DNA of 64,000 nucleotides from the NCBI GenBank assembly GCA_019112735.1, contig DXIS01000012.1, positions 1-64,000 on the forward strand. The letters run 5' to 3'. How positions within the stretch are numbered: the stretch's first letter is position 1; every line of letters starts with the position of its first letter. Source of the DNA: Candidatus Mediterraneibacter guildfordensis. Its GTDB lineage: Bacteria; Bacillota; Clostridia; Lachnospirales; Lachnospiraceae. A model generated the notes under the pieces. It was not told where the DNA came from and did no database searches. It worked only from the letters and a program-made list of their open reading frames with translations. Made by a program: the position numbers and the translations under genes. Positions 1 to 64,000 of the stretch are shown here, piece after piece.

Positions 1-415
1 GTAAACTGTTCATCCAGGATATTTTGAAGTTCGTTACTGAAATCGGAATCTATGGTAGTGATCGTCCATGGTTTCACCCATTGGGCTTTAATCCCCATTT
101 CCTTCATATATTTTCCAACGGTACGTTCTGAGATGGTCTCTCCCTTCTGACGTAGCTCCCTGGTGATTTTGGGAGCTCCGTAGTTTTGCTTCGATTGATC
201 ATAAATATCCTGTATTTTGGCTTTTATGTATTCCCTGCGTTTTTCTGTATCAGAAGGAGTACGGTTTAGCCATGAACGATATCCAGACCGTGAAACGCCT
301 AAATATTTCAGCATTCCGGAGACGGAGACCCGGCGATTCTGTTTTCTGGCAGCTTCCGTCTTTTCAGAAACCTCGAGATAAATGGCTTCTGTTATTTTCC
401 CAGAATGCTGATAGC
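1..415 (-). CDS. IS3-family transposase OrfB, partial
   Basis: In the -1 frame relative to OrfA the minus strand reads without a stop from about 415 to the window edge (about 138 residues). It continues as SYQHSGKITEAIYLEVSEKT and then an IS3 OrfB N-terminal HTH_21-like region (YLGVSRSGYRSWLNR, NYGAPKITRELRQKG, ISERTVGKYMKEMGIKAQ). The DDE catalytic domain would lie beyond the window. No ribosome-binding site is evident, so expression as an OrfAB fusion through the A7 slip site at 416-422 is likely. Whether the full gene is intact cannot be judged here. Confidence 0.75.
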
Positions 416-676
416 TTTTTTTAGCACATCAAGTGCATCCTGGGCATCACGGAGTTCGCGTTTCAGACGGGTAATCTCTTTCTGCTCGTCAGAGGCGTAA
501 TTGCCAGAGCCACGCACAGGGATATCTCCAGACTCCCGGAAATCCTTCAGCCATTTTGTCAAAGTGCTGTAACCCACACCGAGATTTTGGGCACAACCAC
601 GAACACCAAGCTCCTTGTGATCGAAATAATACTGGACTGCATCCAGTTTAAACTGTTTGTCATGTTGCTCTGCCAT
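392..676 (-). CDS. IS3-family transposase OrfA (HTH)
   Basis: This 94-aa protein has the usual OrfA layout. The N-terminal two thirds is a helix-turn-helix of the IS3/IS911 type (KQFKLDAVQYYFDHKELGVR, then a GVGYSTLTKWLK recognition helix). The rest is a heptad-rich coiled coil (ITRLKRELRDAQDALDVLKKAI) expected to mediate oligomerisation. In known IS3 elements OrfA binds the terminal repeats, alone or fused to OrfB by frameshifting. A run of seven A residues at 422-416 on the coding strand, in the register A AAA AAA, lies eight codons before the stop and is the likely -1 slip site. The start has AGGAGG a few bases upstream. Confidence 0.85.
   Translation of the reverse strand: MAEQHDKQFKLDAVQYYFDHKELGVRGCAQNLGVGYSTLTKWLKDFRESGDIPVRGSGNYASDEQKEITRLKRELRDAQDALDVLKKAISILGK
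416..422 (-). promoter_or_regulatory. Programmed -1 frameshift site of IS3
   Basis: On the coding strand the OrfA codons read CTA AAA AAA GCT, giving the slippery heptamer A AAA AAA in the X XXY YYZ register. A -1 slip here joins OrfA to the open OrfB frame (next codons AGC TAT CAG). This is the known strategy of IS3-family elements. The site is seen directly; its activity is inferred. Confidence 0.6.
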
Positions 677-792
677 AATGAGATCCTCCTTCCGTACGAT
701 ACTTCTATTGTATCACGTATTGTCTATTTGGAATTTTCTCATTTTGACTTGCACTATTTATATTCTAGCACCAACATTTTTATATCCTTTTT

Positions 793-2370
793 CTACTGTT
801 CCAAACAATATACCTTTGTATAATCCGATTCAAACAATTCTGTACATGTATTCAGTCCATTATCCAGCATCAACCGGTCCAGAATATCTGACTGATCCAT
901 ATCCAGATAGTTAGAAACAAATGTAATTATGGTGTCGCATTCATAATCAAACGATTTTTTTTCTCTCCAGCTATCTTCACTTATGAAAATAATATTATCG
1001 AGATAACGCAGTTCCGAATAATCAGCCAAAATTCTCCACTGCTCATCATATACATAAATACACTTCGAATCACTATATGCTTCTATCTGCCTATCCTTCT
1101 CTCCATTGTCTAAATATAGATTTTCAATCTCGTTTCTGTATCCGCAGAAAAACATAATTCCTGCAAGCAGAAGCACATAGCCAACAGCTCTTTTGGGCGC
1201 AATTTCTGCCATTCTCGAAAATACTGCCAGGTACAGCAGTCCCGACATAGAGATCACATATCTAAGCATCTGATATGGCGCTATTTTTGCAATAATCAGC
1301 ACATAAATGCACACAGGAATCACCAGTAAACAATATCTCTGTATGCACTCTTTTTGCAAAGCATCTTTTTCCTTCCTCGCAAATACCATAGACAGGCAGA
1401 GAACAATCACCAATACAGCAACAAAAAGACCACCGAAAATTTTCATATTAATTAGGTCAATATAACGCCATAATTGAGCAACTAAATTGCTTGTAATTGC
1501 ATTATTAAACGCTTCTTTCCCTCGGTATCCACTAAAAACCTGCTTCAAAACAGCAGGAAAAATCAAAATTCCTGTCCCTCCAGACAATATTGCCGAAAAC
1601 AGACTGAAAATAAGCTTTTTCCAGTTTCTGGCAAACATCACAAACACTGCATACACCGCACAGATTAGGAAAGCATAAATCAGAAAATAGTAATGTGTCA
1701 TCATGCCTCCCAAAAGCACTGCCCACAAAGATACATAATATCGTATTGTTCCTTTTTCCTCCGGACGAAATTTTAAGAAAATCATTGAAAGCAAATTTAC
1801 CCAAACTGCCAGCAAGGCATACATACGCAAAAAGACTACCGCATTATCAATAAATCCAATCCCAAGCACATAGAACGCCGACAGAATCATAGAATATTTT
1901 CTGTCCATACCTAGCTTACACGCAAGCCACACAAGCTGCCAGTACACAACACAAGCCAGTGGTATATTAATTAACAATCCTATCCAGATAACCGACATCC
2001 CAGGGAACAACGATGATACTGTATGGATAAGAACATAATAAAGCGGAGGATGAACGTCATGTGTCTGATTTTCAAATACATTGCTATAGTCAAATCGTCC
2101 GTCCTCACTGACTTCTGTATAAGCTTTCCAAATTTCTTCCCCGTCATAGGATATACCATCAATAAGCGACAGGTGGAGCGAATGACTTTCACTATATTGG
2201 TGATTTGACAGCCCAAATGTATATATCTCATCCACATTGAATCCTAATTTCAGGTTTCCGACTGCAATAAAAACTCCTGCCAGAAACAAGGTTACAGTAA
2301 GAGAAATCAAAAATGATTTTTCTGCAAGTATCCCTCTTTTTCTCCAGATGATTATGCTTTTCTTTTCCAT
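793..2370 (-). CDS. GT-C type membrane glycosyltransferase (GT39-like)
   Basis: The 525-aa protein has about ten hydrophobic segments. Between the first and second there is an extracytoplasmic loop with the acidic motif FNVDEIYTFGLSNH and, later, DVHPPLYYVLIH. This arrangement (D-E in loop 1, HPPLYY) is typical of GT-C enzymes related to dolichyl-phosphate mannosyltransferases, which use a polyprenyl-phosphate sugar as donor on the outer membrane face. It is the last gene of the left polysaccharide module and ends just before the IS3 element. Its base composition looks more AT-rich than that of the LCP and GT genes upstream, suggesting separate acquisition. The start follows GAGAGGTATTGGGAA. 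Substrate is unknown; it may decorate the polymer or a teichoic-acid-like glycan. Confidence 0.75.
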   Translation of the reverse strand: MEKKSIIIWRKRGILAEKSFLISLTVTLFLAGVFIAVGNLKLGFNVDEIYTFGLSNHQYSESHSLHLSLIDGISYDGEEIWKAYTEVSEDGRFDYSNVFENQTHDVHPPLYYVLIHTVSSLFPGMSVIWIGLLINIPLACVVYWQLVWLACKLGMDRKYSMILSAFYVLGIGFIDNAVVFLRMYALLAVWVNLLSMIFLKFRPEEKGTIRYYVSLWAVLLGGMMTHYYFLIYAFLICAVYAVFVMFARNWKKLIFSLFSAILSGGTGILIFPAVLKQVFSGYRGKEAFNNAITSNLVAQLWRYIDLINMKIFGGLFVAVLVIVLCLSMVFARKEKDALQKECIQRYCLLVIPVCIYVLIIAKIAPYQMLRYVISMSGLLYLAVFSRMAEIAPKRAVGYVLLLAGIMFFCGYRNEIENLYLDNGEKDRQIEAYSDSKCIYVYDEQWRILADYSELRYLDNIIFISEDSWREKKSFDYECDTIITFVSNYLDMDQSDILDRLMLDNGLNTCTELFESDYTKVYCLEQ

Positions 2371-2446
2371 TTCCCAATACCTCTCGTAAACTTCCTAAAG
2401 TTCAAGACTAATGCACCTTCCATTTTATCAGGTGCGAGGAATACTC

Positions 2447-3907
2447 TCATTCTCCAGACACATCACGGATCATGTCCTTCGCCTCTGCCACACTGCCCTC
2501 ATCCGGAAGCACCACCGAGAGCATCACACCAGGCATGGAATATGTCTCCGCGCTGGAGACCTGTCCTACCACAGTGTATGACGTAATATTCCATGATGCC
2601 ATATCCGAGAGCTGCATTTTTACCAGTCTGGATATCTCTTCCTGAGGCATGTTCGTCTCAAAGCTTCCCGCCACCGCGTTCATAACATCCATATAGTTAG
2701 CAAGCAGGGACGAGGAAGCCGCTTTCTGAATCACTGCCCTCACCACTTCCATCTGGTTGCGCCCTCTCTGGAAGTCCCCGTCTGCGAAGCTGTATCGCTC
2801 CCTCGCGAAACTCAACGCCTGCTCGCCGGTCAGATGGTTGGAGCCCTGATGGATCTGTGTTCCCCTCGCAGTAAACTCATAGTCGGAATTGACATCCACA
2901 CCGCCCAACGCGTCAATGATCTGTGTAAACCCGGTAAAATTCACACGCAGATAATAGTTCACATCAATCCCATAAAGCTGCTCCAGTGCATCAATCGAAG
3001 CATCGATCCCATATATCCCGGCATGCGTCAGCTTGTCTCTCGCTCCGCCCGTTGCCGAATAACCGATATAGTAATCTCGCGGTGTAGACAGAAGGAGTAT
3101 ATTTTTCGTCTCGGTGTTTACGACCGCAAGAATGTTCACATCACTTCTTGATACTGTAGAAGTCCCTCCATAAGTATCAATTCCACTCAGATACATGATG
3201 AACGAATTGGATCCTTCCTCCGGAATATCCGCAGCAACCTGCGTGATCGTCCTGCCGGTTTCATACGTAAAGGACGCAATCTGGCGGAGTCCGTCGTTAA
3301 CCCACGCATAATTACTGTCATCTCCCACGATACGGATATCTGCACTGTTCGACACAATAGCTCCGACTTCTCCATTCTTCAGTCCGTCCAAGAGGGATGT
3401 AATGTTTTCATATCCTTCCCTTTCCAGTGCCTTCCCCAGCTCTTCCTCGATATCCTCAATCGCCTGAGCTGTCTCCTGCCCCCCCGGAGAGACTATACCA
3501 AACTCATAATCCGCCGCATCCTGCAGAGTCTGCGCCGGATCCTCTTCCAGCACATATACTCCGATCTCCACCGTCTCCATCTGCTCTTTCGGAACTGCAG
3601 CCACATCGCGGATTGTATTATCCATCTTATCAATATAAACGCAGCCCGCAATACTTCCCACAACCAGAGCAAAACAAAGAATATCTGCAATCACAGATAC
3701 CGCTCTCCTCTTCTGCATCACAATGAACAGCAGACAAAGCACTGCCATCACACCGGCCAGCACACCCAAATAGGCCATGGGGATCATATCAAGCCCGATC
3801 AGAAACGTAACAAGGATCACAGCTGTCACCGCATAGACCCCGACAAACGAATAGCCAACTTTCCGATAAACCGGAAACCTTTTTTTCTTTCTTCTTCTCT
3901 TCTTCAT
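2447..3907 (-). CDS. LytR-CpsA-Psr (LCP) family glycopolymer ligase
   Basis: This 486-aa membrane protein has a very basic N-terminus (KKRRRKKKRF), three hydrophobic segments in the first 90 residues, a region of about 130 residues with a periplasmic-binding-like look, then the LCP domain from about residue 235. Recognisable LCP parts are the strand NILAVVNTETKNILLLSTPRD, the THAGIYG region, and RVNFTGFTQIIDALGGVDV. LCP enzymes transfer undecaprenyl-linked polymers onto peptidoglycan. Its place beside a priming transferase and Wzx/Wzy fits attachment of this locus's polymer to the wall. ATG at 3907 was chosen because AAGGGAG lies 8 nt upstream; a GTG three codons earlier would overlap that site. 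Confidence 0.9.
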   Translation of the reverse strand: MKKRRRKKKRFPVYRKVGYSFVGVYAVTAVILVTFLIGLDMIPMAYLGVLAGVMAVLCLLFIVMQKRRAVSVIADILCFALVVGSIAGCVYIDKMDNTIRDVAAVPKEQMETVEIGVYVLEEDPAQTLQDAADYEFGIVSPGGQETAQAIEDIEEELGKALEREGYENITSLLDGLKNGEVGAIVSNSADIRIVGDDSNYAWVNDGLRQIASFTYETGRTITQVAADIPEEGSNSFIMYLSGIDTYGGTSTVSRSDVNILAVVNTETKNILLLSTPRDYYIGYSATGGARDKLTHAGIYGIDASIDALEQLYGIDVNYYLRVNFTGFTQIIDALGGVDVNSDYEFTARGTQIHQGSNHLTGEQALSFARERYSFADGDFQRGRNQMEVVRAVIQKAASSSLLANYMDVMNAVAGSFETNMPQEEISRLVKMQLSDMASWNITSYTVVGQVSSAETYSMPGVMLSVVLPDEGSVAEAKDMIRDVSGE

Positions 3908-4000
3908 GAAGATCACTCCCTTATCATTATGTACTCTGCCATTTTAGTGCAGGATTTGAGGAATATCAAGGCAATTCCTGATGTTTCAGCCATCCCGTCA

Positions 4001-5443
4001 TCAGCATGAACCTTTTCCCTTCATCACAACGCCGAGCGTTTTCCAAATGATCCGAAGATCCAGTCCGATATTCCAGTTCTTGATATATTCCATGTCCAGC
4101 TTTACGATCTCTTCAAAATCCGTAATATCACTCCTGCCGCTGATCTGCCATATACCGGTAATCCCCGGTTTCATTGCCAGCCTCGCCCGATGGTGATGTT
4201 CATATTTTTCCCACTCGTCTACTGTGGGCGGTCTTGTACCTACCAGACTCATATCTCCCTTTAGGACATTCCAGAACTGCGGGAACTCATCAATGGAAGT
4301 TTTCCTGAGAAACCATCCAAGACCGTGTCTTCTTCCATCTGGTCCGCTGCCGATAATCCGCGGGTCATTGTAAAGCTTAAATATATTCCCCTGCATCTGG
4401 TTTTTCTCCATGAGAGCCTTTTTTCGTTCTTCCGCATCCATATGCATACTGCGGAATTTATACATCTGGAACTTTCTCCCATTCCTTCCGATACGGGTCT
4501 GCCTGAAAATAACGGGACCCGGAGAAGCTATTTTAATTGCCGGTACGACAAAGATTGAAAGAATACCTGTACACACAAGCCCGATCAGTGCCCCGGCAAT
4601 GTCAATCAGCCGCTTCGCAAACAGCGCTCCCGGACTGGATGAACCTATGCCCGTGGACACCACCACATATCCCGCAATCTTCTCCAGTTCCTGATTTCCC
4701 GCATCCTCTCCGATCTCGGAAATCTTGATATGCACGGTCACTCCCATCTGGGTACACTGTGTCACAAACTGTCCTGGTATATTATATTGTTCACTGACAT
4801 TGATCAGAATTCCATCCACCCATTTTGTCTGAATGTAATCGTAAAGCTCTTCCTTTCTGCAAACAACCTTCTCACCGCCGATCACATAGCCCACCAGGTC
4901 ATCGCGGTCAGCAAGAACAATCCCTAAAATCTGCAGTTCATTGTAAGTGTTTCTTTCTGCAGTCTGCACAACCTCCTCGGCAATGTCACTTGAGGTCAAA
5001 ACAAGGAGCGCTTTCTTCATATAATAAATCTTTTTATACTTCAGAAGATAGAGCTTCCACAGACTTCGCTCAATAAACAGGACTGCCACAGCACTGACTG
5101 AAAACACGACAAAGGAAATACGTGAAAACTCTTCACTGCTCTTGGACAGAAACAGATAAGCCAGCACAAAAATACAGACTGTAAATACGTGCTTTATAAC
5201 TGCCTTGAATTCCATAAAGCCGTCCCGCCGCATAATTCCTCTATAGCCTTCCAGAAAAAAAGAAGCGCACAAATCGATCATACAGATGAAAATTCCGATA
5301 TTCAGATAAATTCTGTTTTCATATGGATTATTGATTCCATTTCTGACCATATAAGAAAAAATATATGCCGCCTGAAGGAAAATCATATCCAGCAGCATGA
5401 AATCCCAATGTTTCAGCCAGCCGCCCGAAATTTTATTGTACAA
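4001..5443 (-). CDS. Polyprenyl-phosphate sugar-1-phosphate transferase (priming)
   Basis: At 480 aa the protein matches the WbaP/CpsE class. Four or five N-terminal membrane helices (about 1-130) are followed by a Rossmann-like region (SDIAEEVVQTAERN to about 250), one further helix (KRLIDIAGALIGLV), and the catalytic bacterial sugar-transferase domain with KFRSM, DEFPQFWNVLKGDMSLVG and TRPP. Such enzymes start repeat-unit synthesis by moving hexose-1-phosphate from UDP-sugar to undecaprenyl phosphate at the inner membrane face. The reading frame opens with TTG, preceded by AAAGGGGG 9 nt upstream. An in-frame TGA lies two codons before it, and the next ATG would remove part of the first helix, so TTG is the likely start. 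Confidence 0.9.
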   Translation of the reverse strand: MYNKISGGWLKHWDFMLLDMIFLQAAYIFSYMVRNGINNPYENRIYLNIGIFICMIDLCASFFLEGYRGIMRRDGFMEFKAVIKHVFTVCIFVLAYLFLSKSSEEFSRISFVVFSVSAVAVLFIERSLWKLYLLKYKKIYYMKKALLVLTSSDIAEEVVQTAERNTYNELQILGIVLADRDDLVGYVIGGEKVVCRKEELYDYIQTKWVDGILINVSEQYNIPGQFVTQCTQMGVTVHIKISEIGEDAGNQELEKIAGYVVVSTGIGSSSPGALFAKRLIDIAGALIGLVCTGILSIFVVPAIKIASPGPVIFRQTRIGRNGRKFQMYKFRSMHMDAEERKKALMEKNQMQGNIFKLYNDPRIIGSGPDGRRHGLGWFLRKTSIDEFPQFWNVLKGDMSLVGTRPPTVDEWEKYEHHHRARLAMKPGITGIWQISGRSDITDFEEIVKLDMEYIKNWNIGLDLRIIWKTLGVVMKGKGSC

Positions 5444-5475
5444 CGATCATTTCCCCCTTTCGGCAGAAAAAAGCA

Positions 5476-7434
5476 TCATTTCACCCGGATGCTCTGCACT
5501 GCCGAATATTCTCCGAATGTAGTTTTACCGTCCTTTTCCGTATATGCCCGAATCTTATAGTCATAGACCTTTCCGCCCGCCAGTCCGGTATTGGTATAGG
5601 TGGTTATGCCGCCTTCCTTCATGGTTTTTGCTATGGCATAATTCCCCGTCCCACTCTCAGCGCGCCAGATCTGATATCCTTCAGCCCCATTGACCGCATT
5701 CCAGTCAAGCAGCACTCTTCCATCCTTCGGACTGGAAACAGTCAGAATCGGCTTCTCGGGCATCACTGTAACAGAAATCTCATCTGAATAGACACCGAAG
5801 ACCTTTTCTCCGTTTACAAAAGCGAACGCGCGTATCCGGTATGTATAGGTTTCTCCTGCCGTCAGTCCGGTGTTGCTGTATGCGGATACAGTGCCCTGAT
5901 CCTCTGTCTGCACATTGCCTCTGTCGCCAAGCGTCTTGACCACACTGTAAGTTCCATCCGCATTTTTCCTCCAGAGCTGATATCCGTGCGCTCCCTGAAC
6001 CGGATTCCACAGAAGGCGGATCCTCTGGGAGGAATTGCTGTACGGCCCGCTGAATGTCACCGTAGCCGGCATATAGCTGACATTGGAGAAATCCGAGTAA
6101 ACACGTTCCTGATTTTCGTCCAGCGCGAACGCGCGAACTTTATAGTAATATGTCTGCCCCAGTGTCAGACCTTGGTTTGTATATTGAAGGGTATCCCCGG
6201 CATTGATGGTTTTAGTCAGAATCCATTCTTCGGCGGGCGTATCCGGTGTCTCTGCACGATACAATTCATACCCGTCAGCTTGCTCTGATCTGGTCCAGGT
6301 TACTTTCGCGGAAGTCTGCGCCTGACTGTAAACCGAAGTGACCGCAGGCGCCTCTACCAGGATTTCTTCCGGCTGTTCAGGATCATCCTGTCCGCCTGGC
6401 TCCTTCGGTTGGTAATCCTCTGCAGATATAGGGTACGCGCCTGTAAACTCCTCCGTCATAAATTCCTCGTCCGCCTCATGATCCGTAAAATGCTCCGATC
6501 CCTTCAGGAAATACTGATATTCAGTGTTTCCCGCATCCCAGGTTGCATCTACATTATAATAGAGTCCGTCCACTGCAGCGATATTCCATCCGTGAGCCTC
6601 CCCATTTCCGGTTCCGGATATCAGACGACTGTCCACGCCCAGTTCCAGCGCCATACGGTAAAACAGCACAGCGTATCCCTGGCATACCGCTTTCTGATCA
6701 AGCAGCGCGGCATATGCCGTATACTGAAGCTTGTAATCACTGTCGCCTAAATGTTCATAGTCATACTCGGTATTTTCACAGATAAAGCTATAGACTGCCT
6801 GGAGCTTACTGTAGTCTGTACTGTCATACACCGCCAGTTCATCCAGCACATCTTCCAGCCGTTCATCCACTTCCCGCTCCTGTTCATAATCCGTATAATA
6901 CGTATATGTGTAGGTAAAAGTCATATAGCACATTTCGTCTTCCGAAGAATACTCAAGATTTCCTTTTCCGGACCATCCGGCATACTGCCATTTCAAATAA
7001 TCGCCTTCATCCGGAACTCCCGTGTGCTCCAGTCCTGCCGCCGCAATCTCACGCATCACACCGTCCACATACTCTGGCGCCTGATAGTAGACTTCGATAG
7101 TTTCATTGCGAAGTTTCATCCCCTCACGGATCTGAACCCCTGCCTCTTCAATCGTATCTGCATACACCGGTTCACTGTAGAGACTGATTTCTCCGCCATC
7201 ATCCTCCGGAACAGTCTGCAGGTCCGCCTCGCTGATCTCCCCTTCATAAAGAGGATTCACATACACGTCCTCCACCACACTGACCCGATCCGTATTGACA
7301 GGTGCTTCTGTCTGTGCTCCATATTCCCGCTCAGCCCCCGGTTCGTTCCCTGCCGCCCAGGCCACAGGGCACTGTGCCAATATCATTGCAGCCGCAATCC
7401 CCGCCGCTGCTGTCCTTCTCATCCCTTTTTTCAT
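5476..7434 (-). CDS. Secreted transglutaminase-fold protein with three FN3 repeats
   Basis: The 652-aa product has a signal peptide (MKKGMRRTAAAGIAAA, cleavage near VAWAA), an acidic region, then a transglutaminase/protease-like core. The triad appears intact: Cys251 in KAVCQGYAV, His281 in GEAHGWN and Asp296 in YYNVDATWD. From about residue 361 to the end there are three fibronectin type III repeats (YELYRAE, YQLWRKN, YQIWRAE). No LPXTG, GW or SLH anchor is visible. The FN3 tail resembles that of the 1,462-aa protein at 13387-17775. An upstream ATG at 7479 overlaps the wzx stop as ATGA, and translation may begin there; ATG at 7434 gives a better signal peptide. Its position between wzx and the priming transferase suggests a role in surface glycan assembly, but the substrate is unknown. 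Confidence 0.85.
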   Translation of the reverse strand: MKKGMRRTAAAGIAAAMILAQCPVAWAAGNEPGAEREYGAQTEAPVNTDRVSVVEDVYVNPLYEGEISEADLQTVPEDDGGEISLYSEPVYADTIEEAGVQIREGMKLRNETIEVYYQAPEYVDGVMREIAAAGLEHTGVPDEGDYLKWQYAGWSGKGNLEYSSEDEMCYMTFTYTYTYYTDYEQEREVDERLEDVLDELAVYDSTDYSKLQAVYSFICENTEYDYEHLGDSDYKLQYTAYAALLDQKAVCQGYAVLFYRMALELGVDSRLISGTGNGEAHGWNIAAVDGLYYNVDATWDAGNTEYQYFLKGSEHFTDHEADEEFMTEEFTGAYPISAEDYQPKEPGGQDDPEQPEEILVEAPAVTSVYSQAQTSAKVTWTRSEQADGYELYRAETPDTPAEEWILTKTINAGDTLQYTNQGLTLGQTYYYKVRAFALDENQERVYSDFSNVSYMPATVTFSGPYSNSSQRIRLLWNPVQGAHGYQLWRKNADGTYSVVKTLGDRGNVQTEDQGTVSAYSNTGLTAGETYTYRIRAFAFVNGEKVFGVYSDEISVTVMPEKPILTVSSPKDGRVLLDWNAVNGAEGYQIWRAESGTGNYAIAKTMKEGGITTYTNTGLAGGKVYDYKIRAYTEKDGKTTFGEYSAVQSIRVK

Positions 7435-7475
7435 CTTCCAGTCTCTTCTTTCTTTTCCCCACTCTTCAAATTTTC

Positions 7476-8918
7476 TCATTCTCTTGTTATTTTCTTTCTT
7501 AGCCTGCCCACTGCCTCTCTGTTCGTCAAGAGAAAATAACTGCCTGACAGAAGGACATACACGCATCCCCCGGCCAGGATCTCCGTTATAAGCCCCACAG
7601 CCGTTCCGATATCAAGACTGTGTACCGCCCGGATCATCAGGTACATCACCGCACCAAACACCAAATACATTCCCGTGTTCCTGAGATAATGTACAATCTT
7701 CAATTTCTTTCTCACCATTATGGTCTGACTGATACAGACGCTTCCCTCCGCGCACACGGTTCCGACGACTGCGCCGAGAGCCTGCATGTGCGGAATCAGA
7801 AGTGCATTCACGGTCAGATTCACCAGTGCGCCCAACACTACGGAAATAATGTAGCTCCTGTCTTCATGATTAGGGATCAGATATTGCGTCCGGATCACAT
7901 TCGCCCATGCAATAAACGGCACTGTCGGAGCCATGACACGGATCAGGTTCACACAGGAACTGTATTCTTCCCCCAGAAACAGAGGCACAAAATCTTCCGC
8001 GATTCCTGCGATCCCGAACATCATGCCCGAAGCAAGAAACATGGCAAATATCATCGAATTGTAAATATACTTTCCGCTCTCCCTGACCTTTCTTTTCGCT
8101 GCAAGATTCGACATCCGCGGCAGCATCACCGTACCCAGTGCAGTGATGACGCCGAGAGGAATATTGAGAATCTTTGACGCTCCCTCATAGAATCCCACCT
8201 GATTCATCGTACTCATGGCTCCCAGCATCACCTTATCCATCATGGTATAGAGACTTACAGCTATGATCGGGACAAACAGAATCAGTTCCGGTAGCACATG
8301 CCGCCTTAGATCTCTGAGCTTTGGTCTGTACCAGTCCACGATCCGCCTGATATAAAGCCACAGATAGCCTTGGGAAAGTGCGATTCCCAGCGTCATGATT
8401 AAAGTGTAGATCCAGAGATCTCCGCGGTCTTTAACCAGAAGAAAGATGCACGCCAGATTGATCAGCCGGATTACGATATTACGCGTCACGGTAATCCGGA
8501 ACTGCTCCACTCCGAAGAAAAGCCAGCTGATATCCAGCAGGCCTGACAGCACATAGATTCCCTGGATCAGCGCGATAAGCCGGTTCTCTCTTACAAATGC
8601 CAGAATATAGATCAGGTAAAACGCCAGCACGACCGCCGAACACAGGAACTGCAGTCCGTAGATTTCCCAGAAAGTCCTGCTTAGAAGCTGCCGTGAATCC
8701 CTCACGGCGGCTGTGCTTCTATTTCCGTAGTTTTTTACGCCCAGCATGGCCGCCAGCATGAAATAATTCGCTATTGTATAGGTATATGTATAAGTTCCCA
8801 TCCCCCCGGATCCCAGCACCCGTGAAATATACGGGGTTGTGATCAGCGGCAGGATGATCAGAAGCAGCTGATAGGTCGCATTATAGAGAAAATTTTTTGT
8901 TACTGAATTTGAATTCAT
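7476..8918 (-). CDS. wzx: Polysaccharide repeat-unit flippase (Wzx, MATE/PST type)
   Basis: This 480-aa protein has 12-14 hydrophobic helices and the polysaccharide-transport N-terminus (NFLYNATYQLLLIILPLITTPYISRVLG), which places it with oligosaccharide flippases. Members move undecaprenyl-diphosphate repeat units across the cytoplasmic membrane. The start overlaps the polymerase stop as ATGA, with AAGGGAAAGAG upstream, so the two are translationally coupled. It is the first of two flippases in the window; the other is at 20957-22417. The family is clear, the exact substrate is not. Confidence 0.88.
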   Translation of the reverse strand: MNSNSVTKNFLYNATYQLLLIILPLITTPYISRVLGSGGMGTYTYTYTIANYFMLAAMLGVKNYGNRSTAAVRDSRQLLSRTFWEIYGLQFLCSAVVLAFYLIYILAFVRENRLIALIQGIYVLSGLLDISWLFFGVEQFRITVTRNIVIRLINLACIFLLVKDRGDLWIYTLIMTLGIALSQGYLWLYIRRIVDWYRPKLRDLRRHVLPELILFVPIIAVSLYTMMDKVMLGAMSTMNQVGFYEGASKILNIPLGVITALGTVMLPRMSNLAAKRKVRESGKYIYNSMIFAMFLASGMMFGIAGIAEDFVPLFLGEEYSSCVNLIRVMAPTVPFIAWANVIRTQYLIPNHEDRSYIISVVLGALVNLTVNALLIPHMQALGAVVGTVCAEGSVCISQTIMVRKKLKIVHYLRNTGMYLVFGAVMYLMIRAVHSLDIGTAVGLITEILAGGCVYVLLSGSYFLLTNREAVGRLRKKITRE

Positions 8919-10225
8919 CGTCTCTTTCCCTTAAAATACCGTATGATATCGCCGGCATATTGAAGCGCTGTTTTCCGTGCCTGCCCTCCGCCGTGATTTT
9001 CTTCTGCACTCTTCATATCTGATTTTCTTGCCCTGCGTCCCGCATGCCCGGCCGGGAAGAAATATCTGCTCCACGCTGCCAGAAGAGGGAACTGATAATT
9101 CACATCCAGAAGATAACTCTCCGAAAGTCCGTAGACCGCAAATACTGCAAGGCAGATCATGAGCCGCACATCCTTTCTGCGCACAGACAGATCCAGCGCT
9201 CGGAAATACGTGCCGAGAAACATGCCCCCGGGTATCAGCCCATAGTATAAAAGTGCCCGCATATATGAATTATCCAGGATCAGTCTGGCAGCGTCCGAAT
9301 TCTGAGCCTCGATCGTGCTCACAAAAGGAAGCTGCTGTCCGAAGAGCGTCAGCCCGTACTGTTCCAGACACTGATGCGCAAACTTAAACCGCTTGGTAAA
9401 GATGCTGTCGATCAGTTTCCATACCGCAGAATGATCGGAATAGAACAATGTTCCGATCACACTGATCAGCAGGATGGCGGCGAAGAAGAGAAGCACAATT
9501 TTCCTCAGATCCGGCACTTTCAAGATCTGCTCTCTCTTTCTGCTCCCAAAGAACATGCCGAAAATTATAAGAAAAAGAATAATCAGCCCTGTCCGGCTCT
9601 GCGCGACTGGCCATGTCAGGAGAGCAATTGCGCACCAGACAGCCACATCCCATATCTTAAGGCTGCGCCACCGCAGATAAAACCACGCCAGACAAAGTAC
9701 CGTGATATTTGCAGCCAGTACATTGCGGTGACAAAAACCATATGTATTATAATATCCGACATTGTCATCCTGATAAAGTACGGCTGCCAGCACACCGACT
9801 CTCCACAGAAGCAGGGTAAGGATCATGGCAGCCACCTTGATTGCTGCAAACGCCGTAACCAGTCTGCGCGGGGATTCGTCTTTGGCTGAAAGCATGATCA
9901 GGACGAACTCCATCATTCCAAAATCTCGGCTTCCAAGGAAGCTTACGGCCCCGACTGCGAAAAAGATGCCTGCGCAGACCAGCTCCTGCCTCTTATATAA
10001 GGCAAGCATACCGAGCCTCGCAAGCAACACCAGATAGAGCAAATTGCGGAACAGATACATTCCCTCAACCCACACGGCATCTGAATATATCACGGACGTA
10101 TTTTCAATACAGTGGATAACCAGAAGCAGCAAATAACTGACCCAGAAAATTCTCTCGGAAAGCTCACTGCTCACTATATCCGAATATATCTTTGTCACGT
10201 TTGTTATCTTTCGCAGCTTATTCAT
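8915..10225 (-). CDS. wzy: O-antigen polymerase/ligase-like membrane protein (Wzy)
   Basis: The 436-aa protein has about 10-12 transmembrane segments and a larger extracytoplasmic loop (from about residue 265) that contains the Q-x-P-F and RLILDNSYMRALLYYG features common in Wzy/WaaL polymerases. These join repeat units on the outer membrane face. The basic C-terminal tail (about 40 residues, rich in R and K) is cytoplasmic. ATG at 10225 is preferred, with GAAAGGG 5 nt upstream; GTG two codons earlier would overlap the preceding GT2 stop. The wzy-wzx order and coupling support the call. Sequence similarity within this family is weak, so the assignment rests on topology and context. Confidence 0.75.
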   Translation of the reverse strand: MNKLRKITNVTKIYSDIVSSELSERIFWVSYLLLLVIHCIENTSVIYSDAVWVEGMYLFRNLLYLVLLARLGMLALYKRQELVCAGIFFAVGAVSFLGSRDFGMMEFVLIMLSAKDESPRRLVTAFAAIKVAAMILTLLLWRVGVLAAVLYQDDNVGYYNTYGFCHRNVLAANITVLCLAWFYLRWRSLKIWDVAVWCAIALLTWPVAQSRTGLIILFLIIFGMFFGSRKREQILKVPDLRKIVLLFFAAILLISVIGTLFYSDHSAVWKLIDSIFTKRFKFAHQCLEQYGLTLFGQQLPFVSTIEAQNSDAARLILDNSYMRALLYYGLIPGGMFLGTYFRALDLSVRRKDVRLMICLAVFAVYGLSESYLLDVNYQFPLLAAWSRYFFPAGHAGRRARKSDMKSAEENHGGGQARKTALQYAGDIIRYFKGKRR

Positions 10226-10227
10226 TG

Positions 10228-11250
10228 TCACCCTTTCAACATGTCTAAAAATATCTTTCGATCGTATTCACTCAGGTTTTCAGTTACCTGACTATATATT
10301 TTACCAGACTTTCTCCGTTTGAGAAACCTTTTCATCCCCTCATAAATAAAAAATATATGAAATTTACATAAAATCACAAGCAGCCGCTCTTTTCCGCTAA
10401 CCTTCCGGTATTTCCCAATCTCGGAGACAGCTGTCCGGATCCCCTGCATGTTTTCTTCTCCACACGCGGCATACAGAAGAGAACTCCACTGTCCGGCATA
10501 GAATGTATTCCTTTCTTCCGGGCCCAGCGCGCCCAGTTCTCTTTGAAATTTACTGATGAAATGTTCTTTCGTCGCCCGGAATCGTTCGAAATCCGGGCGA
10601 TTGGAAAAGCCGTCCATCTCCTTTACAATCTGGATTTTTCTGACCCTTCGGGCATCGCACAAAGAGAAAATCCTCACTCCGAATTCCACATCCTGATGCC
10701 GCCGGAAGCTCTCGTCAAACCCCTGTACGCTCCGCACCAGATCCGCTCTTGCAAATAGATTGCTCCCGGTTCCCAGCGCCGTCTCCGACAGCAACAGCGC
10801 CCGAACCAGTTCTCCTTCCGGCGGCGTGATCACTTCCCAGCAGCATCCTCCCCGAATCTTTACAACGCCGCACAGAACCGCTCCGCAGTCCGGATGATCC
10901 TCCAGTTCCCGCACACAGCAGGCAATGTGAGTGCTGAAATAGATGTCATCGTTGTCCAGAAACGCGATATATTTTCCTTTCGCCGCCCGAATCCCCGTAT
11001 TTCTTGCCGCCGCTCCGTTGCGGTTCTCAGGATGTTTCAGATAAACCGCTCGGGGATATTTCTCCATCACTGCTTCCGTCGCGCGGCGTTCGTCTGTTCC
11101 CGGCTGATTATCGTCCACGACAATCAGCTCCACTGCGGGATACGTTTGATGAAGCACACTTTCAACTGCCCGGGACAGATATGCTTCATTGTGATACGTT
11201 GTAATAATCACGCTTACCAGCGGCTGTTTCTTATTTTCTGTGGTATTCAT
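10228..11250 (-). CDS. Family 2 glycosyltransferase
   Basis: This 340-aa GT-A enzyme starts with PLVSVIITTYHNEAYLSRAV, followed by the nucleotide-binding LIVVDDNQ and the metal-binding FLDNDD. It is therefore an inverting GT2 enzyme that adds one sugar to the growing lipid-linked repeat unit at the inner membrane face. The ATG at 11250 was chosen because AGAAGG lies 7 nt before it; the ATG eleven codons upstream has no such site. The stop is followed within a few bases by the wzy start. Donor and acceptor cannot be told from sequence. A C-terminal hydrophobic patch (LLVILCKFHIFFIYEG) may give membrane association. Confidence 0.88.
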   Translation of the reverse strand: MNTTENKKQPLVSVIITTYHNEAYLSRAVESVLHQTYPAVELIVVDDNQPGTDERRATEAVMEKYPRAVYLKHPENRNGAAARNTGIRAAKGKYIAFLDNDDIYFSTHIACCVRELEDHPDCGAVLCGVVKIRGGCCWEVITPPEGELVRALLLSETALGTGSNLFARADLVRSVQGFDESFRRHQDVEFGVRIFSLCDARRVRKIQIVKEMDGFSNRPDFERFRATKEHFISKFQRELGALGPEERNTFYAGQWSSLLYAACGEENMQGIRTAVSEIGKYRKVSGKERLLVILCKFHIFFIYEGMKRFLKRRKSGKIYSQVTENLSEYDRKIFLDMLKG

Positions 11251-11311
11251 ATATAACCTTCTTCTGTCATTTCTCTCATTCATACTGCTTTTGCAGCAGC
11301 CGTCCCCCGTC

Positions 11312-12367
11312 TCACATCTCCTGCATCTTTCCGAGGATCTGCCTCATTGCCGCCTCCGGCGTATATTTCCGTGCCTCCCTGAGGCATGCAGGCCGCATCG
11401 CGCGTATTTTCTCCGGATGATCCGCAGCATAGATCATGTACTCCGTAAGTTGTTCCGGCTTCTGCCACTCATAGCACCAGCCGGTCTCTCCGTCGCGCAC
11501 CAGTTCCCGGTTGAAATGCCAGTCCGAAGCAATCACCGGAAGCCCCGCAGAAAATGCGTCGATAATCGTCCCCGGCATCCCCTCCCCCGGATAGACGCTC
11601 GGAAAAAGCAACATAAAACTGCCGCTGAGCGCCTTCACGCTCTCATTAAACGGGATACAGCCCTTATAGACAACACAGTCTCTGTATTTTTCCAAAAGCT
11701 CCCCGAATTCTTCTTCATAATCCGGATCCACCGGTCCGTATATATGCAGGACAGCCCGTCGGCTCCCTGCCCGGCTGTTCATTTCCGCCGCAGACCGCGC
11801 GGCTGTTCCGATCCCCTTTTCTCTGACAACCCGGCTGAACATTGTAAATACACGGGGTTCCCTGTCCTGCACATCCGCAAGGCGGTCTTCCGGCAGAATA
11901 TCCAGCCTCTTGAAATTTCTCAGAACTTCTACGTTATGCACCCCTAGTTTTTCCAACTGCGCTTTCATGTCCGCCAGCTCCACCCAGTTCACCTCAAACT
12001 GCTTTAACTGTCTTACAAGCACCGGACTGTCCGCTGCTTCCCCCGGAAGGGCGCCGCCTACCACATCATGATACAGCCTCCTTCGGAACAGTCGGTTCAG
12101 TCCGTTCAGAATCGGGAAAAAGAACTTCCGGCCGTTCCTGGATAGGAGAATAAAAAAATACTCGCACTGCACAAATGCCTTTATGGTACGGTACAAGATC
12201 TGAACTACATTTTTCCGATACTGGTAAGTATCAATGCAGATGATATTTCTGTCCGGGAATTCTTTTTTAAGTTCTTCGTACAGTATCTTTGTCTTAACTG
12301 TCTGACCGTCCAGAAGCTCTGTTCCCTCTGCGACCCGCCCTACAACTGCAATGTCTTTTTTCTCCAT
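11312..12367 (-). CDS. Family 4 (GT-B) glycosyltransferase
   Basis: The 351-aa protein has a GT-B C-terminal half: FTMFSRVVREKGIGTAARSA, then a YGPVD strand, a SFMLLFPSVYPGEGMPG donor-site loop and GLPVIASDW. The E-x7-E motif of GT4 enzymes appears as EGMPGTIID, with Asp in place of the second Glu. The N-terminal acceptor domain is short. It lies between two GT2 genes; its start is directly adjacent to the upstream stop (TAG ATG), which implies translational coupling. Probable role: addition of one sugar in the repeat unit of the left module. The linkage is unknown. Confidence 0.85.
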   Translation of the reverse strand: MEKKDIAVVGRVAEGTELLDGQTVKTKILYEELKKEFPDRNIICIDTYQYRKNVVQILYRTIKAFVQCEYFFILLSRNGRKFFFPILNGLNRLFRRRLYHDVVGGALPGEAADSPVLVRQLKQFEVNWVELADMKAQLEKLGVHNVEVLRNFKRLDILPEDRLADVQDREPRVFTMFSRVVREKGIGTAARSAAEMNSRAGSRRAVLHIYGPVDPDYEEEFGELLEKYRDCVVYKGCIPFNESVKALSGSFMLLFPSVYPGEGMPGTIIDAFSAGLPVIASDWHFNRELVRDGETGWCYEWQKPEQLTEYMIYAADHPEKIRAMRPACLREARKYTPEAAMRQILGKMQEM

Positions 12368-13288
12368 CTATTTTCTCCTGAACTTTGAACTGAAATAACG
12401 CACCGACTCTTCAACGCAGTATTTCGGAGAGCTTCCGGCCGTCATCAGAGCATACTTTATCCCCCGCAAAAGCTTTCCGCTGCGCATGGACGAAAAAGCA
12501 AGCACCGCATAATGACGGAACTTCACATAGGTGCGTTCCTGTTTGGTCAGCAGATGAAAATAGTTATGTTTCAGTTCATAAAGCATGTTTTCCCCTTTTA
12601 CCTTATTATCCCCAAGGGAGATTCGTTTTCCCCCGTGCAGATACTGGACGACATACGCTCCCTCCAGATATCTCATCTTCAGTCCCTTCTCGATACATCT
12701 AAGCATCAGAATAAAATCCTGTCCAGACGGCACTTCTCCGAACCCTTCTGTCTTCAGAAGCTGATCCCGCCGGAACATATAGATAGCTGTCGGGGCAATG
12801 GAATGCAGAATATGGGCTTTGAGCAGCCCCTCCTGACTGTAATCCTCTGTATAGTTCATGGATCGGTATTCCACCTGTCTCTCGTTTTCATCAAACCATC
12901 TGACGTCATGGTAACTTCCATCCAGATCATATTTCTGCATAAAACGGATCTGGCGCTCCAGTTTCTCCGGAAGGTACCTGTCGTCATCGTCAAGAAATGC
13001 CACATATTCTCCGCGGCATTCCCGGAGTGCAAGATTTCTCGCGGCTCCTCCTCCGGTTCCGCCGGCGGTCTTCACATAGAGGAAATCCTCCCGCTTCATA
13101 TACGGCGCAAGGATACGGTATGTTTCTTTCTCCCACCTGCTTCCGGGTATATTATCATCAGCCACCACAGTCTCAATATTCTTCCACGTCTGTGCATAGA
13201 TCGAATCCAGAGCCCGGGGCAAAAGGCTGCTTCTTTCGTAAGTCGGTACAATTACACTGATAAGAGGTCGATTTTTATCATCTGTCAT
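12368..13288 (-). CDS. Family 2 glycosyltransferase
   Basis: The 306-aa GT-A enzyme has RPLISVIVPTYERSSLLPRAL at its N-terminus, ETVVADDN, a glycine-rich GGTGGGAARN and the DxD-like FLDDDD. It is a typical GT2 transferase of a polysaccharide locus. The start follows AAAAGGAATAATTTTGTT. It is the first gene after the large transglutaminase-fold gene, from which it is separated by a GC-rich hairpin at 13315-13342. Donor sugar is unknown. Confidence 0.88.
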   Translation of the reverse strand: MTDDKNRPLISVIVPTYERSSLLPRALDSIYAQTWKNIETVVADDNIPGSRWEKETYRILAPYMKREDFLYVKTAGGTGGGAARNLALRECRGEYVAFLDDDDRYLPEKLERQIRFMQKYDLDGSYHDVRWFDENERQVEYRSMNYTEDYSQEGLLKAHILHSIAPTAIYMFRRDQLLKTEGFGEVPSGQDFILMLRCIEKGLKMRYLEGAYVVQYLHGGKRISLGDNKVKGENMLYELKHNYFHLLTKQERTYVKFRHYAVLAFSSMRSGKLLRGIKYALMTAGSSPKYCVEESVRYFSSKFRRK

Positions 13289-13314
13289 AACAAAATTATT
13301 CCTTTTATTAATAT

Positions 13315-13342
13315 GCTGCCCCTCACAAATATGAGGGGCAGC
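13315..13342 (-). terminator. GC-rich intercistronic hairpin
   Basis: A perfect 11-bp stem (GCTGCCCCTCA / TGAGGGGCAGC) closes a 6-nt loop between the 1,462-aa secreted protein gene and the GT2 gene. On the coding (minus) strand it is followed by ATATTAATAAAA rather than a run of T. It may therefore be a weak terminator or an RNA-stability element that lowers expression of the downstream glycosyltransferases relative to the secreted protein. Confidence 0.55.
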
Positions 13343-13386
13343 AGAATTTAAGTATCAGCAACACTCTTTATTAACTTATTGAACAG

Positions 13387-16300
13387 TTATTTTACTGTTA
13401 CTTTGATCGTATCTGATGCCGCACCAAACGTAATCTTACCGTCTACATCTGTATATGCCGCAACTTTAAAATAATAAGTAGTTCCACTCTTCAGTTCATA
13501 TTTTGTATATGAAGTTGTATCACCACTGTCAATCATTTTTGCAACACTATAATTATTGTCTGTGCCTTCAGCCATCCAAATTCGATATCCATCTGCACCT
13601 TTCACCTTATCCCATGAAAGTACTGCACGACCACTCTTCGAACTGCTGCCAGATATAGTAGTTGCTTCCGGCAGTACAGCTACAGTAACTTCATCTGTGT
13701 AAGCACTATATACCAGTCTTCTGTCGTCCTTAATTGTCACTGAGCGCATCTTGTATGTATACCTTCCACCAGACTCCAGATCCACATTGCTGTAAGCTGT
13801 TATAGACTGATCACGAATAACCTTGACAATCTTATATTCACTATCATCGCTTCCTGCATCTTTACGCCACAACTGATACTCTGTAGCTCCCTCTACCGGC
13901 TGCCATAGCAAACGGATTCTGTTTGTAGAGTTGCTGTATACACTGTCAAGTACAATTGATGACGGCATATAATCTATAGCAGAAAACGCAGAAAACACCT
14001 CTTTTTCACCCATGAATGCACGAACTTTATAATAATAAGTAGTTCCGACCGTCAGGTCAACATTTGTATACTCTACAGTATCAGGATCTGAAATAGTTTT
14101 TACAAGCTCCCATTCTTCCTCTGCCGCATCAGGCTTTGTTGCACGCCACAGTTCATATCCAGCTGCATTGTCAATCTTTGTCCAAGTAACCTTAGCTGTG
14201 GTCTGAACTTTACTGTATACAGACTCAATCTCAGGAGCCACCAGTGCGTCAGGATCAGCTTCGCCGCACTTCGTACATTTACCGTCCACATAATTATGTT
14301 CTCCGGCTTCCCATGTCTTCTCCGCTGTTACCGTGTACTTTTGACCGTCTACTTCAGCTGTAGCCGAGTATGTAGTCGTAACGCCTTCAGCACAGGTTCC
14401 CTCTGTGCCTGCAATTGTCGAATTTGCCGTCACCGCTTTATCCAGAGTTACAGATACCGGATATTTCTCTGCTGTATTGATCAAAAGATCCAGGCTGTCT
14501 GCTCTCTCCGGGCAAACAGAAGAGCATTCAAGAGCTGAGAATGTTACTGTTGTGTAGTCTTCACTCCACTGTGCTTCTGCTGCAGTATAAGTATGTCCTG
14601 CCGTTTTAACAGCCTCATCATAAATTTCTTTATTCTTCTCGTACTCAGCAAGCTGCTCTTCATATTCCTCATCTGTTACATAGCCATTCTTCTTCGGCTC
14701 TGTAGGCTCGCTGATGTGGAAACCACACTCTGCGCAGACATAGGATTCGCCAGAATTCCATGTTACAGTACTCGGATCTGTCTCGCTTGTAACATCATCC
14801 TCTGTCGTATAGTACTTTTCCTGATACAGCAGATAGTGATGAGTGTGCGCTGTGCCTTCCTCTGTCACACGGCTGTCCGCGTCAATTGCGCCGCACTCTG
14901 TACAGCGACTCTCTGTATATCCGTCACGGCCGCAGTAAGCATCTACTGTCACGTCTTCATATGTGTGAGATGTTCCTGCGAAATGGCCCATATCCATAGT
15001 TTCAACCGCATTTGCAACCCACATGAATTCCGAGTTGTCATTAATCTCACGCTTGTATCCCAGCTGCTCGAGCATATCATCGGAGATACCCTGATCCTCC
15101 ATCATCTGAGCTGAGAACTCATTGTAATTCGGATTATAGTTACTTTCTTCATATGCATATCCATAACCCTCACTCGCATAATCATAAAGATCAGCTTTTC
15201 CTGCAATATAAGAAAGATTTGTCGCAATATCAACGTACAGCGTATCACCCTTCAGCGTCATGCCGGCGATCGGATGATTCTCAAATGTGAAATCAGCGCC
15301 TTCCGCATTATCAACTACGTCGAAAGCCATAGCGCCGAATACTTCTGTTTTATCTCTTGTGGCGCTTACTGTATTGTATTCTTTCACCTTGACAACCTCA
15401 CCGGATTCAAGGTCATAGCTCAGGATACAGTTAGAAACGTTGAAATAAAGCTTTCCTTCATACAGGACAGGTGTCGTATGGATTGCCGGATAAACGGACT
15501 GTTCTTCCACGAACTGCGCATACAGCTCTGTAAGCATCTCATTGGCTACCATCTCGCCCTCTGCATTCCGCACCATTACAGAACCAGATTCATCGGAGTT
15601 AAAATCAATGAGAGTTTCATAATCTTCGTCTCCATCTCCCATATCATCGCCGTCCATCTGATGGCGTACTATCTTGTATACCGCATCTTCGATGTCCATA
15701 TCCTGGTAATTGCCTTCGCTGTTATTAAACTGTCTCAGCATATCAAGCATATCTGTGGAGTCATACATATAATACATGTAAGTACCGTCAGAATATACAT
15801 TGCTGACAGCGCGGGTTACCCAGCTGCCTTCATAATCAGAGCTTGTATAATCTGCGGTCACTGTAGATCCGGTGCAATCCGCATACAACGTCTTGATCTC
15901 TTTATAGTTTCCATCAAACATCTCTGCGAGAGAACTATGGCTGATCATAAAGTATGTATGATTCATATAACCGTCCGTCTCAACACGGTCACGGTTCATA
16001 ACCTCTGAGAATACATCAGTATAGCAGGGATCGACATAATACCATTTTCCATCCACCTTAACTGCATTCCAGAAATGATCTGAACTGAAATCAGGCTGCG
16101 GAATACCATACATGCTTACCGCTGCATCGAAAGTAATTCTTACAAGGTCAACATTGTAATCCTGGTCGATATCCAGATTGCCTTCCTCATCATAGTAAAG
16201 CTCTGATGCTGTCTTCCAGTTGGATGCGGTATCAATATCTGTAGCTCCGTCTTTCAGATAGTAATTCGGATACAGGCACTGCATCAGATAAGCAAAGGCC

Positions 16301-17775
16301 TTTGCATATCCCATACATACGGCTTTACTTTCTGCAAGAGCACCGATGTGGTTACCTTCCCAGTAGCCGATAATACCATTTGCAAGACCGACAGCAGCCT
16401 GATCCGCTACAACCGGGATTGCTTGATTTGCCGTCATGCCGCCAAGGTCTTCCAACGGAACTGTATCCATCAAATCCTGTGTCTTTGCTTCGAGTTGTTG
16501 CTGTACCTCTTCGTTTGCAAGCTGAGCTTCGATCCGTTCATCAATTACTGCCATCTGCTGCTCATCATTGACCATATTGGCAAGATATGCCCTGGGGTCT
16601 GCATTAATCTCCTCTTCATGCTCTGTCATATAAGCCTCAGCCGCCGCATTCGCTTCTTCTTCTGAAGAGCCCTGCTGAATTGCTCCCTGTTTAACGGAAT
16701 CTTTGATTGCAGCCTTATAAGCCTCCTGACGCGCACCTGCCTCTACCTGTGCATAGAACTGATCGTGGAACTGGTCCCGGATCTGCCCTTCATACTCTTC
16801 ATACATAGCGTCGTAAAGTTCCTGATAATGTGGATGTGGCTTCTGATCCTCAGCTGTCATGATCGGATTATCCGGGTCCATCTGGTTCATGATATAAGAC
16901 ATATCAAAGCTGCTGTTCTGTGACAGCCATGTGTTCAGGGCCATGATCTTCTGGACGTCTGTCTGGGCGCCTGAATCCTTAACTGCCTGCAGAGCTTCGT
17001 TTCTCTTTTCCTTGATCGTCTCGCCGTAGTATTGGATACCGTACATATCACCATACAGGAAGTTCATGATCATACCGGTCAGATCATCATAGGAATAGTT
17101 TCCAGATCTTACATCTTCAACAGAAACGCCTGCCAGACAAAGCATCTCTCCCAGTACGCCAAGACCGTCCACCTTGTCATTAAACATCAGATAGAACGGG
17201 CTCTGAACACCAAGGACGTCTGCATTGTCCTGCCACTGCTGCTGGTACTCACTGTACATTCCCAGAACTGTCTGGATCTGCTCATCTGTCAGTGCAACGG
17301 AATTGCCTTCAGCATCAAGTACCTTGATACTTTTCAGTTCTTCCTCAATAGTAGCGATTTCCGGATCGCTCGTGTCAACTGCATCCAGCTCCTCTTCACT
17401 GAGCTGCATTTCATTCGGAGTGATCTCCGGCGCCTCGATCTTGGAAGCATCTACTGTGAATGTTGTCAGACTGTCTTCCAGGTTGATACTGATCTCAGCA
17501 TCTTCTCCTGCATTATCTGCCGCTGAGGTCTCCGTGTCCGTCTCTGTACGAGATGACTCCTGATCCGCTCCGGCAGCACTGTCCTGGGTCTCTTCCGCCG
17601 TGTCCGTATCGGCATCTTCCTGCGTGTCCTCAGACGTCTCCGGCGCAGCTGTCTCTTCCTGGACCTGCTGATCAGCAGAACCAGTCGGAGCGGCGCTGAC
17701 CGGCATAGACATAAGGCTCAGTGTCATCGGAACGGCGAGAAACAGACTCAGAAACCGTTTTGAATTCCTCTTCAT
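13387..17775 (-). CDS. Large secreted transglutaminase-fold protein with FN3 tail
   Basis: The 1,462-aa product has a signal peptide (KRNSKRFLSLFLAVPMTLSL, ending MPVSAA) and an acidic Ser/Thr/Glu/Asp-rich linker of about 90 residues. A long N-terminal domain leads to a transglutaminase-like core with Cys487 (KAVCMGYA), His567 (DHFWN) and Asp582 (YYVDPCYTD). Then come a beta-rich region, two CxxC-bearing modules (SRCTECGA, YVCAECGF, GKCTKCGE), and three FN3 repeats in the last 290 residues that match those of the 652-aa protein at 5476-7434. No membrane anchor motif is visible. The ATG at 17775 is preceded by AGGGAGAAGTGAAG; a TTG six codons upstream lacks a site. It has its own candidate promoter. 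The catalytic outcome (crosslinking, proteolysis or none) is unknown. Confidence 0.85.
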   Translation of the reverse strand: MKRNSKRFLSLFLAVPMTLSLMSMPVSAAPTGSADQQVQEETAAPETSEDTQEDADTDTAEETQDSAAGADQESSRTETDTETSAADNAGEDAEISINLEDSLTTFTVDASKIEAPEITPNEMQLSEEELDAVDTSDPEIATIEEELKSIKVLDAEGNSVALTDEQIQTVLGMYSEYQQQWQDNADVLGVQSPFYLMFNDKVDGLGVLGEMLCLAGVSVEDVRSGNYSYDDLTGMIMNFLYGDMYGIQYYGETIKEKRNEALQAVKDSGAQTDVQKIMALNTWLSQNSSFDMSYIMNQMDPDNPIMTAEDQKPHPHYQELYDAMYEEYEGQIRDQFHDQFYAQVEAGARQEAYKAAIKDSVKQGAIQQGSSEEEANAAAEAYMTEHEEEINADPRAYLANMVNDEQQMAVIDERIEAQLANEEVQQQLEAKTQDLMDTVPLEDLGGMTANQAIPVVADQAAVGLANGIIGYWEGNHIGALAESKAVCMGYAKAFAYLMQCLYPNYYLKDGATDIDTASNWKTASELYYDEEGNLDIDQDYNVDLVRITFDAAVSMYGIPQPDFSSDHFWNAVKVDGKWYYVDPCYTDVFSEVMNRDRVETDGYMNHTYFMISHSSLAEMFDGNYKEIKTLYADCTGSTVTADYTSSDYEGSWVTRAVSNVYSDGTYMYYMYDSTDMLDMLRQFNNSEGNYQDMDIEDAVYKIVRHQMDGDDMGDGDEDYETLIDFNSDESGSVMVRNAEGEMVANEMLTELYAQFVEEQSVYPAIHTTPVLYEGKLYFNVSNCILSYDLESGEVVKVKEYNTVSATRDKTEVFGAMAFDVVDNAEGADFTFENHPIAGMTLKGDTLYVDIATNLSYIAGKADLYDYASEGYGYAYEESNYNPNYNEFSAQMMEDQGISDDMLEQLGYKREINDNSEFMWVANAVETMDMGHFAGTSHTYEDVTVDAYCGRDGYTESRCTECGAIDADSRVTEEGTAHTHHYLLYQEKYYTTEDDVTSETDPSTVTWNSGESYVCAECGFHISEPTEPKKNGYVTDEEYEEQLAEYEKNKEIYDEAVKTAGHTYTAAEAQWSEDYTTVTFSALECSSVCPERADSLDLLINTAEKYPVSVTLDKAVTANSTIAGTEGTCAEGVTTTYSATAEVDGQKYTVTAEKTWEAGEHNYVDGKCTKCGEADPDALVAPEIESVYSKVQTTAKVTWTKIDNAAGYELWRATKPDAAEEEWELVKTISDPDTVEYTNVDLTVGTTYYYKVRAFMGEKEVFSAFSAIDYMPSSIVLDSVYSNSTNRIRLLWQPVEGATEYQLWRKDAGSDDSEYKIVKVIRDQSITAYSNVDLESGGRYTYKMRSVTIKDDRRLVYSAYTDEVTVAVLPEATTISGSSSKSGRAVLSWDKVKGADGYRIWMAEGTDNNYSVAKMIDSGDTTSYTKYELKSGTTYYFKVAAYTDVDGKITFGAASDTIKVTVK

Positions 17776-17918
17776 CTTCACTTCTCCCTTCAATGAATTT
17801 ACGCTCCGCCTGACAGGAATATTTCAGGCAAAGCATACTTATACCCCACTCCTCATATACAAGATGACTGAAAAAGGCGCAAATTCCCTCTGCATATCAG
17901 AAGAGATATATCAATGTA

Positions 17919-17947
17919 AGATTACCACTAAGGTTTCAAAATATCAA
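17919..17947 (-). promoter_or_regulatory. Candidate sigma-A promoter for the large FN3 protein
   Basis: On the minus strand TTGATA (17947-17942) and TAATCT (17924-17919) are separated by 17 bp, about 145 bp before the start at 17775. The 250-bp gap upstream of the gene is the longest inside the polysaccharide locus. A leader hairpin with an 11-bp stem including two G-U pairs lies at 17803-17834. The left module may therefore be transcribed separately from the right one. Confidence 0.45.
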
Positions 17948-18025
17948 GTAAAAACTTCATGATTTTTCCACCACTTCAGCCCCTGTATTACATTTTATAC
18001 ACAATTTAAAAGCAATAAAATCCTG

Positions 18026-18265
18026 TTACGTCATTTTGCGTATCACCAATGAGCACAAGTCCCCTGTTGTCCTTACATTTCGAAGTGCAGACGCCGGGAT
18101 CCTGACTCCGAACTCCTCTTCCAGATCGCTCAGCAGCACATAGGCCTCTACCGAGGCAAGTCCCATCTCTTCATATAATGTAGTATCTTCTGTCAGTTCC
18201 AGATCAGTCTCGGTAGATTCTGCGATAACTTCCAGTATCTTCTGCTTCAGTTCCTCAATGCTCAT
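18026..18265 (-). CDS. Acyl carrier protein-like carrier
   Basis: This 79-aa protein has the four-helix carrier-protein pattern (EELKQKILEVIAES, TTLYEEMGLASVEAYVLLSD, LEEEFGVRIP). Ser38 in GLASVEAY lies where the 4'-phosphopantetheine serine is expected; the usual Asp before that Ser (DSL) is Ala here, as in some non-fatty-acid carriers. It starts inside the end of the AMP-ligase gene (11-bp overlap, AGGAACAGAAAG upstream) and is presumably its partner. It probably holds an acyl or aminoacyl thioester for polysaccharide modification. A fatty-acid-synthesis role is unlikely given the setting. Confidence 0.82.
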   Translation of the reverse strand: MSIEELKQKILEVIAESTETDLELTEDTTLYEEMGLASVEAYVLLSDLEEEFGVRIPASALRNVRTTGDLCSLVIRKMT

Positions 18266-19817
18266 CTTTCTGTTCCTCCTGAACCCTGCGGCGCAGCAGT
18301 TTCCCGCTGCTTGTCTTCCCGGCAGGTCCTTCCGGGAAACATATCTTCATGATCTGCCGATAGACAGGTTCACTCTCGTTATACTGCCTGATCTCTTCCC
18401 GGATCCGTTCCTGTATTATTGTTTTTTCTTTCGCCGTACACCCGTCCGGATAACCGGGATACACCTGAGCGGTGATCAGATCTCCTTCCGCACATACTAC
18501 CACATCACTGATATCATCGTATTCATACAACAGCTTTCGTTCAATCTCTTCCGGGCTGATATTCTCGCCATTGGCAAGTACGATCAGATTTTTTCTGCGT
18601 CCGGTAAGGTAGAAGAAGCCTTCCTCGTCCATCCGGCAGAGATCCCCTGTTGCATACCAGCCATCTGCCAGGACCTTCTCCGTCTCTTCCGCATCTCCGT
18701 AATATCCGACCATCACAGCATCACTTTTTACATATAGCTCTCCATCTATGATCCTGGCCTTCATCTCAGCCGGAGGCTTACCTATCGTATCCGGACGTTC
18801 CGGCGTCATCTTCCACAGGAAGCCGATGGCACCTGCCTCGGATGCTCCATACCCCTGTAGAACAGTAATATTCCTCTCCAGAAGCATCTGCAGGAACTCC
18901 GGGCGGAAATCAGCTCCCCCACAGTTGATCAGGTGGAGATCCCATCCCAGATTTCTGCCATTGTTTCCTCCGTTTTTCAATTTTCTGGCGAGCATACGGA
19001 GCATTGAAGGCACTACAAATACATAATCCGGTTTCATAACTTCCAGATATCGGTAAAAATACTTGATATCTGTTGCGATACAAACCTCCGCTCCCAGATA
19101 CAGCGCATTCAGCACAGAAGAGAACCCGGAAAGGTGATGAAAGGGCAGGACGGCCAGAAGAGAATGGAATCCCCTGTTATTGATCCTGTGGCAGATTCCT
19201 GCTGTAAGCCCCCGCTCGGACATCATGACGGCTTTGCTCTCTCCCGTTGTTCCTGATGTGAAGAAAATGCATGCAAGACTGTCTCCGGAATGTCCGGCTG
19301 TGCATTTCCCCTGACCTTCCTGTTTCTCATAATTCTCCCGCAGAGACACGTAGACGTGAGATGAACGATCACTGCTGCACCTTTTCTCATCATCGAACAG
19401 CTCTTCCATAGAGATTCCGGCTATCCTGCCGGTCACATCTGCATCCTGGACTGTATCCGCCGCCAGAGAATCATAAATGATCCCGCTGACATCAGTCTTC
19501 CTCAACCTGGCATTAAGTTCACCAGAGGATATTTCCCGGTCCAGAAGCACGGCAGCTGATTCCGTCCAGAAAACCGCACATAGGCTTACAAGCCATCCAT
19601 AGCTGTTGCATCCCATGATACCGATATGTCTGCCTGCCAGATTTCCTTTCCTCAGCACAGCAGCAGCAGCCCTGATATCATGGAAAAATCTCTCGGCAGA
19701 TATCTCCGTTATACAGCTGTCATCCATATACCGGAACACCCTTTTCCCATTCAGCCTGCTCTCCAGCATTACAAGTACTTCGCGCATGGTTTCCGGCTGT
19801 TCTGTTTTCACTTCCAT
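18255..19817 (-). CDS. AMP-forming acyl/aminoacyl ligase loading the carrier protein
   Basis: The 520-aa ANL-superfamily enzyme shows the P-loop IFFTSGTTGESKAVMMS, the motif VLQGYGASEAGAIG, the hinge GWYATGDLCRMDEEGFFYLTGR and the C-terminal catalytic lysine region GKTSSGKLLRR. Such enzymes make an acyl-adenylate and pass the acyl group to CoA or a carrier protein. Overlap with the carrier-protein gene indicates the latter. With the acyltransferase-3 gene directly upstream, the trio resembles in logic the Dlt system (ligase, carrier, membrane transferase) used for D-alanylation, though the membrane protein is of another family. The acyl substrate cannot be predicted. The start follows AAAGGAGTTAAAG. 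Confidence 0.85.
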   Translation of the reverse strand: MEVKTEQPETMREVLVMLESRLNGKRVFRYMDDSCITEISAERFFHDIRAAAAVLRKGNLAGRHIGIMGCNSYGWLVSLCAVFWTESAAVLLDREISSGELNARLRKTDVSGIIYDSLAADTVQDADVTGRIAGISMEELFDDEKRCSSDRSSHVYVSLRENYEKQEGQGKCTAGHSGDSLACIFFTSGTTGESKAVMMSERGLTAGICHRINNRGFHSLLAVLPFHHLSGFSSVLNALYLGAEVCIATDIKYFYRYLEVMKPDYVFVVPSMLRMLARKLKNGGNNGRNLGWDLHLINCGGADFRPEFLQMLLERNITVLQGYGASEAGAIGFLWKMTPERPDTIGKPPAEMKARIIDGELYVKSDAVMVGYYGDAEETEKVLADGWYATGDLCRMDEEGFFYLTGRRKNLIVLANGENISPEEIERKLLYEYDDISDVVVCAEGDLITAQVYPGYPDGCTAKEKTIIQERIREEIRQYNESEPVYRQIMKICFPEGPAGKTSSGKLLRRRVQEEQKDEH

Positions 19818-19863
19818 CTTTAACTCCTTTCCCCACGATTTCTGTATCAGTCCAGACTAAGTT

Positions 19864-20967
19864 TCAGTCCAGAACAAATTTCCCTTTTTTCTTCCGCTGC
19901 AGCTTCCGGTGAAGAAACATTACGATCCTGTACAGGATATACATCGCAATGCATCTTGCGGCAAAGCAGATCAGTACTCCGGCGGCCGGACAGAAAGCCA
20001 TAGCATCCGTCAGACGGTACCAGGGGAAGATCACCTTCTCATAGGCATGAAGGCAGACGATCCAGATAGAATTAAACCCAATCTCTTCCAGAACTGCCAT
20101 CAGTTTGCCTGTATGTTCTCTTCTCATATAGGCGGCATATATTCTGAGGAACAGGAATCCGGTGCAGAATGTAGCCAGCACATCCGCCAGTCCCAGCTTC
20201 CACATACAGGCTACGATACTGACCTGCCCAAATGCCGCCGAGAACAGTATTAATGCAAGAATAACTCCCCACCATTTCCATGATATTTCTTTTTCAAGAA
20301 GTCCTCTCTCTTTCAGTTCTGCTCCGGCATGGAGATATCCCACTGCGATCAGGGCCATAGGCAGACACCAGGGCCATATCTTAGAGAAGAGTGTCAGAAC
20401 ATATCCCAGGATCACACAGGCCGCCGTAAGAAGAACACGTAACCTGTCTGAAGTTATCTGTGCAATACAGTTATAGATCAGCCAGCCGCCGAACAGTGCG
20501 AGCACGAACCAGAAGATACTGACCGATTCTACCGGAATCCCCCACAGTGTACCTCCGCCTTCTGCATTTAGTCCCAGCAGATAAGTCAGGACAAACTCGC
20601 CGCCGTTCTCCATAAAGGAACGCTGGCGGACTACTGCCAGCAGGAATTTGGATATGATCACAGCGGCAGCGACAATACAATATGGCAGGAGAAGCAGTTT
20701 TCTCTGGATGACAAAGCATTTCCGAGGTTTTCTCTTATAGAAGCCGTATCCGCTGATCATGAAAAATGCCGCCATGATCCCGCCTCCGAACACACTGCCG
20801 GCTCCGGAAAAGAGTCCCCCGCTTCCTGTCGGCTGCGGTTCCAGATACAGGTTTATGGAATGTCCCAGAACAATCAGGACCATTCCCAGTCCTCTGGCAA
20901 GATTAAAGTACCCAAGTCCCAGGGTCCTGCTTACATTGGATCCACTCTTATTGAGTTCACTCTTCAT
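19864..20967 (-). CDS. Acyltransferase family 3 membrane protein
   Basis: The 367-aa protein has about ten transmembrane helices and the acyltransferase-3 start FNLARGLGMVLIVLGHSIN, in which the conserved His follows the first helix. Members move acetyl or other acyl groups onto extracytoplasmic glycans. ATG at 20967 has AGGAGG 8 nt upstream; it begins within the end of the upstream wzx. The next genes downstream are the AMP ligase and carrier protein, suggesting that this protein may take its acyl group from the carrier rather than from acetyl-CoA. That link is an inference from gene order. Confidence 0.85.
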   Translation of the reverse strand: MKSELNKSGSNVSRTLGLGYFNLARGLGMVLIVLGHSINLYLEPQPTGSGGLFSGAGSVFGGGIMAAFFMISGYGFYKRKPRKCFVIQRKLLLLPYCIVAAAVIISKFLLAVVRQRSFMENGGEFVLTYLLGLNAEGGGTLWGIPVESVSIFWFVLALFGGWLIYNCIAQITSDRLRVLLTAACVILGYVLTLFSKIWPWCLPMALIAVGYLHAGAELKERGLLEKEISWKWWGVILALILFSAAFGQVSIVACMWKLGLADVLATFCTGFLFLRIYAAYMRREHTGKLMAVLEEIGFNSIWIVCLHAYEKVIFPWYRLTDAMAFCPAAGVLICFAARCIAMYILYRIVMFLHRKLQRKKKGKFVLD

Positions 20968-22417
20968 CCTCCGCACCTCCTTTGCCTATCTGGTGGAACA
21001 CGGCGATCAGCCTCTTCCGGAAAGCAAACGCCAGGATCAGCGTCGCTGCAAGCGCCGCGTAGCGGAAATACTGAAGCCGGTACAGTCCCATCGCGGCAAA
21101 TGACAGCAGGATCACACCGGAACTGATGGCCAGAAGGTTTTTCTCCCGAAAGACTTTCTCCGGAAGATCCTTACGTCGGCACGCCCGTTTCATCAGGACA
21201 AAATGCAGCAGTGTCAGCACCATATAACTGACCAGCGTAGTCCATCCCGCTGCAAAATATCCGAACATCGGAATGAAGATCATATTCAGGACAATGTTCA
21301 GGACAGAGCAGATGATCGAGATCACAGATATTCCATTATTTTCTCCGTAATACATCTCCACATTTGCAAACACCATATACAGAAAGATAAAGTATACACT
21401 GGCTGAAACAGGAGCAATGATCCAGATAGCCTCCATATATTCCTCTGTAGCCAGTATCCTGATCAGATCCGGCGCCAGAGCACTTACGGCAAAGGTAGCT
21501 CCTCCCACAAGCAGACATACGATTGACGCAGTCTGTCCAACATCTCTGTACTTTCCAGCCTTCAGCTTTTTGTACATCCACGGATTGAATGATCCGTTTA
21601 TGGATGAGAGGACGAGAAGCATCAGAGTCGCCGCAGAATACGCCACGCTGTACACTGCCGCCTTGCCGCTGCCCTGATAATAATTAATCATGATCCGGTC
21701 CGACTGGTTCAGGATGATCTGGGAAACGTAGTAAAATATAAGAGGGAGATTAAAACGCAGGGCAAAACTCCAGTATTCCTTTTTGAAAAAGGTTTTCCCT
21801 CTGACAAAGAGCAGGACCGCAAATATTACACCAAACAGAGTCTGAACGGATACTGTGCCTATGATCCGGGCTTCTGCCTTATAGCTTGTACTTATCACAG
21901 CCACAACCGTAACAAACAGGTTCAGCACAGTGCTGACTGCAGTAACCGCCACCGGTTTCCTGTACCGGAAATCAAACCGCTCCCGGTTCGTCCATAGCAT
22001 CAGAGGCGGGTTGAACATAAGCTGGATAAACATCAGCAGCATGATAAAGCTGCTCAGCCCGGCAGCCCGGTCAATCCATTTATGTAACAAAAAATACACT
22101 CCGCCTGCTGACAGAGTCAGGACAGAGATCAATCCCATGATGGATGACGTGTAACCGTCCTTGTCATCTTCATAACGGATCAAACCGTTATTCAGCCCTT
22201 CATAAGGCAGTTTCAGAGACGTAAAAAGTATAAATACATCGAACCAGGCAAAGTAAATGTTACAAATACCGTATTCCTCTGTTGTCAGCAGTCTGGTGAA
22301 GATTGGGACCGTTATAAAAGAGATTCCCCGCTGAAGAAACTGGCAGACGGTAAACCAGACAGATGTCCGCACCGCAGCGGGCATTTCTTTGTATTTATTC
22401 AGCAGATTTATTTGCAC
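20957..22417 (-). CDS. wzx: Second repeat-unit flippase (Wzx)
   Basis: The 486-aa protein has 12-14 helices and the PST-type N-terminus (TVCQFLQRGISFITVPIFTR, LLTTEEYG). It differs clearly in sequence from the flippase at 7476-8918, so the two are not recent duplicates and probably move different lipid-linked units. The reading frame starts with GTG, with AGGAG 11 nt upstream, and overlaps the end of the polymerase gene by 23 bp. Cytoplasmic-membrane location and role follow from the family. Confidence 0.87.
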   Translation of the reverse strand: MQINLLNKYKEMPAAVRTSVWFTVCQFLQRGISFITVPIFTRLLTTEEYGICNIYFAWFDVFILFTSLKLPYEGLNNGLIRYEDDKDGYTSSIMGLISVLTLSAGGVYFLLHKWIDRAAGLSSFIMLLMFIQLMFNPPLMLWTNRERFDFRYRKPVAVTAVSTVLNLFVTVVAVISTSYKAEARIIGTVSVQTLFGVIFAVLLFVRGKTFFKKEYWSFALRFNLPLIFYYVSQIILNQSDRIMINYYQGSGKAAVYSVAYSAATLMLLVLSSINGSFNPWMYKKLKAGKYRDVGQTASIVCLLVGGATFAVSALAPDLIRILATEEYMEAIWIIAPVSASVYFIFLYMVFANVEMYYGENNGISVISIICSVLNIVLNMIFIPMFGYFAAGWTTLVSYMVLTLLHFVLMKRACRRKDLPEKVFREKNLLAISSGVILLSFAAMGLYRLQYFRYAALAATLILAFAFRKRLIAVFHQIGKGGAEDEE

Positions 22418-23738
22418 GTCGTCTCATTCTCCTTTGTCGCCTTGAACGTATCCGTTTCTTCCGTCGTTCTGTAATAGATGCCCGGATTTCTTCGCCGTCT
22501 TTTCTGTGACTCGCCAGAACAAATCCAATCCAGAACGCCATTGGCACTGCCACCGGATTGGCAAATGCCGACTCGCTTGTACTTGATATGAGCAGATATA
22601 AGATCAAGAACAGAGTGGACGCAAAATCACATCTGTAATCCCAGAGTGCAAAAACCTTCTTTATAAAGATCCAGAGTGCGCCCAGCAGGGCAGCGAAGCC
22701 GAAATATCCGCATTGTCCCAGAATCATCGGCCAGAACGTATCAGACACAAAGCTTGAATAGGACTGGGATATCCCCCATATTCCTGCCATCCAGTACATG
22801 CCGTATACCGGAGAATATGGTTCAATAGAAAATGCGGACCCGTATGTCCCCCACCCGGTTCCAAAAGGGAAATGATCCGCCGCAATAAACGGGGCTCCGA
22901 TCGTCAGCACAGCCCGGGCAGACTCTGTTCCCATGAGAAAATAATAGCTGATTGTCTGATACAAGGCAGCAACGCCTGCCACAGTTACTACAACAGCAGC
23001 GAATATCTTTACTTTTCTGCTCAGTTTCTTCTTCTTGTTTCTGAATACGACCAGAAAGATCAAGACCAGGCAGGCAAGTGCGCCCATGGCCTTGACCCTC
23101 CTGGTGCTGACCATGATAAAAGCAAGCATAGCCAGAGGGATAAAGATCATCTTCCTCTTTTCTTCATACATCCAGAGACAGATCGCACAGAGGAACACGC
23201 AGGTTCCTACCAGGACCGTATAGACAGAGTAGAACAGCTTCACCGCCCGCAGTCCGCCTCGCATATCCGCATCAAAGATTCCGAAAAACAGGTCAGCCAG
23301 ACAAAGTACAAAGAACACTGTCGTAACGGCATTGACAACATACCACAGGATCTGCCTCATCCGGCCGGATTCCTCCTCATCCGGATCGTCATACGCAAAC
23401 ATCAGCCACGAAGCACCCGCAGCCAGGAAAAACTTGATATTCACATAAGAATCCTTTGCCGTATTCACAAAAGGCTGATAGTGCCAGACAAAATATCCGC
23501 ACCATCCGCTGACCCAGAACACGATCAGAAATACAGCAAACAGGATTCTTTCCCTTGTCCAGCTGATCTTAAGCTTCTTCTGGAGGAACCGGAGAACAGC
23601 CATCGGAACGATCAGCAGAGCAAACAGCTCATCTGCATACTGAAAGACTTCCAGATGCTGCTGGAACCAGTCCTGAAGAACGAAAAGAATGATACAGAAT
23701 GAAATAAGTAAAATATTCCGCATAGTAACTGTCTTCAT
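22395..23738 (-). CDS. wzy: Polysaccharide polymerase-like membrane protein (second Wzy)
   Basis: The 447-aa protein has 10-12 transmembrane helices. A large outer loop (about residues 285-345) carries the HFPFGTGWGTYGSAF pattern often seen in O-antigen polymerases and ligases. It ends in a strongly basic cytoplasmic tail (RRKKRIRSRRQRRMRRR). It directly precedes, and overlaps, a flippase gene. The start has GAGGAG nearby. The call is by topology, the G-x-G-x-G-T-Y/F segment and context, because this family is poorly conserved. Confidence 0.72.
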   Translation of the reverse strand: MKTVTMRNILLISFCIILFVLQDWFQQHLEVFQYADELFALLIVPMAVLRFLQKKLKISWTRERILFAVFLIVFWVSGWCGYFVWHYQPFVNTAKDSYVNIKFFLAAGASWLMFAYDDPDEEESGRMRQILWYVVNAVTTVFFVLCLADLFFGIFDADMRGGLRAVKLFYSVYTVLVGTCVFLCAICLWMYEEKRKMIFIPLAMLAFIMVSTRRVKAMGALACLVLIFLVVFRNKKKKLSRKVKIFAAVVVTVAGVAALYQTISYYFLMGTESARAVLTIGAPFIAADHFPFGTGWGTYGSAFSIEPYSPVYGMYWMAGIWGISQSYSSFVSDTFWPMILGQCGYFGFAALLGALWIFIKKVFALWDYRCDFASTLFLILYLLISSTSESAFANPVAVPMAFWIGFVLASHRKDGEEIRASITERRKKRIRSRRQRRMRRRANKSAE

Positions 23739-23741
23739 AAT

Positions 23742-24746
23742 CTATAACTCCTCATATTGTGAGCGCTCAGGCAGCAGCCGCTCAAAACTTTTCGTCAGAC
23801 AGGCTCTGATCTCTTCGAAATCAATATCATCTGCACTGTCATTCAGACAGACTGCCCGGTATTTCTGCCTCTCAATACTCCGGCATATCTCTGTAATTTT
23901 ATCCATTCCCAGTTCGAAATGCCGTCCCCATCCTGTACTTCTCGGACAGAACTCTCCTTTGCAGATCCGCCAGTCCTTCATAAGCCAATGGCTCACATCC
24001 GATCTGGAGCGGAATCTGTTCGCAGAACACTGCTCCAGCACATCCGGTTCCGCTTCCCACACCTCTGTAAATGTGCTTTTCAGATGGGAGGTGGGAAGAT
24101 GTGAGTCCCGAAAACAGGAAAAGTATTTGAACGGACTAAGAAGCAGGTTGCGTATCAGATTTCCTCCGTACCGCATGGAGAAAAACTTGCCGCCATGTTT
24201 TCTGAGCACGTCTTTCTTGTTAAAATGGCTGTTGATCAGTGCAAAATTATTCAGCTCCGTGTGCGGAAAGCAGTCCTCCGGATCTGTGGCGGTTATCATA
24301 TCAAGAAGAGCTGTTTCCATCGGAACCCCCTTTTGAAAAAAATCTTCCGAAGCCACAGGGGCTATCAGATACATGTCGTCATTAAAAAGTACGAACTGCT
24401 CTGCCAGCTCTGGAATCCTGTGCAGCCAGAGCTCGATCACATTGGAATTGAATGTGGGAAGATACTGTGGCGGAATATATTCTTCATGACTGACAATCCT
24501 GAGCCGGGGATGCTCCCGATTCAACCATGGAGGAATCTGTCCGTCCGTCACGAAAAAGATCCGGTTCACCCAGGGGGCGAAACACTCTGCGCCTCGAAAC
24601 CAGTAGCGCAGAAGCCCCCAGTCCCGGAACCGGTTCTCTGTGCTTCCGTTGTCCTTCTCTTCCGGGGAAAAAAACGCCCTCCTGCGCTTCCATTTTGGAT
24701 CATTCCCATCTACCCACAATATAACAAAATCGATCTTGTCTCTCAC
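23742..24746 (-). CDS. Stealth-family sugar-phosphate transferase
   Basis: The 334-aa protein shows the Stealth conserved regions in order: CR1 (IDFVILWVDGNDPKW), CR2 (NRIFFVTDGQIPPWLN, then FNSNVIELWLHRIPEL and FVLFNDDMYL), and later regions (TNSHFNKK-like NSHFNKKDVLRKHGG). Stealth proteins form phosphodiester links between sugars in capsules, as in Neisseria capsule polymerases and human GNPTAB. The polymer of this module may therefore contain sugar-1-phosphate linkages. The start is GTG, overlapping the upstream stop as GTGA with GAGGAC before it. The likely site of action is the inner face of the membrane. Confidence 0.9.
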   Translation of the reverse strand: MRDKIDFVILWVDGNDPKWKRRRAFFSPEEKDNGSTENRFRDWGLLRYWFRGAECFAPWVNRIFFVTDGQIPPWLNREHPRLRIVSHEEYIPPQYLPTFNSNVIELWLHRIPELAEQFVLFNDDMYLIAPVASEDFFQKGVPMETALLDMITATDPEDCFPHTELNNFALINSHFNKKDVLRKHGGKFFSMRYGGNLIRNLLLSPFKYFSCFRDSHLPTSHLKSTFTEVWEAEPDVLEQCSANRFRSRSDVSHWLMKDWRICKGEFCPRSTGWGRHFELGMDKITEICRSIERQKYRAVCLNDSADDIDFEEIRACLTKSFERLLPERSQYEEL

Positions 24747-27184
24747 TGTGCCATGTCCTCATCGCTTTTCCTGTGCAGCTGCGCCCGGCTCTCCGCACTC
24801 AGACCATCGCTTGCCGCCGCCTTCATATCACATGTGCTGCACCTGTCCAATTCTTCCTTCGTCACCTTGCCATCCCGGTAATCTCTGCAGATCTTATTCT
24901 CATACATGGAATAAGGCTTCTTCGTAAACAGCGCCTTCACCTTATGCCGGAACACCCACCATGCCGGCACCCATATATACTTGTGCATGGCCGGCGATAC
25001 GGAGCCGATCATCCAGCAGTTCCGGTCACAGCAGCGCACCTTTTTTCTCACCTTTTCTGCTTCCGGACTGTTCCACAGCTCCTCCCATGTCTGGGTATTC
25101 AGATTGCCCAGCACTTCCTTGTCCTTCGTACCGTTGCAGGGCATCACGTCTCCATAGGGATCGATGAAAAAGGTATCAAAGCTCATATCGCACGGCAGGA
25201 GCCGTTTCTGGCTGTAGATATAATTGATCAGGCCATGATTAAAATACGCCCGGAACCACTTCTTTGGGCTTCTGCTGCGGAGAAGCTCATTGATCAGCTT
25301 TTCAAAATTCTTCGCTACCATGGGACGGTCATGTATGATATTTTTCGTCTCAACGAAATAAAAACTGTTGTGAAGAGAGGCCGTGGCAAACTCCATCCCT
25401 GTTCGGTCAGAAATCCGGTAGAGCGGCACCAGATCCGGTGCATTTCTGTCCTGGACTGTCATGCCGAATCCTACATCCTTCATCCCCATCCTGCGGAGAA
25501 CCTGAAGAGTATGGTATCCACGTTTGAACCCGTCCGGCAGCCCGCGTATCTCATCATTCGTCTTTTCCAGTCCTTCAATAGAGATCCGAATACCGATATC
25601 AGGGAATTCTTTACAGAGATTCACGATGCGGTCTGTGAAGAAACCGTTGGTGGAGATCACGATGCGGTCGCTTTTCTTATAGAGTTCCCTCACGATATCC
25701 TTCAAATCCGTCCGGATAAACGGCTCGCCGCCGGTGATATTTGTAAAATACATTCGAGGCAGCTTCCGTATTGTCTCGATCGATATTTCTTCTTCCGGTC
25801 TGGACGGTGCCTTATAGCGATTGCACATGGAACATCGTGCATTACAGCGGTATGTAACAATGACCGTTCCGTTCAGCTTCTTGTCTTTAAGTTTCTTTTC
25901 TTTCATCCTTTTTCCTTTTTTCTGCGTTCCTGTTCTTCTCCCTCCTTTAGAATGTTCATGCCCGGAGGAGGGCTTCCGCCTTCCTGTATAGATTTTCATT
26001 AACTTATCACAGTATCTGTCAACTGTATCAAAGTCTGTACGATTCAGACAGTTCTCTGCATACTGATCCGCCAGCTGCCTGTCGCTCCAGAGCTTCTGTA
26101 TCTTTTCCTTCAGATCTTCTGTGTCGCCAGCTGTAAACAGTTCTCCTGTCTCCCCGTTCCGGATCAGCTCCGGGATACCTCCCATATCCGCACCCAGGAC
26201 CGGCGTCCCATAAAGCTGACTTTCCATAACGGAGAAAGGACAGTTCTCATACCATTCTGACGGATATACGGTAAATCTTGCCTCACGGATCAGTGTCTCC
26301 AGCGCCGTTCCGGACTGAAAGCCTGCGTTTCTGATGTTGTCCGCTCCTGAGATTTCTCTCTCCAGCGGCCCCGTGCCTGCAAACACAAATGGGATATCAG
26401 AAAGTTCCCGGCACACCTGCAGAAGGGTCCGGATTCCCTTTTCCTCTGAGAATCTGCCGAAATAAAGTACGTAGTCCTTTTTCTCTGTTTTTCTCCTCTC
26501 CACACAATCAACAAAATTATGCATGACTACTGTTTTCCCTGCAAAAACCGGATTCGTATCCATCTTCGTCTTCAGGAACCGGCTGCAGCAGATGACTGTA
26601 TCTATATACCGGTATACTCCGCAGCTGTTCCAGAAGAAGGCCTCCGCCGCACCGACAGCAGACTTTGCCAGACTGCCATGGATACATCTGCCGCGGAAAC
26701 AGTTCTGGAAACGGCCGCCCAGACATTTCTCACAATTCTCATGAGTATTCGGATCATGCAGCATATGGTTGGGACAGACAAGCTGATAGTCATGGGCAGT
26801 GTATACAATCCTGCACTTCCTGCCGCTTTCTCTCCTCCATTTCGCAATCTCCAGGATCACGGACGGCGTCAGCTGATAGTTGAAATTATTGATATGGCAC
26901 ACGGCCGGCCGGAAATCATCCAACACCATCCTCAGCTTCTTCCTTGCCTCGGAGGAATAGATCGTTTTGACCGGATAGGTCAGCTTGGCCAGCATAGATC
27001 CCTGATGAAAATCCATGTCGCTGGTATATACGTTCACCCGGTTTCCCACACACCTGCCCTCGTGCTCCATTCCAAAGTACTGTACTTCATGCCCCTGCTC
27101 CTTCAGGAAGTCGCCTAATTTAAATATATATGTTTCCGATCCCCCATTCGGATGGAGAAATTTATTGATCAGGAGAATCCTCAT
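24743..27184 (-). CDS. GT4 glycosyltransferase fused to radical SAM/SPASM protein
   Basis: This 813-aa reading frame joins two unrelated enzymes. Residues 1 to about 400 are a GT-B transferase (MRILLINKFLHPNGGSETYI, YFGRFSEEKGIRTLLQV, ENCPFSVMESQLYGTPVLGA). After a basic linker (about 405-426), Met427 starts a radical SAM domain whose cluster-binding cysteines are Cys447, Cys451 and Cys454 in YRCNARCSMC, followed by NITGGEPF and a SPASM-like tail (CDMSFDTFFIDPYGDVMPC, CCDRNCWMIG, CSTCDM). Radical SAM/SPASM enzymes oxidise or rearrange peptides or sugars. AAAGGA lies 6 nt before codon 427, so separate internal translation is possible. The linker resembles read-through of an intergenic stretch, and the fusion may be a strain-level event. 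Confidence 0.85.
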   Translation of the reverse strand: MRILLINKFLHPNGGSETYIFKLGDFLKEQGHEVQYFGMEHEGRCVGNRVNVYTSDMDFHQGSMLAKLTYPVKTIYSSEARKKLRMVLDDFRPAVCHINNFNYQLTPSVILEIAKWRRESGRKCRIVYTAHDYQLVCPNHMLHDPNTHENCEKCLGGRFQNCFRGRCIHGSLAKSAVGAAEAFFWNSCGVYRYIDTVICCSRFLKTKMDTNPVFAGKTVVMHNFVDCVERRKTEKKDYVLYFGRFSEEKGIRTLLQVCRELSDIPFVFAGTGPLEREISGADNIRNAGFQSGTALETLIREARFTVYPSEWYENCPFSVMESQLYGTPVLGADMGGIPELIRNGETGELFTAGDTEDLKEKIQKLWSDRQLADQYAENCLNRTDFDTVDRYCDKLMKIYTGRRKPSSGHEHSKGGRRTGTQKKGKRMKEKKLKDKKLNGTVIVTYRCNARCSMCNRYKAPSRPEEEISIETIRKLPRMYFTNITGGEPFIRTDLKDIVRELYKKSDRIVISTNGFFTDRIVNLCKEFPDIGIRISIEGLEKTNDEIRGLPDGFKRGYHTLQVLRRMGMKDVGFGMTVQDRNAPDLVPLYRISDRTGMEFATASLHNSFYFVETKNIIHDRPMVAKNFEKLINELLRSRSPKKWFRAYFNHGLINYIYSQKRLLPCDMSFDTFFIDPYGDVMPCNGTKDKEVLGNLNTQTWEELWNSPEAEKVRKKVRCCDRNCWMIGSVSPAMHKYIWVPAWWVFRHKVKALFTKKPYSMYENKICRDYRDGKVTKEELDRCSTCDMKAAASDGLSAESRAQLHRKSDEDMAQ

Positions 27185-27200
27185 TTTCCACTCATACCTC

Positions 27201-28208
27201 TTATCTTTCTTCTTGTCCCGTTATCTTTCTTCCTGTCACGGAAACCTTTTTCCCAAGTTTCTTTAAGCTTTTCTGAAGCACGAGAGAAAATACCGCAGCT
27301 CCGCAGAGCACTATGATCACTGAAAAAATATACTGTTCCCAGCCGTCTCCCAATGCAGAAGTAAGTTTCAGCTTCTCAGCAAGCCGGAAGGCCACCATAT
27401 GAGACAGATAGATCTCCATGCTGATCCCGCCGATAAACTTCGTTATCCTGTTGTTCAAAAGTTTTCCCTGATCTGACACAGCATAGATAAGGAACGCAGC
27501 TGACAGTACCAGACAGGCCGCAGTATTTCTTCCTATTACATAATATACCACAGCCGCTGCCAGAACAAGCCCTGCCGCCGCCCATTTATTCCATCTCTCA
27601 ATCTGCTCTCTGTACAGATAGATCAGACCTCCGGCGAGGAAAAAGCAGGCGCTGTACAGGACATTTGCCCGGCTTGCCTCAAAATAATACAGGCACATAA
27701 AATGCCAGGCCACACTGAGTCCGAATACAGTCCAGGCTCTCCTTCTGTTCTCAATCAATACGCAGAAAAACGGGAAGCAGATATAAAATACAAATATCAG
27801 CCCCAGGAACCAGCCCACACCGATAACCGTAATGCTACGGGGATCCGGAAGGAATCCGAACATTAATGTCAGATCAGCAAATCCCTCGCAGAATGATCCT
27901 ATCGATGGGGACATTACCACATCCAGCAGCACTAAAACCGCAAAAAAGGGAAAGATCTTTTTAAAACGTCTCCCATAGAATTCTGAAAGACTGATCTTCC
28001 CACTCAGCATCTTATTGTAATACCCGCAGCACATACCAAAAGCCGAGAGCATCATAAACAGAAAAACAAAATCTGTAAAAGACGGAATTATCGTGTCGTA
28101 TAAATACCCCTGTATCGAGTAGGTGCTGTTCTCTGCCACATGCATCATTACGATCCCGATACAGGCGATCGTCCGAAGTCCGTCAGCCGAACCATAATAC
28201 TTTTTCAT
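27201..28208 (-). CDS. Acyltransferase family 3 membrane protein
   Basis: The 335-aa protein has about ten helices and the acyltransferase-3 N-terminus (GSADGLRTIACIGIVMMHV), with the conserved His in helix 1 and RRFKKIFPFF after helix 2. Such proteins O-acylate surface sugars. The start overlaps the upstream GT4 stop as ATGA, showing coupling. It differs from the other acyltransferase-3 at 19864-20967, so the polymer may carry two different acyl groups. The acyl donor is unknown. Confidence 0.87.
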   Translation of the reverse strand: MKKYYGSADGLRTIACIGIVMMHVAENSTYSIQGYLYDTIIPSFTDFVFLFMMLSAFGMCCGYYNKMLSGKISLSEFYGRRFKKIFPFFAVLVLLDVVMSPSIGSFCEGFADLTLMFGFLPDPRSITVIGVGWFLGLIFVFYICFPFFCVLIENRRRAWTVFGLSVAWHFMCLYYFEASRANVLYSACFFLAGGLIYLYREQIERWNKWAAAGLVLAAAVVYYVIGRNTAACLVLSAAFLIYAVSDQGKLLNNRITKFIGGISMEIYLSHMVAFRLAEKLKLTSALGDGWEQYIFSVIIVLCGAAVFSLVLQKSLKKLGKKVSVTGRKITGQEER

Positions 28209-29320
28209 CTTCTGTATATCTCCAGTGTCTTCTTCACCGTAGTATCCCAGTCAAATCTGCCGCAGATATAATCCGCCGCCTCACTCTTGTATTGCTCCAC
28301 AACGTCCGGATGGTCACAGAGAAACTGAAGTTTCTCTCTCAGATCATCTACGCTGCCTTTCCGGAATGTCAGAGCCCTGTCTTCCACTACATCAGCACAT
28401 TCCGGAATATCCGAGGTAAGACAGCAGCAGCCATAGCTCATCGCTTCCAGAAGGCTGAGCGGCATTCCCTCCAGATCACTGGGCAGACAGTACACATATG
28501 CATTACTGAATAACTCAGCAAGCACTCTCCCCCCTACAAAACCGGTGAACCTGATCCGACTGTCGCCTCCGGCGAGTCGCTGCATCTCCTTCATAAAGGC
28601 CTGGGAATCCGAACTTCCGCCTGCAATGACCAGTTTCTTCTCCGTATGAACTGTCCTGAATGCCTCGATCAGATACCGGATCCCCTTCTCTGGAACGACA
28701 CGCCCCAGAAATAAGATATACTCATCCTTCTTCAGACCAAACAACTGGTTGATCTGCTCTGCCTCTATCTTGCGGTGCCGGTCCACTCCATTTGGAATAA
28801 GCACAGTTTCTCTTCCGTATTCTCTGAGAAAATATTCTTTTGCTCCCCGGCTCAGCACTATAATCTCATCAGCATATTTTACCGCAATTTTTTCTCCGAA
28901 GCGGATGTAATTTCTGGCAAACGCTCCCCATTTCTGCCGTTTCCAGTCGAGACCATGGACAGTGGCAATACACCGCCTCCCCAGCAGTCTGGGAATCCAG
29001 AGCATGGCGCAGGGACCTTCCGCATGGAAATGAACTACGTCAAATCTTCCGAAAGCCGCAAATATAGAAGCGAAAAACGAGGAAGAAACTGCGGCCAGCC
29101 CCTTACCGGTAACTGTCGGCACTGGCCGGATCCTGACCCCCTTATACTCATGAAGATTACATCTGCCATATCCTTTTCTGTTCACCTGATGCTCCCGCCG
29201 GTTAAAGCATGTCACCTGATGTCCGAGCCGCACCATACGCGTTCCCAGCTCTTTCACGACGATCTCTACTCCGCCTTCACGTGACGGAATCCGTTTATGT
29301 CCCAGCATTGCAATTTTCAA
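28205..29320 (-). CDS. GT4 glycosyltransferase, Cps/Rgp rhamnosyltransferase-like
   Basis: The 371-aa protein begins MKIAMLGHKRIPSREGGVEI, the N-terminal pattern (DUF1972-like) found in beta-1,4-rhamnosyltransferases such as pneumococcal Cps2T and streptococcal RgpA-type enzymes. It has a standard GT-B donor half (FLGRVVPEKGIRYLIEAF, DLEGMPLSLLEAMSYG with an intact E-x7-E motif). It is the first gene of the right module. AGGGGAG precedes the ATG. Rhamnosyl transfer is a family-based guess; no dTDP-rhamnose genes are in the window. Confidence 0.85.
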   Translation of the reverse strand: MKIAMLGHKRIPSREGGVEIVVKELGTRMVRLGHQVTCFNRREHQVNRKGYGRCNLHEYKGVRIRPVPTVTGKGLAAVSSSFFASIFAAFGRFDVVHFHAEGPCAMLWIPRLLGRRCIATVHGLDWKRQKWGAFARNYIRFGEKIAVKYADEIIVLSRGAKEYFLREYGRETVLIPNGVDRHRKIEAEQINQLFGLKKDEYILFLGRVVPEKGIRYLIEAFRTVHTEKKLVIAGGSSDSQAFMKEMQRLAGGDSRIRFTGFVGGRVLAELFSNAYVYCLPSDLEGMPLSLLEAMSYGCCCLTSDIPECADVVEDRALTFRKGSVDDLREKLQFLCDHPDVVEQYKSEAADYICGRFDWDTTVKKTLEIYRR

Positions 29321-29422
29321 TTTTTTTCTCCCCTAATATGTACATTTTTCCAAAACAGAGGTTAATGTTCAGGACTCCCCCATATCGCGCCGAGTGATAA
29401 TATACAGATTATTGATAACTCA

Positions 29423-30898
29423 TCAGCTGTTCCCTTTGATTCCATTGATTACCTGTTCAACGTTTGCAATAATTGTTTCTCTATCTGTAATCAACGAATC
29501 GGATCGATTCTCCCAAAACTCATAAAAAGTCTTTACAAAAGCGTCTCTCATATCATTTCGGCTAATAATATACATATTATTATAATCACCGTCCAGCCGG
29601 ATATGAGAAATTGTATCGTTCAATAAGATACAGTATCTGGTTTCATAATCCATATTGGGAATCAGCCTTCCCGACACCATCTTAATTTTCAATTTCTGAT
29701 GATTCCTGCACAGTTCAATAAAATATTCCAGGCATCGTATGATCTGTTTCTGGGTAAGATGTACTTTGTAATTAAAAAAGTCAATCTCATTGTCAACCAC
29801 AAGATTATAAAAAGCTGTTCTATAAAGCAGAATACTGATTTCAAAATCTTCTACGGCATTTCTGGCAATTCTGTGAATACTTCGCAGTTCATCAAGCGCT
29901 GGGGATTCATTCTCCTCTTCATCCATCTGTCCGGCAATCTGCTCCACAATCTCCTCAAATAAATCCTCCGGCAAAAAATGTTCTGTCAGATGCCCTATTA
30001 TCCACTGCTGGCAGAGAGCAAACAATCCATGAACATACTCATGTTTTAAAATCATTTCCCGCATAGACGTTTTGCGAAAAAGCTGATTTTCCTGACTGCA
30101 CAATCCTTTCACACTGCGAAAAACAGACCGGCAATTATCTGAATTTTCACTTGTCACCACGGATACACAATGATTCCCGTTGACAAGCAATCCAGAAATC
30201 ATATAGTCGTCTTCTACGGCAAAAATTGCTTTGCCAGCCGCCCCGGCACTTCCGTACAAATGAAAGTCAATGCAGCGATTTCGATCCAATACCTCCACGA
30301 GAAAGCTTATATCATGTGAATAATCTAATGTATCCTTCTGCACATTGATCACCATACAATAATGTACATCCTGATACCATTTTCCTTTCGAAACGTGTTT
30401 ATTTTTTGCTTCTATAATCTGAAGCTGATACTCACGCTCCAAAGCAAAAATATCAAACGCGCCTACAATGTTCAAAGAGCTCACGCGACGCAGGACCGGA
30501 TGTCTCATCTTAACCACAAACTGTGCAATTTTCATCTCCGGCCAGAACTGCAAACCCAGGATTACATCCGCGTCCGGACTGTTCTGGAGATCCCGGACAT
30601 AGTTGTACTCAGCTTCAAGATTATCCCAAATTGCCTGCTGCAGATCCGATTTGTTTTCCACCTGATACTCCTGCATCAAGCCAGTCGCCGCTTCAGCTCC
30701 GCACTGTGTGACGATACACTCACTTATCCTTTTCAGAATCTTCGATGCATATTTTTCTGACGGGATCATTTGTCCACCCGTCCACTTGCTGATATAAGAC
30801 ACATCATACTTAAGTTCCTGGGCAAGGGCGTAGTTCTTTATACCCGCAACTGTCATCAAATGTTTCAAAAGTCTGCTGAATCTGTTCTTTTCACTCAT
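29423..30898 (-). CDS. HTH (XRE-like) protein with unknown 430-aa C-terminal region
   Basis: The 491-aa protein has an N-terminal helix-turn-helix (RFSRLLKHLMTVAGIKNYAL, then QELKYDVSYISKWTGG). The remaining 430 residues match no family I recognise. They contain an aromatic- and Cys-bearing beta-rich part and a helical C-terminus. No membrane segment or catalytic motif is seen. Codon use is more AT-rich than in its neighbours. ATG at 30898 follows GAGGGGAAA; a TTG six codons upstream lacks a site. It has its own promoter and lies just upstream, in transcription order, of the right polysaccharide module, so it could regulate that locus. Regulation is inferred from position only. Confidence 0.7.
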   Translation of the reverse strand: MSEKNRFSRLLKHLMTVAGIKNYALAQELKYDVSYISKWTGGQMIPSEKYASKILKRISECIVTQCGAEAATGLMQEYQVENKSDLQQAIWDNLEAEYNYVRDLQNSPDADVILGLQFWPEMKIAQFVVKMRHPVLRRVSSLNIVGAFDIFALEREYQLQIIEAKNKHVSKGKWYQDVHYCMVINVQKDTLDYSHDISFLVEVLDRNRCIDFHLYGSAGAAGKAIFAVEDDYMISGLLVNGNHCVSVVTSENSDNCRSVFRSVKGLCSQENQLFRKTSMREMILKHEYVHGLFALCQQWIIGHLTEHFLPEDLFEEIVEQIAGQMDEEENESPALDELRSIHRIARNAVEDFEISILLYRTAFYNLVVDNEIDFFNYKVHLTQKQIIRCLEYFIELCRNHQKLKIKMVSGRLIPNMDYETRYCILLNDTISHIRLDGDYNNMYIISRNDMRDAFVKTFYEFWENRSDSLITDRETIIANVEQVINGIKGNS

Positions 30899-30948
30899 TT
30901 TCCCCTCATAACACAAAAAGAATACCTTATATAAATTTTGTCTTATTC

Positions 30949-30977
30949 ATTTTACTCTAATTTGAGTTTTCTATCAA
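30949..30977 (-). promoter_or_regulatory. Promoter of the HTH gene
   Basis: On the minus strand TTGATA (30977-30972) and TAAAAT (30954-30949) are separated by exactly 17 bp, about 50 bp upstream of the ATG at 30898. This is a good sigma-A match. It lies just past the terminator hairpin at 31013-31056, so the HTH gene starts a new transcription unit. Confidence 0.65.
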
Positions 30978-31012
30978 TCCCGTTTTTTCCCAGATTTTTA
31001 GCCAGATATTTT

Positions 31013-31056
31013 AAAAAGGAGCTGTCGCACCATTATTTAGTGCGACTGCCCCTTTT
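31013..31056 (-). terminator. Rho-independent terminator after the AMP ligase
   Basis: On the minus strand the stem GCAGTCGCAC / GTGCGACAGC (one A-A mismatch) is extended by AAAGGG / TCCTTT with a G-U pair. It is followed by a T run (CTCCTTTTT). It lies 9 bp beyond the ligase stop. The structure is nearly symmetric and could work in both directions. Confidence 0.8.
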
Positions 31057-31064
31057 CATCTTCC

Positions 31065-32828
31065 TTATGCATTTGCCCTTCTTAATTCTCCGGGCACTTT
31101 CTTCAGCTGCTCTTTCAAAATCGTTTTGGTCAGTCCAATACGGTTTGTTTTGAAGTGGAAGAACGGCCGCTCTGAGAGTTCAATAATCTCAACCGGCTGC
31201 ATATAATCATCCAGACACTCTCTTACTTTATCTTCGATATCATCAATCGCATATCCGTCTTCAAGCACAACATACAGATATGGAAGGAAACATCCTCCGT
31301 GCTCGCTGTCCGGAACCACTACGAAAAATTCGTCATCAATCCCTTTTATATCTGCATCCGCCAATCGATTTTCCATCGGCAGGGTAGCCAGGTCTCCGCC
31401 ACCATAGCGCGGTGCTTTTCCCCGGGTCTGTACATACAGAACGCCGTCTTCATTCATAAATCCGATATCCCCCGTATGCAGCCATGTCATGCCGTCTTCA
31501 TGTACTTGAAGCGCTTTCTTCGTTGCTTCTTCATTATCATAACCAAGCATGAGCCCCGGACCGCTGATACAGATTTCTCCCATCTCGTTATACGTAAGCT
31601 CCTTCTGAGTCCCCGGCTCGAATACGCTGATCACATTCAGGATCGTAGGAACTCCCACGTTCCCGTTTCCCATCGGATACGGAGACATAGGCAGCGTGAC
31701 ATTGGAGCCCGCCTCACTGTTTCCATAACCTGTAGTAAACCGGATATGGCAGTTATGCGAATCCACAAACTTTTGGGCACGCTTCAATTGATTATTATTG
31801 TAGGATTCCGATCCGGCGCCTGCCGCAGTCAGATGTGACAGATCATAATCATCAGGAATACGCCCATTGCGCATTACTGTCTCAATAAACATCGGAATAA
31901 GCGGCCAGGAGTTGGGACGGCAGCGCATCAGCTCCAAGTCCACATCCTCAACTGCAACGTAAGGATTTAAAATCAAAAGCTTGTTAGATGCCAGAGGCAT
32001 CAGTTCCATAGCAACTACTACAGCAACCAGAGCCGGAGGGAGTGCCGTTACCATCCAGGTCGGACGGTAATCACTTGCTCCTGCATAAAAATTCATCTGT
32101 GCAATAACAGCCAGCATTGTGTGTGCAGAGTGTATAACCTGTTTGGACGGTCCTGTAGATCCGCTTGTATAGGCCCTGAATAATGGACGGTTCACATCGA
32201 CCGGCGCATCTACAGGACCCTTGTAACTCTCGCCTATCGCAAGGAATTCCTCCCAATCCATCGTCTTCGGTCCGTGAGCCTTTTCATCAGGATACCTGCT
32301 GTCCAGATTTTTACGGACATAATCCGGCATATCTTCCCGTCTGCATGACTGACACGCATCGATCAGCACTACTTTCTCAACATCTGTATCCGACAGGAAA
32401 CGTCCCAGCTCATACTGAGCGAGATAATCCTGGGCAATGATCACTTTGGCGCCTGACTTCCGCACAGCCTCTACATTTTCTTTCAGTGTGTTATCCCTGC
32501 ACAGCAGAGATGCTCCGATTTGTTCTGCCGCCAGCAGAATATAGATAAACTCCGGCACAGAAGAAAGAAATACCGGAATCTGGTCTCCTTCTTTAAAACC
32601 GACCGCACGCATAGATCTGGCAACAGCTTCTGTCTTCTGAAAAACTGTACCCCACAAAATCTGACTGCCATAAAAATCCATCGCAGCCACATCCTCACCC
32701 GGACAATTCATCTTCAGATACTCTTTTACCGTGCATTCCGGAACTGTAATCTTCCTCAGCGGTTCCGGATAATACTGCAGCCACGGACGGTCTACACTCG
32801 GTTTTCCTGTCAAATTTGTACTACTCAT
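31065..32828 (-). CDS. AMP-forming ligase (ANL superfamily), function unknown
   Basis: The 587-aa enzyme has an ANL P-loop (FRAYTSGSTGPSKQVIHSA), the motif FTTGYGNSEAGSNVTLP, TWLHTGDIGFMNEDGVLYVQT and a RGKAPRYGGGD hinge. The C-terminal lysine motif is not the usual P-x-x-x-x-G-K but NRIGLTKTIL, with Lys near the expected place. It adenylates an acid substrate, probably forming a CoA or carrier thioester. It differs from the ligase at 18255-19817 and is isolated between a terminator and a long AT-rich gap, so no partner is evident. ATG at 32828 follows AAGGAGAAAAATAATA; a frame extension upstream to 33101 is AT-rich and not protein-like. Confidence 0.8.
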   Translation of the reverse strand: MSSTNLTGKPSVDRPWLQYYPEPLRKITVPECTVKEYLKMNCPGEDVAAMDFYGSQILWGTVFQKTEAVARSMRAVGFKEGDQIPVFLSSVPEFIYILLAAEQIGASLLCRDNTLKENVEAVRKSGAKVIIAQDYLAQYELGRFLSDTDVEKVVLIDACQSCRREDMPDYVRKNLDSRYPDEKAHGPKTMDWEEFLAIGESYKGPVDAPVDVNRPLFRAYTSGSTGPSKQVIHSAHTMLAVIAQMNFYAGASDYRPTWMVTALPPALVAVVVAMELMPLASNKLLILNPYVAVEDVDLELMRCRPNSWPLIPMFIETVMRNGRIPDDYDLSHLTAAGAGSESYNNNQLKRAQKFVDSHNCHIRFTTGYGNSEAGSNVTLPMSPYPMGNGNVGVPTILNVISVFEPGTQKELTYNEMGEICISGPGLMLGYDNEEATKKALQVHEDGMTWLHTGDIGFMNEDGVLYVQTRGKAPRYGGGDLATLPMENRLADADIKGIDDEFFVVVPDSEHGGCFLPYLYVVLEDGYAIDDIEDKVRECLDDYMQPVEIIELSERPFFHFKTNRIGLTKTILKEQLKKVPGELRRANA

Positions 32829-33163
32829 TATTATTTTTCTCCTTAAAACTTTGTAACCCATAGCAAATATTGTCCTGAATATACATTGATCCTCATATAA
32901 CTTTTTTGCAACGAGTGTGTTAAGTATAGCTCTCGAAATCCGGAAAGTATACAGAACAAAAAGGCAAAAATATGAATTTTTTTTAAAAAATTGGAATTTT
33001 TTAGAATTTTTATAAATCCTTTCATGTTGCCGGCTTTTAACAAATTGGTACAATCGGGAAGAGTTTTGCCGTAAACAGTATTGAATCCTCATATTTTCCA
33101 TGACAAATATGAATAAAGAATGATGTAATTGATACGGTTACATCGAGCAGCTCCGTCCGTTGA
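32829..33163. other. AT-rich intergenic region with no gene seen
   Basis: About 330 bp with long A and T tracts, densest at 32968-33017, where AATTTTTTTTAAAAAATT is nearly self-complementary. No convincing promoter pair or conserved open frame was found; the frame extending the ligase to 33101 has no ribosome-binding site. The right-hand end borders the UDP-glucose dehydrogenase remnant. The composition suggests a junction between exchanged DNA segments. Confidence 0.5.
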
Positions 33164-33925
33164 CATCATAGAGATGACACCGATCCTTTCCTGGCAAAAG
33201 CCGCTCGTACATTTGCCCGTCTGCTTCAGGAAGGGGCAGTCAAAGAAAAAATTAACACTCTTTTCATGAGATTTACGGAGGCTGAAGCCGTTAAGCTCTT
33301 TGCCAATACCTATCTGGCACTTCGTGTATCATACTTTAATGAGCTTGATACATATGCGGAAATAAAAGGGCTGGACACTCGTGCAATCATTGACGGTGTC
33401 TGTCTGGATCCCCGCATCGGCACTCACTACAACAATCCCTCTTTCGGCTACGGCGGCTACTGTCTCCCCAAGGATACCAAGCAGCTTTTAGCAAATTATG
33501 CAGATGTGCCGGAGAATCTCATCGAAGCCATTGTGGAATCAAACCGCACTCGTAAGGATTTTATTGCAGATCAAGTCCTGCAAATGGCCGGATATTATGA
33601 CTGTGGGGAGAATGATCAGCAGATAATCAGGCCCAAAAAAGAAGTAATAATTGGAGTTTATCGCCTGACAATGAAGTGCAATTCAGATAATTTCCGTCAG
33701 TCATCCATCCAGGGTGTTATGAAACGAATCAAAGCAAAAGGGGTTTCTATTATCATCTATGAACCCACACTGGAAGATGGCGCCAGCTTCTTCGATAACC
33801 GCGTGGTTAATCAATTGGAGGATTTCAAGAGGAAAAGTGACGCAATCATTGCAAACAGATACGACAGCTGCCTTGACGATGTAAGAGAAAAGGTATATAC
33901 CCGCGATGTATTCCGACGGGACTAA
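33164..33925 (+). pseudogene. ugd: UDP-glucose 6-dehydrogenase, C-terminal remnant
   Basis: The frame encodes the C-terminal half of a nucleotide-sugar dehydrogenase. It runs from [20 protein letters not shown] through [20 protein letters not shown], then the catalytic-loop motif [11 protein letters not shown] (with the active-site Cys) and the UDP-binding C-terminal domain. Intact family members are about 390-420 aa; the NAD-binding Rossmann half is missing. An ATG at 33266 could give 219 aa, but the matching sequence continues in frame upstream to about 33170 with no start, and the family pattern seems to carry on in another frame before that, indicating decay by deletion and frameshift. 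It is likely left from an earlier capsule locus. Confidence 0.8.
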
Positions 33926-33933
33926 AGACAGAA

Positions 33934-33984
33934 GACGAACCAGCAAAATTCCGACTCTAAAAGCCAGAATTCTGCTGGTTCGTC
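33934..33984. terminator. Bidirectional terminator-like hairpin
   Basis: An almost perfect 18-bp stem (GACGAACCAGCA...AATTC / GAATT...TGCTGGTTCGTC) with one mismatch lies 9 bp after the ugd remnant. On the plus strand it is followed by TCTTCTTCGCTT and on the minus strand by TTCTGTCTTT. It probably ends both the remnant's transcript and read-through from nifJ. Confidence 0.7.
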
Positions 33985-34000
33985 TCTTCTTCGCTTGTCA

Positions 34001-34037
34001 GGGGCTGAAAATCGGCATTAACCGACAGCCCCCTTTT
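34001..34037. terminator. Second hairpin between nifJ and the ugd remnant
   Basis: GGGGCTG ... CAGCCCC with an inner TCGG / CCGA pairing forms a stable stem 20 bp beyond the nifJ stop. It is followed by CTTTTCG on the plus strand; on the minus strand there is no T run. It may be the 3' stabilising stem of the nifJ message, with the hairpin at 33934-33984 as the actual terminator. Confidence 0.5.
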
Positions 34038-34057
34038 CGTCGTTTCAATTGAAAATG

Positions 34058-37000
34058 TTATTCAGCTTTATCAGCTGCGTATACATCTACCAGTTTCTTC
34101 AGGTAGTCGTATCTCTCCATAGCTTCCTGCTCGTTGCGTGCGAACAGTCTTGCAGCCTTCTCCGGATTGGATCTCTTCAGAGCATTGTAACGAACCTCGC
34201 CGTCAAGGAATGCCTGATAATCCTCTTCCTTCGGAGCCTTGCTGTCAAGGAAGAACTTGTTGCCTTCAGCAGCCGGATTGAACCGGAAGTTGTTCCAGTA
34301 TCCGCACTCTACTGCCAGCTGTTCCTCTGTCTGTGCTTTGCTCATACCCTTCTTGATACCGTGGTTGATACACGGAGCGTAAGCGATGATGAGTGACGGT
34401 CCCGGATATGCCTCAGCCTCTGTGATGGCTTTGACTGTCTGGTTGAAGTCAGCACCCATGGCGATCTGTGCAACGTATACATAGCCGTAGCTCATTGCCA
34501 TGCCCGCAAGGTCTTTCTTCTTCGTCTCTTTACCGCCTGCAGCGAACTGTGCCGTAGCACCTGTCTTTGTAGCCTTGGAAGACTGTCCGCCTGTGTTGGA
34601 GTAAACCTCTGTATCGAATACCATGATGTTGATGTCCTTGCCGCTTGCAAGTACGTGGTCAACGCCGCCGAATCCGATATCGTAAGCCCATCCGTCACCG
34701 CCGAATACCCACTGGGATTTCTTAGCGAGGAAGTCTTTGTTCTTCAGAAGTTCTGTCTTCTCCATACGGTCGCATCCACATTTCTCCAGAGCTGCCACAA
34801 GTTTGTCTGTAGCGGTTCCGTTTGTAGCGCCGCATGCGTATGTATCGATGTATTCCTGAGCAGCAGCCTTAACGTCTGCATCCTCAGCCTCTGCAGCAAG
34901 TGTTGCAGCATAGCCTTTCATTCTGTCACGGATCGTGTTCTGAGCGAGCAGCATACCGTAACCGAACTCAGCATTATCCTCGAACAGGGAGTTGGACCAT
35001 GCCGGACCCTGTCCCTTCTCGTTTACAGTGTACGGTGTGGACGGTGAGGAGTTGCCCCAGATGGAGGAACATCCTGTCGCGTTCGCGATGTACATTCTGT
35101 CACCGAAGAGCTGTGTGATCAGTTTTGCGTACGGAGTCTCGCCGCAGCCTGCACATGCGCCGGAGAACTCAAGGAGCGGCTGTTTGAACTGGCTGCCCTT
35201 TACAGTTGTCTCTTTGTATTTTGCAACAACCTCCGGTTTAACCGGGATCTCACGGCCGAAGTCGAAGTACTTCTGCTCGCCTGCGTTTGCTTCCATGTTG
35301 CCCATAACAAGAGCTTTCTCGCCCTTCTTGCCAGGACATACGTTCGCGCAGGAGCCGCATCCTGTACAGTCATAAGCTGATACAGTCATTGTGAACTTCA
35401 TGCCCGGCATACCGATCATATCCAGAGTCTTCAGTCCTTCCGGAGCCTTTGCAGCCTCTTCTTCTGTAAGAGCTACCGGACGGATAACTGCGTGCGGACA
35501 TACATATGCACAGCGGTTACACTGGATACAGTTGTCCGGATTCCAGATCGGGATATCCACTGCGATACCGCGTTTCTCGTATGCAGAAGATCCGGACGGT
35601 GTGGATCCGTCTACGTAATCATTGAATGCAGATACCGGAAGTGTATTTCCTTCCTGAGCATTTACTTTCGCCTGGATATTCTTAACGAAATCAACAACGT
35701 CTTTTCTTCCGTTCTCGTCTACCTTCGGCTGAGCAAGACCTTCGTCAGCTGCGTCTTTCCAGCTCTCCGGAACTGTCACTTCAACAACCTGTTTTGCACC
35801 TGCATCGATGGCGTCATAGTTCATCTGAACGATCTTGTCGCCCTTTCTTCCGTATGTAGCCTTTGCAGCAGCCTTCATCAGGTCGATCGCCTCTGCCTCC
35901 GGAATGATGGCAGCCAGTTTGAAGAATGCAGACTGAAGGACTGTATTGATACGTCCGCCAAGTCCGATCTCTTTACCGATCTTGATACCGTCGATGGTAT
36001 AGAACTTGATGTTGTGGTTTGCGATATAAGCTTTTACCTGTCCCGGCAGATGTTTCTCAAGTCCTTCCATATCCCACGGACAGTTGAGAAGGAATGTACC
36101 GCCGTCAACAAGCTCCTGAACCATGTTGTATTTGTTTACATAGGACGGATTGTGACATGCCACAAAGTTCGCCTGGTGGATCAGGTATGTAGACTTGATC
36201 GGCAGCTTGCCGAAACGCAGGTGGGACATTGTAACACCGCCTGACTTCTTGGAGTCATAATCGAAGTAAGCCTGTGCGTACATGTCTGTGTTGTCACCGA
36301 TGATCTTGATGGAGTTCTTGTTCGCTCCGACTGTACCGTCAGCGCCAAGTCCCCAGAACTTACAGTTGATCGTTCCTTCCGGTGTTGTAACGAGCGGCTC
36401 GTCCGCTTTCAGTGACAGGTGTGTCACATCATCCTCGATACCGAGTGTGAATTTCTCTTTCTCATCATTGTGATATACAGCAACGATCTGAGCAGGTGTT
36501 GTATCCTTGGAACCAAGGCCGTAACGTCCTGTGTAGATCGGAACCGCGTCGAATTTGGAGCCTTTGAGTGCTGCAACAACATCCAGGTACAGCGGCTCGC
36601 CCATAGCGCCCGGCTCTTTTGTTCTGTCAAGAACAGAGATCTTCTTAACGGAATCCGGGATTGCATCGATGAGCGCCTGTGCGCAGAACGGTCTGTACAG
36701 ACGTACTTTAACAACGCCGACTTTCTCGCCTGCCTTCATCAGGTAGTCGATGGTCTCCTCGATCGTATCACAGACAGAACCCATGGCAACGATCACGTGC
36801 TCAGCGTCCTCTGCTCCGTAGTAGTTGAACAGTTTGTAATCTGTTCCGATCTTCGCATTAACTTTGTCCATGTAGTTCTGAACGATTCCCGGCATTGCAT
36901 CGTAGTACGGGTTGCATGCCTCTCTTGCCTGGAAGAAGATATCCGGGTTCTGAGCGGAACCTCTCTGGCACGGATGGTTCGGGTTCAGCGCGTGTGCACG

Positions 37001-37609
37001 GAACGCATCGATGGCATCCATATTTACCAGATCTTTCAGGTCTTCGTAATCCCATGTCTCGATCTTCTGGATCTCGTGGGATGTACGGAATCCGTCGAAG
37101 AAGTTAATGAAAGGAAGTTTTCCTTCCAATGCTGCACAGTGTGCAACCGGTGTCAGGTCCATAACTTCCTGTACGCTGGACTCACACAGCATCGCTGCGC
37201 CGGTCTGGCGGCAGGAATATACATCAGAGTGATCTCCGAAGATAGAAAGTGCGTGGCTTGCAAGCGCACGTGCGGATACGTTGAATACGCCCGGGAGCTG
37301 CTCGCCGGCTACTTTGTACAGGTTCGGGATCATAAGAAGAAGTCCCTGAGAAGCTGTAAATGTTGTCGTAAGGGCACCTGCTGCCAGAGATCCGTGTACA
37401 GCGCCTGCCGCACCTGCCTCGGACTGCATCTCTACGACATTGACTGTCTGTCCGAAGATATTCTCTCTGCCCTGTGTCGCCCATTCGTCAACATGCTCAG
37501 GCATAACGGATGACGGTGTGATCGGGTAGATCGCCGCAACTTCTGTGTAAGCATATGACACGTGAGCAGCAGCCTGGTTACCGTCCATGGTCTTCATTTT
37601 TCTTGCCAT
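34058..37609 (-). CDS. nifJ: Pyruvate:ferredoxin (flavodoxin) oxidoreductase
   Basis: The 1,183-aa single-chain enzyme has the usual PFOR order. An N-terminal pyrimidine-binding domain (TMDGNQAAAHVSYAYTEVAA, YPITPSSVMPE), a domain with GTTT-like substrate features, and a central two-cluster ferredoxin domain (CIQCNRCAYVCPHAV, CTGCGSCANVCPG) are followed by the thiamine-diphosphate domain (CAGCGETPYAKL, GDGWAYDIGFGG, DTEVYSNTGGQSS). It oxidises pyruvate to acetyl-CoA and CO2 in the cytoplasm, reducing ferredoxin that can feed hydrogenase. It follows lgt but has a separate promoter and leader hairpin. The start is preceded by AAGGAGGAATCATAAA. Confidence 0.97.
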   Translation of the reverse strand: MARKMKTMDGNQAAAHVSYAYTEVAAIYPITPSSVMPEHVDEWATQGRENIFGQTVNVVEMQSEAGAAGAVHGSLAAGALTTTFTASQGLLLMIPNLYKVAGEQLPGVFNVSARALASHALSIFGDHSDVYSCRQTGAAMLCESSVQEVMDLTPVAHCAALEGKLPFINFFDGFRTSHEIQKIETWDYEDLKDLVNMDAIDAFRAHALNPNHPCQRGSAQNPDIFFQAREACNPYYDAMPGIVQNYMDKVNAKIGTDYKLFNYYGAEDAEHVIVAMGSVCDTIEETIDYLMKAGEKVGVVKVRLYRPFCAQALIDAIPDSVKKISVLDRTKEPGAMGEPLYLDVVAALKGSKFDAVPIYTGRYGLGSKDTTPAQIVAVYHNDEKEKFTLGIEDDVTHLSLKADEPLVTTPEGTINCKFWGLGADGTVGANKNSIKIIGDNTDMYAQAYFDYDSKKSGGVTMSHLRFGKLPIKSTYLIHQANFVACHNPSYVNKYNMVQELVDGGTFLLNCPWDMEGLEKHLPGQVKAYIANHNIKFYTIDGIKIGKEIGLGGRINTVLQSAFFKLAAIIPEAEAIDLMKAAAKATYGRKGDKIVQMNYDAIDAGAKQVVEVTVPESWKDAADEGLAQPKVDENGRKDVVDFVKNIQAKVNAQEGNTLPVSAFNDYVDGSTPSGSSAYEKRGIAVDIPIWNPDNCIQCNRCAYVCPHAVIRPVALTEEEAAKAPEGLKTLDMIGMPGMKFTMTVSAYDCTGCGSCANVCPGKKGEKALVMGNMEANAGEQKYFDFGREIPVKPEVVAKYKETTVKGSQFKQPLLEFSGACAGCGETPYAKLITQLFGDRMYIANATGCSSIWGNSSPSTPYTVNEKGQGPAWSNSLFEDNAEFGYGMLLAQNTIRDRMKGYAATLAAEAEDADVKAAAQEYIDTYACGATNGTATDKLVAALEKCGCDRMEKTELLKNKDFLAKKSQWVFGGDGWAYDIGFGGVDHVLASGKDINIMVFDTEVYSNTGGQSSKATKTGATAQFAAGGKETKKKDLAGMAMSYGYVYVAQIAMGADFNQTVKAITEAEAYPGPSLIIAYAPCINHGIKKGMSKAQTEEQLAVECGYWNNFRFNPAAEGNKFFLDSKAPKEEDYQAFLDGEVRYNALKRSNPEKAARLFARNEQEAMERYDYLKKLVDVYAADKAE

Positions 37610-37642
37610 TTTATGATTCCTCCTTAAAAATATACAGTGGCG

Positions 37643-37679
37643 GGGCTGTCGTCCGCGCCTTTGCGCAGACCATCAGCCC
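37643..37679 (-). promoter_or_regulatory. GC-rich leader hairpin of nifJ
   Basis: In the nifJ 5' leader GGGCTG pairs with CAGCCC, and an inner GTCTGCGC pairs with GCGCGGAC around a short AAAG loop. It ends about 20 nt before the AAGGAGG site and has no T run. It may stabilise the message or affect translation. The structure is seen directly; the role is inferred. Confidence 0.5.
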
Positions 37680-37699
37680 GCATGTTCACATGTGGTTTT

Positions 37700-37728
37700 A
37701 TTATATCGCCAAAAACGACAAAAGTCTA
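37700..37728 (-). promoter_or_regulatory. nifJ promoter
   Basis: On the minus strand TAGACT (37728-37723) and a perfect TATAAT (37705-37700) are spaced by 17 bp, about 90 bp before the nifJ ATG. An imperfect inverted repeat (CGCCAAAA ... TTTTGGCG, ends 37707 and 37762) surrounds the -35 region. It could be a regulator site or the terminator stem of the upstream lgt operon. Confidence 0.65.
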
Positions 37729-37785
37729 TAGAGGGCAGTCGGTTTTTTTGTATCTTTTGGCGTGCAGAAAATCACTTTTATAAAG

Positions 37786-38646
37786 TCAACCTCTTCTTTT
37801 AAACCGCCTTCGCAAAACCACCAGCGCCACACCCGCGAATATAACCACGCATCCGGCCAGCGCCTGGGATATCGGGAATCCGATCCCCGGGATCAGCAGC
37901 TGATCCGTGCGGAGCCCCTCGATCCACACTCTGCCCAGCGCATACCCGAAAATATAAAGAAGGAACAGTTCACCTTCGTATTTCTTATGCTTCCGGTACA
38001 GGATCAGAATGATGAGCAGCACCGCGCACCACACCGATTCATAGAGGAATGTCGGGCTGACCTGAATGTATTCCACGCCGCCGATCGTTTCCATATGTTC
38101 GCGCATCCGCTCCGTTATATCGCCGGAACGCACCGCGTCCACGGGCAGCCGCATGGCGAAGAGCCCGTCCGTATATTCGCCGAACGCCTCGCGGTTGAAG
38201 AAATTGCCCCAGCGCCCGAGCATCTGTCCGTTCAGGATCGGCATCGCCACCGTATCCAGGATCAGGAACGGCGACAGCTTCTTCCACCGGGCCAGGGCGA
38301 ACACCGCGATCACTGCTCCGATCACCCCGCCGTAGATGGCCAGGCCGCCCTCGCGGAGATTGAAGATGTGGAGCAGATTGTCCTTATACATGTCCCAGGA
38401 GAAGATCACATAGTAGAGGCGTGCGCCCACGATGCCGGCGATCACGCCGATGATCCCCATGTCCATATAATCTTCCGGGTTCTGTCCCGTCCGCTTCGCT
38501 TCCACCGTGGCGATCAGAAACCCGAGCAGGATGGCCGCCCCGATGATGATCCCGTAGTAGGCGATGGTGAAGCCGAAAATATCAATATTCTTCCCCACAT
38601 GCTCAAAGGAAATGCCGAGATTGGGAAAAGCAATATCATAATGCAT
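37786..38646 (-). CDS. lgt: Prolipoprotein diacylglyceryl transferase
   Basis: The 286-aa protein has seven predicted membrane helices and the Lgt signature GRWGNFFNREAFG, preceded by REGGLAIYGGVIGA. It moves diacylglycerol from phosphatidylglycerol onto the lipobox cysteine of prolipoproteins at the cytoplasmic membrane. Length and motif order match the family. It lies 12 bp downstream of ychF, and a ribosome-binding site (AAGGGGC) falls in that gap, so it is probably the last gene of the long housekeeping operon. Confidence 0.95.
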   Translation of the reverse strand: MHYDIAFPNLGISFEHVGKNIDIFGFTIAYYGIIIGAAILLGFLIATVEAKRTGQNPEDYMDMGIIGVIAGIVGARLYYVIFSWDMYKDNLLHIFNLREGGLAIYGGVIGAVIAVFALARWKKLSPFLILDTVAMPILNGQMLGRWGNFFNREAFGEYTDGLFAMRLPVDAVRSGDITERMREHMETIGGVEYIQVSPTFLYESVWCAVLLIILILYRKHKKYEGELFLLYIFGYALGRVWIEGLRTDQLLIPGIGFPISQALAGCVVIFAGVALVVLRRRFKRRG

Positions 38647-38658
38647 AAAAAAGCCCCT

Positions 38659-39756
38659 TTATACGTTAAATCTGAACAGCATGATATCGCCGTCCTGGAC
38701 TACATAGTCTTTTCCTTCCAGACGGATCAGTCCTTTTTCTTTGGCTGCCGTATGAGAGCCGCAGGCGATAAGGTCGTCGTAGCTTACTACTTCGGCGCGG
38801 ATGAATCCGCGTTCGAAGTCAGAGTGGATCTTGCCGGCCGCCTGGGGCGCCTTTGTTCCGGCTTTGATCGTCCACGCGCGGACTTCCGGTTCGCCGGCTG
38901 TGAGGTAGCTGATGAGGCCGAGCAGGTGATAACTTGCGCGGATCAGTTTTTCAAGGCCGGATTCTTTCAGTCCAAGGTCGTCGAGGAACATTTTCTTCTC
39001 ATCGTCTTCCAGCTGGGAGATTTCCTCTTCGATCTCCGCGCAGACAACGAACACTTCGCAGTCCTCTTCCGCCGCATATTTGCGGACCGCCTGCACGCCT
39101 GCATTGGACGCGCCGTCATCGGCCAGATCGTCCTCGGATACATTTGCCGCGAAGATCACCGGCTTCGCGGTGAGCAGGTTGTACTCGTTCATCCAGGCCG
39201 CTTCGTCTTCATCTTCTGTCTTAAAAGTCTTGGCAAGCTTGTTATCTTCCAGATGGGCTTTCAGCCTTTCCTGGAATGCATATTCTTTCGCCGCCGTCTT
39301 ATCGTTGCGGGAAAGCTTAACCGTCTTGGACATTCTCCGCTCCAGCACTTCCAGATCCGAGAAGATCAGTTCCAGATTGATCGTCTCGATGTCGCGCATG
39401 GGATCGATGCTTCCATCCACATGGACGATATTTGTATTCTCGAAGCAGCGGACCACATGAACGATGGCGTCCACTTCACGGATATTGGCAAGGAACTGGT
39501 TTCCCAGGCCTTCGCCTTTTGACGCGCCTTTTACAAGGCCCGCGATATCCACGAATTCGATCACCGCCGGGATGATCTTCTTCGTATGATACATCTCGCC
39601 CAGCACATTGAGCCGCTCATCCGGTACGGTTACCACGCCCACATTCGGGTCGATTGTACAGAACGGGTAGTTGGCGGATTCCGCGCCTGCTTTTGTCAGC
39701 GAATTAAATAAAGTACTCTTCCCTACGTTTGGAAGTCCAACGATTCCTAATTTCAT
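38659..39756 (-). CDS. ychF: Redox-regulated ATPase YchF (Obg family)
   Basis: This 365-aa P-loop protein begins [20 protein letters not shown]. It has the switch motif [30 protein letters not shown] in place of NKxD (which gives ATP preference in YchF/OLA1), a coiled-coil insertion and a C-terminal TGS domain ([20 protein letters not shown]). It binds ribosomes and takes part in stress and translation control. It is usually not linked to thiN, so its place at the end of this operon is lineage-specific. AGGGAGATAAAAAGC precedes the ATG. Confidence 0.96.
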
Positions 39757-39785
39757 GCTTTTTATCTCCCTTTTTTATCTTTCTC

Positions 39786-40439
39786 CTAATCTCTCGTCTC
39801 CATCAGGATCACTTTCCCGTATACGAAAGAGATCTTCACTTCATCCTCCGCGAATTCATTGCTCACGCACAGACTGTCGTCGGGCTTGAGGAAATGATTC
39901 TTAAGCGGATACTTCGCGCCCGTGATCGTCAGCTCATCCACCGGCGCCTCCAGCGGGAAGAGCGAGAAATACGGTCCGAACGCTTCCTCTCTCCGGAGCG
40001 TGATGTCGCCGCCCAGCAGGCGGATCTGATTGTGGCTGTCCAGGATCCTGGCGTCCGCGCCCGCATCCAGCGCGATCTGCAGGCACTGCACATTGGCCCA
40101 CAGATGATCAATCCGGTTCCCGGTGCCGCCCAGAATCCAGATCTGCTTCCGGTTGAGCCCCAGGCACAGCCGGAGCGCGATCTCTGTATCAGACGCATCT
40201 TTCACCGGATTGAACTCCCGGACCGGGACATTCATCTTCTCCCGGTAATAATCCACCAACTCGTGGGGGACGCTGTCAAAATCGCCCACGATGTAGTCCG
40301 GCCGGATCTCATGCCGGTACAGGAATTCCAGCCCTTTATCCACAGCGATGATAAATTCTGTCTCTTCGCTTTTCAGGACCGGCAGCACGAACTCTTCTTC
40401 CAGCATGCCGCCGCTTACGATCACCGTTCTCTTATTCAT
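39786..40439 (-). CDS. thiN: Thiamine pyrophosphokinase
   Basis: The 217-aa enzyme shows the thiamine-pyrophosphokinase pattern: AVDKGLEFLYRHEIRPDYIVGDFDSVP, then the FNPVKDASDTEIALRL and ILGGTGNRIDHLWAN motifs, which carry the acidic catalytic and metal residues. It converts thiamine and ATP to thiamine diphosphate, the cofactor of PFOR encoded nearby. The start overlaps the rpe stop by 8 bp. In Bacillus subtilis the equivalent gene also follows rpe. Confidence 0.95.
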   Translation of the reverse strand: MNKRTVIVSGGMLEEEFVLPVLKSEETEFIIAVDKGLEFLYRHEIRPDYIVGDFDSVPHELVDYYREKMNVPVREFNPVKDASDTEIALRLCLGLNRKQIWILGGTGNRIDHLWANVQCLQIALDAGADARILDSHNQIRLLGGDITLRREEAFGPYFSLFPLEAPVDELTITGAKYPLKNHFLKPDDSLCVSNEFAEDEVKISFVYGKVILMETRD

Positions 40440-41097
40440 AGCTTTTCAATATCTCCATGAAACGTTCTGTGTTTTCTGCAATGTTTCCTTTATAGACACC
40501 GGATCCGGACACAATGACATTGGCGCCCGCCTCCAGAACTTCGCCCACATTGCTGTGATAGATGCCGCCGTCCACTTCGATGTCCGCATCCAGCCCCTTC
40601 CCATCCAGCAGGGCCCGGAGCTTGCGGATCCGGTCCAGCGATTCCGGAATGAACGCCTGTCCGCCGAAGCCCGGCTCCACACTCATGATCAGGAACATCT
40701 CCGCCTGGTCAAGATACGGTTCAAGGGCGCTCACCGGCGTCCCCGGCTTGATCGTCACACCGGCTTTCACTCCGGCGCGATGGATCGCATCCAGTGTGCC
40801 TTTCAGGTCCTCACACGCTTCCAGATGAACGGTGATGATGTCCGCACCGCATTTTGCAAATTCTTCCACATAGCGCACCGGCTCCGTCACCATCAGGTGG
40901 ACGTCCATCACCTGCCCGGTCAGGCCTTTGATGGAAGAAAGCACCGGCATGCCGAATGAGATGCTCGGGACGAACAGCCCGTCCATCACATCAAAATGGA
41001 TATACTCCGCTCCCGCGCGGTCCGTCTCCCGGATCTGGCTGCCCAGTTCCTTAAAATCCGCCGACAGGATCGACGGCGCAAGAATATTTTTCCGCAT
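40432..41097 (-). CDS. rpe: Ribulose-phosphate 3-epimerase
   Basis: The 221-aa TIM-barrel protein has ILAPSILSADFKELGSQI, HFDVMDGLFVPSISFG (metal-binding His and Asp), DVHLMVTEP, SVEPGFGGQAFIPES and EVDGGIYHSN, all characteristic. It interconverts ribulose 5-phosphate and xylulose 5-phosphate. The ATG follows the rsgA stop directly (TAA ATG), which implies coupled translation. Confidence 0.97.
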   Translation of the reverse strand: MRKNILAPSILSADFKELGSQIRETDRAGAEYIHFDVMDGLFVPSISFGMPVLSSIKGLTGQVMDVHLMVTEPVRYVEEFAKCGADIITVHLEACEDLKGTLDAIHRAGVKAGVTIKPGTPVSALEPYLDQAEMFLIMSVEPGFGGQAFIPESLDRIRKLRALLDGKGLDADIEVDGGIYHSNVGEVLEAGANVIVSGSGVYKGNIAENTERFMEILKSYE

Positions 41098-41976
41098 TTA
41101 ATATTTTTTCCTTTCCTGAAGTTCCCGGTACAGGCTCAGATAGTTTTCGTACCGTTTCTCATGTATCTTCCCCGCTTCCACGGCTTCCTTGACCGCGCAG
41201 TCCGGCTCATGCGTGTGATCGCAGCCGTTGAAGCGGCATTTCCCTTCATAGGGCCGGAATTCCGGAAAGCAGTATTTCAGCTCATCCTTTTCCATGTCGC
41301 TGATATAGAGCGAACTGAAGCCCGGCGTATCCACGATATAGGAATCCTGGTCGATCACCAGAAGCTCCGCGTGGCGGGTCGTGTGTTTCCCCCTGCCGAT
41401 CTTCCGGCTGACGCTGCCCGTCTCCATGGTCACCCCGGACTGGATCAGATTGATCAGCGAGGACTTGCCCACGCCGGACGGGCCGGCAATGGCCGTCGTC
41501 TTCCCGTGGAGCAGTCCTTTAAGCGTTTCTATGTTTTCTTCTTCCCTTGCACTTGTAAAGACAACCGGATATCCGCAGGCCGCGTAGATTTCCCGGAGTT
41601 CTTCGATCTCCGGGCTGCTGCCGATATCGGTCTTGTTAAAACAAAGCACAGCCGGGATATCCCGGCTTTCCATCATCACAAGGAAGCGGTCCAGAAGATT
41701 GAGATGGGGGCTGGGTTCCGTCACCGCGAACACGACCAGCGCCTGGTCAATATTGGCCACCGCCGGGCGGATCAGTTCATTTCTCCTCGGAAGGATCTCC
41801 ATGATGCTGCCTTCCATATCCCTCTCATCCAGGACTTCGATCTTCACATCATCTCCCACCAGCGGCTTTATGCCGTCCCTGCGGAAGATGCCTTTTGCCT
41901 TACACTCATAAACACCGGATCCTGCTACGTGAACGTAGTAGAATCCGGCAATACCTTTTACTATTTTACCCTGCAT
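41098..41976 (-). CDS. rsgA: Ribosome small-subunit-dependent GTPase A
   Basis: The 292-aa protein has an N-terminal OB fold and a circularly permuted GTPase domain in the order G4 (CFNKTDI), G1 (GPSGVGKSSLIN), G3 (DTPGFSSL), then a zinc motif (CRFNGCDHTHEPDCAV). It helps late 30S-subunit assembly. It follows prkC, as in B. subtilis, where RsgA (CpgA) is a PrkC substrate. Confidence 0.97.
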   Translation of the reverse strand: MQGKIVKGIAGFYYVHVAGSGVYECKAKGIFRRDGIKPLVGDDVKIEVLDERDMEGSIMEILPRRNELIRPAVANIDQALVVFAVTEPSPHLNLLDRFLVMMESRDIPAVLCFNKTDIGSSPEIEELREIYAACGYPVVFTSAREEENIETLKGLLHGKTTAIAGPSGVGKSSLINLIQSGVTMETGSVSRKIGRGKHTTRHAELLVIDQDSYIVDTPGFSSLYISDMEKDELKYCFPEFRPYEGKCRFNGCDHTHEPDCAVKEAVEAGKIHEKRYENYLSLYRELQERKKY

Positions 41977-42004
41977 ATATCTGACTGTTTTTATAAACTG
42001 CGTG

Positions 42005-44107
42005 TTACTCGCCTACGGAAGCACCATCACCGATACCAGAACCCGGTTCCTGTTCCTCGCCGCCTTCAGTCCCCGAAGGTCCGGACGGCTCCGGCTCGGA
42101 CGGCTCCGGTCCGATACTGATCCAGTATCTCACCTGGCTTCCCTTTTCTACCTTCGCCCCCGGTGACGGATCTACACGGCTGACTGTGCCGGCAGGATAA
42201 TCACTGTACTCTTCCTCCACATAAACGCCGGTCAACCCTTCTTCCTGAAGCCGTTTCTTCGCGGCATCCTGCGTTGCCCCGACTATATCCGAGGGGATCG
42301 TCACAAGCTGGGTCTTCGGTCCTTTGCTGACCACGTAGCTGACCGTCGTGCCTTTGTCAACTTTCTCTCCCTGATCAATACTCTGTGAAATGACCTGTCC
42401 GGCCGCCACGCTGTCGCTGTATTCCTCGCTGGCGCTTCCGCTCAGTCCTGCTTCTTTAAGTGCAGCTTCCGCGTCGGAGGCGGATTTATTTCTCAGATCC
42501 GGCACCGTCGCCTGATCTTCTCCAAGGCTGATCACGATCGTTACTTCCGTCCCCTCCTCGACTTCCGTGCCCGCTTCCGGATCACTGGAGATCACATGCC
42601 CTTCTTCAACCTCATCACTGTTCTCAGCCTTGCCGTGGACCACTGTCAGCTTCGCGTCCTGCAGCATCTTCTCGGCCTCTGCCTCTGAGCGCCCCTCTAC
42701 ATCCGGCACCCGGACCATCTTCGCTTCCTCACCGCTGCTTATGACAACCGTGATCGTTGAATTCTTCGCCACTTCCGTATCCGCTACGGGATCCTGGCTC
42801 ATGATCTCGCCTTCCTTGTACTGATTGGACGGCTTTCTTTCATTTTGCACTTTCATGCCGATGTCTGTGCCTTCAAGTTCTCTGCGGGCCTCTTCCTCGG
42901 TCATGCCGCGCAGATCCGGCACCTTTACCATCTCCTGCTCGTTCTGCACAAGCCCCGGGCCGCTGAAGAATCCGGCTGCATTCCCCACAAGGAAGAGGAT
43001 CAGCAGGGCCACGACAACCCCGGCAACGATCATGAGGATCTTCATGATCCGCTTAGTATCGGAATTCACATTATTCCGTCTTCTTCTGCCGCGGTCGCGG
43101 TACCGTCTGTCTTCGGCATCATCTTCCTCGTCATATTCATCGTCATCGTGATCATCGTCGTAATCATCGTCATCATCATTCTGATAACTCTGACGCTGTA
43201 CTTCATTCAGTTCTTCTGTGGACATGACCACTGTCCGGTCTGTATCCGCTCCCGGTCTCGCACCGATCGCCACAAAGTCCCCGTCCGGGTCCACCAGCGA
43301 CCGCTTCAGATCCAGCAGGAGCGACGCGCAGTCATGATACCGCATCGCAGGGTTCTTCTGGGTACATTTCATAATGATGCACTCCAGGCTGTACGGAAGA
43401 TCCGGCACTTCATCCGCCGGGGAAGTGATCTCCTCCTGCAGGTGTTTGAGCGCCACCGTGACCGTGGAATCCCCGTCGAACGGCACATGTCCGGTCACCA
43501 TCTCATACATAGTGATGCCGATAGAATAGATATCGCTCTTCTGGTCCACCACGCCGCCTCTTGCCTGCTCCGGCGATGTATAATGGACAGAACCCATCAC
43601 GCTCGTGCTGATCGTCTGGGTCGACGTGGTCGCACGCGCGATGCCGAAATCCGTCACCTTCACCTTTCCGTCTTTGGAAATGATGATATTCTGCGGTTTG
43701 ATATCCCGGTGTACAATATGCTGATTATGGGCAGCCTGAAGCCCGGTCACCATCTGGATCGAGATGCTGACCGTCTCTTTCGGCGATAATTTCCCCTTCT
43801 TCTCTATATAATCTTTCAGCGTGATGCCTTCGACCAGCTCCATGACCATATAGTAAAGCCCGCGGTCCTGGCCCACATCATAGACATTGACCACATTGGG
43901 ATGCATAAGCCCCGCCGCGGCCTGCGCCTCACTGAGAAACTTCTTAATAAATACTTCATCGGTCCGGTAATCGCTTTTCAGCACTTTGATGGCTACAAAA
44001 CGGTTCAGCTTATGGTCTTTGCCCTTATAGACATCCGCCATGCCGCCGCTGCCGACCCGGCCCAGTATCTCGTATCGTTTTCCTAATACGACCCCTTCTT
44101 TGATCAT
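42005..44107 (-). CDS. prkC: PASTA-domain Ser/Thr protein kinase
   Basis: The 700-aa protein has a cytoplasmic Hanks-type kinase (GRVGSGGMADVYKG, catalytic HRDIKPQNII, DFGIARA), an acidic juxtamembrane stretch of about 25 residues that is mostly Asp and Glu (about 312-337), one transmembrane helix (about 357-380) and four extracellular PASTA repeats of about 68 residues, then a short Pro/Glu/Gly tail. PASTA domains bind muropeptides or lipid II, so the kinase links wall state to growth and, in related species, to spore germination. The start overlaps the phosphatase stop as ATGA. The acidic stretch is encoded by an imperfect GAT/GAC trinucleotide repeat. Confidence 0.96.
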   Translation of the reverse strand: MIKEGVVLGKRYEILGRVGSGGMADVYKGKDHKLNRFVAIKVLKSDYRTDEVFIKKFLSEAQAAAGLMHPNVVNVYDVGQDRGLYYMVMELVEGITLKDYIEKKGKLSPKETVSISIQMVTGLQAAHNQHIVHRDIKPQNIIISKDGKVKVTDFGIARATTSTQTISTSVMGSVHYTSPEQARGGVVDQKSDIYSIGITMYEMVTGHVPFDGDSTVTVALKHLQEEITSPADEVPDLPYSLECIIMKCTQKNPAMRYHDCASLLLDLKRSLVDPDGDFVAIGARPGADTDRTVVMSTEELNEVQRQSYQNDDDDDYDDDHDDDEYDEEDDAEDRRYRDRGRRRRNNVNSDTKRIMKILMIVAGVVVALLILFLVGNAAGFFSGPGLVQNEQEMVKVPDLRGMTEEEARRELEGTDIGMKVQNERKPSNQYKEGEIMSQDPVADTEVAKNSTITVVISSGEEAKMVRVPDVEGRSEAEAEKMLQDAKLTVVHGKAENSDEVEEGHVISSDPEAGTEVEEGTEVTIVISLGEDQATVPDLRNKSASDAEAALKEAGLSGSASEEYSDSVAAGQVISQSIDQGEKVDKGTTVSYVVSKGPKTQLVTIPSDIVGATQDAAKKRLQEEGLTGVYVEEEYSDYPAGTVSRVDPSPGAKVEKGSQVRYWISIGPEPSEPEPSGPSGTEGGEEQEPGSGIGDGASVGE

Positions 44108-44847
44108 AATACACTCACCTCATCTGCGAACGGCTCAATAAGGACGACTCCGATATTGTCCGTACCGCCATTCTCTTTCGCTGCTTCCACCAGGCTCTGG
44201 CCGGCTTCCACGATATCCCTGCCGCCCTGCACGATGTGGAACAGCTCTTCATCCTCCACCATATTGCTGAGTCCGTCTGTACACATTAATATAATGTCTC
44301 CCCGTTTCAGACGGTGCTCGTAAAAATCTACATCTACATCAGCCTTGGCGCCGATGGCTCTGGTAATGATGTTCTTGTCCGGATGATGCTTGGCCTCCTC
44401 CGGCTTGATCCCGCCGAGGCGTACCATCTCTTCCACCAGTGAATGATCTTTCGTCAGCTGCTGGATCCCCTGATTGATCAGGTACAGACGGCTGTCGCCC
44501 ACATTGGCAAAATACATCATCTGGTTCATGATCGTCGCCGCGACGACCGTAGTCCCCATTCCTTTGAGATGGGTGTCGCCGGACGCCTCCCGGATGATCT
44601 CCCGGTTGGCCGTTTTGATCGCGCTGACCAGACATTTCTCTACATCTTCACCTTCGCTGGCCGCCAGTTCCCTCTTAAGGACCTCGACCGTATACTTGGA
44701 AGCGTAATCCCCCGCCTGGTGGCCGCCCATTCCGTCCGCCACCACAAAAAGATTACTCAGAATACCAAGAGGCTTATCTGTCGCATAGACATAATCCTGA
44801 TTCACCTGTCGTACCATTCCTACATCTGTAATCGAAAATGTCCTCAT
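44104..44847 (-). CDS. prpC: PP2C-type Ser/Thr phosphatase partner of PrkC
   Basis: This 247-aa enzyme has the PPM motifs in order: VGMVRQVNQDYVY, FVVADGMGGHQAGDYAS, ANVGDSRLYLI, SLVEEMVRLG and the metal-binding MCTDGLSNMV and GGTDNIGVVLI. It removes phosphate from PrkC and its substrates. ATG at 44847 was chosen because AAGGAGACGGAT lies just before it; longer frames run back into rlmN. The kinase-phosphatase pairing is conserved across Firmicutes. Confidence 0.95.
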   Translation of the reverse strand: MRTFSITDVGMVRQVNQDYVYATDKPLGILSNLFVVADGMGGHQAGDYASKYTVEVLKRELAASEGEDVEKCLVSAIKTANREIIREASGDTHLKGMGTTVVAATIMNQMMYFANVGDSRLYLINQGIQQLTKDHSLVEEMVRLGGIKPEEAKHHPDKNIITRAIGAKADVDVDFYEHRLKRGDIILMCTDGLSNMVEDEELFHIVQGGRDIVEAGQSLVEAAKENGGTDNIGVVLIEPFADEVSVL

Positions 44848-44857
44848 ATCCGTCTCC

Positions 44858-45910
44858 TTATATTCCTTCCAAAGAATTCTCTTCTTCCGCATAGCGGCGT
44901 CTGAGCTGTCCACAGGCCCCGTCGATATCAGAGCCCATTTCCCTTCTTATAGTAACATTTATTCCGCTTTTTTCAAGTTTATTTTTGAAATTCAGGGCAT
45001 TTTCCCTGCTCGGCCGCACAAAGCTGCGCTCCCTTACCGGATTGACCGGGATCAGGTTCAGATGGCAGTTCCGGGGCTTTAAAATCGCCGCCAGCTCCCG
45101 GGCGTCTTCGTCCCGGTCGTTGACGCCGTGGACCAGGCTGTACTCAAATGTCACCCGCCGGCCCGTCTTTTCAAAATAGGCGTCGCAGGCAGCCAGCACC
45201 TGTGAAAGTTCATATTTATTGGCCACCGGCATGAGGCGGCGCCGTTTCTCCTGGGTGGAGCCGTGCAGGGACAGGGCCAGTGTGATCTGGAATCCCTCGT
45301 CCGCCAGCCGCAGCATATTCGGCACGATGCCGCAGGTGGAAACCGTTACATTCCGCTGACTGATGTGAAGGCCGTGTTCATCCGTGAGCATGCGGATAAA
45401 TTTTACAAAATTATCGTAATTGTCAAGCGGTTCGCCCGTCCCCATGATCACCACATTGGATACCCGCTCCCCGGTGATCTTCTGGATCTGATAGATCTGC
45501 CCGAGCATCTCCGACGGAGTCAGGTTCCGCTTCAGACCGCCGATGGTGGACGCGCAGAAAGCGCAGCCCATTCGGCAGCCCGCCTGGGATGAGATGCACA
45601 CGGAATTGCCGTGCTTATACTTCATGAGAACGCTTTCGATCATGTTGCCGTCCTGAAGGCGGAACAGGAATTTGTTCGTGCCGTCCAGCTTTGAGACCTG
45701 CCGTTCTTCCATCTGCACCGGCATGATGATGTACTCTTCCTCAAGCCGTTCTCTCAGTTTCAGTGAAAGATTGGTCATCTCGTCGAACCGGTCCGCCAGC
45801 TTCACATGCAGCCATTCATAGACCTGCTTTGAACGGAACGCCTTCTCGCCCAGATGTTCCATCTCTGTTTTCAGTTCGTCATATCCAAAGGACCGGATAT
45901 CCTTTTTCAT
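44858..45910 (-). CDS. rlmN: 23S rRNA (A2503-C2)/tRNA methyltransferase
   Basis: The 350-aa radical SAM enzyme has the cluster motif GCRMGCAFCAST, the GEPL-type VVIMGTGEPLDNYDNF, and the family's conserved Cys near the C-terminus (SDIDGACGQLRRRY) that forms the methyl-carrying intermediate. It makes 2-methyladenosine at A2503 of 23S rRNA and A37 of some tRNAs. It lies between rsmB and prpC as in B. subtilis. Confidence 0.96.
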   Translation of the reverse strand: MKKDIRSFGYDELKTEMEHLGEKAFRSKQVYEWLHVKLADRFDEMTNLSLKLRERLEEEYIIMPVQMEERQVSKLDGTNKFLFRLQDGNMIESVLMKYKHGNSVCISSQAGCRMGCAFCASTIGGLKRNLTPSEMLGQIYQIQKITGERVSNVVIMGTGEPLDNYDNFVKFIRMLTDEHGLHISQRNVTVSTCGIVPNMLRLADEGFQITLALSLHGSTQEKRRRLMPVANKYELSQVLAACDAYFEKTGRRVTFEYSLVHGVNDRDEDARELAAILKPRNCHLNLIPVNPVRERSFVRPSRENALNFKNKLEKSGINVTIRREMGSDIDGACGQLRRRYAEEENSLEGI

Positions 45911-45914
45911 CCGC

Positions 45915-47297
45915 TCAGTTCTCCTCTTTCCTGATCAGTTTTGCGATAAAGAATCCATCGCTCTGATGGATCCCCGGAAGAAGCTGAAGAAAGCCGCCGT
46001 CTGTCACGCTTCCTTTCAGTTCTTCGCAGAGCCTGTCTTTTATCTCTGCCGGCCGGAATTCCGGATGTTCTTCCAGAAACCAGTATACATTTTCCTCATT
46101 CTCGCCCGGATTGACCGTACAGGTACTGTAAACAAGCGTGCCGCCCGGCTTCACGTACGCCTGCACGCAGTCAAGGATCCGGCGCTGGAGCCGGATCAGG
46201 CTATCGATGCCTTCCGGAGCCGCCCGGTAGCGGAGATCCGGTTTCTTCCCGATCACCCCAAGGCCGGAGCAGGGCAGGTCGGCGATCACAATATCTGCTT
46301 TCTTTACGGACGCCTCATCCGGCACGGACGCATCCATACATACCGCGGAAATATTTTCAAGGCCCAGCCGGCTGATATTTTCGCGGATCAGTTCCACTTT
46401 CCCATCCGTCAGGTCCCGTGCTTCCACATAGCCGCACGTCTGCGTACCCGAAGCTTCATCCGCCAGCAGGACCTTCTCCGCCATGTGGAGCGCCTTGCCG
46501 CCGGGGGCCGCACAGACGTCGATCACCTCTGCGCCGGCACGCGGGTCCGCGATCTCGGATACAAGCATGGAGCTGATATCCTGCACGGTGAAAAGGCCAT
46601 TCCGAAAAGCATCCAGTTCATCCAGATGATCATAACCGGAGATGCAGAGCGCATAGGGCAGGTAAGGATGGACCGCCACCTGAAGCCCTTCCGCTTCCAG
46701 TTCTTCTTTCAGAATCTCCGGCGTCGTACGGTTCAGGCAGCACCGGACGGTCAGCGGCTTCTCCGTCTGGAAGTCCGCGAGCATAGCTTCGATCACATCC
46801 GGTTCATAGGTCTTCTTCCACAGGTCCAGGATCCATTCCGGACAGGAATACCGGACGGACAGTTCCTTCATCCGGTCCTTCGGGTACTCCACCCGGTCAA
46901 GACCTCTGGCCACGGCGCGGAGCACCCCGTTCACATATCCCCTCAGCCCGGAGAATCCTTTCCGCACCGCCAGCTTCACCGCCTCGCTGCACACCGCATG
47001 GTCCGGCACGCTGTCCATATATTTAAGCTGGTAGACCGCACTCCGCAGGATCCCGCGGATCACCGGCTTCATTTTCTTCACTTTTACTTTTGAAAACTGA
47101 TCGAGAATGTAATCGATCTCAATCATATGCTCCAGGGTCCCGTCCACGACGCGGGTAATAAACGCCCGGTCCCGCTTCTCGAGATACTGGTACTTATTCA
47201 GCACGTCCCGCAGGATGATATGACTGAACTGGCCGTTCTCCGTAATCTCCAGGAGCACTTCCAGAACGATCTCCCGCTCATTTACCGACTTCGTCAT
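45915..47297 (-). CDS. rsmB: 16S rRNA (cytosine-967-C5) methyltransferase
   Basis: The 460-aa protein has an N-terminal NusB-like RNA-binding domain (about 1-140) followed by a Rossmann methyltransferase with DVCAAPGGKALHMAEK (SAM binding), ADLPCSGLGVIGKKPD and the catalytic-cysteine motif YSTCTVNPGENEENV. The start overlaps the peptidase stop as ATGA. Length and motifs match the Sun/RsmB family. Confidence 0.96.
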   Translation of the reverse strand: MTKSVNEREIVLEVLLEITENGQFSHIILRDVLNKYQYLEKRDRAFITRVVDGTLEHMIEIDYILDQFSKVKVKKMKPVIRGILRSAVYQLKYMDSVPDHAVCSEAVKLAVRKGFSGLRGYVNGVLRAVARGLDRVEYPKDRMKELSVRYSCPEWILDLWKKTYEPDVIEAMLADFQTEKPLTVRCCLNRTTPEILKEELEAEGLQVAVHPYLPYALCISGYDHLDELDAFRNGLFTVQDISSMLVSEIADPRAGAEVIDVCAAPGGKALHMAEKVLLADEASGTQTCGYVEARDLTDGKVELIRENISRLGLENISAVCMDASVPDEASVKKADIVIADLPCSGLGVIGKKPDLRYRAAPEGIDSLIRLQRRILDCVQAYVKPGGTLVYSTCTVNPGENEENVYWFLEEHPEFRPAEIKDRLCEELKGSVTDGGFLQLLPGIHQSDGFFIAKLIRKEEN

Positions 47298-47992
47298 TTA
47301 CGTTTTCTTCCTCCTATGATCACGAGACGCAGAAGCTGCAGGATCATGGACGCCGCGCTTGCCACATAGGTCAGCGCCGCCGCACCCAGCACCTTCTTCA
47401 CCGAATCCACCTCATCCGGATACAGCATCCCGGAACTCTCCAGCACTTTTACGGCCCGGCCGGAAGCATTGAACTCCACCGGCAGGGTCACGATCTGGAA
47501 CAGGACTGCCGCCGAAAAGAGCAGGATTCCCAGATTGATAAAGAATATCGCTGTCTGCCCGTTCATGAAAAGGCCGATCAGGATCAGCGGCCATGCCGCC
47601 ATGGATCCGATATTCGCCACCGGCACAAGGGATCCGCGGATCGCAAGCGGCACATACCCTCTCGCATGCTGGACCGCATGCCCGCACTCATGGGCTGCCA
47701 CACCGATGGCCGCAACGGATGTGGAATTATAAACCGTATCCGAAAGCCCCAGCGTCTTATTGCCCGGATTGTAGTGGTCCGTCAGATTCCCGCCGATATG
47801 GATCACCTGAACATCATAGATCCCGTTCCGATGCAGGATCTGCTCTGCCGCCTCCCGGCCGGTCAGCCCCGAATGACTCTGTATCCGGGAATATCTGGAA
47901 AATACATTCTTCACCCGCGCCGACGCCGCGATGCAGATGACCGCGCCGATCACAACCAGAATATAGGTCCAGTCATAGTAATAATAAAGCAT
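47294..47992 (-). CDS. Membrane zinc metallopeptidase (YugP-like)
   Basis: The 232-aa protein has an N-terminal helix, then GVAAHECGHAVQHARGYVP with the zinc motif HECGH, and three more hydrophobic segments. This matches the neutral zinc metallopeptidase family (DUF2268/YugP type) common in Firmicutes. It sits between fmt and rsmB, an insertion relative to the B. subtilis order and common among clostridia as far as I recall. Its substrate is unknown; membrane protein quality control is a guess. Confidence 0.88.
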   Translation of the reverse strand: MLYYYYDWTYILVVIGAVICIAASARVKNVFSRYSRIQSHSGLTGREAAEQILHRNGIYDVQVIHIGGNLTDHYNPGNKTLGLSDTVYNSTSVAAIGVAAHECGHAVQHARGYVPLAIRGSLVPVANIGSMAAWPLILIGLFMNGQTAIFFINLGILLFSAAVLFQIVTLPVEFNASGRAVKVLESSGMLYPDEVDSVKKVLGAAALTYVASAASMILQLLRLVIIGGRKRK

Positions 47993-47997
47993 CTGTT

Positions 47998-48936
47998 TTA
48001 CCCCCTGGTCAGGAGCTCACCCGGCTCCATTGTATTTCCCCTCAGGAATGCGCCCGCGTCCATCCGCTTCTTGCCCGGCATCTGGACTTCCAGCACGCGA
48101 AGGACGCCGTCCCCGGTCTGCACCGCAAAGCTTTCCTTTTCAACAGATACGACCGTCCCCGGCTGCACATCCGCCGTTTCCGACGCTTCCGCCGCAGCGC
48201 GCCAGATCTTCATGACTTTCCCGTTCCAGCGCGTATAAGCACTTGGCCAGGAATTGAGCCCCCGGACAAGCCGTTCGATCTTTACCGCCGGCTCCGCCCA
48301 GTCGATATCGCCCAGTTCTTTCGTCAGCATTTTCGCGTACGCGGTAGGGCTTTCGCCCTGTTTCTCCCGGACGGCGGTGCCGTCCTCCAGCGCCTTCAGC
48401 GTCTCCACGCAGAGCGCCGCCCCGGCTGCCGCCAGCTTGTCATGCAGGCTTTCGCCGGTCTCGTCCGCCGCGACCGGAACTTCTGTCTTCAGGATCATAT
48501 CGCCGGTATCCAGCCCTTCATCCATCTGCATGGTAGTCACGCCGGTCACTTCCTCGCCCTCGATGATGGCCCACTGGATCGGCGCCGCGCCCCGGTATTT
48601 CGGGAGCAGGGATGCATGGACATTGATGCATCCGTAAGGCGTCATTTCCAGGATCTCTTTGGGCAGGATCTGACCGAACGCAACGACCACCATCACATCC
48701 GCATTATATTTCCGCAGTTCTTCCACGCACTCCGGGTCGCGCACTCTTTTTGGCTGGTACACCGGGATATTATAGAAGAGCGCCTTCTCCTTGACCGGCG
48801 TATACTGCATCTTTCCGCCCCGGCCTTTCGGTTTGTCCGGCTGGGTCACCACGAGACACACCTCGTGTCCGGCCGCGATCAGCGCCTCCAGCGTGCCCAC
48901 GGAAAAGTCCGGGGTTCCCATAAAGATCACACGCAT
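47998..48936 (-). CDS. fmt: Methionyl-tRNA formyltransferase
   Basis: The 312-aa enzyme has RVIFMGTPDFSVGTLEALI, the formyl-transfer motif NVHASLLPKYRGAAPIQWAI, GVTTMQMDEGLDTGDM and a C-terminal OB-like domain (LNSWPSAYTRWNGK). It formylates initiator Met-tRNA using 10-formyltetrahydrofolate. It follows def by 3 bp, the classic def-fmt pair. Confidence 0.97.
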   Translation of the reverse strand: MRVIFMGTPDFSVGTLEALIAAGHEVCLVVTQPDKPKGRGGKMQYTPVKEKALFYNIPVYQPKRVRDPECVEELRKYNADVMVVVAFGQILPKEILEMTPYGCINVHASLLPKYRGAAPIQWAIIEGEEVTGVTTMQMDEGLDTGDMILKTEVPVAADETGESLHDKLAAAGAALCVETLKALEDGTAVREKQGESPTAYAKMLTKELGDIDWAEPAVKIERLVRGLNSWPSAYTRWNGKVMKIWRAAAEASETADVQPGTVVSVEKESFAVQTGDGVLRVLEVQMPGKKRMDAGAFLRGNTMEPGELLTRG

Positions 48937-48939
48937 GGC

Positions 48940-49428
48940 CTATTCCTCCGTTTCTTCCTCATCCTCTTCATATGTCACATCGTGGAGACCGTCCTCTGTC
49001 TTATCCACATACAGTTCTCCGGACAGATGGTCGATCTCATGGCAGAACGCGCGGGCCAGCAGTTCTTCGCCCTCCAGTTCCACCGGTTCCATGTCCTGGT
49101 TGAGCGCGCGTACTTTCACATAATTCGGGCGGGTGACGATCCCCCACTTGCCCGGCACGCTTAAGCAGCCTTCTTCACCGGTCTGCTCGCCGGATGTCTC
49201 GATGATCTCCGGATTGATAAGGACGATCGGCCCTTCGCCCACATCGATGACCACGATCTGCTTCAGGACGCCCACCTGGGGGGCCGCCAGTCCGACGCCG
49301 TGGTACTCATACATCGTCTCCAGCATATCCCCGATCAGGATCTTCGTCCGAAGCGTCATCTTCGGCACCGGCTTGCACTGTTTTGTCAGGATCTCGTCCC
49401 CCATCTCTCTTACCTGTCTGATTGCCAT
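48940..49428 (-). CDS. def: Peptide deformylase
   Basis: The 162-aa metalloenzyme contains all three motifs: [19 protein letters not shown] and [10 protein letters not shown] (HEIDH plus the Cys of motif 2 bind the metal). It removes the N-formyl group from new proteins. ATG at 49428 was chosen on family length and a nearby AAAGGAATAAT. The frame is open to 49566, overlapping priA, but that extension is not protein-like for this family. Confidence 0.96.
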
Positions 49429-49465
49429 AATATTATTCCTTTCTGATACTGTGTCTGATTTTCTG

Positions 49466-51688
49466 TCACATTGGATTAAAGTCAAACTGGATCCGCATCC
49501 GGTCAAAACCGGAATTGATCTCAATATACCGCTCCACCCGGTTCTTGATCTCCACCAGGATCTCATACCGGCCGGCTTTCACATAGATCACCCGGCGGTA
49601 GACATCCTTGATCTTGTCGATCCCGGGGCCTGCCGGCCCGATCACCTGTACATCCCGGGAGCCGCGGCTGACCCGCAGGATATATTCTTTCAGATAGCGG
49701 CAGCCTTTCTCCAGAAGGGCCTCGTCTTCCCCGGAAATAAATACCGCCAGCAGATTTTCCACAGGCGGATATCCCATCAGTTCCCGATAGCGGATCTCCT
49801 CCCCGTAAAACGCCTCATAATCCTGGGCCGCAGCCGTCTCAATGGCGTAGTGGGACGGATCGTAAGTCTGGATCACCGCCTCGCCCGGCTTCTCTCCGCG
49901 CCCGGCCCGGCCCGCCGCCTGTGTAAGGAGCTGGAACGTCCGCTCGCCGGAACGGTAATCCGCCGTATAGAGCGACATATCCGCCGCCAGGACGCCTACC
50001 AGCGTCACATTGGGGAAATCATGCCCCTTCACGATCATCTGGGTCCCCACCAGGACGTCCGCCTCTTCATTGGCAAAGGCTGAAAGGATCTTCTCATGGG
50101 CATCCTTCTGCCGGGTCGTGTCCATGTCCATCCGCAGCACCCGTGCCTGCGGAAATGCCTGATGCACCAGATCCTCGATCTGCTGGGTGCCGGCGCGGAA
50201 TTCCCCGATATACCGGGATCCGCATTCCGGGCAGACCGTCACTTTCGGCTGTTCATATCCGCAGTAATGGCAGCGCATCGTCCCGTCCCGGTGAACGGAA
50301 AGAGACACGTCGCAGTGCGGGCATTTTACCACATGGCCGCACTCCCTGCAGGAAATGAATCCTGAATAGCCGCGGCGGTTCAGGAATAGCATGGTCTGCT
50401 CTCCCTTCGCCAGCCGCTCCGCCATCAGTTCCATAAGCTTCCGGCTCAGGATCAAACGGTTCCCGTTCTTTAATTCTTCCCGCATATCCACCGTATATAC
50501 CTGCGCCATCTGCTGCATCCGGGAACGGTTCTTCATCTCAAAAAGCACATACTCTCCGCGGCGCGCCCGGTACATGGCTTCCATGGAAGGGGTGGCGCTT
50601 CCGAGCACCACGCCGGCGTCCTCCGTCTGCGCCCGCCGGATGGCGGTCTCCCGCGCATGGTAGCGGGGCGTCTGCTCGCTCTTGTACGTGGGTTCATGCT
50701 CCTCGTCGATCACGATCAGCCCCAGGTTCGGGAACGGGGTGAACAAAGCAGATCTCGGACCGATCATCACATCCACCTGCCCGGCTCTCGCCCGCATCAT
50801 CTGGTCGTACCGTTCTCCGGCCGAAAGCCTCGAGTTCATGATCGCCACCCGGTCGCCGAACCGCCGGTAGAACCGCATCACCGTCTGGTAGGTCAGAGCA
50901 ATCTCCGGGATCAGGACAATGGCCTGCCGGCCCTGCTCCACCACCGTGCGGATCATTTCCATATAAACTTCTGTCTTGCCGCTTCCCGTCACCCCGTGGA
51001 TCAGATACGTGTGCCGAATCCCCTGAAGGTAATCTTCCCGGAACCGGTCAATGATCCGCCGCTGCTCCGGCGTATAGTCAATGGTCTCTTCCTGCCGTCC
51101 GGTTTCTTTCAGCGGCGTGCGGAAGACCTGTTCACTCTCGATGGCCAGAACGCCCTGCTCCTCCAGCGCCCGGATGACCGGCAGGGTGATATTGAGCTTC
51201 TTCGTCACCAGCTCATATTCCAGCAGATGGTCGTCCAGAAGGGCCGCCATCAGCCTGGCCCGGGCTTTCTGGTTCTTCTCCAGATAGTAGTGGAGCTGCC
51301 GCTTTCCGGTCTCTTCATCAAGCAGCAGGCGGAGGCGTTTTTTCACCTTCGCATTTTCCTTCTGTTTGATCGGGAGGACCGTTTTAAGCGCCTGGATCAT
51401 GGTCCCGCCGTAATTCTCTTTCATCCATGCGGCCAGGGCCACCAGTTTCGCCTCGATCTCCACGCCCCGTTCCGGGATCTCCGCGATCTCCTTCACCTTT
51501 GAGAGATCATAGTCACATTCTTCCGAGATGCCGGTCACATATCCTTTGATCTGCCGGTTGCCCTTCCCGAAAGGCACGAGCACCTGCATGCCCGGCTCCA
51601 GCCGGCCTTCCATCTCCTCCGGGATCCGGTACTGGAAGATCTTATCCAGTTTTTCATGCTGTATATCTACGATAACGTCTGCAAACAC
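49466..51688 (-). CDS. priA: Primosomal replication restart helicase PriA
   Basis: The 740-aa protein has an N-terminal 3'-DNA-binding domain (to about 105), a winged-helix part, helicase motif [14 protein letters not shown], motif [21 protein letters not shown], a zinc-binding cysteine block ([30 protein letters not shown]) and C-terminal motifs ([13 protein letters not shown]). It reloads the replisome at stalled forks. The start is GTG, four bases after the murE stop, with only a weak AGAG site. The whole family length is present. Confidence 0.96.
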
Positions 51689-51692
51689 GCGA

Positions 51693-53174
51693 TCACTCTC
51701 TCTGATTCTTTTCCTGTGCCAGTTCCTCCAGGACTTCCGCGATCAGGACACGCTCATCCATCGGATATTTTACGCCCCGGATCTCCTGGTAATCCTCGTG
51801 TCCCTTGCCCGCGAGAACGATCACATCGCCCGGTTCGCCGTGTTCGATGGCATAACGGATCGCCTCTTTGCGGTCACAGATCTCCACATATTTCCCGTTC
51901 GTCCTGCCGATCCCCGTCTTAATGTCGTCAATGATCGCCTGGGGCTCTTCGAACCTCGGGTTATCCGAAGTAATGATGGTCAGGTCCGCCAGCCGGCCGG
52001 ATACCTCCCCCATCTCATAGCGGCGGTCTTTCGAGCGGTTCCCGCCGCATCCGAAGAGACACACAAGCCGCTTCGGATGATATTCCTTCAGCGTCGTGAG
52101 CAGGCTCTCCAGGCTCATGGCATTGTGGGCGTAATCGATCATCAGCGTAAATTCATCCGATACTCTGACCATCTCGATCCGGCCCTTCACTTTCGCCTTC
52201 CGGAGCGCCTCTTTGATCTTCTCAACCGGAACGTTGAAATGACGGCAGACCGAGATCGCAGTCAGGGAATTATATACGCTGAATGTGCCCGGGATATCGA
52301 TCTCCACATCAAAATCCATGACGCCGGACACATGGTACGCCACGCCCAGATAGCCGGGCCTGGATACGAGCTGTACATTCTCCGCCCTGAGATCCGCTTC
52401 CTCCGAAAAGCCAAAGGTCTCCGTGCGGCAGGTCGCCCCCTGGAATACATCGCGGAAATACTTGTCATCCACATTTGCGATGCCCACTTTGCACTGTTTG
52501 AACAGAAGCCCCTTGCACCGCTTGTAATCATCGAAATCCTTATGTTCATTAGGCCCGATATGGTCATGACCCAGATTGGTGAAAATGCCGATTTCAAAAG
52601 GAATGCCCGCCGTGCGGTTGAGCATCAGCCCCTGGGAAGACACTTCCATGACCACGCAGTCGCATCCTTCTTCCACCATCTGCGCAAAATACTGCTGGAT
52701 CGTATAGGACTCCGGCGTCGTATTTGCGGCCGGGATCCGTTTCTCCCCGATAATTGCCTCAATGGTGCCGATCAGGCCCACTTTATATCCCACGCTGTCC
52801 AGGATGGACTTGATCATGTATGTGGTCGTCGTTTTCCCCTTCGTTCCGGTGATCCCGATCACTTTCAGCTTCTCCGCCGGATATCCGAAATACGCCGCCG
52901 ACATCAGCGCCAGCGCATACCGCGTATCTTCCACCCGGATCACGGTCATATTTTCCGGTGCTTCCACATCCCGCTCCACAACGACTGCCGCCGCGCCTTT
53001 TTCCGCCACATCGGGAATATATTTGTGCCCGTCTGACACTGCGCCGCTGATGCAGACAAAGACGGATCCCTTCTCCACTTTTCTCGAATCATTGATCAGC
53101 GTCGTAACCTCGATCTCATCGCTTCCCTGAGCCACCTGATACTCAAGGCGCTCCAGTAACTGATTTAACTTCAC
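51693..53174 (-). CDS. murE: UDP-MurNAc-tripeptide synthetase (MurE)
   Basis: The 493-aa Mur ligase has VKLNQLLERLEYQVAQGSD at its N-terminus, the ATP motif GITGTKGKTTTTYMIKS, and the amino-acid-selecting motif TSDNPRFEEP. DNPR is the form associated with meso-diaminopimelate rather than lysine. It adds the third residue of the peptidoglycan stem peptide in the cytoplasm. The GTG at 53174 is taken as the start because AGGAGG lies 8 nt upstream; an ATG nine codons earlier has no site. It heads the long minus-strand housekeeping operon. Confidence 0.95.
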   Translation of the reverse strand: MKLNQLLERLEYQVAQGSDEIEVTTLINDSRKVEKGSVFVCISGAVSDGHKYIPDVAEKGAAAVVVERDVEAPENMTVIRVEDTRYALALMSAAYFGYPAEKLKVIGITGTKGKTTTTYMIKSILDSVGYKVGLIGTIEAIIGEKRIPAANTTPESYTIQQYFAQMVEEGCDCVVMEVSSQGLMLNRTAGIPFEIGIFTNLGHDHIGPNEHKDFDDYKRCKGLLFKQCKVGIANVDDKYFRDVFQGATCRTETFGFSEEADLRAENVQLVSRPGYLGVAYHVSGVMDFDVEIDIPGTFSVYNSLTAISVCRHFNVPVEKIKEALRKAKVKGRIEMVRVSDEFTLMIDYAHNAMSLESLLTTLKEYHPKRLVCLFGCGGNRSKDRRYEMGEVSGRLADLTIITSDNPRFEEPQAIIDDIKTGIGRTNGKYVEICDRKEAIRYAIEHGEPGDVIVLAGKGHEDYQEIRGVKYPMDERVLIAEVLEELAQEKNQRE

Positions 53175-53230
53175 TTCCAAGCCCTCCTGCCTGTTCTCCA
53201 TTTAATGGAAAGAATACTATAACACAGTAT

Positions 53231-53259
53231 AGGATACCACAATACCGGAGATGTTGCAA
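53231..53259 (-). promoter_or_regulatory. Possible murE operon promoter
   Basis: On the minus strand TTGCAA (53259-53254) and TATCCT (53236-53231) are spaced by 17 bp, about 57 bp before the GTG start of murE. Other TATACT/TATAGT hexamers nearby could serve as the -10 element, so the exact choice is uncertain. The region is shared with the divergent symporter promoter. Confidence 0.35.
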
Positions 53260-53266
53260 AGATTTG

Positions 53267-53296
53267 TGGACAGGGCCCTCTTTTTCTGTGTATAAT
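53267..53296 (+). promoter_or_regulatory. Promoter of the symporter gene
   Basis: TGGACA (53267-53272) and a perfect TATAAT (53291-53296) are separated by 18 bp on the plus strand, about 75 bp before the ATG at 53371. This fits the sigma-A consensus and lies back to back with the murE operon start. Confidence 0.6.
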
Positions 53297-53370
53297 AGAG
53301 CCCGGACTCTGCCCGGATATCCGGCAGAAAAAGAAACCAAAAAGATATGAGAGAAAAGAGAGGGAAAATC

Positions 53371-54774
53371 ATGTTTGCACAGATTATAAACACACTGAGC
53401 GATCTTCTGTACACTTACATTCTGATCATCCTGCTTCTCGGCACCGGCATATATTTTTCAGTCAGAACGCATTTTGTCCAGTTCCGCATGCTCCGTGAAG
53501 CGATCCGTGTTGTAATGGAACCGAAAGAAGATGAGAACGGACTTTCATCATTCCAGGCGCTGATGGTCTCAACCGCCTCCCGTGTGGGGACCGGAAATAT
53601 CGCCGGCATCTCCACCGCCATCTGTCTGGGCGGCCCCGGCGCCGTATTCTGGATGTGGATCACCGCACTCCTCGGCAGCGCGTCGGCGTTCATCGAGAGC
53701 ACGCTGGCTCAGATCTACAAGCGACGGGCAGCGGACGGCACCTGCTACGGCGGACCGGCGTATTATATCCAGGCTGTGCTGAAGAAACGCTGGCTGGGCG
53801 TCATATTTGCAGTGCTTCTGATCCTCACCTACATGGTCGGGTTCAACCTGGTCGCCTCATTCAATATCGCCGACACCTTCCGGGCATACAGCTTTTATGA
53901 CGCGTCAACGACGCCTGTGATCGTGGGCGCCATCCTGGCTGTCATCTTCTGTATCTGCATCTGCGGCGGAAGCCGGCAGATCTCAAAGATCACCGGGATC
54001 CTCGTTCCGGCGATGGGCATCTTCTACCTTGCGCTCGCGCTTTTTGTTGTCGTGACGCATTTTGAGCTGATCCCGCGCATGTTCGCAGACATCTTCTCCA
54101 ACGCCTTTGATTTCCGCGCGATCTTCGGAGGCTTCACCGGATCCTGCATCATGCAGGGTATTAAACGGGGGCTTTTCTCCAACGAAGCGGGTGTGGGCTC
54201 CGCGCCGAACGCGGCGGCAAGCGCATCCGTATCCCATCCGGTCAAACAGGGGCTGGTCCAGATGCTGTCCGTATTCATCGATACAATCGTCATCTGCTCC
54301 GCCACATCCTTCCTTCTGCTCTGCTCCGGGATTGCTCCCAGTGACGAGCTCAAGGGTATGCCGTGGGTACAGGCGGCCGCGGAGGCATCTCTCGGCGGGA
54401 TCGGCATCACATTCATCACCATCGCGCTGTTCCTCTTCGCATTTACGACGCTGATCGGCAATTTCTTCTATGCGGAGATGGGACTCGGCTACCTCTGCGA
54501 CAAGAAGCCGAATAAATGGATGCTCATCGGCCTTCGCGCCATCGCGACCGTTGTCGTATTCGGCGGCTCCCTGATGGAGTTCAGCGTGGCATGGAGCACG
54601 GCGGATGTGATCATGGGCTTCCTCGCACTGATCAACCTGCCGGTCATCATCATACTTGGCGGTCCGGCCATCCGCTGCATGAAAGATTATATGCGGCAGA
54701 AAAGGGAAGGAAAGAATCCGGTATTCAGGGCAAAAGACATCGGACTCGGGACGAAGACCGACTTCTGGAACTGA
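53371..54774 (+). CDS. Sodium:alanine/glycine symporter (AGCS family)
   Basis: The 467-aa membrane protein has about ten helices and AGCS motifs: VSTASRVGTGNIAGISTAIC near the N-terminus, GPGAVFWMW, the central KRGLFSNEAGVGSAPNAAAS and the MEFSVAWSTADVIMG tail. It imports alanine or glycine with sodium. ATG at 53371 has GAGGG 7 nt upstream; the ATG eight codons earlier lacks a site. It is a plus-strand gene convergent with hydF, whose stop is 11 bp away. Confidence 0.93.
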   Translation: MFAQIINTLSDLLYTYILIILLLGTGIYFSVRTHFVQFRMLREAIRVVMEPKEDENGLSSFQALMVSTASRVGTGNIAGISTAICLGGPGAVFWMWITALLGSASAFIESTLAQIYKRRAADGTCYGGPAYYIQAVLKKRWLGVIFAVLLILTYMVGFNLVASFNIADTFRAYSFYDASTTPVIVGAILAVIFCICICGGSRQISKITGILVPAMGIFYLALALFVVVTHFELIPRMFADIFSNAFDFRAIFGGFTGSCIMQGIKRGLFSNEAGVGSAPNAAASASVSHPVKQGLVQMLSVFIDTIVICSATSFLLLCSGIAPSDELKGMPWVQAAAEASLGGIGITFITIALFLFAFTTLIGNFFYAEMGLGYLCDKKPNKWMLIGLRAIATVVVFGGSLMEFSVAWSTADVIMGFLALINLPVIIILGGPAIRCMKDYMRQKREGKNPVFRAKDIGLGTKTDFWN

Positions 54775-54785
54775 CAGATCCGGAT

Positions 54786-56012
54786 TTACAGCATTTTATA
54801 AATATCCGGGAATACTTCCACACTCCGCTTCAGAATCCCTTTTACGTACGCGATCAGGATTCCGTAATTGGTCATCGGCACGCCCTGGTCTTCGGCGCAG
54901 CTCAGCCGGTATTTCATCTCCCGCTCATTCAGCATGCAGCCGCCGCAGTGGATGATCAGTTTATAGCCGGTCAGATCATCCGGGAATTCCGTCCCGGATG
55001 TAGTCTCGATCCGGATGTCTTTCCCGGTGTATTCCTGGATCCACCGCGGGATCTTCACGGTTCCGATATCATCGCACTGACGGTGGTGGGTGCAGCCTTC
55101 GCTGATGAGCACGGCGTCGCCATCGGACAGGCTGTCAAGCGCGGTCACGCCACGGACGGCCTGCTTAAGATTCCCTTTATAGCGGGCCATCAGGATGGAA
55201 AAGGAAGTGAGCGGGATCTCCTCCGGCGTATCTTTCGACACCTGTGCGAACACCTGGCTGTCGGTGATGACCATTTTCGGCTTCTCCCGGAAGTTTCCGA
55301 GCACATGCTTCAGTTCATTTTCTTTTACGACCACGGATGCCGCGTCCGCTTCAAGGATGTCCCGGATCGTCTGCTGCTGAGGAAGGATGAGCCTTCCTTT
55401 CGGCGCCGCGGAATCAATAGGGACGACCAGAACGACTATATCCGAGGGATCCAGCAGATCCCGGACAAGCGCCCGCTCCGGTTCTTCCCGCTTTGCCGCG
55501 GCGGCGATCCGTTCTTTCAGCTCGAAGATCCCTTCACCGGTCGCCGCGCTTACCGGACAAAGCCGGTCATCCGTCAGATCCAGCTGTTTTTTTATGCCCT
55601 GGATCGCGTCAGGCCCGGCCAGTTCTTTTTTATTTACCGCAACAATGAACGGGATCCCCTTCGCGCGGATCCGGTCGAGAAGCGTCCGGTCTTCCCCGGA
55701 CGCGCCCGCCGTCCCGTCGATCACAAGCACCGCCGCATCCGTCTTATTGAGCACCTGGTAGCTCCTGCGGACGCGCAGACTTCCCAGTTCCCCCTCGTCG
55801 TCAATCCCCGGGGTGTCCATCATTACGACCGGGCCAAGGGGCAGAAGCTCCATTGATTTATAGACCGGATCTGTCGTTGTGCCTTTTACATCCGACACGA
55901 CCGCCAGGTCCTGTCCCGTGACCGCATTGATGATGCTTGATTTTCCCGCATTTCGTTTTCCAAAGAAACCGATGTGTGTCCGTTCGGACATCGGCGTCTG
56001 ATTCATTCCCAT
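54786..56012 (-). CDS. hydF: [FeFe]-hydrogenase maturation GTPase HydF
   Basis: The 408-aa protein begins with a GTPase domain (IGFFGKRNAGKSSIINAV, VKGTTTDPV, MDTPGIDDEG, VAVNKKEL). After a dimerisation domain comes the cluster-binding domain with CTHHRQCDDIG and HCGGCMLN, whose Cys residues bind the 4Fe4S cluster. HydF is the scaffold that delivers the diiron subcluster to HydA. HydE and HydG are not in the window. ATG at 56012 has AAGGAG 9 nt upstream. The organism therefore probably makes [FeFe]-hydrogenase, which fits with PFOR. Confidence 0.95.
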   Translation of the reverse strand: MGMNQTPMSERTHIGFFGKRNAGKSSIINAVTGQDLAVVSDVKGTTTDPVYKSMELLPLGPVVMMDTPGIDDEGELGSLRVRRSYQVLNKTDAAVLVIDGTAGASGEDRTLLDRIRAKGIPFIVAVNKKELAGPDAIQGIKKQLDLTDDRLCPVSAATGEGIFELKERIAAAAKREEPERALVRDLLDPSDIVVLVVPIDSAAPKGRLILPQQQTIRDILEADAASVVVKENELKHVLGNFREKPKMVITDSQVFAQVSKDTPEEIPLTSFSILMARYKGNLKQAVRGVTALDSLSDGDAVLISEGCTHHRQCDDIGTVKIPRWIQEYTGKDIRIETTSGTEFPDDLTGYKLIIHCGGCMLNEREMKYRLSCAEDQGVPMTNYGILIAYVKGILKRSVEVFPDIYKML

Positions 56013-56048
56013 CGCTGCTTTCTCCTTTTTCTGTTCAGAATCTGCAAA

Positions 56049-56083
56049 GCGGAGTGCAGATTCTCCGTCCATCCGCACTCCGC
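56049..56083 (-). terminator. Hairpin between tyrS and hydF
   Basis: GCGGAGTGC-G-GAT pairs with ATC-T-GCACTCCGC around a 9-nt loop, 16 bp beyond the tyrS stop on the minus strand. The following CTTTGC is a poor T tract, so termination may be partial and hydF may receive some tyrS transcript. Confidence 0.5.
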
Positions 56084-56098
56084 TGTTTTATACTGTTT

Positions 56099-57322
56099 TT
56101 ACTTTACGATCAGTCTGTGGAAGTTTTTCTTTCCTTTTTTCAGGATCACTCCCTCGCCTGCAAATGCATCTTTTGCAAATACGGCTTTGATATCCGTTAC
56201 TTTCTCGCCGTCCACGGATGTACCGCCCTGCTGTACCGCGCGTCTCGCCTCGGATTTGGACGGAACGAGGCCGGCCCTCACGAGCATGGTCAGAATGTCA
56301 ATGTTTCCATCGACGAAATCATTTTCCTCCAGCTCTGTCGTCGGCATCTCCGCCGCATTTCCCTTGCTGAATAGTGCGCGTGCGCTCTCCTGCGCCTTCT
56401 TCGCTTCTTCCTCATCGTGTACCAGCTTGGTCAGCTCGTATGCCAGGATCTCTTTCGCCGTATTGAGCTGCGCGCCCTCCCAGGCATCCATCTTATCGAT
56501 CTCCTCCAGCGGAAGGAAGGTCAGCATGCGAATGCATCTGAGCACATCTGCGTCCGCCACATTTCTCCAGTACTGATAGAACTCGAACGGGGATGTCTTC
56601 TCCGGGTCAAGCCACACGGCGCCGGACTGGGTCTTGCCCATCTTCTTGCCCTCGGAGTTCAGAAGCAGTGTGATCGTCATGGCGCCTGCATCCTTGCCCA
56701 GCTTCCGGCGGATCAGTTCCGTACCCGCCAGCATGTTGCTCCACTGGTCGTCGCCGCCGAACTGCAGGTTGCAGCCGTATTTCTGGTACAGTGCGTAGAA
56801 ATCATACGCCTGCATGATCATGTAGTTGAACTCCAGGAAGCTTAAGCCCCGCTCCATCCTCTGTTTGTAGCACTCCGCCGTCAGCATCCGGTTGACCGAG
56901 AAATGAGGCCCGACTTCGCGGAGCAGTTCGATATAGTTCAGATCAAGGAGCCAGTCCGCGTTATTTACCATAAGCGCCTTGCCTTCGGAAAAATCGATGA
57001 ATTTGCTCATCTGCTTCTTGAAGCAGTCGCAGTTATGCTGGATCTGCTCCGGAGTCATCATGCTCCTCATATCCGTTCTTCCGGACGGGTCACCGATGTA
57101 GCCGGTTCCGCCGCCGATCAGGGCGATCGGCTTGTTGCCCGCCTCCTGGAGGCGCTTCATCAGGCACAGCGCCATAAAATGCCCTACGTGAAGGCTGTCC
57201 GCCGTCGGGTCGAACCCGATATAGAATACCGCTTTCCCGGTATTGACCAGTTCACGGATCTCCTCCTCATCTGTCACCTGTGCGATCAGGCCTCTCGCCT
57301 GAAGTTCTTCATAGATTCCCAT
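56099..57322 (-). CDS. tyrS: Tyrosyl-tRNA synthetase
   Basis: The 407-aa class I synthetase has the HIGH-type motif [10 protein letters not shown], the tyrosine-site residues in [18 protein letters not shown] and [10 protein letters not shown], the KMSKS-type loop [10 protein letters not shown] and a C-terminal S4 RNA-binding domain ([19 protein letters not shown]). It charges tRNA-Tyr. It is preceded by a T-box leader with a TAC specifier, so expression rises when tRNA-Tyr is uncharged. Confidence 0.97.
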
Positions 57323-57451
57323 CTTCTCATTTCTCCTTTTTCATAGATTCCTTTTTATCCGCAGTTTTCTGTCAGCGGCATCTCCCATTCCGCCGCAGTG
57401 CGATCCTCGCGGAGCGTTTTTATTTCATCTGAAATCAATTTCCTGTGAAAT

Positions 57452-57736
57452 AAAAAACGCCCTTACTGCTTTCACAGTAAGGGCGAAATCTTCCGCGGTA
57501 CCACCTTATTTCACCGACGCCGGAAATCATTTTCCATGCATCAGCCTCATACAGCACTTTAACGCGTGCCAATCCGTCATTGCCTACTGATCCGCAGGGA
57601 TGTTCAGCATGAAGCTCCGAGACGTATTCATATGCGGTTCCTTCGCGCGCCTCTCATCCGCCGGCTGCTTTCTGTCCGGGTGTACCGTATATTACTTGCT
57701 CTCTTCAAGGCTTTTTCCTTTTATTAACTCTGTCTG
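57452..57736 (-). promoter_or_regulatory. Tyrosine T-box riboswitch of tyrS
   Basis: On the minus strand the leader contains the T-box core motif AAGGTGGTACCGCGG (57507-57493), which pairs with the tRNA acceptor end. It is followed by an intrinsic terminator (CGCCCTTACTG / CAGTAAGGGCG, 57458-57485, then a T run at 57457-57452). A specifier codon TAC (Tyr) lies at 57626-57624 within Stem I. Uncharged tRNA-Tyr binding favours the antiterminator and transcription of tyrS. The Stem I details were not folded. Confidence 0.93.
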
Positions 57737-57742
57737 ATAGAC

Positions 57743-57771
57743 AGATTAGCCTATCCGTGCGGATTTGTCAA
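57743..57771 (-). promoter_or_regulatory. tyrS promoter
   Basis: A perfect TTGACA (57771-57766) and TAATCT (57748-57743) are spaced by 17 bp on the minus strand, directly before the T-box leader. Confidence 0.8.
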
Positions 57772-57784
57772 CCCGGAAATCCAT

Positions 57785-57846
57785 TTTGGGACACCGCAAA
57801 ACGCAGTTTGGGACGTAGTAAAATTGAATTTTACTACGTCCCAAAC
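57785..57846 (+). repeat. 62-bp palindromic repeat, copy 1
   Basis: The unit consists of TTTGGGACA, a 12-bp spacer with a GCAAAA core, and a perfect 41-bp palindrome at 57806-57846 (20-nt arms around a central G; core GGGACGTAGTAAAATT). Copy 2 at 63823-63884 has the same layout in the opposite orientation. It lies 28 bp past the stop of the EIICB gene and may fold into a transcript end, but there is no T run. It resembles a REP/MITE-type element. Confidence 0.75.
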
Positions 57847-57874
57847 CATGAAAAGGGATTATATGTTTAAATTA

Positions 57875-59347
57875 TTATTTGCAGAGTTTTTTGAATTCGT
57901 CTGCTACGAACTGTACTTTTGTTCCTACGATAACCTGTAAGGAATTCTTGCCCGGGCGGATCACGCCTGCAATACCTGCAGATTTGATCTTCTTCTCGTC
58001 AACCTTTGTGTAATCCTTGATCTCAAGACGAAGTCTTGTGATGCAGTTATCGATGGATGTAACGTTCTCTTTGCCGCCAACACCTTCAAGGATGATGGAA
58101 GCAACCTCTGTGAAGTTGTCGTTTGCAAGAACAACTCTCTTCTCAGCCTCTGTATCGTCGTCATCCTCACGTCCCGGTGTCTTCAGATCGAATTTTACGA
58201 TCGCGAAGCGGAATACTACGTAGAAGATGATGAATGCAGCGATGCCCAGCGGGATGATCATCCATGTATTCGCAGCTGCCGGAAGGGAAGCAGAGAATAC
58301 AAGGTCGGTCAGACCTGCGGAGAAGCTGAATCCTGCACGGAATCCGAGAACTACTGTTACTACTGTGAAGATTGCATACAGCAGAGCGTAGATCAGGTAC
58401 AGAACCGGTGCAAGGAACATGAAACCGAACTCGAACGGCTCAGTAACACCGCAGACAAATGCTGCGATAGCTGCGGAGCTGAGGAGACCGATCGCAACTT
58501 TCTTCTTGTTGCTCTTTGCTGTGTGTACCATAGCGAGAGCCGCACCCGGGATACCGAACATCATACACGGGAAGAATCCTGACATGTACATACCAAGGCT
58601 CCATGTAACATCTGCTGATGTCTCGCCTGCCCAGAAGTGAGTCAGGTCACCGAGGCCGATGGTGTCAAACCAGAATACGTTGTTGAGTGCATGGTGCAGA
58701 CCGAACGGGATAAGCAGTCTGTTGAAGAATGCATACAGTCCGGCTCCGACTGCTCCGAGGCTTGCGATGCCTTCGCCAAGTGCAACGAGTGCACCGAAAA
58801 CGATCGGCCATACGAAGAGCAGAACTACGGATACGATGATGGATACAACACCTGCGATGATCGCTACGCAGCGCTTGCCGCTGAAGAATGACAGCCAGTC
58901 CGGAAGCTTTGTGCTCTTGAACTTGTTGTAGCACATGGATCCGATCACACCTGCAAGGATACCGATGAACGGGTTTGCAATCTTATCGAATGCAAGAGTT
59001 GCATCAGCATTCTCTGCGATAGACGGCATGATAACTGTTACGTTTGCTGTTGCCAGCAGGTTTGTCATCATCAGCCAGGAAGCCAGGGCTGCCAGACCGC
59101 CGGTACCGTCGTTCTCGTCGGACATTCCGACACCGATACCGATCGCAAACAGGATCGCCATGTTATCGATCAGGGCGCCGCCTGCTTTCACCAGATAGTA
59201 ACCAATCTGCTGAACGATTCCTGTTACATCACCGCCCTGCATCGTTGACGGACACAGTGCGTATCCGATACCCATGAGGATACCGCAGATCGGAAGAACA
59301 GCAACCGGGAGCATTAACGCTTTACCTAATTTCTGTAAAAACTTCAT
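57875..59347 (-). CDS. nagE: PTS EIICB, N-acetylglucosamine/glucose type
   Basis: The 490-aa protein has a glucose-family EIIC domain with about ten helices (GKALMLPVAVLPICGILMG, PFGLHHALNNVFWFD) and a C-terminal EIIB domain. The phospho-accepting cysteine is about Cys435 in SIDNCITRLRLE. It imports and phosphorylates the sugar at the membrane, with EIIA supplied by the gene just upstream. N-acetylglucosamine is inferred as substrate from the nearby nagA and nagB, which share the same type of RNA control site; glucose cannot be excluded. AAGGAGGGAAACTA precedes the start. Confidence 0.9.
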   Translation of the reverse strand: MKFLQKLGKALMLPVAVLPICGILMGIGYALCPSTMQGGDVTGIVQQIGYYLVKAGGALIDNMAILFAIGIGVGMSDENDGTGGLAALASWLMMTNLLATANVTVIMPSIAENADATLAFDKIANPFIGILAGVIGSMCYNKFKSTKLPDWLSFFSGKRCVAIIAGVVSIIVSVVLLFVWPIVFGALVALGEGIASLGAVGAGLYAFFNRLLIPFGLHHALNNVFWFDTIGLGDLTHFWAGETSADVTWSLGMYMSGFFPCMMFGIPGAALAMVHTAKSNKKKVAIGLLSSAAIAAFVCGVTEPFEFGFMFLAPVLYLIYALLYAIFTVVTVVLGFRAGFSFSAGLTDLVFSASLPAAANTWMIIPLGIAAFIIFYVVFRFAIVKFDLKTPGREDDDDTEAEKRVVLANDNFTEVASIILEGVGGKENVTSIDNCITRLRLEIKDYTKVDEKKIKSAGIAGVIRPGKNSLQVIVGTKVQFVADEFKKLCK

Positions 59348-59390
59348 TAGTTTCCCTCCTTAATTTTGACTCTCGTCATAATCCCTTTCT

Positions 59391-59440
59391 ATTTTAACCG
59401 GATGCTCCGGTCAAAACCATTATTAACAGTAGTCCGGTTA
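59391..59440 (-). repeat. Intercistronic hairpin between EIIA and EIICB
   Basis: TAACCGGA at the EIIA stop can pair with TCCGGTTA downstream, and an alternative ACCGGA-GCA-TCCGGT stem lies in the same interval. Two competing hairpins may affect mRNA processing or relative expression of the two PTS genes. No T run follows. Confidence 0.4.
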
Positions 59441-59911
59441 CTCAATGATAACCAGATCGTCGCCTGCAGCCACGTCTTTTGTTCCGACGTTCTCCACCGA
59501 TTTGTAATCCGGTGTGTTGCAGACAAGCACCGGTGTGATAATGTCGTAACCGGCTGCTTTTACTTTCTCGAGGTCCACTTCCAGGAGCAGATTCCCTTTC
59601 TTCACATGGTCCCCTGCCTTTACGTGGCCGGTGAAGCCCTCCCCGTTCATTTTCACGGTGTCAAGGCCTACATGGATCAGCACCTCTGCGCCGAAATCCG
59701 TAACCATGCTGACTGCGTGGAGTGTATCGAATACCATTCCGATCTCTCCGTCGGCCGGCGCATAGATCTTTCCCTCTGACGGGATCACCGCCGCGCCCTT
59801 GCCCAGCATTTCTTCAGCGAATGTAGGGTCGTTTACTTCGCTCAGCGGAACTGCTTTTCCCTTCGCCGGTGCGCCGAGCACATGACCTTTTTTCTTAAAC
59901 AGATTAAACAT
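59438..59911 (-). CDS. PTS EIIA, glucose family
   Basis: The 157-aa soluble protein has the Crr fold: GKAVPLSEVNDPTFAEEMLG, then active-site His65 (FDTLHAVSMV) and His80 (AEVLIHVGLDTVKMNG), matching the two histidines of enzyme IIA-Glc. It carries phosphate from HPr to the EIIB domain of the adjacent gene. ATG at 59911 follows AGGAGGAG; the frame runs further upstream but would overlap the antiterminator gene. Confidence 0.94.
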   Translation of the reverse strand: MFNLFKKKGHVLGAPAKGKAVPLSEVNDPTFAEEMLGKGAAVIPSEGKIYAPADGEIGMVFDTLHAVSMVTDFGAEVLIHVGLDTVKMNGEGFTGHVKAGDHVKKGNLLLEVDLEKVKAAGYDIITPVLVCNTPDYKSVENVGTKDVAAGDDLVIIE

Positions 59912-59931
59912 TGTTCTCTCCTCCTTTTCTT

Positions 59932-60774
59932 TTACTCTTCGTTTTCTGCCATGGTCACCCTTCTGATATGGATGGCCAGATACATGACTTCCTCGCTTGA
60001 AAGCCTGCACTCCGTATTTTTCTCGATATATTCCGCGATCTTGCAGCTGCACGCGTACTCCTTCGGATATTTCGTCTGCATCAGTTCCGCCAGTTCGTCC
60101 TCTTCATTTGGAAGAAGTTCGTTGCGGTACACTCTCTGCAGAAGGAATTTCAGATGCGTCACAAACCGTTCATAGTGGAGCGTCCTCTCATCGAGGACAA
60201 TGCCCAGTTCATCGCTGGTGATCTCCAGGATGTCCCTCAGCTGGTTCGGAAACCGGAATGCATCTTTAATATTTGTCCCGTATTCCGCATTCACAAAATG
60301 AAGGGCGATAAATCCCGCCTCGTCTTCCGGCAGCTCAACGCCCAGCCGTTCTTTTATGAGCTTCAGCGCGTAGCTTCCGAGGTCGAACTCGTGGGGATAG
60401 AACCGCTTGATCTCCCACAGGAGCGCATTCTGCAGATTGATCCCTTTCTCGAAACGCTCGATCGCAAAATTAATATGATCCGTAAGTGTTACATAAATGC
60501 TCTGATTCAGTTTCAGATTCAGATTGCTCTTTGCGAAAGAGATAATATCCGTTGAAATCTTCACCCGTTCAAGCGGCATATCGGCCAGCAGCTCTTTGAG
60601 CTGGTCCGCTGTATCCCTGCTTTTTATACGGAATACTTTTTCAATTTTCTTCTCGTCCACAGGCTGTCCGGGGCGCGCTCCGAACCCGAGCCCCCTGCCC
60701 ATTACCACAAGCTCTTTTCCCGTTTCGTCGAAAGCAGAAACAATATTATTATTAATTACTTTTTCTACTAACAT
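59932..60774 (-). CDS. BglG/LicT-family transcription antiterminator
   Basis: The 280-aa protein has an N-terminal RNA-binding CAT domain (MLVEKVINNNIVSAFDETGK, VVMGRGLGFGARPG) and two PTS regulation domains. The conserved histidines are seen in LTDHINFAI, ALHFVNAEYG, TLHYERFVTHL and LAIHIRRV. Proteins of this family bind RAT RNA and stop terminator formation when their PTS substrate is present. RAT sites lie before this gene and before nagB. It probably senses GlcNAc through the EIICB encoded two genes downstream. Confidence 0.94.
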   Translation of the reverse strand: MLVEKVINNNIVSAFDETGKELVVMGRGLGFGARPGQPVDEKKIEKVFRIKSRDTADQLKELLADMPLERVKISTDIISFAKSNLNLKLNQSIYVTLTDHINFAIERFEKGINLQNALLWEIKRFYPHEFDLGSYALKLIKERLGVELPEDEAGFIALHFVNAEYGTNIKDAFRFPNQLRDILEITSDELGIVLDERTLHYERFVTHLKFLLQRVYRNELLPNEEDELAELMQTKYPKEYACSCKIAEYIEKNTECRLSSEEVMYLAIHIRRVTMAENEE

Positions 60775-60792
60775 ATCTACCTTTCAGGATAT

Positions 60793-60872
60793 AAAAAAAC
60801 CAGATCATATAAATATATCCTCTGAGCCTATATTTATAAAATCTGGTTTTGCCTGCCGCACAGTAACAATCC
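60793..60872 (-). promoter_or_regulatory. RAT antiterminator site and terminator (RAT1)
   Basis: On the minus strand 60872-60845 matches the BglG-family RAT consensus: GGATTGTTACTG, a short loop, then CAGGCAAAACC. Its 3' end overlaps the 5' arm of a terminator (AAAACCAGAT ... ATCTGGTTTT, 60850-60793, followed by T residues). Binding of the antiterminator would keep the terminator from forming, so the operon for the regulator, EIIA and EIICB would be autoregulated. Confidence 0.9.
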
Positions 60873-60895
60873 TGCCGTATTTTCTTATTGTTTAC

Positions 60896-60924
60896 ACTCT
60901 AGCAGAAATTGACGGTAAAGTCAA
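60896..60924 (-). promoter_or_regulatory. Promoter of the antiterminator-PTS operon
   Basis: TTGACT (60924-60919) and TAGAGT (60901-60896) are separated by 17 bp on the minus strand, so that transcription would begin just ahead of RAT1. Confidence 0.65.
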
Positions 60925-60971
60925 TCTGTTCTTTATAATTTGTTTATATAATTTATTTTTTATTTATGCTT

Positions 60972-62093
60972 TTAAGCCTGTTTTTTACCGTTCACATACA
61001 CTGCCTTAACATTCAGGTCTTCATCAAGCAGGACAAAGTCCGCATCCTTGCCCGGCGCAATGCTTCCGCACCGGTCATAGACGCCGATCTCTTTCGCAGG
61101 ATTCATGGTCGCACAGCCGACCGCATCCTCCAGCGGAATGCCCATGCGCTGTACAGCCACGCGGATACAGCCCATCAGGTCTGTGGCAGAACCGGCGATG
61201 GTCCCATCGGCAAGGGTCGCCAGCGGCCCTTTTACAAATACATCCTGGCCGCCCAGCGTATACTGGCCGTCTGTCAGGCCTGTGGCGCGCATGCTGTCAC
61301 TGATCATGATAATGCGGTCTGCGCCGAACATGGCAAATGTGGCGCGGACCACTGACGGATGAATGTGAACGCCGTCGCAGATCAGCTCCACATGGCATTT
61401 CTCATCGTCCCTCGCCGCGCCGATCACGCCCGGCTCCCGGTGGTTGAGCGGCGGCATCGCATTGTACAGATGGGTCACATGGCTCGCGCCCTCTGCCAGC
61501 GCTCTTGAAGCTTCGTCATAATTCGCCACCGTGTGTGCGATGGAAACAACGACTTCATCCTTCACATCACGGATAAATTCGATCGCCCCGTCATTCTCCG
61601 GCGCAATGTCCACCAGTTTGATCAGCCCGCCGGACTCCTCCTGCAGCTTCCGGAAAAGCTCCGTATCACATTTCCGGATATGATCCGCCGCCTGGGCGCC
61701 TTTTTTCTTGACGCTGATGAAGGGTCCTTCCATATTGATGCCGACCAGCTTCGCGCCTTCTGTCCCGTTATAAGCCCCAGCCGTCTTCATGATGCTGTGG
61801 AGTTCTTCCTCGGACAGCGTCATGGTCGCCGGACAGATCGATGTTACGCCGACGGACGCCTCGTGCTTCGCCATATTTGCAATAGCCTCTTCCTTCGCAT
61901 CGCAGAAATCATCGCCCACGCAGCCGTGGAAATGGATATCCACAAGCCCCGGGATCATATAGCAGCCTTCGCCGTCCAGCACTTCATCCGCTGCAGCCGA
62001 AGCCGGATCCGCAAACCTGCCGTCGGCAACCGCCATCTCGCCCGGAACGAATTTCTTATCTTCTGTATAGATCTTTACATTTTTAATAAGCAT
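60972..62093 (-). CDS. nagA: N-acetylglucosamine-6-phosphate deacetylase
   Basis: The 373-aa amidohydrolase has GLVDIHFHGCVGDDFCDA, the substrate and metal-site motifs NMEGPFIS, HVTHLYNAMPPLNHREPG and CDGVHIHPSV, and the catalytic Asp in ISDSMRATG. It releases acetate from GlcNAc-6-phosphate, giving glucosamine-6-phosphate for NagB. It lies 39 bp downstream of nagB with AGGAGG before the ATG; both are probably on one transcript under RAT2. Confidence 0.96.
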   Translation of the reverse strand: MLIKNVKIYTEDKKFVPGEMAVADGRFADPASAAADEVLDGEGCYMIPGLVDIHFHGCVGDDFCDAKEEAIANMAKHEASVGVTSICPATMTLSEEELHSIMKTAGAYNGTEGAKLVGINMEGPFISVKKKGAQAADHIRKCDTELFRKLQEESGGLIKLVDIAPENDGAIEFIRDVKDEVVVSIAHTVANYDEASRALAEGASHVTHLYNAMPPLNHREPGVIGAARDDEKCHVELICDGVHIHPSVVRATFAMFGADRIIMISDSMRATGLTDGQYTLGGQDVFVKGPLATLADGTIAGSATDLMGCIRVAVQRMGIPLEDAVGCATMNPAKEIGVYDRCGSIAPGKDADFVLLDEDLNVKAVYVNGKKQA

Positions 62094-62132
62094 TTTCCCA
62101 TACCTCCTGTACAGGCCGCACCTGCGGTCTTC

Positions 62133-62870
62133 TTATGCCTGCTCCGGCACTTTGGAAAGAGCCGCCTTGTCCGCTACGATCACAACATCCGGGTGAAGCT
62201 GGAGAATGGAGGCCGGAACTTCCGGTGTAACCGGTCCGAAGAATGCTTTCGCCACGATGTCTGCTTTTGCCTCGCCGTTCACGATCAGGAGGATCTTCTT
62301 TGCTTTCATGATCGTTCCGATCCCCATCGTATATGCCTGACGCGGAACATCGTCTGCCGATGCGAAGAATCTCTTGTTCGCCTCGATGGTGCTCTCTGTC
62401 AGATCCACGCAGTGTGTGGTCTGTGCAAACGAGCTGTCCGGCTCATTGAATCCGATATGTCCGTTATGTCCCAGACCCAGGAGCTGGATATCCACGCCGC
62501 CCATGGAATCGATCAGCGCCTCGTATCTTGCACACTCTTTGTCCGCATCCGGCTCGGTTCCGTCCGGTACGTTCGTGTTCGCCGGATCGATATTTACACG
62601 GTCAAACAGATGCTCATGCATGAAATAATAGTAGCTCTGGTCATTGTCCCGTGTCAGTCCCCTGTACTCGTCCAGGTTCACGGTCTTGACTTCTGAGAAA
62701 TCCAGGTCGCCGCTGTCACAGCGCGCTACCAGCTCATCATATGTACCGATCGGTGTGGAGCCTGTCGCAAGACCGAGCACACAATCCGGTTTCAGGATAA
62801 CCTGAGCCGCCAGGATATTGGCTGCTTTTCTGCTCATTTCCTCATAATTTTCCGCTTCATAGATTCTCAT
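62133..62870 (-). CDS. nagB: Glucosamine-6-phosphate deaminase
   Basis: The 245-aa enzyme has LGLATGSTPIGTYDELV, NLDEYRGL and the active-site LGLGHNGHIGFNEPDSSF, with a C-terminus typical of NagB. It converts glucosamine-6-phosphate to fructose-6-phosphate and ammonia. The start has GAGGAGGAAG upstream. Its leader carries RAT2, placing it under the antiterminator encoded 1.4 kb away. Confidence 0.96.
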   Translation of the reverse strand: MRIYEAENYEEMSRKAANILAAQVILKPDCVLGLATGSTPIGTYDELVARCDSGDLDFSEVKTVNLDEYRGLTRDNDQSYYYFMHEHLFDRVNIDPANTNVPDGTEPDADKECARYEALIDSMGGVDIQLLGLGHNGHIGFNEPDSSFAQTTHCVDLTESTIEANKRFFASADDVPRQAYTMGIGTIMKAKKILLIVNGEAKADIVAKAFFGPVTPEVPASILQLHPDVVIVADKAALSKVPEQA

Positions 62871-62918
62871 TTCATCTTCCTCCTCTTATCTGCGGCCGGA
62901 TGCAGCTGGCCAAAGGGC

Positions 62919-62996
62919 AAAAAAAACAGATTTCCAGGCATGATAATCCACTTCATCACCCGAAAATCTGGTTTTGCCTTCTGGAAGTAACAATCC
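62919..62996 (-). promoter_or_regulatory. RAT antiterminator site and terminator (RAT2)
   Basis: On the minus strand 62996-62970 reads GGATTGTTACTTC-CA-GAAGGCAAAACC, matching RAT1 in its outer parts while the apical stem is CTTC/GAAG instead of CTG/CAG. It overlaps a terminator (CAGATTTTC ... GGAAATCTG, followed by eight T residues at 62926-62919). It lies in the nagB leader about 100 nt before the start. Confidence 0.88.
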
Positions 62997-63014
62997 AGCC
63001 TTCTGCTACCTTTT

Positions 63015-63043
63015 ATAGTAGCAACCGGAGCTGTTTTTGTCAA
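63015..63043 (-). promoter_or_regulatory. nagBA promoter
   Basis: TTGACA (63043-63038) and TACTAT (63020-63015) have a 17-bp spacer on the minus strand, just before RAT2. The good match suggests strong constitutive initiation, with control left to antitermination. Confidence 0.75.
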
Positions 63044-63066
63044 GGTTGCGCGGCATTTTCCGGCAA

Positions 63067-63810
63067 CTATTTCCCGCTGTATTCTATGCTTTTAAGGACC
63101 AGTCCCTGAGGCAGCGCTGTCGCCCCGGTCTTTCCTCCGCTTTTCCCGTCGATCAGCTCCTTTACACTTTCCGGAGAACGGAATCCGCGCCCCGTCTCAA
63201 CCAGTGTGCCGGTGATGATCCTGACCATGTTGTAGAGGAACCCGTTCCCGCTGATCCGGAGCGTGATCAGGTCGCCCGCCCGCTCCACGTCCAGGCTGAA
63301 AACCGTGCGCACGGTCGTCTTTGCCCCGGTGTGGATATTGCAGAAATTGCGGAAATCATGTTCCCCCACAAAATAAGCCGCCGCCAGACGCATCTTCTCC
63401 ACATCGAGGGGAAATGACACATGCCAGGCGTCCCGTCTGCGAAGGGGATCCGGCATCTCCCGGTTCAGGATGCGGTACTCGTATGTCTTCACCGAAGCCT
63501 GATGCCGCGGATGCCAGTCCGGCGGCACTTCCTCCGACTTCACCACCACAATATCCTCCGGCAGCAATGGATTCACCGCATAGGCAAACCGCTCCGGCGG
63601 GATCGTGGACGCCGTGTCAAACACCGCCACATTCCCCTCCGCATGCACGCCCGCATCCGTCCGGCTGGCGCCGGTCACCGCAATATCTTCCCTCGTCAGC
63701 CGGGAAAGCGCTCTGTTCAGTACCTCTTCAATCGTGATCCCGTTGGGCTGGACCTGCCAGCCGCAGTAATCCGTACCGTCGTAAGCGACGGTCAGCATAA
63801 TCCTTCTCAT
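63067..63810 (-). CDS. truA: tRNA pseudouridine(38-40) synthase
   Basis: The 247-aa protein has MLTVAYDGTDYCGWQVQPNG, the catalytic-Asp motif GASRTDAGVHA, FHVSF-like WHVSFPLDVEKM and the C-terminal GNGFLYNMVRIITGTLV. It makes pseudouridine at positions 38-40 of tRNA anticodon stems. ATG at 63810 has AAGGAG 6 nt upstream. The palindromic repeat copy 2 begins 12 bp before the start, so it lies next to or within the truA leader. Confidence 0.95.
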   Translation of the reverse strand: MRRIMLTVAYDGTDYCGWQVQPNGITIEEVLNRALSRLTREDIAVTGASRTDAGVHAEGNVAVFDTASTIPPERFAYAVNPLLPEDIVVVKSEEVPPDWHPRHQASVKTYEYRILNREMPDPLRRRDAWHVSFPLDVEKMRLAAAYFVGEHDFRNFCNIHTGAKTTVRTVFSLDVERAGDLITLRISGNGFLYNMVRIITGTLVETGRGFRSPESVKELIDGKSGGKTGATALPQGLVLKSIEYSGK

Positions 63811-63822
63811 AAAATCTCCTTG

Positions 63823-63884
63823 ATTGGGGACGTAGTAAAATTGAATTTTACTACGTCCCCAATTAACTTTTGCCCTGTCCCAAA
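63823..63884 (-). repeat. 62-bp palindromic repeat, copy 2 (inverted)
   Basis: Read on the minus strand it has TTTGGGACA, a 12-bp spacer containing GCAAAA, and a perfect 41-bp palindrome (63823-63863) with 20-nt arms. Compared with copy 1, two arm positions differ and both are matched by complementary changes in the other arm. It begins 12 bp upstream of truA. Confidence 0.75.
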
Positions 63885-63900
63885 GGTGAAACAGATCAAT

Positions 63901-64000
63901 ATGCTACCATCAAAATATCCACAGTTTAAAGGGTAGAAAGCGTCCGACTACAAACATTATGATAAGATAGATCAAGGTGATAAAATATGCCACCCGATCT
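63901..64000 (+). pseudogene. Start of a broken or unidentified gene at window edge
   Basis: ATG at 63901 begins MLPSKYPQFKG, then TAG (63934-63936), after which the same frame continues open to the edge (KASDYKHYDKIDQGDKICHP). This could be a gene with a premature stop. Alternatively, an ATG at 63987 with AAGGTG upstream could start a different frame. No family is recognised. Only the sequence beyond the window could decide. Confidence 0.25.

Follow-up and report, generated by a model that had tools for sequence, protein, structure and literature searches.

The two elements and their gene context

In this work, two palindromic elements were analysed in a 64,000-nucleotide stretch of contig DXIS01000012.1 of Candidatus Mediterraneibacter guildfordensis (the window), together with their relatives in the same genome and genus. 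Copy 1 is flanked by the stop codon of a PTS gene and the T-box leader of tyrS, and copy 2 by the truA start and the stop codon of a CbiQ-family gene, which we take to be ecfT (Table 1). Copy 1 consists of TTTGGGACA, a 12-bp spacer and a perfect 41-bp palindrome (57806-57846); copy 2 has the same layout with its arm side on the minus strand and its 41-bp palindrome at 63823-63863. The arms of the two copies differ at two positions (GTTT/AAAC versus ATTG/CAAT), each of which is compensated on the opposite arm. The preliminary description of two oppositely oriented elements about 6 kb apart, with a shared layout, perfect 41-bp palindromes and arm differences matched on the opposite arm, was exact on re-check. 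Its statement that the copies enclose the regulator, PTS, nagA, nagB and truA is right as to gene content and positions, and enclosure is true of positions only. Folded as single-stranded DNA, both copies form a hairpin on all four strands with –20.3 to –22.3 kcal/mol (z –7.6 to –9.6), which was equalled by 0 of 200 shuffles.

Table 1. Coordinates of the two elements and of the genes between them in the window; genes were assigned by our own rough gene calls and Pfam.
Feature	Position	Strand	Remarks
Copy 1, probable solo terminal-repeat element	57785..57846	+	22-bp unit, 33-bp palindromic core, short complementary outer arm
Copy 1, 22-bp unit (GGGACA...)	57788..57809	+	Register same as tandem units inside the transposase terminal repeats; boundaries by eye
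Copy 1, 33-bp palindromic core	57810..57842	.	One of 20 genome copies
PTS EIIC/EIIB	57875-59347		
PRD/CAT antiterminator	59932-60774		
Amidohydrolase (nagA)	60972-62093		
Glucosamine-6-phosphate isomerase family (nagB)	62133-62870		
truA	63067-63810		
Copy 2, probable solo terminal-repeat element	63823..63884	-	Opposite orientation; between ecfT and truA
Copy 2, 33-bp palindromic core	63827..63859	.	One of 20 genome copies
Copy 2, 22-bp unit	63860..63881	-	Boundaries by eye

The hairpin family in the genome and the genus

The 33-bp palindromic core occurs in 20 copies in the 2.4-Mb genome, including the pair in the window, so the case of only two copies genome-wide, which the preliminary description had set against its own reading, does not apply. 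An exact search recovered 19 of these copies and a search with up to 3 mismatches all 20, both with a backward control of 0, and a loose pattern matched 21 places with a backward control of 10; one of the 21 (C1:3843) was unrelated and was dropped. Arm differences without complementary change, the other observation named as contrary, were encountered in part, as 6 of the 20 copies are incompletely paired in the first three bases outside the core. The 22-bp units mostly read TGGGACAG or AGGGACAG and the core reads GGGGACGT in part of the copies; these sequences come close to the GGGGWSAS of TIRYT flanking repeats and are not uniform. No target-site rule was found for the copies.

Among the 58 Mediterraneibacter genomes, the core was found in 39 (up to 3 mismatches), at 1–28 copies per positive genome. 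It was present in all 32 genomes with a close homologue of the transposase described below (at least 56% identity; one homologue partial), in 7 of the 26 without one, and in 0 of 6 genomes with only distant Y1 matches (34–42%). Of the seven genomes with cores and no detected gene, three (G327, G331, G334) lack the gene at its locus and one (G332) breaks there; for the other three (G354, G339, G330), the locus was not among the 15 candidate places scored per genome. Literature linking such repeats to Lachnospiraceae or Mediterraneibacter did not appear among the open-licence matches listed for narrow search terms, from which absence from print is not claimed, and the RepRanger 2025 main text (PMC12306157) contains neither 'Lachnospir' nor 'Clostridi'.

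The resident Y1 transposase gene

The only transposase-like gene detected in the genome lies outside the window at C24:7751-8518 and gives the single PF01797 match of the genome, which is above cut-off. On each side it is flanked by inverted cores outermost and two 22-bp units on the inner side. The preliminary description had proposed a kinship with elements mobilised by Y1 (RAYT-like) transposases, and this is borne out by one such gene bordered by the same hairpin and by the core in every homologue-bearing genome of the genus. The sole NCBIfam match of the protein is NF047646, the REP-associated tyrosine transposase, at 71.7 bits and below the cut-off of 80; all 5 family members match this model, with E up to 0.01. 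THFH (59-62) and YIHMNP (119-124) are invariant across 5 aligned homologues, and both motifs typical of class 2 Y1 proteins, HuH and Y---NP, are present. Its best PDB relative is the TnpA-REP structure 4er8, a weak match with E 0.016 by profile and 0.17 by single sequence. No HTH family was detected by Pfam in four C-terminal parts.

The place of the gene is conserved. By comparing the homologue loci fetched from 30 of the 32 genomes, it was found between Peptidase_M18 (M18 aminopeptidase) and glyS in 30 of 30, with the core on both sides in 29 and on one side in 1. In other genera, both neighbours recur in 2 of 8 loci (L244, L248), and among relatives at 33–51% identity a hairpin or inverted repeat with GGACG lies by the gene in 18 of 29 loci and not in 11 (scored by eye). 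Judged by the comparison of coding sequences, the gene is under purifying selection (dN/dS 0.07, 0.15 and 0.17). Two genomes (G329, G349) have two close homologues each, so the gene is not single-copy everywhere. Among the 16 transposase-less loci examined, 5 of them with one flank only, those of G331 and G334 have lost the gene and the 22-bp units and retain one slightly decayed core.

Origin of the two copies

The locations of copies 1 and 2 are referred to as the left and the right site. The right site was occupied in 18 and not in 12 of the 30 loci listed of the 58 genomes matched. At the left site, 24 loci comprised 15 with a core or decayed core, 7 without the motif, 1 with a hairpin lacking the motif (G337) and 1 contig break (G304). 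Hairpins at orthologous sites are inherited across species, with presence/absence differences between species, and the occupancy of the two sites is independent. At one further site (C11:26465), 59 bp comprising the core and arms are missing in G325 and present in G000, G304, G351 and G312. This occupied/empty comparison shows no evident target-site duplication, and it reads more simply as a loss in G325 than as a clean insertion polymorphism, because the more distant G351 and G312 are occupied.

We consider it very probable that copies 1 and 2 are non-autonomous solo ends of the TIRYT/RAYT-like Y1 HUH family of the C24 gene, mobilised in trans and derived from two independent old insertions. 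The repeats were most likely scattered through Mediterraneibacter genomes by the resident transposase gene. The transposase would recognise the folded core as single-stranded DNA and would rarely copy or move it into intergenic DNA near gene ends, after which each copy would be inherited vertically. On the sequence comparisons made here, the window copies would themselves have been mobilised in trans, as two separate insertions and not as two ends of one mobile unit.

The preliminary description had left open a composite mobile unit, in which the pair carries the antiterminator, PTS, nagA, nagB and truA, and the inverted orientation and 6-kb spacing of the copies would suit it. Copy pairs within 6.1 kb are also somewhat more frequent than expected (4 observed against 0.97, P 0.017), but they include the pair of the transposase itself, and for the remaining 3 P is 0.074; moreover, a further close pair (C17) has both copies in direct orientation. 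In three genomes examined that lack both hairpins (G305, G320, G309), no nagA gene was detected within the block, which fits carriage of that gene by the pair, yet the same three hold PTS, antiterminator, nagB, truA and ecfT together without either hairpin. The composite unit fails because in G301 and G342 the whole block (PTS, antiterminator, nagA, nagB and truA, in unchanged order) is accompanied by the left hairpin alone; the right hairpin is absent in G307 too, and we regard this reading as extremely improbable. A role at transcript ends, also left open earlier, would explain the conservation of the copies if they were retained because they terminate transcription or insulate at gene ends. 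Their placement agrees with this, with 0 of 20 between divergent genes, 7 between convergent and 13 between tandem ones; the chance of 0 of 20 is 0.04–0.05 against our own rough gene calls, a weak result, since the calling procedure overlooked the transposase gene and placed an ORF across 4 of the 20 copies. The outer arms of two copies (C11:26465, C21:10373) are rich in A and T, and other, unrelated hairpins were seen by eye at the copy 1 location in G305, G320 and G309. However, at least 6 T in 8 at the stem end occur in just 1 of the 20 copies, so T tracts lend no support to a general terminator role, and copy 2 lies within the ecfT-truA pair, immediately before the ribosome-binding site of truA, a position in which a terminator would presumably do harm. 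Transcript-end function is unlikely to be what keeps the copies, and solo ends placed by the resident transposase remain the preferred reading.

Compensatory change in the palindromes

At the right site, four of 18 pairs changed on both sides, and the covariation score was reached by 0 of 500 shuffles; the number of further pair types was ordinary (62 of 500 shuffles). One analysis of this site used 15 of the 18 sequences, three repeats being left out. At the left site, 7 pairs changed on both sides, which was reached by 2 of 5,000 shuffles in a table of 12 rows, 10 of them distinct, that omits G307, G348 and G345 (cores of 32 or 34 bp). The compensatory change described earlier thus holds at orthologous sites; the step from it to selection on a folded strand is not forced, because template switching within the palindrome would also give compensatory change.

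Template switching during replication (quasipalindrome correction), in which one arm is copied onto the other and the centre can be inverted, is a live alternative to folded-strand selection because flips of the palindrome centre were seen. At orthologous sites, the centre base switched from G to C or back in 6 of 35 comparisons (5 of 17 sites), whereas C and G were exchanged at 1.2% of C/G positions in the flanks; the P of 3e-6 assumes independent comparisons, an assumption that does not hold in full. Because an exact core match had been used to find most of the loci compared, only centres with C or G enter this count, and C/G positions in the flanks served as its reference. For the same reason, the near-absence of core changes between relatives (3 single changes) was not counted as evidence. 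Two adjacent pairs also changed together at one site (c14), and template switching is described in published work as creating and maintaining hairpins (PMC8794818) and as causing arm homogenisation and spacer inversion (PMC8604942). Against it, among close relatives, changes on one side that create or repair a mismatch are more numerous than double changes (15 cells versus 5, the 5 representing three distinct changes at two sites), and reversed ectopic conversion from another copy could flip the centre too. Furthermore, a hairpin persists at the left site in G348 with a decayed core and in G337 as a GC-rich hairpin without the motif, and searches of these two genomes found no transposase and no other cores; this persistence fits selection on structure. 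We place template switching, as the account that replaces folded-strand selection, slightly below even chances. In the preferred reading, the arms would stay complementary by some mix of hairpin selection and palindrome-templated mutation.

A broader and rather unlikely possibility is that a TIRYT-type Y1 gene is fixed between the aminopeptidase gene and glyS in several Lachnospiraceae genera and that its hairpins are self-correcting palindromes, in which strand switching rewrites arms and inverts centres. If so, covariation in such repeats would record a DNA mutational process and not RNA structure, and some sites would retain their hairpin through host selection once the transposase has been lost. 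Compensatory change in repeats should not be read as proof of an RNA. In this Gram-positive gut genus, the resident Y1 transposase, its locus, the hairpins, their orthologous sites and their losses can be traced over 58 genomes, which makes two questions testable: whether such transposases still move hairpins, and whether palindrome covariation reflects selection or palindrome-templated mutation.

Comparison with known systems

The catalytic domain family (PF01797) is common to this gene and to IS200/IS605, from which the present family differs by its single gene at a single locus, whose homologues have diverged, in place of many near-identical copies. With RAYT/REP/REPIN systems it shares a Y1 gene at a conserved place and hairpins dispersed through intergenic DNA; RAYT genes are reported to be single-copy with vertical inheritance (PMC8049555) and to lie near housekeeping genes (PMC8266576). 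The difference is in number, 1–28 copies per positive genome here against the over 100 given as usual in PMC2817692. Unlike in canonical GTAG REPs, GTAG here lies inside the paired stem and there is no unpaired GT[AG]G at the 5' foot.

In TIRYTs or TIRtrons, according to Di Nocera et al. (2013; PMC3733652), a Y1 gene is bordered by long inverted repeats with GGGGACA-like motifs, and TIRYTs belong mostly to TnpAY1 subclass 2.1 with the listed motifs FQ and Y[IV]HLNP in Quentin et al. (2018; PMC6006769). The present family differs in its Lachnospiraceae host, in an end that combines a 33-bp palindromic core with tandem 22-bp units, in an HTH domain that was not detected by Pfam, and in GGGGACGT, which deviates from GGGGWSAS at the last two letters. 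A word search of the main texts of these two papers gave no mention of Firmicutes, and Clostridia in passing in PMC6006769 only. The likeness lies in a Y1 gene between long inverted repeats with GGGGACA-like motifs, some of them self-complementary, in moderately abundant dispersed repeats, and in FQ and YIHMNP, which resemble the listed motifs of subclass 2.1. The family is most probably a further member of the TIRYT/TIR families.

Structure and distribution of the hairpin family

The positions and layout that the preliminary description gave for two inverted elements in the window were confirmed on the sequence, and folding of both as DNA gave z-scores of -7.6 to -9.6 over the four strands. 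Their 33-bp palindromic core occurs in 20 copies in the genome of Candidatus Mediterraneibacter guildfordensis (2.40 Mb, 40 contigs, completeness 89.91), a lower bound, as the assembly breaks at repeats. With these copies oriented by their arms, the paired bases outside the core, at least one GGGACA unit was found on the arm side within 60 bases of the core in 14 of the 20 and at least two in 6; where two units stand beside one core, the period is 22. A second arm type, GGTTCACA.TTTTTTCACA or close to it, is present on one side in four copies (L026, L033, L035 and L036), and a third in two copies (C11:26465, paired over 22 bp with mismatches, and C21:10373, over 23 bp). At one site of the second type, the arms of M. 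quadrami (L120) build a longer perfect palindrome. The four bases next to the core make 80 positions in the 20 copies, and 62 of these pair; permuting the arms between copies gives 40.4, and none of 20,000 permutations was as high. Pairing over the first three bases is complete in 14 copies.

Coordinates of the window features and of the transposase gene
Feature	Position	Strand	Content
Copy 1, PTS/tyrS interval	57785-57846	+	41-bp palindrome: core GGGACGTAGTAAAATTGAATTTTACTACGTCCC (33 bp) with 4 paired bases per side, GTTT/AAAC
Copy 2, ecfT/truA interval	63823-63884	-	41-bp palindrome: core GGGACGTAGTAAAATTGAATTTTACTACGTCCC (33 bp) with 4 paired bases per side, ATTG/CAAT
T-box leader of tyrS	57476-57717	-	Rfam RF00230, 94.1 bits
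Gap from PTS gene to PRD/CAT antiterminator gene	59348-59931		584 bp; no gene called (rough caller)
Y1 transposase gene, outside the window	C24:7751-8518		

A search allowing up to 3 mismatches found the core in 39 of the 58 genomes of the genus, at 1 to 28 copies each. Exact matches were obtained in at least 80 stretches of the named collection, with record titles mostly of Mediterraneibacter; the other titles among the matches listed were Lachnoclostridium, Ruminococcus, Dorea, Hespellia, Tyzzerella and unnamed Lachnospiraceae. When each genus of the same family was represented by one genome, 3 of the 299, own genome counted, had the exact core. Two other-genus genomes, G163 and G262, carry one exact core each (L043 and L044); G163 has a Y1 homologue at 47%, and none was found in G262 at E 1e-10.

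The transposase gene and its loss

Only one PF01797 match was detected in the genome, the Y1 gene on contig C24, whose reading frame has 255 codons from the likely start and is flanked by inverted cores with two 22-bp units inward of each. Homologues of at least 56% identity occur in 32 of the 58 genus genomes (partial in G302, two each in G329 and G349). The core is present in all 32 and in 7 of the 26 genomes lacking such a homologue; no core was found in the six genus genomes with a distant Y1 protein as the only match. Among 30 fetched genus loci, cores stand on both sides of the gene in 29 and on one side in one, and in all 30 the gene lies between a Peptidase_M18 aminopeptidase gene and a gene that, in our own reading of its class II synthetase domains, is probably glyS. 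At eight loci of other genera, both neighbours were found in two, one in five and none in one. Over the 30 genus loci, protein distances of the transposase and its two neighbours are correlated, with r 0.70 for the aminopeptidase (0 of 2,000 permutations reach this) and r 0.45 for glyS (permutation fraction 0.001). The dN/dS of the transposase is 0.07 against G304, 0.15 against G325 and 0.17 against G306.

Both neighbours are visible at 11 of 16 loci from genomes where the transposase was not found. In two of these, G331 (L337) and G334 (L336), the aminopeptidase-glyS interval contains one slightly decayed core, with neither the transposase gene nor 22-bp units; such a remnant would be the outcome expected of recombination or slippage between two palindromic ends. 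No core-like hairpin was found at the remaining nine. At the site of the C11:26465 copy, the hairpin is replaced in L308 (G332:C56) by about 1.07 kb of other DNA.

Occupancy of the two window sites and placement near genes

The copy 2 site is occupied in 18 and empty in 12 of 30 aligned loci. At the copy 1 site, 15 of 24 loci have a core or decayed core, seven lack the motif, G337 carries a GC-rich hairpin that lacks it too, and G304 has an assembly break. The two copies had been considered as the possible ends of a mobile unit around the GlcNAc genes. This is rejected, because the presence of nagA tracks the left hairpin and not the right in the five genomes checked. The left hairpin stands without the right in G301, G342 and G307, and G301 and G342 hold the whole block in unchanged order (PTS, antiterminator, nagA, nagB, truA, ecfT). 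With neither hairpin, gene order is likewise unchanged in G305 (L363), G320 (L364) and G309 (L365), and nagA had no match in their PTS-nagB-truA block. Unrelated hairpins were seen by eye at the place of copy 1 in the PTS/tyrS interval of the latter three (L196, L195 and L204, respectively).

The 20 copies stand near gene ends, and none lies between divergent genes, a weak signal (P 0.04-0.05). A general terminator role is unlikely, since a clear T tract accompanies only 1 of the 20 copies and copy 2 stands directly upstream of the truA ribosome-binding site; such a role is possible at copy 1 and at the two long-armed copies, C11:26465 and C21:10373. Upstream of the tyrS T-box leader, a promoter-like TTGACA-17-TAATCT sequence was seen by eye; 13 bp separate its TTGACA box from the outer end of copy 1. 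The gap between the PTS and antiterminator genes may contain an antiterminator target.

Compensatory change and its cause

The compensatory arm changes first noticed between the two copies hold at orthologous sites too, as follows from the double changes at both. At the right site, 98.1% of cells pair among 15 distinct sequences, and both-sided changes occur at 4 of 18 pairs, some of which may be one inherited event; 1 of 500 shuffles equals that. The covariation score was matched by none of 500 shuffles and was lost on sliding the partner, and the count of further pair types alone was ordinary (62 of 500). At the left site seven pairs show double changes, a number reached by 2 of 5,000 shuffles, and two of the seven lie inside the GGGACGTAG motif (G301, G342).

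In G337 and G348 the hairpin of the left site outlasts the motif or the gene, which suggests that selection acts on it there. Template switching is described in PMC8794818 as a source of compensatory pairs. Among close relatives, single-sided changes amount to 15 cells versus 5 double (30 comparisons, 16 sites), the latter representing three distinct changes at two sites, and mismatched arm intermediates exist. Yet the central base has switched from G to C or back at 5 of 17 sites (6 of 35 comparisons), roughly 15 times as often as in the flanks, which suggests that the palindrome centre was inverted by strand switching, or by reverse conversion from another copy. We keep both selection and template switching as possible causes of the arm covariation.

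Relation to known systems

The transposase can be likened to the RAYTs of other systems, which are single-copy and vertically inherited according to PMC8049555, but two genus genomes hold two homologues. Among 29 loci of relatives from other genera of Lachnospiraceae, 18 have GGACG in a hairpin or inverted repeat next to the gene and 11 do not (by eye); thus, the association of gene and hairpin extends past the genus and is not universal. The nearest described group is TIRYT/TIRtron, with inverted repeats carrying GGGGWSAS (PMC3733652), or TnpAY1 subclass 2.1, beside whose genes the authors report having found no REP-like sequences (PMC6006769). Neither the HTH domain nor the exact form of the motif settles the fit, and the window family is filed here within the TIRYT/TIRtron or subclass 2.1 kind.
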